Below, one piece after another: positions 1 to 43,575 of a stretch of DNA of 43,575 nucleotides. Origin of the DNA: an uncultured cyanobacterium (GTDB taxonomy: Bacteria > Cyanobacteriota > Cyanobacteriia > PCC-6307 > Cyanobiaceae); contig CAIJRN010000059.1 of assembly GCA_903823115.1 (NCBI GenBank), positions 1 to 43,575 of the forward strand, in the 5' to 3' direction. The notes beneath the pieces are model-generated. The model was not told where the DNA came from, searched no databases, and saw only the letters and a list, made by a program, of their open reading frames with translations. Made by a program: the position numbers and the translations under genes. Each line of letters starts with the position of its first letter. Positions within the stretch are counted from its first letter, which is position 1.

Positions 1-1065
1 CCGGGCCAGTTTCCCCTGCTGCTCTGCCTCACCGACGAGAACGTCTGGATCGTGCTGCCCTGTGCGGCGGTGGTGAGCCTGCATGCCGAACTCAGCTGCC
101 TGCAGGTGGAGCAGCTCGATCCGCCCGACATGCACCACCCCGGGGAACTCCGGCATGGCAACAACGTCAGCGGCGGCCTGGCCCTGGCCGTGGCCTCCAT
201 GGCCCGCCGCCACGACATGCATACCCCCCGCTACGACCTGGCCGGCGAGGTGCTGCACCAGGCCGAACTGGTGCACCAATTGGAGGAGGAGCTCGAGCTG
301 CATTCGGCCCATCGCTTCGGCGATCGCAAGCAGCTCAAGAAGCACCGCCGCCGCATGGAGGAGCTGGAGCTGGAGATCGATGAGCGGCGGCGCCTCCTGC
401 ATCACCGGGCCAATCGCCACTGGGACACCTTCCTGCACCTGATCGAGATCCTCGGCTTCTTCGGAGCCATGGACGGCGAGGACGGCTTGCAGCCCACCGA
501 GGTGGGGCGCACCGTCGCCTCCCTGCGCGGTGACAACGAGCTGTGGCTGGGCCTGGCCCTGATGAGCGGCCATCTCGATGGCCTGGATCCGGCCGAACTG
601 GCGGCCGTGCTCGAGGCGATCTCCACCGAGGTCAATCGCCCCGATCTCTGGTGCGGCTGGCCGCCGCCGCCGCTGGTGGAGGAGGCCCTGCACGATCTGC
701 GCGGTCTGCGGCGCGAGCTGCAGCGCCAGCAGGAGCGGCGCTCGGTGGTGGTGCCGGTGTGGTGGGAGCCGGAACTCACCGGCCTGGTCCATGCCTGGGC
801 CAAGGGAGCCAGCTGGAGCGATCTGATCGCCAACACCTCCCTCGATGAGGGCGATGTGGTGCGGATCCTGCGCCGCACCGTCGATCTGCTGGCCCAGGTG
901 CCCTATGGCGAGGCGATCAGCGAGCAGCTGCGCACCAATTCGCGCAAGGCCCTCAAGGCGATCAATCGCTTTCCGGTCTGCGAGATCGAGGATCTGCTGG
1001 CGGGTTCGGCCCGGGCGGCTGGCGCTGATCCGGCTGCGGCCCTGATCCGGCCGCCGGCGGTCTGA
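1..1065 (+). CDS. DEAD/DEAH-box RNA helicase, DSHCT family, C-terminal part (5' end outside window)
   Basis: The frame is open from the first base and ends at TGA 1063-1065, so only the last 354 codons are present. They contain no helicase motifs, which would lie upstream. What is visible matches the C-terminal region of Ski2/Mtr4-like helicases found in cyanobacteria: a charged helical arm (around 250-420, rich in Glu, Arg and Leu, coiled-coil-like) followed by a DSHCT-type helical domain with segments such as FLHLIEILGFFG, LVHAWAKGASWSDL and GDVVRILRRTVDLLAQV. Known members are ATP-dependent RNA helicases that help RNA turnover. The assignment rests on the tail alone; the ATPase core cannot be checked here. 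Confidence 0.85.
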   Translation, partial: PGQFPLLLCLTDENVWIVLPCAAVVSLHAELSCLQVEQLDPPDMHHPGELRHGNNVSGGLALAVASMARRHDMHTPRYDLAGEVLHQAELVHQLEEELELHSAHRFGDRKQLKKHRRRMEELELEIDERRRLLHHRANRHWDTFLHLIEILGFFGAMDGEDGLQPTEVGRTVASLRGDNELWLGLALMSGHLDGLDPAELAAVLEAISTEVNRPDLWCGWPPPPLVEEALHDLRGLRRELQRQQERRSVVVPVWWEPELTGLVHAWAKGASWSDLIANTSLDEGDVVRILRRTVDLLAQVPYGEAISEQLRTNSRKALKAINRFPVCEIEDLLAGSARAAGADPAAALIRPPAV

Positions 1066-1144
1066 GCACCAGGGCGACGATCAGCAGCAGGCCGCTGATG
1101 CTGAGCACCGCCTCGATGCCGTCGGCGTAGGGGGTCCAGGGCAT
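962..1144 (-). CDS. Possible small membrane protein
   Basis: A 60-residue frame read opposite the helicase 3' end. It starts at ATG 1144 (MPWTPYADGIEAVLSISG), has one plausible transmembrane helix (VLSISGLLLIVALVL) and then a Pro/Arg-rich tail. The helix-coding part lies in the otherwise empty gap 1066-1173, while the low-complexity tail overlaps the helicase. I do not recognise the protein, and in G+C-rich DNA such a frame can arise by chance. Confidence 0.25.
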   Translation of the reverse strand: MPWTPYADGIEAVLSISGLLLIVALVLRPPAAGSGPQPDQRQPPGPNPPADPRSRRPESD

Positions 1145-1173
1145 GGTCCCTAGGATCCCACCTGGTGGCACCG

Positions 1174-1749
1174 ATGGCTGTGGCGATGAAGCTGAATCTG
1201 GGCTGCGGGCCGCGGCCGATCGCCGGCTACCTGAACATCGATTCGGTGGCCAGCTTCGCGCCCGACCGGGTGATCGATCTGGAGCGCACCCCCTGGGATC
1301 TGCCCACGGACGGCGCGGAGGAGGTGCTGCTCAACCATGTGCTCGAGCACCTGGGGGCCAGCACCGACACCTTCCTGGCGGTGATGACGGAGCTGTACCG
1401 GGTCTGCGCCGACGGCGCCCGCATCCAGATCAACGTGCCCCATCCCCTGCACGAGCACTTCCGCACCGATCCCAGCCATGTGCGCCGGGTCACGCCCCAG
1501 ACGCTGTCGATGTTCTCGCGGCACGAATGTGATCAGGCGGCGGCGGTGTCCTCGCCGATGACCCCCTGGGCCCACATCCTGAACGTGGATTTCGAGCTGG
1601 CTTCGGTGCAGTACGTGGCCGATGCCCACACCCGCCAGCTGCTGGAAGCCAAGGGGCTGCTGGCACCGGAGGATCGCCTCGAAGATTTCGCCGAGATCTA
1701 CAACAACCTGATCGAGGAGATTCGCATCGAGCTGCTCGTGCACAAGTAG
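1174..1749 (+). CDS. Class I SAM-dependent methyltransferase-like protein
   Basis: A 191-residue protein. LNLGCGP close to the N-terminus is the SAM-binding glycine-rich motif I, and LLNHVLEHL resembles the motif IV region (HVLEH) of type 11 methyltransferases. The substrate is unknown. INVPHPLHEHFRTDPSH and TPQTLSMFSR resemble proteins that modify cell-surface or small-molecule substrates, but this is weak. GTG 1165, ATG 1174 and ATG 1186 are all possible starts; ATG 1174 is chosen, although the SAM fold itself begins at the third. It ends 48 bases before the convergent purB stop. Confidence 0.75.
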   Translation: MAVAMKLNLGCGPRPIAGYLNIDSVASFAPDRVIDLERTPWDLPTDGAEEVLLNHVLEHLGASTDTFLAVMTELYRVCADGARIQINVPHPLHEHFRTDPSHVRRVTPQTLSMFSRHECDQAAAVSSPMTPWAHILNVDFELASVQYVADAHTRQLLEAKGLLAPEDRLEDFAEIYNNLIEEIRIELLVHK

Positions 1750-1797
1750 GCCCAGGCCCGGCGGCCGGGCCCAGACGCAGACTCCCAGTCGCCGGGC

Positions 1798-3093
1798 TCA
1801 GATGCCCAGTCGCTGCCAGATCACATCCAGATGGGCCCGGTGCAGGTCGGTGGCGAAACACTCGGCCAGCTCCTCAGCGGAGAGCAGGGCGGTCACCTCG
1901 GCATCGCCCTCGAGATTGGCGCGGAAGTCGCCACCTTCGCGGTTCCAGGCGCTGTGGGCGTGGACCTGCACGATCCGGTAGGCCTCTTCGCGGCTGAGGC
2001 CCGCCGCCACCAGGGCCAGCAACACCCGCTGGCTGAACACCACGCCGCCGTAGACGTTGAGGTTGCGGGCCATGTTCTCGGGGTAGACCCCCAAGCCCTT
2101 CACCACCTCGGTCATCTCCCGCAGCATGAAGTGCAGGGTGACCGAGCAGTCCGGCAGCATCATCCGCTCCACCGAGCTGTGGCTGATGTCCCGTTCGTGC
2201 CAGAGGGCGACGTTCTCCAGGGCGGCCACGGTGTAGCTGCGCAGCACCCGCGCCAGGCCGGAGATGCGCTCGCTGCGGATCGGATTGCGCTTGTGGGGCA
2301 TGGCCGAGCTGCCCTTCTGACCCTTGGCGAAGTTCTCCTCCACCTCCAGCACATCGGTGCGCTGCAGGTTGCGGATCTCGGTCGAGAAGCGCTCCAGGGA
2401 GGCGCCGACCAACGCCAGGGTCTGGACATATTCGGCATGGCGATCGCGGGAGATCACCTGGGTGCTGGCCGCATCGGGCTCCAGGCCCAGGATGCGGCAG
2501 GTGATCGCCTCCACCTCGGGATCGGTGTTGGCATAGGTGCCCATGGCGCCGCTGATCTGTCCGACGGACACCACCCGCTCCAGGCGCTCCAGCCGTTCAC
2601 GGTTGCGTTCGGTCTCGGCCAGCCAGCCGGCCACCTTGAAGCCGAAGGTGATCGGCTCGCCATGGATGGCGTGGGAGCGACCGATCATCACCGTGTCCTT
2701 GTGGGCCCGGGCCAGCTGCCGCAGGGCCTCGGCCAGCTGGTCGAGTTCACTGCGCAGCACGGCCACCGAGCGCTTCAGCTGCAGTGCCAGGCCCGTGTCC
2801 AGCACATCGGAGCTGGTCATGCCGACGTGGATGTAGCGCCCGGCGTCACCGACGTGTTCGTTGACGTTGGTCAGGAAGGCGATCACGTCGTGGCGCACTT
2901 CGGCCTCGATCTCCAGGATGCGGCTCACCTCAAAGGCGGCCTTCTCGCGGATCGTGGCGAGGGCCTCAGGCGGCACCCGTCCCAGCTCGCACTGGGCGGC
3001 GGTGGCGGCGATCTCCACATCCAGCCAGCTCTGGAATTTGGCTTCCTCACTCCAGAGGCCGCCCATCTCGGGCAGGGTGTAACGCTCGATCAA
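1798..3093 (-). CDS. purB: Adenylosuccinate lyase
   Basis: PurB splits SAICAR to AICAR and adenylosuccinate to AMP, releasing fumarate in both, in purine synthesis. The 431-residue product has the usual length. The fumarase/aspartase superfamily signature GSSAMPHKRNP is present, as are TSSDVLDTGLALQL and MIGRSHAIHGEPITFG, which hold catalytic and substrate-binding residues of the family. The start is TTG at 3093, giving MIERYTLPEMG, which matches the N-terminus typical of cyanobacterial PurB; no ATG fits as well. It stands alone on the minus strand, with a 137-base gap upstream that holds three copies of a short GACCNTCAG motif. Confidence 0.97.
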   Translation of the reverse strand: MIERYTLPEMGGLWSEEAKFQSWLDVEIAATAAQCELGRVPPEALATIREKAAFEVSRILEIEAEVRHDVIAFLTNVNEHVGDAGRYIHVGMTSSDVLDTGLALQLKRSVAVLRSELDQLAEALRQLARAHKDTVMIGRSHAIHGEPITFGFKVAGWLAETERNRERLERLERVVSVGQISGAMGTYANTDPEVEAITCRILGLEPDAASTQVISRDRHAEYVQTLALVGASLERFSTEIRNLQRTDVLEVEENFAKGQKGSSAMPHKRNPIRSERISGLARVLRSYTVAALENVALWHERDISHSSVERMMLPDCSVTLHFMLREMTEVVKGLGVYPENMARNLNVYGGVVFSQRVLLALVAAGLSREEAYRIVQVHAHSAWNREGGDFRANLEGDAEVTALLSAEELAECFATDLHRAHLDVIWQRLGI

Positions 3094-3130
3094 GGGCCAG
3101 CGCGTGGCAACAGCTCCCCCAACCTATCGG

Positions 3131-3219
3131 GCGACCTTCAGGCCAGGCCTGCCCAGCCGATGCTCCGGCCAGGCGTGCACCGTTGACCGTCAGCCCAGGG
3201 CTTCCCCGCTGACCTTCAG
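3131..3219. repeat. Three copies of GACCNTCAG upstream of purB
   Basis: GACCTTCAG at 3133-3141, GACCGTCAG at 3185-3193 and GACCTTCAG at 3211-3219, the last within the palindromic form CTGACCTTCAG. The starts are 52 and 26 bases apart. The same core occurs three times in the glnB-queF spacer. Function unknown. Confidence 0.5.
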
Positions 3220-3230
3220 GCGAAGCCTGC

Positions 3231-3539
3231 TCAGGCGACCCTGGTCAGCTGGCGATGGGCGACTTCCCACTGCACCAGCTGGCCCCAGCTCTGCTGGCGC
3301 ACCCAGCAGCGACCACCTCGGCACTGGATCAGCTGGAAGGGGGGAAGGTCGTCGGGCTGGTTGCGCAGCCGCACAAAGCTGCCTGGCCTGAGCAGCTCGA
3401 ACACATTGGTGGCCAGAGGCCCCTGGCGATGGCCGAGGCTGCTGCTGAGGCTGCTTCGGTTGCTGCTTCGGAGGTTGCTTCCGTGGCTGCTCGCGGCCAT
3501 CTCCACTGCGCTCAGGGTGCTGGAACGGGATGGGCCCAT
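3231..3539 (-). CDS. Small conserved cyanobacterial protein of unknown function
   Basis: A 102-residue protein starting at ATG 3539. The first 45 residues are Ser-rich and low in complexity. The second half has a compact, folded-looking pattern (LRPGSFVRLRNQ, PFQLIQCRGGRCWVRQQ, VQWEVAHRQL) that I associate with small hypothetical proteins of marine and freshwater Synechococcus. It suggests a small beta-barrel but no function. It lies 137 bases upstream of purB on the same strand and diverges from the TlyA gene. The real start may be further downstream within the Ser-rich part. Confidence 0.65.
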   Translation of the reverse strand: MGPSRSSTLSAVEMAASSHGSNLRSSNRSSLSSSLGHRQGPLATNVFELLRPGSFVRLRNQPDDLPPFQLIQCRGGRCWVRQQSWGQLVQWEVAHRQLTRVA

Positions 3540-3680
3540 GGAAGGCTCTCACCTGCGGCTGGAGCCATCTTCTGGTGGTTCGGCCGGAACGGGGTTGAGC
3601 CTTGGATTTTGTTCCGTTTCCGGTGTGGTTCCATAACCGAATCAATACCAGGCCGATCCGGCCAGGACGGGACGACTCCC

Positions 3681-4706
3681 ATGGCCCGCAGGCAGCGGCT
3701 CGATCTGGAACTGGTCACCCGGGGGCTCGCCGTCAGCCGCCAGCAGGCCCAGCAACTGATTCGCAGTGGTCGGGTGCGCAGCGGCGATCGGGTGCTGGAC
3801 AAGCCCGGCGTCGATGTGGCCGCCGAGCTGGATCTGCAGGTGGAGCAGCCCCCCCGCTTCGTCTCCCGCGGCGGTGAAAAGCTGGTGGCGGCCCTGGAGC
3901 AATTGCCGATCCAGGTGGCCGGCCGCGTCTGCCTGGATGGCGGCATCTCCACCGGCGGCTTCACCGACTGCCTGCTGCAGCACGGGGCCAGCCGCGTCTA
4001 TGGCATCGATGTGGGCTATGGCCAGACGGCCTGGAGTCTGCGCACCGATCCCCGCGTGGTGTTGCGGGAGCGCACCAACCTGCGGCACCTCAGCCCGGAG
4101 GATCTCTACGGCCCGGAGGATCCCTGGCCGGATCTGGCTGTCGCCGATGTCTCCTTCATTTCGCTCACCCGGGTGCTGCCGGCCCTGGGGGCGTTGCTGC
4201 GGCCGGCGATCACCGCGCTCGACGGCCCTGAGCCTGCCGGCAGCGGCGTTGAAGCTCTGCTGCTGGTCAAACCCCAGTTCGAGGTGGGGCGGGCCCGGGT
4301 GGGCAAGGGGGGCGTGGTGCGCGATCCGGCCGCGCACGTGGATGCGATTGAAACGGTGCTGGCGGCGGCGTTGGCCCAGGGCTGGCAGGCGGCCGGCCTG
4401 CTGGCCTCACCGCTCACCGGACCGGCCGGCAACCATGAATATCTGCTCTGGCTGCGCCGGCCCCTGGCCAGCTCTGGATCTCAGATCCCCGCCGACAAAG
4501 CCGCCACCGCCACTGCTGCTGCTGCCATTGGCAGTGCTGCCGCTGGCACTGCCGCCACTCCAGCCGATGGAGCTCCGGCAGCCGCAGCCAGCCCCAGCGA
4601 TCAGACGCCGTCCTGCGGCGAGCCGGGGGCACCGGCCCCGGTCAGGGGGCCGGTGGATGGCAGCACCATTCGCGATCTGGTGCGGCGCACCCTGAACGGC
4701 AGTTGA
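3681..4706 (+). CDS. tlyA: TlyA-family rRNA (cytidine-2'-O)-methyltransferase
   Basis: A 341-residue protein starting at ATG 3681 (MARRQRLDLELVTRGL). Residues 1-60 form an S4 RNA-binding domain (AVSRQQAQQLIRSGRVRSG). The rest is an FtsJ-like methyltransferase with LDGGISTGGFTDCLLQ as SAM motif I, DVSFISL and LLVKPQFEVGR. Known TlyA proteins methylate 16S and 23S rRNA; the family label 'hemolysin A' is historical. Odd feature: about 60 Ala/Pro/Ser-rich residues (roughly 263-323, bases 4470-4650) separate the catalytic domain from the usual terminal helix (TIRDLVRRTL). It converges on glnB. Confidence 0.92.
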   Translation: MARRQRLDLELVTRGLAVSRQQAQQLIRSGRVRSGDRVLDKPGVDVAAELDLQVEQPPRFVSRGGEKLVAALEQLPIQVAGRVCLDGGISTGGFTDCLLQHGASRVYGIDVGYGQTAWSLRTDPRVVLRERTNLRHLSPEDLYGPEDPWPDLAVADVSFISLTRVLPALGALLRPAITALDGPEPAGSGVEALLLVKPQFEVGRARVGKGGVVRDPAAHVDAIETVLAAALAQGWQAAGLLASPLTGPAGNHEYLLWLRRPLASSGSQIPADKAATATAAAAIGSAAAGTAATPADGAPAAAASPSDQTPSCGEPGAPAPVRGPVDGSTIRDLVRRTLNGS

Positions 4707-4733
4707 AACGGCCGGCACTCCAGCCGTGGCAAC

Positions 4734-4769
4734 CCAGGCCCTGGGGCCTGGCTGGGGCGATCGCCCCAG
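4734..4769. repeat. Hairpin followed by an 18-base perfect palindrome containing HIP1
   Basis: In the gap between the convergent tlyA and glnB genes, CCAGGCC (4734-4740) can pair with GGCCTGG (4745-4751). Directly after it comes the perfect palindrome CTGGGGCGATCGCCCCAG (4752-4769), centred on the cyanobacterial HIP1 octamer GCGATCGC (4757-4764). No T-tract follows on either strand, so this is not a standard terminator, though it could slow transcription from both sides. Confidence 0.55.
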
Positions 4770-4880
4770 CGGATGCGGACGATGCAATCAGGCGATGATC
4801 GCCAACCTCCCTCCCCAGCTCCTACTGGTCTGAGTGAGGGGAATCGGCAGGGAGGATCGGGATCGGTCGCCGTGCCCGGT

Positions 4881-5234
<354 letters not shown>

Positions 5235-5489
5235 TCAAGGTGAGCTCTGAACATGGATCCTGACGGATGATGGCGTCCGCAGGGGTCGCCGACAGCCGAT
5301 TGGGATGGGTCGAACCTGTTGCACCGAGCCAGTCTGCCTGGCTTGGCCAGTCTGGCTGATTCGGTTTGCAGGGATTGAACCACTCAGCATGGCGCATCCA
5401 GCTCGGCTGATTCCTGTTGATCCCGCTGGGCCGGGTCAGGTTCTCTGACACGATCGCGTTGGAACCAGGCTGAGCGGACATCAGGGTTG

Positions 5490-5563
5490 CTGACCATCAG
5501 ACTGGCTGACCGTCAGGCTCTCTGACCATCAGCGTGACTGAAATTCAGTCGTCCTGGGTTCAG
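5490..5563. repeat. Tandem array of 11-base palindromes with 16-base period
   Basis: CTGACCATCAG (5490), CTGACCGTCAG (5506), CTGACCATCAG (5522) and CTGAAATTCAG (5538) start exactly 16 bases apart. A decayed fifth copy, CTGGGTTCAG, starts at 5554, again in step. Each unit is CTGA-N3-TCAG, so its arms are self-complementary, and the 5-base linkers differ. This may be an operator array or a degenerate minisatellite. Confidence 0.75.
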
Positions 5564-5712
5564 TCGTGCTGGGGGCTGATCTGCTGAGCTCCGCTTGGCT
5601 GGGGCCGGCTTGGCTGGGTCGGTTGGGCCGTTCCAGTCCGCCGGCACAGTTTCGCAGAGATCCGTGTGGGCTGGCGGCCCTGTCATTAGGCCCGAGTCCA
5701 GCGGCAGCTGTC

Positions 5713-5726
5713 GTAACGATGGCTAC
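5713..5726. promoter_or_regulatory. NtcA-like box GTA-N8-TAC
   Basis: GTAACGATGGCTAC matches the NtcA consensus GTA-N8-TAC exactly in its six fixed bases. It ends 60 bases before the queF ATG. A TAN3T -10-like sequence (TACCTT, 5754-5759) follows after 27 bases, a little more than the usual 20-24. Chance matches to a six-base consensus are expected in 43 kb, so this is tentative. Confidence 0.3.
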
Positions 5727-5786
5727 GACTCCTGCGGCCCCGCCTGGATCCAGTACCTTCAACCCTTGCGAACCTGCCGCCAGTCC

Positions 5787-6206
5787 ATGGTCCTTGGTGC
5801 CACCGATCCGAGCGAACGCACCCAGTCGCCGAGCTACGGCGAGCGGGCGATTGCCGACGCCGAGCTGATCTGCTTCGACAACCCTCGCCCGGGCCGTCCC
5901 TATGAGGTGTCGATCGAGCTGCCGGAGTTCACCTGCAAGTGCCCGTTCTCGGGCTACCCCGATTTCGCCGTGTTGCGGTTGCTCTACCAGCCGGGCCCCC
6001 GGGTGCTGGAGCTCAAGGCGCTCAAGCTCTATGTGAATGGCTACCGGGAACGCACCATCTCCCACGAGGAGGTGGCCAACCTGATCCTCGACGACTTCGT
6101 GGCCGCCTGTGAGCCGGTCTGGATGGAGCTGCTGGCCGATTTCAATCCCCGTGGCAACGTACACACCCTCGTGCGGGTCAGCCATGGCCAGCGCCAGCCC
6201 TGTTGA
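5787..6206 (+). CDS. queF: NADPH-dependent 7-cyano-7-deazaguanine (preQ0) reductase
   Basis: QueF reduces the nitrile of preQ0 to the amine of preQ1 for queuosine in tRNA. This is the short, single-domain type at 139 residues. The catalytic Cys is residue 52 in KCPFSGYPDFA. The QueF motif ELKALKLY...YRERTISHEE, which binds NADPH, follows the Cys. ATG 5787 (MVLGATDPSERT) is chosen because the upstream in-frame sequence is not protein-like. It ends three bases before the convergent ccs1 stop, so the two 3' ends must share termination signals. Confidence 0.95.
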   Translation: MVLGATDPSERTQSPSYGERAIADAELICFDNPRPGRPYEVSIELPEFTCKCPFSGYPDFAVLRLLYQPGPRVLELKALKLYVNGYRERTISHEEVANLILDDFVAACEPVWMELLADFNPRGNVHTLVRVSHGQRQPC

Positions 6207-6209
6207 GCT

Positions 6210-7706
6210 TCAGGCCTCCTCGGCTGCTGGACTCGCCGACACCCGGCCGAGCAGGGCCGGCAGTTCGGCGGCGAAGGCCGTGAGGTCGCGATTGCAGAGG
6301 CCGGCCACGTGCAGGCGTCCGGCCTCGGCTTCGCTGATCGCCCACAGCTGGCGGGTGGCCACCAGGCTGAGTCCGCCGCCGAGCAGGGCGATCGCAAAGC
6401 CGCTGTACACGAGGGGCACGCCTGGATCCCGCTTGAGCAGAATGCCGCTCGCCGGCAGCACGGAGAGCACGCGGATCGGCAGGCTGCGCACCTCCACCGC
6501 CTCGCCGCCGGGCTGAATTCGGGCCAGTTGCTCACCGTCGGGGCCAAAGATCTCTGCCGGTCCCTGTTCGCTGCGCAGGCTCAGAAACACCGGCTCGCTG
6601 CCATCGGGGCGGGTGGGCAGCACCAGGCCCCAGACCTGTTCACCCAGTTCGGGATAGGTCTGCAGCGGCAACTGCAACACGGGGCTGCGGCCCAGCTGGA
6701 TGTTGACCGCCGCCAGCCCCCAGTCCGCCTGATAGAGGGTCATGCCCCGGTGGCGCAGGGGATGGTTGACGCTGATCACCGCCCGCAGCGTTTCGCCCGC
6801 CATGGCTGTTGTGCCTGTGGAGCCAACGGCCTGCTCCTTCTCAGCGGCTGTGGTTTGGCTGCCGGGCTCTGGTGCGCTGGATGCGGCGGGCTCGGCACTG
6901 GAACCAAGCCGGCTGGGCGCTGGCACGGCACTGTCCCTTGGGGAGGTGGTCTCCCTCCCCCTGGGTGGCGGAATCAACCGCAGGCTGGAGCTGAACTGTT
7001 CCGGCCGGCCGGCGGGATCGCGTTGGATCTGGAAATCGTCAAGGGCCAGGGTCAGCTGGGTGTGGCCGCGGCTGTCGAGCAGTTCCAGCTCCCGACCTGG
7101 AGCGAGGAAGCGCTCCAGCCTCTGGCCCGCCACAGCCCCCCAGGCCGATCCCACCATCAGCACCACCAGCCCGGCATGGACCAGCAACGGTCCGACCCTG
7201 CCGAGCACGCCCCGACGGGCGGCCAGGCGATCGGGCTGGCGCTGCACCTGCCAGCCACCGGCCCGCAGTTCCCGTTCCAAGCGATCCAGGCAGGGGCCGG
7301 GCTCGGAGCTGAGCATGGTTTCGGCCACACTCAACTTGCTGAGCTGGCGTGGGGAGCGGTAGTCGATCCAGCGCAGGGAGGCCTGCAGAGCCGGCCACTG
7401 GCGCCGCCAGCTGCACAGCACCAGGGCCAACCCGAGCCAGGCCAGCAGGGCCAGGAACCAGCCGCTGGAATAGACGTGGTCGAGTTGCAGTCGCAGGATC
7501 CCTTCGCCATCGACCAGGCCCAGCCAGGGGGCTGGGTCGTAGCGCTGGTGGTAAAAGAGCTCGCTTTCTTTCTGGGGAATGGCGGTGCCGACACCACTGG
7601 CGAGGGCGATGACCAGCAGCAGCGTGATCGCCAGGCGCAGATCGGCCAGCCAGCCGATCGAGCGCTGAAGCCGGCGCCAGATGCTCGAGGAGGGGGCCGC
7701 CGTCAT
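6210..7706 (-). CDS. ccs1: Cytochrome c biogenesis protein Ccs1 (ResB/CcsB type)
   Basis: A 498-residue membrane protein of system II cytochrome c maturation; with CcsA it carries heme across the thylakoid membrane and attaches it to apocytochromes f and c6. The N-terminus has [26 protein letters not shown], typical of ResB proteins, then a second membrane span ([21 protein letters not shown]), a third ([17 protein letters not shown]), a large lumenal domain, and a last span near [22 protein letters not shown]. Residues about 249-303 are a Ser/Pro/Ala-rich insertion. ATG 7706 is right because it overlaps the ccdA stop as ATGA, which suggests translational coupling. Confidence 0.93.
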
Positions 7707-8458
7707 GGCAACTGGGAGAGCAGGGTGAGTCCGCCTGTGGTCAGCAACACCACGCCGCTGATCGGCGGGATCCACTGGCCCAGCTGACGCAGCTTCAGCA
7801 GATCGGGCAGGCTGGCGGCGGCGGTGCCGACCAGCAGCAGGGGCAGCACCTGGCCAGCGCCAAAGCAGGTGAGCAGCACCATGCCCTCGAGGGGCCGGCC
7901 GTTCTGGGCCATCCAGGCCAGCAACACGGCCAACACCGGTGTGGTGCAGGGGGTGGACGCCAGACCGAAGGCGAGTCCGGCGGCCAGCGGAGCCAGTGGT
8001 GCCGGCACCCGGCGGCGCCATGCCTCGGGATCGGGGCCGGCCGGGAGGGGGAAGCGCAGCAGGCCCAGCAGATTCAGACCCATCACCACCGCCACCACCG
8101 CCACCAGCAGCGGGATCTGGCTGGGCAGGCTGCCGTACAGGCGACCCAGCAGACCACTGGCCAGACCCAGGACGACCAGGGCCAGGACGATGCCTGCGGC
8201 GAAGCTGATGCTGCGCTGCCAGGGTGGCTGGCGTGGGATCGCCGCTTGGGACTGGGCCCTGGGGCCATCGGCAGCGAAGCCGGCCAGATAGGCCAGGGTC
8301 ACGGGCAACAAGGAAAGCGAACAGGGGCCAAGGCTGGTCAGCACACCACCGGCAAACATCGCGCCCAGCGTGAGCGGTCCAGGATGGGCAAGGGAACTCT
8401 GCAGCAGATTTTCGCTGCTGCGGGCCCAGTCGGCGAGCAGCAGCGCGAGGCTGGTCAT
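7703..8458 (-). CDS. ccdA: Thiol-disulfide transporter CcdA
   Basis: A 251-residue polytopic membrane protein that passes reducing power from cytoplasmic thioredoxin to the lumen, keeping apocytochrome CxxCH cysteines reduced for heme ligation. The two redox cysteines sit in the pseudo-repeated motifs [14 protein letters not shown] and [12 protein letters not shown], each followed by a membrane span. The middle gene of a minus-strand operon: 25 bases after ftsW, and overlapping ccs1 by four bases. Pairing with Ccs1 fits system II biogenesis. Confidence 0.95.
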
Positions 8459-8483
8459 GGCCAGAGGATAAAGGCCGCTGAGC

Positions 8484-9719
8484 TCAGCCTATCGGGGCAG
8501 GTGGCTGGCGCCGCCGGCGCGGCCGGGGTGTTTCCAGCCCAGTGGTTTCCAGGGAGCAGCGGATCAGCAGGCCGGCGATCAACAGGCTGCTGAGCAGGGA
8601 GTTGCCGCCGTAGCTGATCATCGGCAGCGGCAGGCCGGTGGTGGGCATGGCGCCGCTGGCGACGGCGATGTTGAGGATCGACTGGCCGACCAGCAGGGTG
8701 GTGCAGCCCATGGCCACCAGGCGATGTTGGTTGCTGCGGCAGCTGAGGGCCACCCTCAGTCCGACGAAGCCGAAGATCAACAGAAACAGCAACAGCATCA
8801 CCGAACCGACGTAGCCGAACTCCTCGGCAAACACCGCGAAGATGAAATCGGTGGTCTGGATCGGCAGATACTGCAGTTTCTGGGTCGAGAGCCCGAAGCC
8901 CTCGCCGAGAATGCCGCCTGAACCGATCGCCAGCAGGCTCTGCACCAGCTGATAGCCATCGCCCTGGGCGTCGCGCCAGGGATTGAGAAAGGAGGTGACC
9001 CGCAGTCGCTGGTAGGTGTTGATCATGATGCTGGCGCTTCCCAGCAGTCCTCCGGCCCCCGCCGCTCCGATCAACAGGGGGAGGGAGAGGCCACCGGCCA
9101 GGGCCATCAACCAGAGCAACAGCCCCATCAGGGCCGCAGTGCTGAGGTTGGGCTGTTTGAGGATCAGCAGGATCACCCCCCCGAAGATCGCCAGCCAGAG
9201 CAGTTTCTGGTCGTTGCCGATGCGGCGCCAATGGGAGAAGAGCACGGCTCCCTGCAGCACCACGAACGGTTTCACCAGTTCGGTGGGCTGGATCTGAATC
9301 GGCCCCAGCACCAGCCAGCGACTGGCGCCGTTCACGGTGCTGCCGATCACCAGGGTGGCGGCGATCAGCACCGCTGAGATCACCAGGGCCGTTCCCGCCA
9401 GGTGCAGCCAGCGGCGCAGGCTGGTGCGGATGGCCAGCAGCAACAGCCCCCAGCTGGCCAGCAGCCAGATCGCCTGGCGTTTGAGGTAGTAGGCGGCATC
9501 GCCCATCTCCCGGTCGGCGACGAACCAGCTGGCGGAGGTGAGGATCAGCAGGCCAACGATGCTCCAGAGCGCCACCAGGCTGATCAGCAGCCTGGCCTCG
9601 GCGGGCCAGAGATCCCAGGGAATGGGCAACAGGCCCTTGCCTGCCGGGCTGGGGCTGGAGTTTTGGGCGGCATTGCGGCCGGGCGATCGAGAAGGGGTCT
9701 GGGTCAAGGCTGGAGCCAC
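8484..9719 (-). CDS. ftsW: SEDS-family peptidoglycan glycosyltransferase FtsW
   Basis: A lipid II polymerase of septal wall synthesis with about ten membrane spans. Family features: PIQIQPTELVKPFVVL, NPWRDAQGDGYQLVQSL, DFIFAVFAEEFG (loop with the functional acidic residues), GLPLPMISYGGNSLLSSLL near the C-terminus. The frame stays open to an ATG at 9923, but residues before 'ALTQTPSRS' look non-coding, so I place the start at GTG 9719 (411 residues); a TTG 12 bases later is also possible. It heads the ftsW-ccdA-ccs1 set. Confidence 0.9.
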   Translation of the reverse strand: MAPALTQTPSRSPGRNAAQNSSPSPAGKGLLPIPWDLWPAEARLLISLVALWSIVGLLILTSASWFVADREMGDAAYYLKRQAIWLLASWGLLLLAIRTSLRRWLHLAGTALVISAVLIAATLVIGSTVNGASRWLVLGPIQIQPTELVKPFVVLQGAVLFSHWRRIGNDQKLLWLAIFGGVILLILKQPNLSTAALMGLLLWLMALAGGLSLPLLIGAAGAGGLLGSASIMINTYQRLRVTSFLNPWRDAQGDGYQLVQSLLAIGSGGILGEGFGLSTQKLQYLPIQTTDFIFAVFAEEFGYVGSVMLLLFLLIFGFVGLRVALSCRSNQHRLVAMGCTTLLVGQSILNIAVASGAMPTTGLPLPMISYGGNSLLSSLLIAGLLIRCSLETTGLETPRPRRRRQPPAPIG

Positions 9720-10232
9720 GAAGATCGCCAATGGCCCATTGAGCCGTGATTGGTCTGGACTTGTCGAGTCCTGGGAGCTCGAAAAACGGCCCCGGACTTG
9801 ATGGAGCAGTCTGGACCAGTTGAGCAGCCCCGCCGGCTCGACCGATCGTGGTTGATCGACAGGCCCGCAAGGAGTGGTGTCCGTGATGCGATGGCGAGGG
9901 GCCTCAGTGCGGGTGTGCCGCAAAACCGAAACCCAGGCCTTTCTTCGGAAAGACCTGGGTTACCTCGTCCATCAGCTGATGGCGAGCTTGGGCCATGAAA
10001 CCTGAACAAGACGCCAGAGCGACATCGTCAGGATGTTCAGCCCTGGAGTGGGAGAAGAACGATCAGAGGGTGAAAGCAGGGATCTGGATCTGGGCAGAAT
10101 TCAGAAGCCAATCCCCGTGATTGATGGACTGCAAACCAGATCAGGCGATCAAAGCGAGATCAAGGATTCAGTGCCCTGATTTGGGTAGAAGGGACAGCTG
10201 CGCCCAGGAGGAACAGCTGCTCAGGCTGGCCT
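9720..10232. other. Spacer between apcC and ftsW
   Basis: Both neighbours are on the minus strand. The first part (9720-9920) should hold the ftsW promoter, 9930-9961 is the apc terminator, and 9970-10232 shows no convincing gene, repeat or RNA. Confidence 0.5.
9930..9961 (-). terminator. Intrinsic terminator of apcABC
   Basis: A 14-base-pair stem (9930-9943 with 9948-9961; one G-U pair) closed by a tetraloop read as CGAA on the minus strand. Minus-strand sequence after the stem is T-rich (TCGGTTTTG). It lies about 270 bases downstream of the apcC stop, so a long 3' leader or further processing is implied. Confidence 0.8.
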
Positions 10233-10433
10233 TCAGTTGCCGCAGCTTTGCTGGCGGCGTCCGGAGACCAATTCCACTTTCAGGATCTTGCCACCCTGCT
10301 TCATGATGCGCTGCTGTTCCGCGAACCAGCTGGAATAGGGCACCCACTTGGTGAAGTAGGTGTTTTGCAATTCACGCTGGCTTCGCGCCTTTTCAGGGCA
10401 GGGAATGCAGGCTGTGATCTTGAACAGGCGCAT
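10233..10433 (-). CDS. apcC: Phycobilisome 7.8 kDa core linker ApcC
   Basis: A 66-residue linker that sits inside the terminal allophycocyanin trimers and caps the core cylinders. MRLFKITACIPCPEK is the typical start and NTYFTKWVPY and KQGGKILKVELV follow, covering the whole CpcD/ApcC-type fold. It is 33 bases downstream of apcB on the same strand and is the last gene of the apcA-apcB-apcC unit. Confidence 0.97.
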   Translation of the reverse strand: MRLFKITACIPCPEKARSQRELQNTYFTKWVPYSSWFAEQQRIMKQGGKILKVELVSGRRQQSCGN

Positions 10434-10466
10434 GGGGGCTCCGCGTCGGGACGACTGTGACAGGGA

Positions 10467-10952
10467 TCAGGCGAGGCCCGAGCTGATGTAGTCGAAGTAG
10501 ACGCCCATCTCACGACCGGCATCGGGGCCGACCAGGGAGGCGGTGGCTTCCTTCATGGCCTGGATGGACTGAACGGTGGCGCCGATGGGCACGCCGAGGG
10601 AGTTGTAGGTCTCCTTGAGGCCGTTCAGAACGCGCTCGTCGAGGATCGAGGTGTCACCAGCCAGCATGGCGTAGGTGGCGTAGCGCAGGTAGTAATCCAG
10701 GTCGCGGATGCAAGCTGCATAGCGACGGGTGGTGTACATGTTGCCGCCCGGACGGGTGATGTCCGAGTACAGCAGAGCTTTGGCGACGGCTTCTTTGATG
10801 ATGGCCGAAGCGTTGGCGCTGATGGTGGCGGCAGCACGGACGCGCAGCTCACCACTGGCGAAGTACTGCTCAAGCCTGCCGATGGAGCCGCCGTCAAGGT
10901 AAAGACCTTGGACGTCGGACTGGTTGATGACGTTGGTGATGGCGTCTTGCAT
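10467..10952 (-). CDS. apcB: Allophycocyanin beta subunit
   Basis: A 161-residue phycobiliprotein with the globin-like fold; with ApcA it forms the core trimers that pass energy to ApcE/ApcD. Cys81 in [16 protein letters not shown] binds phycocyanobilin. Asn71 (PGGN) is the residue that is N-methylated in beta subunits. It starts 42 bases after apcA, so the two are made together. Confidence 0.98.
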
Positions 10953-10994
10953 GGATCCTGAGAGGAGTGGCGATGAACGGGGAGGGAAGAGACC

Positions 10995-11480
10995 TCAGGA
11001 GAGGGCGCCGACGACGTAGTCGAAGTAGAAGCCGGCTTCCTCGGCATCGCTGCCGGTGAGGATGCCGGTGGCCACCGACTTCATTTCGCGCACGGCTTCC
11101 GCCATCGCTTCCAGGGGAGTGCCAAGGGCTCGGTACATTTCCCGCGCGCCGATGATGCCGATCTCTTCGATCGGTGTCACATCGCCGGCGACAACGCCGT
11201 AGGTGACCAGGCGCAGGTAGTAATCCATGTCCCGCAGGCAGCTCGCGGTCATCTCTTCACCGTAGGCATTGCCTCCGGGTGAGATGACATCAGGGCGCTT
11301 CTGGAAAAGCTGGCCACCGGCCTGCTTGACGATGCGCTCGCGGCTTTCTGCCAGGACTTGGGCGACGCGGAGGCGACGCTGACCACTAGCCACAAACGAC
11401 TTGATCTGGTCGAGTTCGCCAGGGCTGAGGTAGCGGGCTTCGGCGTCCGCGTTGATGATCGAGTTGGAGACGATGCTCAT
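10995..11480 (-). CDS. apcA: Allophycocyanin alpha subunit
   Basis: A 161-residue phycobiliprotein, partner of ApcB. Start ATG 11480 gives [20 protein letters not shown], the standard N-terminus; upstream in-frame codons are spurious. Cys81 ([16 protein letters not shown]) carries phycocyanobilin. First gene of apcABC. The 411-base gap to apcE and the apcE terminator inside it imply a separate strong promoter for apcA. Confidence 0.98.
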
Positions 11481-11891
11481 GCAGTTCTGCCTCGAAACAA
11501 GCGGCCGCCGTTGAAGGAGGCCGGTATCCGGTGGGTAAGGGTTGAGGCCGACAACGTCGACCACCGAATCATTCTGTGGCAACGCTCCTCTGGGGCCCGG
11601 GTGCCGGTAACAGATCTTCACGGCTGAATTGTGGTTGAGATCCCTTGGGCCGCAAAGGTTCTGGTGCCAGTTGGTGACAGCAGTCGACCGCAGCAATTGT
11701 CAATCACTTTCTGCTGTGACCCCAGGTCGAAGAACGCGAACATTTGTCCAATCTTGGCGTTGGATCGGTTCTTGAAATCAACAGAAGAATGCATAAAGCA
11801 ACCCCCCGGAGTTTGGTCCCGGGAGGTTGCTGTCAGCGGTTGCTCGGCGTTCTGGCCTCTGGGGCCGGATCCGCCCCTGGGCGCCGCGGTC
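11481..11891. other. apcE-apcA spacer
   Basis: Contains the apcE terminator (11798-11830) and, between it and the apcA ATG, the expected apcA promoter and leader. This stretch is more A+T-rich than its surroundings around 11690-11800. I could not fix -10/-35 boxes with confidence. No gene seen. Confidence 0.55.
11798..11830 (-). terminator. Intrinsic terminator or attenuator after apcE
   Basis: GCAACCTCCCGG (minus strand, 11830-11819) pairs with CCGGGGGGTTGC (11809-11798) around a 9-base loop, then TTTATGCATTCTTCT. It begins about 60 bases beyond the apcE stop. Such a site between apcE and apcA fits the known need for far more ApcA/B than ApcE; partial read-through is possible. Confidence 0.8.
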
Positions 11892-14800
11892 TCAGATGGC
11901 TCCGCTCAGCGGCGGATTGAGGCCGGCATTGCCGCCGTAGAGGTTGGCTGTGCGGTTGACCGTGCTCAAGGGCAGGCCATCGGTGGTGTTCAACCCCGTG
12001 AGATAGGGCACGGTGTCGCGGCCGAAGCTGCTGGCGTAGTCCGAGCCGGAGAGCACGGCTTCGATCGCTGCCCGCTGACCTTGGCTGGAGCGGGTGGCGA
12101 GGAAGCGACTCACCTCCGCAGGCTGGGCGGCGCGACCCAGCAGGGCCAGATAGACCGCCGAGGCTCCTCGCAGCGGTGCCATACGTTGGATGCGTTGCTG
12201 GAACAGGTCGCTGAGCGCGATCTGGCCGACGAAATCAGCCACTGTCAGCACACCGTTGCGGAACTGGGATTCGGCATCGCTGAGCCGCTCGGCCGCCAGT
12301 GGTGTGCGATTGAGCAGTTGGCGATAGCTCGCTTCGATCGCCTCGCTCAGTTGGCTCGCGCTGGGGGCGCTGGGCAGCTGTACGGGGCGTCCCAGGCTCT
12401 GGCGGCGTCTCAGGCCCTGGGGAGAGCCCGGCCGCAGCGCCTTCGCCATGGCGGCGCCAGGTTGTTCTGCCAGTGTTGATCCGTAGCCACTGGTCTGGGC
12501 GGCGCGCCAGTTGCCGGTGCCCAGCAGCGCTGTTGGCGCCAGTGGGGCGGGAGCGCCCGGAGCGGCTGCTCGCCTCGGCAGCGAGGGGGCCAGCCCTGGC
12601 TGCCAGCGGGGTTGGCTCCAGCTGCGGCTGGGCAGGGGGGGCTGCTTGATGCTCTGGGGGCCAGCGATGCTGGCAGCGGCTGGGCCGCCGCTCTGGCCGC
12701 CGCTGATCGCGGCCGTCCAGCTGCCCCGGATGACGCGATTGCGATCGGGCAGATTGCGCAAAACCGTGTCGGCGACGGTTCGCAACTGCTGAGGGCGCGG
12801 CACATCAGGTCGACTGACCGGTGTGAGGTCGGCCACGGCGTTGCCATTGAAGGGACGACGCAGGGCCGGAACCTTGCGGGCGTTGCGGTCGTTGGCGGTG
12901 ATGAAGCGTTCGTAGGGGACGGTGTCCTCGCCGAAGGTTTCGTTGTATTCGGGGCTGTTGATCATGGCGTCGACGACGCCATAGAAACCGCTGCGGGCCG
13001 CGGTGTCGAAGTAGCTGTCGATCTCCCAGCGGCCGAAGGTGGGGCGCCCCAGGATGCGGCGATGCATCACCTCGATCGCCTTGCAGATATAGAGGCCACT
13101 CCAGTAGCGACGACGGAAGGCCTTGGAGCGAGCCACCTGGCGGATGAACTCCCGCAGGCTGATGTCACCGTTTTCGAGCTTGATCTCTTCGACGGTGTTG
13201 TGCTCACCGGCATAGCCGGTGTTGCCCAGAATCTGGACATAGACGCCGCGGATCACCGCCTGGGTGGCCGCTTCGGTGCCGCGGATGCTGGGCTGGCCCC
13301 CGCGCCTGGGTACGGAGTTGCCGCCGGTGGCGATCTGTTGCAGCCGGATCACCTTGGGGCCGACCCGGCGCGGGCTGGACTTGCGGAACTGGGCGCTGTC
13401 CATCGGGCCCGGCTGGCGCATGCCATTGCCGATCAGGATCCGGCGGCTGTCGTAGCTGAACGGCGCCGGCCGAGTGGACACTGAGGCGGTGCCTGAGGGG
13501 AAGATGGCGCCGTAATTGAGGCCGATCGGGTCGTTGCCGCCGCCGTAGGGATGCTGGTCGGCGAAGGGTTGCCTGTAGGAGGCGTAGAGGGTGATGTACT
13601 GGGGTGCCCCTTCGAACGGAGCGCTGTAGCGGAACAGCTTGCGGTTCGAGCCCCAGCCGGCGCTTTCCTGGGCCTCTTCGCCGAGGTCACGCAGGTAGGG
13701 AACGGTTTCTTCGCCGAAGACACGGGCATATTCCAGGCCGTTGACCAGGGCATCCACCAGGCCGCCGAGTCCCTTGTTGCTGACGATGGCGAAGTACTGG
13801 CGGAATTCCTCGATCGAGCTGACGCCGCGACCCAGGAAGTGGCGGAAGGCCAGCTCGACGACGCGGCTGTTGGAGAAGCGCCCGTAGAACTGACGCTGGT
13901 ATTCCTTGCTGCGTCCCAGGGCGCGGATGAACTCGCGCATCGACAGCTGGCCCTGGCGCAGCTGGGTGGCCTCGACCGGGCAGACCACCTGGGAGTAGGC
14001 CTTGGTGATGTCGCGTTCGAACACCTGGCGATAGGCGGCCCTGATCACCTCGGCCTTTTCGCTGCCGGACAGACGCCGGCGCATGATGAAGCGCTGGGCC
14101 CCCTCGGCCGCCAGGGCGTAGATGGCGGGCAGTTGCAGGCCCTGGTTGACAGGGCTGCCCAGCCGGGCGCGGCTGGAGGGGGTGGGCACCTCCAGCTCCT
14201 TGAGCAGCACGTTGAAGTAGTCGATGACCAGGTTTCGGGCCTGGGGCTCGCCCTGGAACAGGCCGGCGCCGGCGGCCCGCATCTCCTGCAGGGCCACGTT
14301 GGTGGCGGCCAGGGAGCAGGCCTTCTCGAGCACATCCCGCAGGCCACGGGTGTTGACGGCCAGGATGCTGGGGTCGCCGGCGACGATGGCGTAGCTGACG
14401 TAGCGCAGGAACCAGGCGAGGTCGCGGATCGACTTCTTCATCCGCTCGGTGCCATAGCGCCCGACGCTGATGGGAGTGAAACCGGTGGGCAGGATCACCC
14501 GCACATCGGCGTCGCCACCGGCACCTTCGAGCAGCCGGCTCAGCAGGTTGCCGCGGCTGGCGGCAGCGCCGGTGAAGGTCTCCACCGAGCGCTGGAAGGC
14601 CGCCTGGTCAGCGGCGAGCGGTTCTCCGGCGGCACCGAGGCCACCGGGGAGAGGGGAGTCGAGATAGGAGAGCGGTGTGCCCCCCGAGAAAATGCGATTG
14701 GCAGCCTTGGCCACGATCGCAGCGGCATTGGCCGACAGGCGCTGGGCGACCGTCACCCTGATCTGGCCACTCTGGAAAAAGGTGGTCAGGGCGTCGAGCT

Positions 14801-14915
14801 CGCCGCCGTCGGGGAAGCGATCCTGCTGCTCCGCCTGACGGACGCTGGAAAGCGGCAGGGTGTCGTAGCGCTGGGGGGTGACCCTGGTGCTGCCGCTGCT
14901 GGCGGTCACGGTCAT
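11892..14915 (-). CDS. apcE: Phycobilisome core-membrane linker ApcE (L-CM)
   Basis: A 1007-residue scaffold that builds the core, anchors it to the thylakoid and acts as a terminal energy emitter. ATG 14915 gives MTVTASSGSTRVTPQRYDTL, the usual start. Residues about 20-250 are a phycobiliprotein-like domain with a loop insertion; the chromophore Cys is at about residue 200 (EKACSLAATNVALQEMR). Three REP linker domains follow: about 285-410, 548-665 and 855-970, each ending in a GE/RDTVPY-like signature. Three REPs predict a tricylindrical core. The arm between REP2 and REP3 (about 690-850) is Pro/Ala/Ser-rich. REP3 is the most diverged. Separate from apcABC by a terminator. Confidence 0.97.
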   Translation of the reverse strand: MTVTASSGSTRVTPQRYDTLPLSSVRQAEQQDRFPDGGELDALTTFFQSGQIRVTVAQRLSANAAAIVAKAANRIFSGGTPLSYLDSPLPGGLGAAGEPLAADQAAFQRSVETFTGAAASRGNLLSRLLEGAGGDADVRVILPTGFTPISVGRYGTERMKKSIRDLAWFLRYVSYAIVAGDPSILAVNTRGLRDVLEKACSLAATNVALQEMRAAGAGLFQGEPQARNLVIDYFNVLLKELEVPTPSSRARLGSPVNQGLQLPAIYALAAEGAQRFIMRRRLSGSEKAEVIRAAYRQVFERDITKAYSQVVCPVEATQLRQGQLSMREFIRALGRSKEYQRQFYGRFSNSRVVELAFRHFLGRGVSSIEEFRQYFAIVSNKGLGGLVDALVNGLEYARVFGEETVPYLRDLGEEAQESAGWGSNRKLFRYSAPFEGAPQYITLYASYRQPFADQHPYGGGNDPIGLNYGAIFPSGTASVSTRPAPFSYDSRRILIGNGMRQPGPMDSAQFRKSSPRRVGPKVIRLQQIATGGNSVPRRGGQPSIRGTEAATQAVIRGVYVQILGNTGYAGEHNTVEEIKLENGDISLREFIRQVARSKAFRRRYWSGLYICKAIEVMHRRILGRPTFGRWEIDSYFDTAARSGFYGVVDAMINSPEYNETFGEDTVPYERFITANDRNARKVPALRRPFNGNAVADLTPVSRPDVPRPQQLRTVADTVLRNLPDRNRVIRGSWTAAISGGQSGGPAAASIAGPQSIKQPPLPSRSWSQPRWQPGLAPSLPRRAAAPGAPAPLAPTALLGTGNWRAAQTSGYGSTLAEQPGAAMAKALRPGSPQGLRRRQSLGRPVQLPSAPSASQLSEAIEASYRQLLNRTPLAAERLSDAESQFRNGVLTVADFVGQIALSDLFQQRIQRMAPLRGASAVYLALLGRAAQPAEVSRFLATRSSQGQRAAIEAVLSGSDYASSFGRDTVPYLTGLNTTDGLPLSTVNRTANLYGGNAGLNPPLSGAI

Positions 14916-15054
14916 GAACGAGAGCGAGCCGGGCTTGGGAACGTTACGGCTGGCCCTCCTACCCTCCGGCCGGCCATGAACAAATGTTTGCAGCCCTCGG
15001 CGCTCAGCACCCCGCCGCCGTGAAATGCTCGCCCAGCGGCCCAGCTTCTTGCCG

Positions 15055-16263
15055 ATGAGCTCCAGTCCCAGGGATGCCGCCACACCGGTGGTGAGCGCTT
15101 TTTACGATCGTTTCCCCTATCCCGGAGATCCCCTCCAGGACGGGCCACCGCCTGGTTACAACTGGCGGTGGTGTGTTGACAGTGCCAGGGCCGCGGCCCT
15201 CGGAAGCCTGCCGCCAGCGCCGCCCTCCGGGACCCGGACCTGGCGGATTCTCGATGCCGGCTGCGGCACCGGCGTCAGCACCGACTACCTCTGCCATCTC
15301 AATCCCGGTTCCCAGGTTCTGGCGGTGGATATCAGCGCCGGCACGCTTGAGGTGGCCCGGGAGCGTCTGCGCCGTTCCGGGGCGGCCCGTCAGGTGCTGG
15401 AGCTGCGCATCGAACAGCGCAGCCTGCTGGATCTGGAGGCGGAGGGCGAGTTCGACTACATCAACTCCGTGGGGGTGCTTCATCACCTGCGCGAGCCTGA
15501 GCAGGGACTGTGGGCCCTCGCCCGTCAGCTGCGACCCGGTGGGGTGCTGCATCTGTTCCTGTACGCCGATGGCGGCCGCTGGGAGATTCACCGCAGCCAG
15601 CGGGCCCTTTCCCTGCTGGCGGTGGGTACGGGGGGCGAGGGCCTGCGGTTGGGGCGCCAGTTGCTGCGGGAGCTGCCGCCGACCAATCGGCTGCGGCGCC
15701 ATCACGAGCAGCGCTGGGCCCTGGATACGGCCGCCGATGCCAACTTCGCCGACATGTACCTGCACCCGCAGGAAACCAGCTACGACCTTGAGCGGCTGCT
15801 GCGCTTCGTCGAACAGGCGGATCTCAGCTTCGCCGGCTTCTCCAACCCCGAGGTGTGGGATCCGGCGCGGCTGCTTCAGGGGGAGCTTCTGGAGCGGGCC
15901 CGGGCTCTGCCGAAGCGGCAGCAATGGGCCCTGGTGGAGGCCCTCGATCCTGACATCAGTCACTTTGAGTTCTTTCTCAGCAAGGGGGCGATCGAGCCGC
16001 CCCAGTGGACCGATGCGGCGCTCCTGGCCCATGGCGGCCAGCCCAATCGCTGCCTCTGGGGCTGGCCGTCCACGTGCCTGATGGGACCCGATCTCCAGCC
16101 GCTCTCGATCACGGTGGCGGATCTGGAGCTGTTGCAGGCCTTTGAGGCGGCCCCCGCCGGGACGCCCCTCAGCCAGCTCAGCCTCGCCATGGACCAAGTC
16201 GAGCGACTGGAGCGGGCCCGGCAGCTGATCGCCGACCGCCTGCTGCTGCCGGTGAGGCCCTGA
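15055..16263 (+). CDS. Class I SAM-dependent methyltransferase
   Basis: A 402-residue protein starting at ATG 15055 (MSSSPRDAATPVVSAFYDRF). An N-terminal segment of the type FYDRFPYPG precedes the Rossmann domain with ILDAGCGTGVSTDYL (motif I), VLAVDISAGTLEVARERL (motif II) and FDYINSVGVLHHL (motif IV). The last 170 residues are an extra domain with no motif I recognise. Homologues are common beside photosynthesis or ATP synthase genes in Synechococcus, but I know no proven substrate. It diverges from apcE across 139 bases. Confidence 0.82.
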   Translation: MSSSPRDAATPVVSAFYDRFPYPGDPLQDGPPPGYNWRWCVDSARAAALGSLPPAPPSGTRTWRILDAGCGTGVSTDYLCHLNPGSQVLAVDISAGTLEVARERLRRSGAARQVLELRIEQRSLLDLEAEGEFDYINSVGVLHHLREPEQGLWALARQLRPGGVLHLFLYADGGRWEIHRSQRALSLLAVGTGGEGLRLGRQLLRELPPTNRLRRHHEQRWALDTAADANFADMYLHPQETSYDLERLLRFVEQADLSFAGFSNPEVWDPARLLQGELLERARALPKRQQWALVEALDPDISHFEFFLSKGAIEPPQWTDAALLAHGGQPNRCLWGWPSTCLMGPDLQPLSITVADLELLQAFEAAPAGTPLSQLSLAMDQVERLERARQLIADRLLLPVRP

Positions 16264-16343
16264 CTGGCAGCAGCCGGGGCTTTCGACAACGGTGCCGTAA
16301 CCCTGCGTGATAACCTCCGACCGCCCAGTCGGAACCACGACGG

Positions 16344-16964
16344 TTGCAGGCTGCCTTCACCACTCCGGTGCCCCCCTCCCCCAGCGGGGAGTCGTTGCCC
16401 GAAGCGAGCGATGCGCCCGTGACCAGCGATTCCTCCAGCGATGCCAGCGCCGGTGATCTCCTCACCGACCTGCATCACCCGCAACCATCTCCAGCGTCCG
16501 AACCGGCCAACGGTTCAGACAACGGCCCAGCGTCTTTGAACGGCTCTGATCAGGGCCAGCAATCTGCTGAGAGTTCGGTGCACGGCCCGGGACCTGTCCA
16601 AGGGTCAATCACCGGTTCGGATAACGGCATGGATGGTTATCACCGACTTCAACGCCGCCTGATTCTGGCGACGCTGGTGGCCACCGCTCTGGCGGTGCCG
16701 GTCACGGCTCTCTGCTTCGACATCCCGACCGCTGTCAGTCTTCTGATCGGAGCCCTTGCGGGTCTCCTATACATCAGGCTTCTGGCCCGCAGCGTCTCCC
16801 GCCTCGGCGGCGAGCGCAAATCGGTGGGGAAAGTGCAGCTCGTGGTTCCCATCGTCCTGGTGCTCGCGGCCGCCAGGATTCCCCAGCTTGAGATCGTTCC
16901 TGCCCTGGTGGGATTCCTTCTCTACAAGCCCGCTCTGATCGTTCAGGCCGTCCTCGACTCCTGA
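16344..16964 (+). CDS. atpI: ATP synthase protein I (AtpI/UncI-like)
   Basis: A membrane protein at the head of atp operons that helps assemble the c-ring. The conserved part starts at an internal ATG at 16629 ([18 protein letters not shown]), with three or four membrane spans and [15 protein letters not shown] and [19 protein letters not shown]. The frame is open 95 codons further up to a TTG at 16344; that extension is Ser/Pro/Asp/Gly-rich, and its first half has the strong third-position G+C of real genes here. I list the long form, but the short 111-residue form may be the real one. Not to be confused with chloroplast 'atpI', which is subunit a. Confidence 0.82.
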
Positions 16965-17088
16965 GCCACCAAGCTCTGGGCCAGCGAGCCGTCGGCCCCG
17001 TTCGGGCCGGGCCCTCCCTGCCCCCAGGCCGCCCCTGGTTCCACCAGGACCTTCTCCCACAGGACCTCCCTCCAGGACAGTCATTCCG

Positions 17089-18221
<1,133 letters not shown>

Positions 18222-18397
18222 AGTCTGCCGGGGGGGCAGGAGCCGGTACCGGATCTGAAGCGGTCCGGCTCCTTCGCCTTTCTGGTGTCATCGTCCTGGC
18301 CGGGAACTCAAGCCTGGCCTGGATGGCAAACCCGGCGCGGCCCAACCGCGTCTGATCGCTTCATTCACTCCCGCACCACCGCACGCCAACCCGTCCC

Positions 18398-18868
18398 ATG
18401 ACCAGCTGGCTTCTGCTTGCCGAGGCAGGCGCTAAGGAGGGAGGTCTCTTTGACCTCGACGCCACCCTGCCGCTGATGGCGTTGCAGGTGGTGATTCTCA
18501 CCTTCGTTCTCAACGCCCTGTTCTTCCGTCCCGTCGGCAAAGCCGTCGAGGATCGCGAGGGCTATATCGCCACCAGTCGCGCCGATGCCAAGGCCAAGCT
18601 GGCCCAGGCTGAACGCCTTGAAGCTGATCTGCGTGAGCAGCTCAAGGAGGCTCGTCTGCAGTCTCAGAAGTTGATTGTCGAAGCTGAACAGGAATCCGAG
18701 CGTCTCTACCGGGAAGCCATGGCTCTGGCTCAGGCCGATTCCAACGGCAGCCGCGAGCAGGCCCGCCGAGACATTGATTCCCAGCGCAGCACCGCCCTAG
18801 AACAGCTCAAGGGTGATGCGAACCAACTTGCCGATCTGATCGTCGATCGCCTCCTTGCCGCCTCTTGA
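18398..18868 (+). CDS. atpF': ATP synthase F0 subunit b'
   Basis: A 156-residue peripheral-stalk subunit. One N-terminal membrane span ([20 protein letters not shown]) is followed by a long charged helix ([23 protein letters not shown]...) that pairs with subunit b. Having both b' (called atpG in cyanobacteria) and b is characteristic of photosynthetic organisms. Its stop is two bases before the ATG of atpF. Confidence 0.95.
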
Positions 18869-18870
18869 CC

Positions 18871-19391
18871 ATGGCCATCCCCTTGCTTCTGGGCTCCCAC
18901 GGTGGTGGGTTCGGCCTGAATCTCGACCTCTTCGACACCAACATCATCAACCTGGCGATTGTGATCGCCGGTTTGGTGTGGTTCCTCAGGGGCTTTCTCG
19001 GCGGCATTCTCGAACGCCGCCGAGCCACCATCCTGGCTGATCTCAAGGACGCCGAGGATCGCCTTGCCGCCGCCGCCGCCGCTCTGGCCGACGTGCAGCA
19101 GGGGCTGAGCCAGTCCCAGGCCAAGGCCGAGAAGATCCGCGCTGATGGTGTCATTCGCGCCCAGGCCATCCGCCTGGACAGCGAGCGGCGCACCGTTGAA
19201 GAGATGGCCCGCATCAAGCTGGATTCGGCGTCCAATCTCGATGCCGAGGCGGCCCGGGTGACAGCCCAGTTGCGTCGTGAGGCTGCCCGCCTGGCGATTG
19301 AAAAGGCCCTGGCGGTCCTGCCCGCCCGGCTTGACAAGGCAGCTCAGGCCCGGCTGATCGACCAGTCCATCCAATCCCTGGGGAACGCCTG

Positions 19392-19392
<1 letters not shown>
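18871..19392 (+). CDS. atpF: ATP synthase F0 subunit b
   Basis: A 173-residue stalk subunit: membrane helix [18 protein letters not shown], then a long amphipathic helix with the usual [21 protein letters not shown] start. ATG 18871 is used; a TTG six bases earlier overlaps the b' stop and is less likely. Its TGA overlaps the ATG of atpH by one base (TGATG). Confidence 0.96.
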
Positions 19393-21556
<2,164 letters not shown>

Positions 21557-21568
21557 GGAATCTGAGTC

Positions 21569-22519
21569 ATGGCCAATCTCAAGGACATCCGCGACCGCAT
21601 CAGTTCGGTCAAGAACACGCGCAAGATCACTGAGGCCATGCGCCTGGTGGCTGCCGCCAAGGTGCGGCGCGCCCAGGAGCAGGTGCTGCGCAGCCGCCCC
21701 TTCGCCGATCGTCTCGCCCGCGTGCTGCAGAACCTGCAGACCCGCATGGGTTTTGAGGGCGCCGACGCGCCCCTGCTCGCCCAGCGGGACGTGGGCACCA
21801 TCACCCTGTTGTCGGTGACCGGCGACCGGGGCCTTTGCGGCGGTTACAACGCCAACATCATCAAGCGCACCGAGCAGCGCTTCGCCGAACTCAAGGCCCA
21901 GGGCTACGAGGTGGATCTGGTGCTGATGGGCCGCAAGGCGATCACCTATTTCCAGAACCGCGCCTCCCAGTACAAGATCCGCGCCACCTTCACCGGTCTG
22001 GAGCAGGTGCCCACGGCCGATGAGGCCAACGGCATCGCCAATGAGGTGCTGGCCGAGTTCCTCTCCGGCAGCACCGATCGGGTGGAGATCATCTTCACCA
22101 AGTTCATCAACCTGGTGAGCTCCAAGCCTGTTCTGCAGACCTTGCTGCCGCTCGATCCCCAGGGTATTGCCGTTGCGGATGATGAGATCTTCCGGTTGAT
22201 CACCCGCGAAGGACGTCTTGGCGTTGAGGTGTCCAAGCTGGACAACGTCCAGGCGCCGTTGCAGTCTGACTTCCTGTTTGAGCAGGAGCCGGACCTGTTG
22301 CTCAATGCCCTGCTGCCGCTCTATCTGTCCAACCAGCTGCTGCGCTCCCTGCAGGAAGCCGCCGCCAGTGAGCTGGCCAGCCGGATGACAGCCATGAACA
22401 ACGCCAGTGACAACGCCAAGGCCCTGGCCAAGTCGTTGACCCTGGATTACAACAAGGCCCGCCAGGCCGCCATCACCCAGGAAATCCTGGAAGTGGTGGG
22501 TGGTTCCTCGGCGATGTGA
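21569..22519 (+). CDS. atpG: ATP synthase F1 subunit gamma
   Basis: A 316-residue central shaft. N-terminal [20 protein letters not shown] and C-terminal [18 protein letters not shown] form the coiled coil. About residues 195-235 contain an insertion seen in cyanobacteria and chloroplasts that modulates ATP hydrolysis; the chloroplast redox cysteine pair is absent from it, as expected for a cyanobacterium. Last gene of the main atp operon (atpC in cyanobacterial naming). Confidence 0.97.
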
Positions 22520-22632
22520 ACCAGCACCCGGTTCCCCTGCCGGGATAACCCAATCCAGGTCGGTGGCTCCTTTGGCCGTCTTCTGGTTTTGCTGGTCTGG
22601 CTTGCTCCTGCTGGTTTCTTGTTGCGGCACAT

Positions 22633-22665
22633 CCCGCAGCCTCGAAGCCGGCGGGGGTTTTTGTT
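22633..22665 (+). terminator. Probable terminator of the atp operon
   Basis: CCCGC (22633-22637) pairs with GCGGG (22651-22655) around an imperfect inner part, followed by GGTTTTTGTTTT. The T-tract is clear but the stem is short, so efficiency is uncertain. About 115 bases downstream of the gamma-subunit stop. Confidence 0.55.
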
Positions 22666-22881
22666 TTCGGCCGATCTGGTCGCGTCAGCGATGCTTCGCT
22701 GCAGGTCAGACACCGCAAGGGCCGGCCAGCTCGGATGGGGCTGCAACCCGTGCCGCAACGTCGCCCGAGTCAACGGCACCCGAGTCAATCTCGCTTCGGT
22801 CCTTGAGCCACTGGTGCATCCAGGATGATCAAGGATCTTCGCCGTGCGCCCCCGCACGGGCGGCCCGTTCACCCGCCGGTC

Positions 22882-23637
22882 ATGGTCCCTTCCGTTCCCC
22901 TTGCGCCCAGCCTGACGCTGCAGCCCCTCTTCCCTCTTGCCCTGGGGATGGTTCAACTGGCGAGCGATCCCCTCGACACGGCTCTGCAGATGCAGGCGAT
23001 CCGCCAGCTGCAGGCTGGGCAGGAGTCCAACCCGGACCCTGGCTGCGCCTGGACCGGCGATCTCAATGGCGTCTGGCAGCTGCAGCGCCATCCGACTTTT
23101 GTGTCATTGATCAAGCTCCTGATGGGCCATGCCGGTGCCTACCTGGAGGGGCTGGGCTTCGAGCGCAGCCGGGTGGCCCTGCATCTCCAGCGCTGCTGGC
23201 CGGTGGTGAGCGAAGCGGGCCAGGTGGTGGGACGCCATCACCATCCCAATGCCCATCTCAGCGCCGTGTATTACCTCAACGGCGACGGCAGCGGCCGCAG
23301 CGGTTGCCTGCGTTTTTTCCCACCGCGCCAGAGCAATGAACTGGTGCCGGGTCTGGCGGTGGGCCACGACGGTCCGATCCGGCCAGAGTCTGCCGCCGCC
23401 GCTCAGTGGAATGCCCCCTGGTTCGATCTGGCGCCCCGGGCGGGCCTGCTGGTGCTGTTTCCGTCCAGCGTTGAGCACGCCGTGCTCGAGAACGACGACC
23501 CGGACGACAGCCGGTTTTCGATCAGCCTGGATCTGGCGCTGACGGCGCCGAAGGCAGCCAATGGCGAGCCGCCGGAATACCTGGCGCCCCATCCGGGGGA
23601 TTGGCAGGAGGTGGAGCTGGGGGCAGAGCTTGGCTGA
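22882..23637 (+). CDS. 2OG-Fe(II) oxygenase superfamily protein
   Basis: A 251-residue protein resembling the TIGR02466-type family of putative 2-oxoglutarate/iron oxygenases, with several members in picocyanobacteria and their phages. Likely jelly-roll landmarks: VVGRHHHPNAHLSAVYYLNG (first histidines of the metal site), LLVLFPSSVEHAV (distal His), and RFSISLDL (Arg for 2OG). Metal ligands are inferred by analogy; the exact triad needs alignment. ATG 22882 (MVPSVPLAPSLTL) is used; an ATG at 22825 would add 19 residues. Substrate unknown. Confidence 0.75.
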   Translation: MVPSVPLAPSLTLQPLFPLALGMVQLASDPLDTALQMQAIRQLQAGQESNPDPGCAWTGDLNGVWQLQRHPTFVSLIKLLMGHAGAYLEGLGFERSRVALHLQRCWPVVSEAGQVVGRHHHPNAHLSAVYYLNGDGSGRSGCLRFFPPRQSNELVPGLAVGHDGPIRPESAAAAQWNAPWFDLAPRAGLLVLFPSSVEHAVLENDDPDDSRFSISLDLALTAPKAANGEPPEYLAPHPGDWQEVELGAELG

Positions 23638-23715
23638 TGACAGCATCCTGAAGCTGGCTCCTGGGGTGGGCGACTGACGCCGTCGCCTCCCGATCGGTCA
23701 CCCCCTTCAGGGAAG

Positions 23716-24069
23716 ATGGAGCCCAACAAAGGCAACTCGGTGACTGAAACCCCCAGCTTCTTGATCACGGCCAGCCTCAAGGGCACCAGCCACGCCTTCC
23801 CCTGCCGCCCCGACCAGACCGTGCTGGCGGCAGCTGAGGCGGCGGGCGTGCCGTTGCCCAGTTCCTGCTGTTCGGGGGTGTGCACCACCTGTGCGGCGAA
23901 ACTGGTGAGCGGCACGGTGCATCAGCCCGATGCCATGGGCGTCAGGGCGGAACTGCGGGAGCAGGGCTATGCGCTCCTGTGCGTGTCCTATCCCCGCAGC
24001 GATCTGGAGCTGCTGGCCGGCCAGGAGGATGCCCTCTACGAAGCCCAGTTCGGCCAGTATCAGAAGTGA
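23716..24069 (+). CDS. [2Fe-2S] plant-type ferredoxin
   Basis: A 117-residue (109 if GTG 23740 is the start) ferredoxin. The cluster ligands are the Cys residues of CCSGVCTTCA and the distal Cys of YALLCVSYP. The C-terminal extension (DLELLAGQEDALYEAQFGQYQK) is not in the main photosynthetic PetF and marks a separate class conserved in cyanobacteria. It should pass electrons at low potential; the partner is unknown. It lies 16 bases before a small conserved gene and the DUF3326 gene, and 78 bases after the oxygenase-like gene. Confidence 0.93.
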   Translation: MEPNKGNSVTETPSFLITASLKGTSHAFPCRPDQTVLAAAEAAGVPLPSSCCSGVCTTCAAKLVSGTVHQPDAMGVRAELREQGYALLCVSYPRSDLELLAGQEDALYEAQFGQYQK

Positions 24070-24085
24070 GGCGGAAGTGGAGGAG

Positions 24086-24376
24086 ATGGCGGTGCTGAGC
24101 CCCGGGTCTGCCGAGTCCGATCGGGCGAACGATCCGCTCTCGATGGTGATGGTGCCCTTTTGTTTCTGGCTGCCTCGCCCCGTCGGCGTTTCCCCGCCGG
24201 GCGATTCAGCCACTCCCTCCGCCTTGCTCAGCGCCATCGGTGCCCATCTGTCCAGCCTGGGCTGGCCCGAGGCCGAACCGCTTCGTTGGGCGATCACCGC
24301 CGTGGATCCGATCCAGGGCCTGCAGGTTGAGGGGCTGGCGATCCGTGATCAACAGGCGCCTCTGGGGCGCCGATGA
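24086..24376 (+). CDS. Small conserved cyanobacterial protein
   Basis: A 96-residue protein from ATG 24086, preceded by a strong GGAG ribosome site. MVPFCFWLP, LRWAITAVDP and LQVEGLAIRD look like beta-strands of a compact domain. I do not know a function. It lies between ferredoxin and the DUF3326 gene and overlaps the latter by four bases (ATGA), which argues that it is real and co-translated. Confidence 0.72.
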   Translation: MAVLSPGSAESDRANDPLSMVMVPFCFWLPRPVGVSPPGDSATPSALLSAIGAHLSSLGWPEAEPLRWAITAVDPIQGLQVEGLAIRDQQAPLGRR

Positions 24377-25569
24377 GTGACACCCCTGCGCTGCCCACCC
24401 TGCTGGTGATCCCCACCGGCATCGGCTGCCAGCAGGGCGGCTACGCCGGCGATGGCCTGCCGGCAGCCAGGCTGCTCGCGGCGGCCAGCGGCTGCCTGAT
24501 CACCCATCCCAATGTGATGAACGGCGCCTCCCTCTACTGGAGCGATCGCCGCATCCACTACGTGGAGGGCTGGGCCCTGGATCGCTTCGCGGCGGGCGCG
24601 CTGGCCCTAGCGCCTGTGGCCGCTCGGCGCGTCGGCCTGCTGCTGGATGCGGGCATTGAGCCGGAGCTGCGCGCCCGCCAGATTCAGGCGGCCGAGGCCT
24701 GCCGCGCCACCTTGGGCCTGGCGATCGGCCCGGTGCTGACCACCGAGGTTCCCCTGGGGGTGGGCCTGAATCTGGGCCCCAGCGGCACCAGCTGGGGAAC
24801 CCTGGAGCATCCCGATGCTCTGCTGCGCGCCGGCGAGCAGCTGGTGGCGGCAGGCGCCACCGCCATCGCCGTGGTGGCCCGTTTCCCCGAAGACCCCGAA
24901 AGCGAGGCGTTGGCGGCCTATCGCGCCGGATCTGGGGTGGATGCTCTGGCTGGAGCCGAAGCGGTGATCAGCCACCTGCTGGTGCGCCACCTGGGCATCC
25001 CCTGTGCCCATGCGCCGGCCCTGGCGCCGTTGCCCCTGGATCCGGATCTCGATCCCCGCGCCGCGGCCGAGGAACTGGGACACACCTTTCTGCCCTGCGT
25101 GCTGGTGGGCCTGAGCCGGGCACCGGATCTGGTGCCGCTGGGCGCTGGGTTCGCTCCTGGCGCGGCGGCGACGGGTCGGCTGGCCCAGCCCAGAGGGTAC
25201 CGGTCAAGTCCGCAGTCGAACGGAGCAGGCTTTCTGCAGAGCGGAACCCTGCTGAGCGCCTCCGCCCTCGGGGCTGTGGTGGCCCCAGCGGGGGCCCTCG
25301 GCGGTGAGGCCGTGCTGGCCTGCGCCGAACGGGGCGTACCCGTGATCGCGGTGCATAACCCTTGTTTGCTGCACGTCAGTGGCGAAGCCCTGGGCCTGGA
25401 GGTGCTGCCGGCGGCGAGCTATGCCGAGGCCGCCGGCTTGGTGCTGGCGTTGCGCGAGGGGATCGATCCGGCGGTGTTGCAGAGGCCGATTCCGGCCCTG
25501 GCCGAACTGTCACAGGCTTCAGCAGGCCTCAGCGCCCCAGCAGGGCCCACTGCACCAGCGGCAGGGTGA
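24373..25569 (+). CDS. DUF3326 domain protein
   Basis: A 398-residue protein matching the DUF3326 family known from cyanobacteria and plants. It starts with TLLVIPTGIGCQQGGYAGDG and contains LITHPNVMNGASLYWSDRR and GIPVIAVHNPC-like segments. The biochemical role is not established. About residues 256-294 (bases 25140-25255) seem to be an insertion, GFAPGAAATGRLAQPRG onward, relative to other members. Coupled to the upstream gene by ATGA. Its last 41 bases overlap the 3' end of the convergent transporter gene. Confidence 0.88.
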   Translation: MSDTPALPTLLVIPTGIGCQQGGYAGDGLPAARLLAAASGCLITHPNVMNGASLYWSDRRIHYVEGWALDRFAAGALALAPVAARRVGLLLDAGIEPELRARQIQAAEACRATLGLAIGPVLTTEVPLGVGLNLGPSGTSWGTLEHPDALLRAGEQLVAAGATAIAVVARFPEDPESEALAAYRAGSGVDALAGAEAVISHLLVRHLGIPCAHAPALAPLPLDPDLDPRAAAEELGHTFLPCVLVGLSRAPDLVPLGAGFAPGAAATGRLAQPRGYRSSPQSNGAGFLQSGTLLSASALGAVVAPAGALGGEAVLACAERGVPVIAVHNPCLLHVSGEALGLEVLPAASYAEAAGLVLALREGIDPAVLQRPIPALAELSQASAGLSAPAGPTAPAAG

Positions 25570-26482
25570 GAAAGGAGGCGGCGGTACTGAACAGGATCGC
25601 CAGGGCGAGTTGCTCTCCGTTCAGCCCGGCACGCTCGGCGATCACCAGCGTGAGCAACTGGCTCGGCATCGCCCCCTCCATCACCACCGCCTCCAGATAG
25701 GGCGGCGCCAGCTGCACCCAGCGTGCGATCACCAGGATCAGCAGCGGCGAGATCAGCAGCTTCAAGGTGGCAGCGAGCAGCAGGGGAGCTGGACGCGTCA
25801 GGGCCGTGAAGCGCAGGCCCAATCCCAGGCTCAGCATCATCAGGCCTGAGACAGCCTGGCCCAGCAGGTTGGAGGCCTGCAGCAGGAAGCCGGGCACCGC
25901 CAGCCCACTGCTGCGCCAGAGCAGGCCGATCAGCAGGGCCCACAGCGCCGGCATCTGCACTATGGCGCGGATCATCCGCCGGGCCAGGGCCAAGGGCCCA
26001 TCGGCTGCAGATGGGGCGGGATCAGCGGCGGCGGCATAGCGGGCGCCGGTGCTCAGCCCCACACTCAGGTTCAAGGGCGTGGTGGTCACCTCACACAGCA
26101 CCGCCACCTTGGCCGCCTGCAGCCCCAGGGCTGGAAACAGGCCCTGCAGCAATGGCAGGCCCAGGTAGGTGACGTTGCCAAAACTGCTGGCCAGCACCAG
26201 GGTGCCCTTTTGCTTCGGCGCCAGGGGCAGGAGGCTGAACACGGCCATCGCCAGCCCCAGGGTGGCCAGCGTCCCCAGCAACATCGTCAGCGGGATGCGC
26301 CACAGCTCGTCACCCGATGGCACCTGCACCGTCACGCGAAACACCAGGGCGGGCAGCAGCACCTGCAGCACCAACAGCCCGATGATCCGGCGGGCCGTGG
26401 CGCTGTCGGTCTCGCCCAGCGACAGGCGCAACAGCGCGCCGATGCCGATGATCAGCGCCAGGGAGAGAAAGACGGATGTCAT
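25529..26482 (-). CDS. AEC-family transporter (auxin efflux carrier/malonate permease type)
   Basis: A 317-residue membrane protein with about ten spans in two inverted halves, as in AEC/BART carriers. Typical features are RRIIGLLVLQVLLPALVFR, ASSFGNVTYLGLPLLQGLFP and EGAMPSQLLTLVIAERAGL. Known members export or import organic acids or auxin; the substrate here cannot be told. ATG 26482 is preferred to a TTG two codons upstream. Overlaps the convergent DUF3326 gene by 41 bases. Confidence 0.9.
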   Translation of the reverse strand: MTSVFLSLALIIGIGALLRLSLGETDSATARRIIGLLVLQVLLPALVFRVTVQVPSGDELWRIPLTMLLGTLATLGLAMAVFSLLPLAPKQKGTLVLASSFGNVTYLGLPLLQGLFPALGLQAAKVAVLCEVTTTPLNLSVGLSTGARYAAAADPAPSAADGPLALARRMIRAIVQMPALWALLIGLLWRSSGLAVPGFLLQASNLLGQAVSGLMMLSLGLGLRFTALTRPAPLLLAATLKLLISPLLILVIARWVQLAPPYLEAVVMEGAMPSQLLTLVIAERAGLNGEQLALAILFSTAASFLTLPLVQWALLGR

Positions 26483-26579
26483 GGGCAACCTTGCGGCGAC
26501 AACGCCGCCCTGGGGCCCGGGTCCTGGGCAATCTCCCCATCGTGCCCCCTCGAGGCAGGCCTCTGGTCAGGACCAGAAC

Positions 26580-27692
26580 TCAGCGCAGGCAGGCCATCGG
26601 ATGCCTGGGCGCCACCCCCAGCGCCTTGGCCACCCCTGGATGGCAGACGGAGCCGTCCACCGTGTTGAGGCCGGAGAGCAGCTCGGGCCGGTCGGTGACG
26701 GCTTCGATCAGGCCGCGGCCGGCCATGCCGACGATGTAGGGCAGGGTGACGCTGACCAGGGCCTCGGTGGAGGTGAAGGGCACGGCGCCGGGCATGTTGC
26801 CCACGGCGTAGTGCTGCACCCCGTGGATCGTCACCACAGGATCGGTGTGGGTGGTTTCGCGGCTGGTGGCGATGCAGCCCCCCTGATCGATCGCCACATC
26901 GACGATCACCGAGCCCGGTCGCATCCGCTGCACCAGGTCCTCCTCCACCAGCACCGGCGCCCGACCGCCGGGCAGCAGCACCGCGCCGATCAGCAGATCG
27001 GCCTCCGGCACCAGCCGCTCGATCAGGCCGCGGCTGCTGACCAGGCTGGTCATGCGGCCGCGGCGATCCGATTCCAGCCCCCGCAGGCGCTGAGGAGAGC
27101 GATCCAGCAGGAACACCTCCGCATCCATGGCGGCGGCGATGCGGGCCGCATTCCAGCCGACGGTGCCGGCCCCCAGCACCACCACCCGGGCCGGCCGCAC
27201 GCCGGTGCAGCCCCCCATCAGCACGCCGCGGCCGCCATGGGGCTTCTCCAGCAGATGGGCTCCCACCTGGGCCGCCAGACGGCCGGCCACCTCGCTCATC
27301 GGTGCCAGCAACGGCAGGCTGCCATCCTCCAGTTGCACCGTTTCGTAGGCCAGAGCGGTGGTGCCCGCCTCCAGCAGCGCCCGTCCCACCTCGGGATAGG
27401 CGGCCAGGTGCAGGTAGGTGAACAGCACCAGATCGGGGCGCAGAAAGTCGAACTCCTCGGGTTGGGGTTCCTTCACCTTCACCACCAGATGGCAGGCCCA
27501 GGCCTCCTGGCGATCGACGATGCGGGCGCCGCAGGCCCGGTAGTCGTCGTCGCGGATGCCGGCTCCGAGGCCCGCCCCTGCCTGGATCCGCACCTCCATC
27601 CCCTGGGAGACGAGCTCCCGCACCCCATCGGGGGTGAGGGCCACCCGCTGTTCGTCGCGTTTGATCTCGGTGGGGACCCCGATGCTGGCCAT
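26580..27692 (-). CDS. ald: Alanine dehydrogenase
   Basis: Interconverts L-alanine and pyruvate plus ammonia with NAD. The 370-residue length equals that of known Ald proteins when ATG 27692 is used (MASIGVPTEIKRDEQRVALT); ATG 27731 would add 13 residues. Motifs: KVKEPQ with the catalytic lysine, LFTYLHLAAY (catalytic His), VVVLGAGTVGWNAARIAAAM (NAD Rossmann fold), HYAVGNMPGAVPFTST. It follows nadE on the same strand by 91 bases but is probably an independent unit. Confidence 0.96.
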   Translation of the reverse strand: MASIGVPTEIKRDEQRVALTPDGVRELVSQGMEVRIQAGAGLGAGIRDDDYRACGARIVDRQEAWACHLVVKVKEPQPEEFDFLRPDLVLFTYLHLAAYPEVGRALLEAGTTALAYETVQLEDGSLPLLAPMSEVAGRLAAQVGAHLLEKPHGGRGVLMGGCTGVRPARVVVLGAGTVGWNAARIAAAMDAEVFLLDRSPQRLRGLESDRRGRMTSLVSSRGLIERLVPEADLLIGAVLLPGGRAPVLVEEDLVQRMRPGSVIVDVAIDQGGCIATSRETTHTDPVVTIHGVQHYAVGNMPGAVPFTSTEALVSVTLPYIVGMAGRGLIEAVTDRPELLSGLNTVDGSVCHPGVAKALGVAPRHPMACLR

Positions 27693-27783
27693 GGGGGATG
27701 CCAGGGGTGTGCTCTGGCCCATAACTGCCATGACCGGAGGGGAGCTGGAGCGTGGCAGTCAACCCTAGGTGCCGCCGGGGGTT

Positions 27784-29649
27784 TCAGGCCGCCGCAATCG
27801 GCATCCGCCACCCCCCCCCGAAGGAGCGGCTGCTCACCTTCAGCACCGGTGCCGCCTGCCGGCGTTTGAATTCGGAGCGGCGCAGCAGTTGGTAGACCCG
27901 CTGGGCCAGATCGGGGTCGCTGCCGCCGGCGATCAGGTGTTCCGGGCTGGCCAGCCCTTCGATATAGGACTTCAGCAGCGGATCGAGCACGTTGTAATCA
28001 GGCAGCGAATCACTGTCTTTTTGTTCGGGCCGCAGCTCGGCGCTGGGGGGTTTGTGGCGGATGGCGGCTCCGATCAGTTCTCCTTGGGCTGGTAGTCCCA
28101 GTTCGGTTCGGCAAGGCTCGGATTCGGGACTGTCGATCCAGTCGCAGAGCCCAAAGACGGTGGTCTTGTAGAGATCGCCGATCGCCGCCAGGCCACCGTT
28201 CATGTCGCCGTAGAGGGTGCAGTAGCCCACGGCCAGCTCCGATTTGTTGCCGGTGGAGAGCAGCAGCTTGCCTTGCTGGTTGGCCAGCGCCATCAGCAGG
28301 GTGCCGCGGATGCGCGATTGCAGATTCTCCGCCGTCACGCCGGTTGGTGCGGCGCCCAGGGCCGGGGTGAGGGCTCGATCGAAGCTCTGCATCAGGTCCT
28401 CGATCGGAACGGTGTGCAGGCCCAGCCGCAGGCGATCGGCCAGGGCCTGGGCATCGTCCAGGGATCCCGTTGAACTCCAGGGCGAGGGCATCCGCAGCGC
28501 CGTCACGTTCCTGGCGCCAAAGGCGGCGCTGGCGATCACCACCACCAGGGCTGAATCGATGCCGCCGCTCAGGCCCAGCAAGGCACCGCTGAAGCCGCAC
28601 TTGCGGGCGTAATCGCGCACTCCCAGCACCAGGGCCCGCAGCATCTGCTCCTGTTCGCCTGGCACCGCTGATGCGGTTGCGGTGTTGGATCCGGCAGCGA
28701 ACGTCGCCGTTTTGTTTCCTGCTGAGAGAAGGCCGCTGGCTTCAGGTTCCAGGGCTGAAGTCTCACCGTTGTGAGCCGCACGTTCGTGCTCGCGTTGCGC
28801 CGTTGCCCCAGGGCTGCTCACGTCCCGCGCCCGCTGAAGATCCAGTTCCACACAGCCCAGGCGCGGCTGCTCCGTATCCCAGAGCGTCAGCTGTTCGCGG
28901 CCGCAGGCTCCCTGCCAGAGGGGCTGGCCATCGCCAGCGACGATGAAGCTGGCGCCATCGAACACCAGCTCGTCGTTGCCGCCCACCTGGTTCACATAGA
29001 GCACCGGGGCGGCCACCCTGGCGGCGGCCCTGGCGGCCAACTGATGCCGCAGCTGCAGCTTGCCGCGGCCAAAGGGGGAGGCCGAGAGATTGAGCAGCAG
29101 ATCGACCCCCGACGCCGCCAGCTCAGCGATCGGATCCACCCCCGCCAGGCGCTGCTGCTGCAGCTCCTGCTCCACCCACAGGTCTTCGCAGATGCTCAGA
29201 CCCAGCCGCCACAGCCGATCGCCCTGCTTCCATTCCAGTACGGCCCCACCTTGCCCCGGCAGGAAGTAGCGCGTCTCATCAAACACGTCGTAGCTGGGCA
29301 GCAGCCGCTTATGGGCCACCACCTGCCAGCCGCCATCCCGCACCAGGGCCAGGGCATTCCAGAGCTCGGGGGTCTGCTGCGTGCCCGGCACCGGATCGGC
29401 CATACCCACCAGCACCCCAATCCCTGGCGGCAGGGAGCGGGCCAGTCGGTCGAGCTGCGGCTGTTGCTGCTGCACCAAGGCCGGCCTCAGCAGCAGATCC
29501 CGCGGCGGATAGCCCCACAGCGACAGCTCCGGCGTCAGCACCAGATCGGCTCCGGCCTTGGCGGCCTGAATGCTGGCGGCCAGGATCCGCTCGCCATTGC
29601 CCTCCAGATCACCGATCAGGGGGTTGAGCTGGGCGAGGGCGATGCGCAT
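27784..29649 (-). CDS. nadE: Glutamine-dependent NAD+ synthetase
   Basis: A 621-residue two-domain enzyme that amidates nicotinic acid adenine dinucleotide to NAD+. The N-terminal nitrilase-type amidotransferase has Glu41 (LTPELSLWGYPPRD), Lys in HKRLLPSYDVFDE and Cys154 (GLSICEDLW). The C-terminal synthetase has the PP-loop LLGLSGGIDSALVV, and STGNKSELAVGYCTLYGDMNGG. About residues 275-335 are an unusual low-complexity insert at the domain junction, so the protein is longer than its relatives. The ATG overlaps the nadD stop (TGATG). Confidence 0.96.
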   Translation of the reverse strand: MRIALAQLNPLIGDLEGNGERILAASIQAAKAGADLVLTPELSLWGYPPRDLLLRPALVQQQQPQLDRLARSLPPGIGVLVGMADPVPGTQQTPELWNALALVRDGGWQVVAHKRLLPSYDVFDETRYFLPGQGGAVLEWKQGDRLWRLGLSICEDLWVEQELQQQRLAGVDPIAELAASGVDLLLNLSASPFGRGKLQLRHQLAARAAARVAAPVLYVNQVGGNDELVFDGASFIVAGDGQPLWQGACGREQLTLWDTEQPRLGCVELDLQRARDVSSPGATAQREHERAAHNGETSALEPEASGLLSAGNKTATFAAGSNTATASAVPGEQEQMLRALVLGVRDYARKCGFSGALLGLSGGIDSALVVVIASAAFGARNVTALRMPSPWSSTGSLDDAQALADRLRLGLHTVPIEDLMQSFDRALTPALGAAPTGVTAENLQSRIRGTLLMALANQQGKLLLSTGNKSELAVGYCTLYGDMNGGLAAIGDLYKTTVFGLCDWIDSPESEPCRTELGLPAQGELIGAAIRHKPPSAELRPEQKDSDSLPDYNVLDPLLKSYIEGLASPEHLIAGGSDPDLAQRVYQLLRRSEFKRRQAAPVLKVSSRSFGGGWRMPIAAA

Positions 29650-30236
29650 CAGGGCGTCAGCAATCCGTAGGGATCATGGCGGCGCAGCAGGGGCCAGAGT
29701 TCTTCGGGCACCTGCTGCGGATCGGGGCGGGCCCTGATGCCGGAGCTGGCGCTGGCGGGCACCTGCAGCGTCAGACGCTCCGGCCGTGCCCCCAGAGCCC
29801 GCAGTCGCTCCAGCTGTTCCGGCGCCAGCTGCCAGCCCTGCCGGGGCGCGATCGCCAGGCGGCACCCCGGCAGCCATTCGGCTGCTCGGCGCCAGCGCGG
29901 CAGCTGCTCCACCAGATCGCTGCCGATCACGAACACCGGTTCGGCCTGCGGCCAGCGCCTGCGAACCCGCTCCAGGGTCTCGATCGTCCAGGGGCTGCTG
30001 AGCTCCTGCTCCAGGCTCAGCCTGGGATCGCCGATCGACTCCACCAAGGCTGCCAGCAGGGCGGTGCGCAGCGCCAGGGGTGCCGTGTGTTGCTTGAGGG
30101 GGTTGTCGCTGGCCCAGGTGGCCACCTGGGGGTAGTGCGTCAGCAGCCCCTCCAGCAGCGCCCGATGGCCGTGGGTGGGGGGATCGGCGCTGGTGCCGAA
30201 CAGGGCGATGGCGGTTGGCGGGGCGGAGAGCGTCAC
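29649..30236 (-). CDS. nadD: Nicotinate mononucleotide adenylyltransferase
   Basis: Joins NaMN and ATP to NaAD, the step just before NadE; the two genes overlap by one base, so consecutive enzymes are translationally coupled. 195 residues, starting at GTG 30236. Nucleotidyltransferase motif FGTSADPPTHGHRALLE (variant of GGTFDPxHxGH) and C-terminal SSGIRARPDPQQVPE (ISSTxIR type). ASDNPLKQH forms the nucleotide-binding loop. Stands eight bases after the GTPase stop. Confidence 0.94.
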   Translation of the reverse strand: MTLSAPPTAIALFGTSADPPTHGHRALLEGLLTHYPQVATWASDNPLKQHTAPLALRTALLAALVESIGDPRLSLEQELSSPWTIETLERVRRRWPQAEPVFVIGSDLVEQLPRWRRAAEWLPGCRLAIAPRQGWQLAPEQLERLRALGARPERLTLQVPASASSGIRARPDPQQVPEELWPLLRRHDPYGLLTP

Positions 30237-30244
30237 AGGGTGTT

Positions 30245-31729
30245 TCAGGGCAGCAGGCCCCGACCGACGGGGCCAGAACCCAGGGGATCGCGACCCCAGG
30301 GTCCAAGACCCCGGCTGCCACGACCCATGGGGCCACGACCCATAGGGCCCAGACCCATGGAGCCGAGACCCAGAGGCCCATGATCCTGAGGCTCAGAACC
30401 CTGGGGGCCAGCGTCACCCGCGCCATCGGCGCCGCTGCTGGGCGTCAGCGGCCGCCAGTCCCCCAGCCAGCGCCGGGTGTCCGGATCCTGTTCCGCCAGG
30501 CGACGCAGCAGGGCCCCCGGCTGACCGGCCGCCATCGTGCTGCGCAACAGCTCGGCCGCCGCCAGCCGGCCCGTGCGGCGGGTGGTGACCACTGCCAGAG
30601 CCGCCTGGGCCACGGCCACCGGCGCTGCCGGGGCCAGGCTGAGGCCACCGCTGAAGGGGGCCGCCAGCACCAGCACCTGGCGCAGGCCGCCGAGCATCAG
30701 TTGCAGGCCCAGCTGGGCTCCGGCGAGCAGGGCGTTCTGGCTTGACAGCCGCCCCAGCAGCTGGCGGGCGCTGCTGCGGGTCATCGGCAGGCCATAGAGC
30801 TGGCAGAGCTGCAGCACCAGGGCGCTGTCGCAGGCCAGGCCGCCGGCCAGATCCAGCAGCAGCAGCGGGTTGGCGGCGACGCCGGTGGCCTTGAGGGCGG
30901 CAAAGCGGCCGATCAGGCCCTGGGCCTGGCGGCGGCCCTGGCGCAGGCGCTGTTGATGCAGGCCCTGGCTGAAGCGATCGGCGGCCCGCAGGGCATTGAG
31001 GGCCAGCAGGCGCTCGCCGTGCTGGTTCAGCACCGCATCCAGCTGCTCCGTCAGCGGCTCGATGCGCGCGGCTTCGAGGCGGCTGCGCACGCGTCCATCG
31101 CTCAGCAGCTGGGCCCGCCGAGGCGCCGCCGCCACGGCAATCGGTTCAAGGTGGCGGGCCGCGGCCGGCAGGCGCCTGCGGATGCTGGCCTTGAGGGCCT
31201 CAAGCTCGGCGGCGGGCCAGCAGTCGCAGCGGTTGAGCACGAGCAGCAGGGGCTTGCCGCTGGCCACCAGGGAGTCCAGGGCTTCCAGTTCGCTCTGGCT
31301 GAGATCGCTGTCAATCACCAGCAGCACCAGATCGGCGCCGAGGGCGACCCGGGCGGCCAGGCGGGCGCGGGCCGCTGCGGCGATCTCATCGATGCCGGGG
31401 GTGTCGACCAGATCGACCGAGGCCAGGCCCCGGATCGGCCGCGTCCAGGGGTGCTCCTGCTGGCGCCGGGTGCAGCCATGGGCCACGTCGGTGGCGAAGT
31501 GTTCTTCCCCCAGCAGCGCATTGAGCAGGCTCGACTTACCCACCCCCACCCGTCCGAAGACGGCCACCCGGACCCGTTGCTGCTCCAGGCGCTGCAGCTG
31601 GCGATCAAGGCCCTGGAGTTCCGGCCCCAGCAGGCTGAGTTCCCGGGGGCTGAGCTGCAGCTCGCCACGCCAGCGGCGCAGCAGCAACCGGCAGCGCTCG
31701 GGCATGGCAGGGGTGGGTGGGGGCCTCAT
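30245..31729 (-). CDS. Era/YcjF-like GTPase with DUF697-type membrane domain
   Basis: A 494-residue protein. The G domain has G1 GRVGVGKSSLLN (about residue 59), G3 DLVDTPGID, and G4 VLNRCDCWP. After it come helical, hydrophobic segments (NPLLLLDLAGGLACDSALVLQLCQLYGLPM) of the DUF697 type found in cyanobacterial membrane GTPases; role unknown, perhaps membrane or ribosome linked. The last 55 residues are a pentapeptide repeat of the form G-P-x-G-x encoded by a 15-base minisatellite. ATG 31729 overlaps the upstream gene's stop (ATGA), which fixes the start. Confidence 0.88.
   Translation of the reverse strand: MRPPPTPAMPERCRLLLRRWRGELQLSPRELSLLGPELQGLDRQLQRLEQQRVRVAVFGRVGVGKSSLLNALLGEEHFATDVAHGCTRRQQEHPWTRPIRGLASVDLVDTPGIDEIAAAARARLAARVALGADLVLLVIDSDLSQSELEALDSLVASGKPLLLVLNRCDCWPAAELEALKASIRRRLPAAARHLEPIAVAAAPRRAQLLSDGRVRSRLEAARIEPLTEQLDAVLNQHGERLLALNALRAADRFSQGLHQQRLRQGRRQAQGLIGRFAALKATGVAANPLLLLDLAGGLACDSALVLQLCQLYGLPMTRSSARQLLGRLSSQNALLAGAQLGLQLMLGGLRQVLVLAAPFSGGLSLAPAAPVAVAQAALAVVTTRRTGRLAAAELLRSTMAAGQPGALLRRLAEQDPDTRRWLGDWRPLTPSSGADGAGDAGPQGSEPQDHGPLGLGSMGLGPMGRGPMGRGSRGLGPWGRDPLGSGPVGRGLLP
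30261..30410. repeat. 15-base minisatellite, ten copies, inside the GTPase 3' end
   Basis: Ten consecutive 15-base units fill 30261-30410 exactly. Examples are CGACCCATGGGGCCA, CGACCCATAGGGCCC, AGACCCATGGAGCCG and AGACCCAGAGGCCCA. Conserved core: GACCC...GGCC. The period is a multiple of three, so copy-number change keeps frame; the product is a Gly/Pro pentapeptide repeat. Confidence 0.9.
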
Positions 31730-32742
31730 GGCGGTGGGGCTTCGCCCGCCCCAGGGGGTTTGCGCCACCAGCCCGCCAACACCGCCAGCACCGCCTCCGG
31801 GCCGATCACGCCCACAAAGCCGCCGAACTCATCGACGACCACGCGCACACCGGAACCATGGCGGCGGAAACTGGTCAGCAGGCGATCAGCCCGGATCATC
31901 TCCGGCACGAATTCCACGGGTTCGCAGAGGGCCACCACATCGGTCTGCCCCTGGCCCTGCACCAGGGCCGTCAGCAGCCGGTCACGGCTGGCGACGCCGA
32001 GCACCTCATCCACCTCCTCGCCGAGCACCACCCACCAGGGTGCGTGGCTGCGCAACAGGATGGCGCGCTGGCTCTCGAGGCTGCCATTGCCATCGATCGT
32101 CGGTGCCGAGACCCGCGGCATCATCAGATCGCGGGCCGTGAGGTCGTTGAGCTGGAACACCTTGGCGATCATCGCCGCCTCATCCGCTTCGATCTGACCC
32201 CTCTGGGATCCCAGCCGCGCCAGCAGGCGGATCTCCTCCTCGTCGGTGCTGATTTCGTTTTCGGCGGTGATCGCCGGCATCAACTGCTCCAGCAGCAGCA
32301 CCAGGGGCAGCATCAGCTTCTGAAACACCCCCACCGCCGGGGCACTGGCCAGCGACACCGGCAGGGCCAGTTTGCTGCCGATCGCCTTGGGCAGGATCTC
32401 GCCCAGCAGGATCACCAGCACGGTCAGGCCGACTGAAAACAAGGGCAGGGCAGGGCCAGTGATGCCCCGCCTGTGGAACACATCGGCGGCGAAGCCCCCG
32501 ACCATCAGGCTGCCGAAGATGTTGAAGACGTTGTTGGCGATCACCAGCACCGCCAGGGTGCGGCCCAGCTTCTGGCGCAGTTGCTCCAGGCGCCTTGCCC
32601 CCCGCACCGGTCGCTCCCGGCTGGCCAGCTCATGCACCTTCACCGGGTTGACGGTGAGCAGAGCAGCTTCGATGCCCGAACAGACGAAGGAACCGGCCAG
32701 CATCACGGCGACGACCAAGGCCAGCAGCACGAAGTCGTTCAT
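31726..32742 (-). CDS. CNNM/CorC-family (hemolysin C-like) membrane protein with CBS pair
   Basis: A 338-residue protein. Residues 1-165 are a CNNM transmembrane domain (VMLAGSFVCSGIEAALLTVN, VLVIANNVFNIFGSLMVG, ILLGEILPKAIGSK). Residues about 190-320 are two CBS motifs (DLMMPRVSAPTIDG, FRRHGSGVRVVVDEFGGFVGVI). This family is linked to Mg2+ or other divalent-cation efflux and is often mislabelled hemolysin. The usual C-terminal CorC_HlyC domain is missing, a short form. First gene of the run leading to nadE, overlapping the GTPase gene as ATGA. Confidence 0.92.
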   Translation of the reverse strand: MNDFVLLALVVAVMLAGSFVCSGIEAALLTVNPVKVHELASRERPVRGARRLEQLRQKLGRTLAVLVIANNVFNIFGSLMVGGFAADVFHRRGITGPALPLFSVGLTVLVILLGEILPKAIGSKLALPVSLASAPAVGVFQKLMLPLVLLLEQLMPAITAENEISTDEEEIRLLARLGSQRGQIEADEAAMIAKVFQLNDLTARDLMMPRVSAPTIDGNGSLESQRAILLRSHAPWWVVLGEEVDEVLGVASRDRLLTALVQGQGQTDVVALCEPVEFVPEMIRADRLLTSFRRHGSGVRVVVDEFGGFVGVIGPEAVLAVLAGWWRKPPGAGEAPPP

Positions 32743-32892
32743 GGCTGGGGCCGCAGCAGCTGGCGCGGCGTTGGGTTCAGGCGGGCGGGACGGCCGATGG
32801 AGGTGATGGTGTTAGGGCGATGCTGCCCATGGATGATCCACCGCATTCAAGCGGCTGTGCCATCTTCTCGCTGTACATCCATCGCCTCAGAG

Positions 32893-34221
32893 ATGCCTGA
32901 GCCCCTGAATGATCCGCTGCTCCTGGCCGAACGGCGGGGGCGTTTCCTGCGCCAGCTCGGCGGTGTGGCGGCGGTGATTCCGGCGGCCCCCCTGGTGACC
33001 CATCACGCCGATGTGGAGCACGCCTTCCGCCAGAACAGTGATTTCTGGTATCTCACCGGCTTCGACGAACCCGGTGCGGTGGCCCTGTTTCTGCCGCATC
33101 GCAGCGAGAACCCGTTCGTGCTGTTCGTCGAGCCGAAGGATGCCGGCGCCGAGGTCTGGAATGGATTCCGCTGGGGTTGTGAGGGGGCCGTCGCCCACTT
33201 CGGCGCCGATCTGGCCCACCCCCGCAGCGAGCTCGGCGAGCGGCTCGGAGGCTATCTGGAGGGAGCCGAGGGCATCGCGTTCCGGGTGGGACGCCATCCG
33301 GAGGTGGAGCCGCTGGTGTTGAAGGCCTGGGCCCGTCAGCTGGATCGGGCGCCCCGCAGTGGCCATGCCGCCCTGGGCCTGGTGGCGCCCTGCCCGATGT
33401 TGCATGAGCTGCGGCTGCGCAAGAGCCCCGAGGAGCTGGTGCGGCTGCGGGAGGCGGCCCGCATCTCCGCCGAGGCCCACGAGCTGGCCCGGCAGGTGGT
33501 GCGCCCCGGACTGAAGGAACGCCAGATCCAGGCGGTGATCGAGCAGCACTTCCTGGAACAGGGGGCCCGCGGGCCGGCCTATGGCTCGATCGTGGCCGGT
33601 GGCGATAACGCCTGCGTGCTGCATTACACCGCCAACAGCGCCCCGCTACGCGACGGCGATCTGCTGTTGATCGACGCCGGCTGCTCCCTCGGCGACTACT
33701 ACAACGGTGACATCACCCGCACCTTCCCGATCAACGGCCGCTTCAGCGGCGAACAGCGGGCTCTCTATGAGCTGGTGTTGGCGGCCCAGGAGGCGGCCGT
33801 GGCCGCGGTGGCGCCCGGCCAGACGGCCGAGCAGGTGCATGACACGGCCGTGCGGGTGCTGGTGGCAGGGTTGCTGGAGCTGGGCCTGCTGGTCGGCTCG
33901 ATCGATGGCGTGATCGAACAGGGGGCCTTCCGCCATCTGTACATGCATCGCACCGGCCACTGGCTGGGCCTCGATGTGCACGATGTTGGCGCCTATCGGC
34001 TGGGAGAACACCATGTGGCGCTGGAGCCGGGCATGGTGCTCACCGTTGAGCCGGGCCTCTACGTGAGCGATCGGCTGGCGGTGCCGGAGGGGCAGCCGGA
34101 GATTGATGAGCGCTGGAAAGGCATCGGCATCCGCATCGAAGACGATGTGGTCGTCAGCGAGCACGGCCATGAGAACCTCACGGCCGCTGCCCTCAAGGCG
34201 CCGGTGGCGATGGAGCGCTGA
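32893..34221 (+). CDS. pepP: Xaa-Pro aminopeptidase P
   Basis: A 442-residue M24B metallopeptidase that removes N-terminal residues before proline. N-terminal AMP_N domain includes HHADVEHAFRQNSDFWYLTGFDEP. The dinuclear metal site is read as Asp (LLIDAGCSLGDYYNGDITRTF, two Asp), His (MHRTGHWLGLDVHD), Glu (VLTVEPGLYV) and Glu (GIRIEDDVVV). ATG 32893 (MPEPLNDPLLLAERR) is chosen; upstream in-frame DNA is the antisense of the CNNM gene. Stands alone. Confidence 0.95.
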   Translation: MPEPLNDPLLLAERRGRFLRQLGGVAAVIPAAPLVTHHADVEHAFRQNSDFWYLTGFDEPGAVALFLPHRSENPFVLFVEPKDAGAEVWNGFRWGCEGAVAHFGADLAHPRSELGERLGGYLEGAEGIAFRVGRHPEVEPLVLKAWARQLDRAPRSGHAALGLVAPCPMLHELRLRKSPEELVRLREAARISAEAHELARQVVRPGLKERQIQAVIEQHFLEQGARGPAYGSIVAGGDNACVLHYTANSAPLRDGDLLLIDAGCSLGDYYNGDITRTFPINGRFSGEQRALYELVLAAQEAAVAAVAPGQTAEQVHDTAVRVLVAGLLELGLLVGSIDGVIEQGAFRHLYMHRTGHWLGLDVHDVGAYRLGEHHVALEPGMVLTVEPGLYVSDRLAVPEGQPEIDERWKGIGIRIEDDVVVSEHGHENLTAAALKAPVAMER

Positions 34222-34267
34222 AGAGCGGACCGGCGTGGCTTGACCTGGTTGTCGGCGCTGGCTGGCT

Positions 34268-35615
<1,348 letters not shown>

Positions 35616-35702
35616 TTCGGCGCCCGCCAACGTTGTTCGCGGCCGGATGAGCATGGGGAGCGGTTCCACCCGCCCCCCGAGCCCCGTTGATCCATCCTTC
35701 AG

Positions 35703-35725
35703 GCGCCCGTCATGGGCGCTTTTTT
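35703..35725 (+). terminator. Intrinsic terminator after ycf65
   Basis: GCGCCC (35703-35708), loop GTCAT, GGGCGC (35714-35719), then six T. It lies 87 bases after the ycf65 stop. A classical Rho-independent terminator. Confidence 0.9.
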
Positions 35726-35897
35726 GTTGGCGGCAACCTGGCCGATCGGCAGCGGCCTTGCGATCGGCAGAGGCCTTGGGATCGAGGACACATCGCGCCA
35801 AGCTCGCTTTCCCAGGCCCGCCCCGTTTGCACTCTTCAGCCCAGTCGATCGCCGTGATGGCTGGATCGGCAGCCAGGGGGCGGAGCCTCCCCTGGGC

Positions 35898-37058
35898 TCA
35901 GCCCCCTGGCCTGGCCTTGAAGGCGGCCTGGGCCAGATCAGAGCCCCAGGTCAGCAGTCCCCAGCTGAGTCCCAGCAGCGTGCCCCACCACCAGGTGCTG
36001 CACCAGAGGCGCTCGATCGGTCGGCTTTGATCTTGGCGACTGGCGCGCGGCAACTGCCAGCCGAGTTGCAGCGCCCCGTAGACCACCAGCAGCACCCAGG
36101 CGGGGATCGTTTCGGGGCCGACCGGGAAGCCCAGGACCTTCCAGCGCAGCAGGCTGAGGATGGCCGCCAGGCTGATCAGGGCGGCGATCGCCCCCGAAGC
36201 CCCGCACCATTGCCGCTCTGTCACCCCCAGCCGACGGGCCAACAGGGCGGCCAGGCCGCAGGTGGCCAGGCTGATCAGTCCGTAGCGCAGCACCACATCC
36301 GCCAGCGACAGGGGCGACGGGCCGAGCAGCACCAGCAGGATCAACACATTGACCATCGCTTCAGCGTGGCGGCCGTGGATCCAGGGGGAACTGATCCAGC
36401 ACCAGGCCCGGCGCGGATCAGCGCAGCTGCGCTCATCCAGCAGGCCCCGACGTCGCAGGCGCCGCAGGGGACCGAGGCTCAGGGCCTGGGCCAGAGCCAG
36501 GCTCAGGGCCAGCACCACGCCGCCGCTCCAGCGCCAGCCATCGAAGACGGCCTGATCGAGTTCGCCCGCCGCCCAGGCCAGCACCAGGCTGAAGCTGGCC
36601 GCGAGGGCGAATCCCGCCCCCAGGGCCTTGACGTCACTGCCCAGGCCCGGCCCGAAGACGGCCTGGCTCGTGCGCCTGGCCGGGGCGATCGGGCCCTGAT
36701 CGGCCGGCTCCGCTGCCTGATCAGCGCCCGGGGACGGCTGGCTGGCGGCTGTGGGCGCCGAGATGCCGGTGGCGGCCTCGATCAGGTCGTGCAGTTCGGC
36801 CAGGACGCCAGGTGTGTAGGTGCGTGCCAGGTGGTTGGAGAGAGCCTCGATCGCCATGCCACTGTGCTCATCCCGCCGCTGCAGCAACTGGCGCAACAGC
36901 GGTTGGCTGGCAAGATCGCGCACGGGTCCCTTGAGGCTCTCCTCCGCCCCGAGGGCATCGATGAGCCGATTGGCGAGGCCCTGGCCATTGTCCAGGCTCA
37001 GGCTACCGCTCTCAATCCAGCCCCGAAGCTGCAGGCCCAGTTCCCGCCCCGTTCCCAT
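35898..37058 (-). CDS. Rhomboid-like polytopic membrane protein, possibly without protease activity
   Basis: A 386-residue protein. The N-terminal 130 residues are soluble with a helical bundle look; residues 140-386 hold about six to seven membrane spans. Rhomboid-like marks are HAEAMVNVLILLVLLGP (H...N of the second span) and WCGASGAIAALISL (GxSG with the nucleophile Ser). The catalytic His expected in the sixth span (AHxGG in active enzymes) is not seen; STWWWGTLLGLSWG stands in that place. It may be an inactive rhomboid, or a different family with a chance GASG. Start ATG 37058. Confidence 0.68.
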   Translation of the reverse strand: MGTGRELGLQLRGWIESGSLSLDNGQGLANRLIDALGAEESLKGPVRDLASQPLLRQLLQRRDEHSGMAIEALSNHLARTYTPGVLAELHDLIEAATGISAPTAASQPSPGADQAAEPADQGPIAPARRTSQAVFGPGLGSDVKALGAGFALAASFSLVLAWAAGELDQAVFDGWRWSGGVVLALSLALAQALSLGPLRRLRRRGLLDERSCADPRRAWCWISSPWIHGRHAEAMVNVLILLVLLGPSPLSLADVVLRYGLISLATCGLAALLARRLGVTERQWCGASGAIAALISLAAILSLLRWKVLGFPVGPETIPAWVLLVVYGALQLGWQLPRASRQDQSRPIERLWCSTWWWGTLLGLSWGLLTWGSDLAQAAFKARPGG

Positions 37059-37082
37059 CCCACCGACCGTTGTCGTGTGAGC

Positions 37083-37751
37083 TTAGGAAGTGGCGAAGCC
37101 GGCATCGGCTTCAAAGCGCAGGGCATCGGCGGCGGTGGCCTCACATCCGAACAATCCAGCGGCGATGGCCGGACTGATGGTGAAGGTGGAGAGGCCTTCG
37201 GCCGCCAGCCGCCCCAGATCAGCCGGTTGCCGGACGCTGGCCACGAGCAGCCTGACGCTGGAGCCAAGACCGTCCAGGCTGCGCTGCATGCCCACCAGTT
37301 CGGCCTGGCCATCGCGCCCCTGATCGCTGATGCGACCGAGATAGGGCGCGATGTAGGCGGCACCGAGGGCCGCGGCGATCAGCACCTGGGGGACCTCGTA
37401 GCAGGCGGTGAAGGTCACCGGTACGTCGTCAGCGATCAGTGCCCGGGCGGCCGTGGTTCCGGCCCGGGTCACCGGCAGCTTGACGACAATGGGGCCGAGG
37501 GCGAGGGAGGCCAACTGGCGGCCACAGCTCAGGTAGCTGGCGGCGTCGCCGCCCCAGGCCTGCAGATGCAGCTCCCTGCAGCCGAGATCCAGGGCCTGCT
37601 GACTGAGCTGGCGCAGGTGCTCCAGGCGGCAGGGCTGGCCGGCCTGCTTCAGCAGGGTGGGGTTGGTGGTGATGCCATGGAACAGTCCCGAGGGCAGCCA
37701 CTGGCTCCAGGCCTGGGGATCGGCCGAATCGAGAAACAGACGCAGACGCAT
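37083..37751 (-). CDS. Transaldolase / fructose-6-phosphate aldolase family protein
   Basis: A 222-residue TIM-barrel protein of the short transaldolase class. ATG 37751 gives MRLRLFLDSADPQAWSQW; GITTNPTLLKQAG is the family N-terminal signature; the Schiff-base Lys is in PIVVKLPVTRAG; YIAPYLGRISDQGRDG is the C-terminal one. It may cleave or form fructose-6-phosphate or sedoheptulose-7-phosphate, but F6P aldolase and transaldolase activities cannot be told apart here. Lies 24 bases upstream of the rhomboid-like gene on the same strand. Confidence 0.85.
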   Translation of the reverse strand: MRLRLFLDSADPQAWSQWLPSGLFHGITTNPTLLKQAGQPCRLEHLRQLSQQALDLGCRELHLQAWGGDAASYLSCGRQLASLALGPIVVKLPVTRAGTTAARALIADDVPVTFTACYEVPQVLIAAALGAAYIAPYLGRISDQGRDGQAELVGMQRSLDGLGSSVRLLVASVRQPADLGRLAAEGLSTFTISPAIAAGLFGCEATAADALRFEADAGFATS

Positions 37752-38253
37752 GGGGTAAGAGCGCTGGGCACCAGTCTCACCGCCAGCCTGCAGCCTGAAC
37801 GCAGGAGCCGCATTCACTGGCTGGAGCTATCAGGGCCAGGGCGTTCCGAACAGCCTTGTTGGAGCCACTACCAGCGAATGGACTGAGAGATCTGCGATCT
37901 GGTGCGAATGCAGGGATGCGGCTTTGTAGTTTCGATTCCCCTTGCATCACCAGCCCTGATCGACAACGTCCACGGGAAGGTCAAGGTGATTTTGGCGCTT
38001 TTGCTGAGACTAAATAGCGGGCAAGCCGAAATATTTAGAGCCTCAAAATAGTGCCATTGGCTTCGTGCTTGTGGGTTCTTATCGTCAATGTCCTGTTGAT
38101 TTGCGCATTGAAATGACCAGCCGCAGGGTGCCGATCAAGGTGAATCTGGAGATTGTTTCCAGGTGACTTGGGCCTGATGATCACGGTCGGCCCCTGCACG
38201 GATCTTCCCCGGCCCTGATTCCTGTGTGATGGGCAGAGGCGGACTCCAACCAA
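37752..38253. other. Gene-free spacer, A+T-enriched in part
   Basis: Five hundred bases between the transaldolase-like gene and the ATP synthase terminator. The part 37900-38170 is visibly richer in A+T than its neighbours (for example GACTAAATAGC, AAATATTTAGAG). No convincing gene, tRNA or repeat was found; a small RNA or a decayed gene is possible. Confidence 0.5.
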
Positions 38254-38293
38254 AAGCCGTCCAATCCCTGGCTCAGCAGGGACTGGACGGCTT
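38254..38293 (-). terminator. Terminator of the beta-epsilon operon
   Basis: A 17-base-pair stem: 38254-38270 pairs with 38277-38293 around a 6-base loop; the single mismatch becomes a G-U pair in minus-strand RNA. TTTTGG follows at the lower-coordinate side. It starts 78 bases beyond the epsilon stop. Confidence 0.9.
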
Positions 38294-38371
38294 CGGGCCA
38301 CGGATTCCAACAACTATTCAAGAACCCTGTTGTCGGTGTCGTGAAACCTGCTGTCAGGCGTCAGTATCCGC

Positions 38372-38779
38372 TCAGCTGGCCCGCACTGCCGCCAACCTTG
38401 CCTTGGCCTGGGCCAGGGTCTGCTGGGCTTTCACCTTGGCAGGACTTGCGGCCTGGCCTTCAAGAGCCGCTACGGCTTGCTGGGCGGCTTCAAAGGCTTT
38501 CTCGGCGGCGACGGGGTCGATGTTGCTGGCGAGTTCGGCCGAATTCACCAACACGGTGACTTCGTTGGCCTCGACTTCGGCAAAGCCACCCATCAGGGCG
38601 ATGGAACTCCAGGTGGAGCCCTCTCGCACCCGCAGCACACCGCTGTCCAGGGCGGTGAGCAAAGAGACGTGGCCGGTGAGGATGCCCACCTGGCCGGAGA
38701 TGCTGGGAAGAATCACTTCGTCGGCGGTGCCGTCGAAGACACTCTGGTCGGGAGCGAGAACGCGCAGGGTGAGGGTCAT
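38372..38779 (-). CDS. atpC: ATP synthase F1 subunit epsilon
   Basis: A 135-residue subunit with the N-terminal beta-sandwich ([40 protein letters not shown]) and a C-terminal helical hairpin rich in Ala/Lys/Glu that can inhibit ATP hydrolysis. It follows beta with four bases between, called atpE in cyanobacterial naming. Confidence 0.97.
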
Positions 38780-38783
38780 CAGA

Positions 38784-40633
<1,850 letters not shown>

Positions 40634-40945
40634 ATGGCAGCTGTTACCCTCAGCGTCTCCACGGTCAAACCGCTCGGAGATCGCATTTTCATCAAGGTGT
40701 CCGAGTCGGAGGAAAAGACCTCCGGTGGCATCCTTCTGCCTGACACCGCCAAGGAAAAGCCCCAGGTGGGTGAGGTCGTCCAGGTCGGCCCCGGCCGTCG
40801 CAACGACGATGGCTCCCGCACCGCCCCTGAAGTGAGCATCGGCGACAAAGTGCTCTACAGCAAGTACGCCGGCACCGACATCAAGCTCGGTACGGATGAA
40901 TACGTGCTGCTGTCCGAGAAGGACATTCTCGCCGTCGTCAGCTGA
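40634..40945 (+). CDS. groES: Co-chaperonin GroES
   Basis: A 103-residue heptameric lid of the chaperonin. ATG 40634 gives [41 protein letters not shown] is the mobile-loop and roof region; [15 protein letters not shown] is the C-terminal signature. The companion groEL begins 283 bases downstream, an unusually wide gap for a groESL operon. Confidence 0.97.
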
Positions 40946-41228
40946 AAGCGGCTTTGTTCCTGAACAAGCTCCCACCGTTCAGCCACTGAGCTTTGTAACT
41001 GAGCTTTGGTCGACAACCCTGAGAACCTTCTCGGAAACGAACGCTTCAGCGTTTGTCCCATGGAGTAAGGATTCTTCAACAGTTGTTTTCCCTGTTGATG
41101 ATCGCTCTGAATTGGATGTCTGCCAAAGCTTCTCTGTAGGGGTCTGTTCGGAAACCATGCTTGTCTGCTGTCTATTCAAAAGCTGATCAAATCAGCTCAT
41201 TCACCGTTTCACCCTATCCCGTAGCCCC
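40946..41228. other. groES-groEL spacer
   Basis: 283 bases, A+T-richer than the genes on both sides. Small hairpins: AACGC-TTCA-GCGTT (about 41039-41052) and AGCTGAT-CAA-ATCAGCT near 41182-41198. ACTGAGCTTTG appears twice around 40985-41010. No convincing gene; short frames on both strands have no recognisable content. A second promoter or an RNA-processing site for groEL could lie here. Confidence 0.5.
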
Positions 41229-42863
41229 ATGGCCAAACGCATTATTTATAACGAGCAAGCCCGTCGGGCCCTCGAGCGCGGTATCGACATTCTGGCCGAA
41301 GCTGTCGCCGTCACCCTCGGTCCCAAGGGCCGCAACGTGGTGCTGGAGAAGAAGTTCGGTGCCCCTCAGATCGTTAACGATGGTGTCACCATCGCCAAGG
41401 AGATCGAGCTCGAAGATCACATCGAGAATACCGGTGTCGCCCTGATTCGTCAGGCCGCCAGCAAGACCAACGACGCTGCCGGTGACGGCACCACCACCGC
41501 CACCGTCCTGGCTCACGCCATGGTCAAGGCTGGTCTGCGCAATGTGGCTGCCGGCGCCAATGCCATCACCCTCAAGCGTGGCATCGAAAAGGCTTCCGAG
41601 TTCCTGGTCAAGAAGATCGAGGAGCACGCCAAGCCGATCAGCGACAGCAACGCCATCGCCCAGGTCGGCACCATCTCCGCCGGCAACGACGAGGAAGTGG
41701 GCCGCATGATCGCCGATGCGATGGACAAAGTCGGCAAGGAGGGCGTGATCTCCCTCGAGGAAGGCAAGTCGATGACCACCGAACTGGAGGTCACCGAAGG
41801 CATGCGTTTCGACAAGGGTTACATCTCCCCTTACTTCGCCACCGACACCGAGCGCATGGAGGCGGTGCTCGAAGAGCCCTACATCCTGCTCACCGACAAG
41901 AAGATCGGCCTGGTCCAGGACCTGGTGCCCGTGCTCGAGCAGATCGCCCGCACCGGCAAGCCCCTGCTGATCATTGCCGAGGACATCGAGAAGGAAGCCC
42001 TCGCCACCCTGGTGGTGAACCGTCTGCGCGGTGTGCTCAACGTGGCCGCCGTCAAGGCTCCTGGCTTCGGTGATCGCCGCAAGGCCATGCTCGAGGACAT
42101 CGCCGTTCTCACCAACGGTCAGTTGATCACCGAGGATGCCGGCCTCAAGCTGGAGAACACCAAGCTGGAGATGCTGGGCACGGCCCGTCGCATCACCATC
42201 AACAAGGACACCACCACGATCGTCGCCGAAGGCAACGAAGTGGCCGTCAAGGCTCGCTGCGAGCAGATCCGCAAGCAGATGGACGAAACCGACTCCTCCT
42301 ACGACAAGGAGAAGCTGCAGGAGCGTCTGGCCAAGCTGAGCGGCGGTGTCGCCGTGATCAAGGTGGGTGCCGCCACCGAGACCGAGATGAAGGACAAGAA
42401 GCTGCGCCTGGAAGATGCCATCAACGCCACCAAGGCGGCTGTTGAAGAAGGCATCGTCCCTGGTGGTGGCACCACCCTGGCTCACCTCGCCCCGGTGCTC
42501 GAGGAGTGGGCGGCCGCCAACCTCTCCGGTGAGGAGTTGATCGGCGCCACCATCGTCGCCTCGGCCCTCACCGCCCCGCTCAAGCGGATCGCTGAGAACG
42601 CCGGTGCCAACGGCGCCGTCGTCGCCGAGCATGTGCGCAACAAGCCCTTCAACGAGGGTTACAACGCAGCCACCGGCGAATACGTCGACATGCTGGAAGC
42701 CGGCATTGTCGATCCCGCCAAGGTGACCCGTTCTGGCCTGCAGAACGCCGCTTCGATCGCCGGCATGGTGCTCACCACCGAGTGCATCGTGGCTGATCTG
42801 CCCGAGAAGAAGGAAGCGGCTGCTGCCGGCGGCGGCATGGGCGGCGGCGACTTCGACTACTGA
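41229..42863 (+). CDS. groEL: Chaperonin GroEL (GroEL1, co-transcribed with groES)
   Basis: A 544-residue ATP-driven folding chamber. [20 protein letters not shown] at the start, [29 protein letters not shown] (nucleotide site), [18 protein letters not shown] and the GGM-type tail [11 protein letters not shown]. The Gly-rich tail and linkage to groES mark GroEL1, the general copy; cyanobacteria usually have a second groEL elsewhere. Followed by two hairpins and a T-tract. Confidence 0.98.
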
Positions 42864-42880
42864 TCGCAGCAGAGTCAAAC

Positions 42881-42900
42881 TCCCTCAGTTTTCTGAGGGA
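42881..42900 (+). terminator. First hairpin after groEL
   Basis: TCCCTCAG-TTTT-CTGAGGGA, a perfect 8-base-pair stem 17 bases beyond the groEL stop. No T-tract follows at once, so it probably protects the mRNA end or aids the terminator that follows. Confidence 0.6.
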
Positions 42901-42911
42901 CTCAGCAGATC

Positions 42912-42935
42912 GCGCCCCTTCGGGGGCGCTTTTTT
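42912..42935 (+). terminator. Intrinsic terminator of groESL
   Basis: GCGCCCC-TTCG-GGGGCGC (42912-42929) then six T. UUCG is a highly stable tetraloop. A textbook Rho-independent terminator. The following 42936-43165 shows no gene. Confidence 0.93.
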
Positions 42936-43165
42936 GTGGTTTGATTCAATATGTTCAGTCAATCGAGTGCAGCCTGTGGTCGGTTACCTGAGCCAGGGGG
43001 CGTTCGCGGATCCGCCTGCCAGCTGCAGATCCAGGGGACTCAGGCAGAGTTCCTACTGGCCTGAGGCACCGGACCTTCTTCTTGTTTAGGTCAGGAGCAG
43101 TCTGCGAACCCGCATAGCTGCCAACTCGACAATCTCTCCTTTGCCTCATGGCTGTATATTTAACA

Positions 43166-43436
43166 TCAAGCGCAGTAAAGAACGGTTTCCGTCAAGATGG
43201 GCGCATGCTGGGAGAGGAAGAATGAATATCCAGGATTTAAGTTGTAAATCAGCAATGGAATCTCCCACAGATCGCTGGGCTTATGGTATATGGATATGGC
43301 CAGTGCTGGACGATGTTCCTTGATTATTTCGCTGGCTCCCTTTAAGGCCTCTATCTCAGCGCCTTCGATGTCCATCTTGATGAACGAGACTGGTGCTCCT
43401 TGGCAATGATCTGAGTGGAATTCATTGAGTGTGATC
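43166..43436 (-). pseudogene. FkbM-family methyltransferase, C-terminal fragment cut by an insertion element
   Basis: A minus-strand frame of about 90 codons ends at TGA 43166-43168 and is open up to the element edge at 43436. It reads ITLNEFHSD, then PVSFIKMDIEGAEIEALKGA, the FkbM signature (IKMDIEGAE is its SAM-domain hallmark), and continues to LTETVLYCA. The N-terminal SAM-binding half is missing, on the far side of the insertion or deleted. The region is clearly lower in G+C than the rest, which suggests transfer, often seen for surface-polysaccharide methyltransferases. No intact start, so it is called a broken gene. Confidence 0.82.
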
Positions 43437-43575
43437 TGAGCTGGTCTGGCTTTTCTGGACAGGGTCCATCGTTAACCTCTGAGGCGGGGCACCGCCCCTT
43501 GAAGGGGGCTCCCACCCATGAGCAAGCGCCGAACCCATAGTCCCGAGTTCAAGGCCAAGGTCGCCATGGAGGCGA
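43437..43575 (+). mobile_element. Left end of an IS3-family insertion sequence
   Basis: The likely terminal repeat begins TGAGCTGGTCTGGC, with the TG end and a GG-TTTTC-GGAC pattern seen in IS3-family elements. A transposase gene starts inside it. The right end, second inverted repeat and target duplication lie beyond the window, so the exact edge at 43437 is inferred. Confidence 0.7.
43518..43575 (+). CDS. IS3-family transposase OrfA, 5' part (continues beyond window)
   Basis: ATG 43518 preceded by the ribosome site GAAGGGGG. The 19 codons read MSKRRTHSPEFKAKVAMEA, the usual start of HTH_Tnp_1-type OrfA proteins (KRRxHSPEFKAKVALEA), which bind the IS ends; OrfAB made by frameshift would be the active transposase. 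Only the beginning of the helix-turn-helix domain is visible. Confidence 0.85.
   Translation, partial: MSKRRTHSPEFKAKVAMEA

Follow-up and report, generated by a model that had tools for sequence, protein, structure and literature searches.

A 16-base-period palindromic array in the putative glnB leader of an uncultured cyanobacterium, probably a young and decaying tandem repeat

Introduction

Degenerate short tandem repeats of intergenic DNA are referred to as "cryptically simple" sequence, and cyanobacteria also carry the STRR repeats, short tandem repeats with 7-base units that are found at many places. Here we describe an array of palindromic units located between the genes for the nitrogen regulator P-II (glnB) and preQ1 synthase (queF) in a stretch of 43,575 nucleotides (hereafter the window; GenBank assembly GCA_903823115.1, contig CAIJRN010000059.1) from an uncultured member of the Cyanobiaceae. 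It resembles degenerate short tandem repeats in its head-to-tail units of about 16 bases, in their turnover between sister species and in the presence of arrays of similar period elsewhere in the intergenic DNA of the same genome, and its palindrome arms are better kept than the linkers and centres, which would not be expected under simple uniform decay. With the STRR repeats it has in common being a short tandem repeat in cyanobacterial DNA; unlike these 7-base, dispersed elements, it has a 16-base unit and occupies one place in the genome, and we do not count it among them.

Regarding glnB itself, published work on Synechocystis PCC 6803 describes an NtcA-dependent promoter with a -10 hexamer and a GTA-N8-TAC site, an NtcA-regulated start at -54/-53 and a second start at -33 (PMC2758279). 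The window would share this layout on its minus strand, and it differs in that the start we infer is placed about 459 bases upstream of glnB, with the array in between.

Results

The glnB–queF spacer and its putative long leader

The features of the spacer are collected in Table 1. The match of glnB to the P-II model scores 149.9 bits, under the curated NCBIfam cut-off of 202, and the start codon of queF is our own choice, an upstream TTG at 5595 being likewise open. About 120 bases past the array there is a promoter-like block formed by a minus-strand TAATG and an NtcA-type GTA-N8-TAC site. Searched as CATTA or TATTA followed by GTA-N8-TAC at a near-fixed distance, this block was exact in 28 of 40 spacers (the window and 39 relatives), relaxed in seven and without a match in five. 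Part of the basis for placing the glnB start near 5678 is the geometry that we take NtcA-activated promoters to have. Since the conserved block sits beyond the array, the latter would be inside the glnB 5' leader, and the first-pass annotation, made from the sequence alone, was inexact in assigning it to the promoter region, the array being downstream of the promoter-like block.

Table 1. Coordinates of the array and of the surrounding features in the window.
Feature	Position	Strand	Remarks
glnB, nitrogen regulator P-II, 112 aa	4881..5219	-	model match E 3.2e-44
Inferred glnB 5' leader, ~459 nt	5220..5678	-	start inferred from promoter geometry
TCAG-N5-CTGA element	5436..5448	.	out of phase with the array
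Whole 16-base-period array with degenerate end copies	5474..5563	.	
Perfect unit 1	5490..5500	.	CTGACCATCAG
Perfect unit 2	5506..5516	.	CTGACCGTCAG
Perfect unit 3	5522..5532	.	CTGACCATCAG
Perfect unit 4	5538..5548	.	CTGAAATTCAG
Decayed unit 5	5554..5563	.	CTGG-GT-TCAG
-10-like element of glnB	5684..5689	-	CATTAG on plus strand
NtcA-type site (GTA-N8-TAC)	5713..5726	.	GTAACGATGGCTAC
queF (QueF-II, preQ1 synthase)	5787..6206	+	TIGR03139, above cut-off

By analogy with the second start of PCC 6803, glnB might also have a gene-proximal start here, with which the array would not be transcribed. Nearby we found a single sigma-70-like match, at 5238-5209 of the minus strand; as it overlaps the start codon of glnB, it cannot serve this gene as annotated. 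A coding origin of the array was also discarded, its period of 16 not being a multiple of three, and the minus-strand open reading frames 5179-5481 and 5529-6185 gave no NCBIfam match up to E=0.001.

Long leaders appear in one clade only. The inferred glnB leader measures 246-459 nt in seven species including that of the window, compared to 61-125 nt in the 28 relatives with a recognisable block, and a tree of glnB and queF (40 rows) places the seven long-leader species on one side of a branch with support 97/94. G033, whose locus is split over two overlapping contigs and which was left out of the tree, also reads as long-leadered, and another genome (G021) yielded no orthologous spacer. The window leader has 4.3 CTGA/TCAG words per 100 bases, the top of the regions compared, the highest value among 116 other intergenic regions of at least 150 bases being 3.7 and their median 1.2. 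Even outside the array it holds 11 of these words versus 5.0 expected, and the leaders of two other species of the clade, G025 and G036, hold 16 and 19, respectively, versus 4.8 expected.

Structure of the array

Four perfect CTGANNNTCAG units (CTGA-N3-TCAG) start exactly 16 bases apart, followed by a fifth with one arm mismatch and one central base missing, and preceded by an in-phase degenerate copy at 5474 (three mismatches in the double pattern), i.e., four perfect and two degenerate copies arranged head to tail at a constant period of 16, as in a tandem repeat. A separate 15-base duplication (5544-5573) contains the decayed fifth unit. The four units and the decayed fifth in step with them had already been pointed out in the first-pass annotation, and both the coordinates and a comparison with shuffled sequences bear this out: the window has six CTGANNNTCAG matches, four of them in the array, versus 1.02 expected and a maximum of four in 100 shuffles. 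The strongest period-16 self-similarity of the whole window also falls at the array. The same bases can be read in a second register as TCAG-N5-CTGA (at 5481, 5497, 5513, and 5529), a palindromic reading nested with that of the 11-base unit. There is one extra copy of this second form at 5436; of the seven long-leader species, five share its minus-strand TCAG-NN-AACCTG without variation and two do not have it.

The array in related genomes

It had been proposed in the first-pass annotation that aligning the spacers of relatives would reveal conserved units if these were binding sites. Among 39 contiguous orthologous spacers, 38 are devoid of CTGANNNTCAG and only the sister species, G039, has one perfect unit, which is not the conservation expected of operator sites; the scanned parts of the G033 locus, at overlapping contig ends, do not contain it either. 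The sister retains three units in the same 16-base phase, of which one is perfect and the other two are mismatched in an arm; one 16-base unit is missing from it. Within the long-leader clade this phase is kept only there. The homologous spot in G025 and G036 has instead two 15-base units each, and in each species both copies carry the same species-specific variant, a mark of recent duplication. Along the spacer, the identity between the window and its sister is 92%, 83%, 69% (array), 84%, and 95%, the array being the lowest and the other three leader segments staying at 83-92%. Together with the missing unit, this corresponds to the quick turnover between close relatives typical of tandem repeats, as seen between species with one genome for each.

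Arms, linkers, and centres

When the window units were paired with those of the sister, the palindrome arms differed at 2/24 positions, the central bases at 4/9, and the linkers at 8/15. The arms are thus more stable than linkers and centres taken together (12/24; P=0.003). Compared to the segments adjoining the array (5361-5464 plus 5549-5680, 39/236 differences), they are not slower, in what is a small sample (P=0.39), although slower arms would be expected of an operator, and it is the linkers and centres that change faster than these flanks (P=0.0004). Two more similar segments, 5220-5360 (11/140 differences) and the promoter segment (6/110), were left out of the flank test. We assumed how the units pair across the indel; if the comparison is restricted to the two clear units, the arms differ at 2/16 positions and the rest at 12/16 (P=0.001), and the arms do not depart from the flanks (P=1.0).

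A similar picture is found within the window, where the four copies agree at 32/32 arm positions and depart from the majority 14 times in the 32 positions outside the arms. In simulations of uniform decay, the 4+4 inverted repeat was intact in all four copies in 0/20,000 runs. The clustering of invariant columns depends on the frame (P=0.003 in that of the first-pass annotation, P=0.112 in the frame of best identity) and their number gives P=0.057 and P=0.054, respectively; one other sampled array, in L079, had a clustering P of 0.0095. Linkers and centres being faster than the flanks, plain point-mutation decay is not the whole story. Turnover by slippage would leave stable arms and mismatched linkers if non-equivalent units were being compared. 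The first-pass annotation would have abandoned the binding sites if the array were absent from close relatives and its arms drifted as fast as its linkers; only the former was found, the sister excepted, the arms having drifted more slowly.

Occurrence in the same genome and in others

Adjacent CTGANNNTCAG pairs with a spacing of 3-7 bases appear nowhere else in the 3.42 Mb genome (86 contigs), so the recurrence at 16-base spacing that had been suggested as a check did not materialise. Our sample comprised the window and 20 further stretches, 432,078 bases in total, and its intergenic regions were delimited with our own codon-usage script. In this intergenic DNA, single CTGANNNTCAG sites are not enriched (3 versus 3.03 expected, own spacer excluded), which does not fit with sites that recur before other genes. 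The whole genome contains 127 versus about 104 expected from word frequencies, a mild excess, and the whole sample 25 versus 13.1, a figure that includes the array and comes from sampling that leans towards the word. Counting CTGA..TCAG by spacing in the sample gave 50 at 0, 25 at 3, 19 at 6, 26 at 9, and 23 at 12 (13.1 expected); spacings of 0, 9, and 12 are as high as 3, which suggests that the mild excess is codon-phased.

Arrays as such are not rare. In sampled intergenic DNA, arrays with a period of 10-20 are found at 21 places (counting the rows of our own spacer) versus 0-2 in ten shuffles, and nine other 72-base stretches of the sample, some of them coding, exceed the array in short-period self-similarity. 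The window itself has a degenerate 15-base-period array at 30256-30372 (7.8 copies, GGCCACGACCCATGG-like). In 42 genomes, the double-unit pattern was present in three for CTGA (own genome included) and in three, seven, and two for GAGC, CGAT, and TGCT, control words of similar intergenic frequency that are imperfect in that six CGAT genomes out of seven have a sequence in common. With the words written backward, the counts were 0 (GACT), 1 (CGAG), and 0 and 0 (CGAT and TGCT backward); GACT is a weak control because its single sites are much rarer (19 versus 127 for CTGA). Control arrays with at least three units have near-identical linkers, unlike the array of the window. One genome, G029, has three separate palindromic CGAT-N3-ATCG arrays of 14-15-base period, on contigs C5 (48301), C12 (21490), and C45 (69408).

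Among GTDB genomes we found 23 stretches with three perfect CTGANNNTCAG units, of which 17 have identical or near-identical linkers and are plain minisatellites, the remaining six being L098, L100, L105, L108, L109, and L116. L098 (5010-5332) holds nine CTGANNNTCAG palindromes and L109 (1289-1727; Actinacidiphila epipremni PRB2-1, contig 26) twelve, both with several runs 16 bases apart and with linkers that vary; the first CTGA of L098 includes the stop codon of the open reading frame before it. These two have the appearance of an intergenic repeat family whose linkers are free to vary. Another relative (G010; L075, 1485-1570) has an independent CTGANNNTCAG array, likewise of 16-base period, which matches the array of L100, from Cyanobium sp. 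N.Huapi 1H5. It starts at the end of a methyltransferase-like gene (named from its translation), at the stop codon. Its counterparts in G006, G003, and G002 are degenerate, and none could be recognised in G004, G012, and G016; G013, with a split locus, was searched and left out of this comparison. We considered a common element with the array of the window and rejected it, the G010 array being a separate locus with similar turnover.

Discussion

We consider it likely that the array is a minisatellite-like tandem repeat, young and in decay, inside an expanded glnB 5' leader. The leader would have lengthened in the ancestor of the clade, and a seed with CTGA/TCAG, perhaps the TCAG-N5-CTGA at 5436, would then have been duplicated by replication slippage at a 16-base period, giving copies that may now be turning over. 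This arrangement accounts for the palindromic look, since head-to-tail copies of a unit with an inverted repeat inside can be read as palindromes in two nested registers, and the array needs no dedicated binding protein. Of the two possibilities raised in the first-pass annotation, it is the decayed minisatellite that gains support, from the turnover of units against the sister and from an array found only here in its own genome. The operator array loses it, with a perfect unit retained only in the sister, no intergenic enrichment, and arms that are not slower than the flanks.

A lineage-specific operator would have a dimeric regulator on each CTGA-N3-TCAG, 16 bases or about 1.5 helical turns apart, which would modulate glnB as a repressor or a roadblock placed downstream of the promoter. 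The invariant arms of the four copies, their stability against linkers and centres, and the genome-wide excess of single sites speak for it, but that excess looks codon-phased, the arms do no better than the adjacent flanks in a small sample, and the array is shared, in decayed form, with the sister alone, all of which makes us regard this explanation as unlikely. A shared regulon was rejected, with no second array in the genome and no intergenic enrichment in the sample. The mere clustering of a common word has in its favour the CTGA/TCAG-rich leaders of some relatives and of the window itself outside the array; the exact 16-base phasing of four perfect units, the six sites seen in none of the 100 shuffles, and the self-similarity peak at the array leave it with hardly any credibility.

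It is also quite unlikely that neighbouring units of the transcribed leader pair into nested hairpins affecting the stability of the glnB mRNA or the translation of P-II. The leader does fold better than its shuffles (z -3.8; array alone -2.5) and, in a common run, its z was -4.2 for the transcript strand versus -2.3 for the opposite one; the transcript strands of the six other long leaders went from -1.3 to -4.5, and 24 control regions had a mean of -0.9 and a minimum of -3.6. The base pairs of a small hairpin at 5436, UCAG-N5-CUGA, are preserved across five species, one of which uses a U-G pair, and 7/91 predicted pairs show two-sided change. However, the opposite strand is about equally or more structured in five of the seven species (the exceptions being that of the window and G027), as expected from palindromic words, and the array itself is not conserved. 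The RNAalifold covariation term for five aligned leaders is unfavourable (+6.0), for which a conserved RNA structure was discarded, and so was a known RNA family or riboswitch near the leader, given that Rfam gave no match up to E=1 in 4600-6400. Given the longer persistence of the arms relative to linkers and centres, the array might act as an operator or as hairpins in the species of the window alone, or in it and its sister, although none of our observations calls for such a role. A more ambitious proposal, to which we give little credence, is that after a roughly fourfold to sevenfold lengthening of the leader in this clade, the TCAG-N5-CTGA element present in five of the seven species was multiplied into a phased array by which P-II synthesis is tuned, the intermediary being a bound protein or hairpins in the RNA and the linkers being left free.

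With a tandem repeat as the preferred explanation, this locus illustrates how repeat turnover can give rise to evenly phased palindromes in a promoter-like spacer, without a regulon being required. In turn, the longer P-II leader inferred for this clade, behind a conserved NtcA-type block, amounts to a change in a gene central to nitrogen control that is concrete and can be tested.
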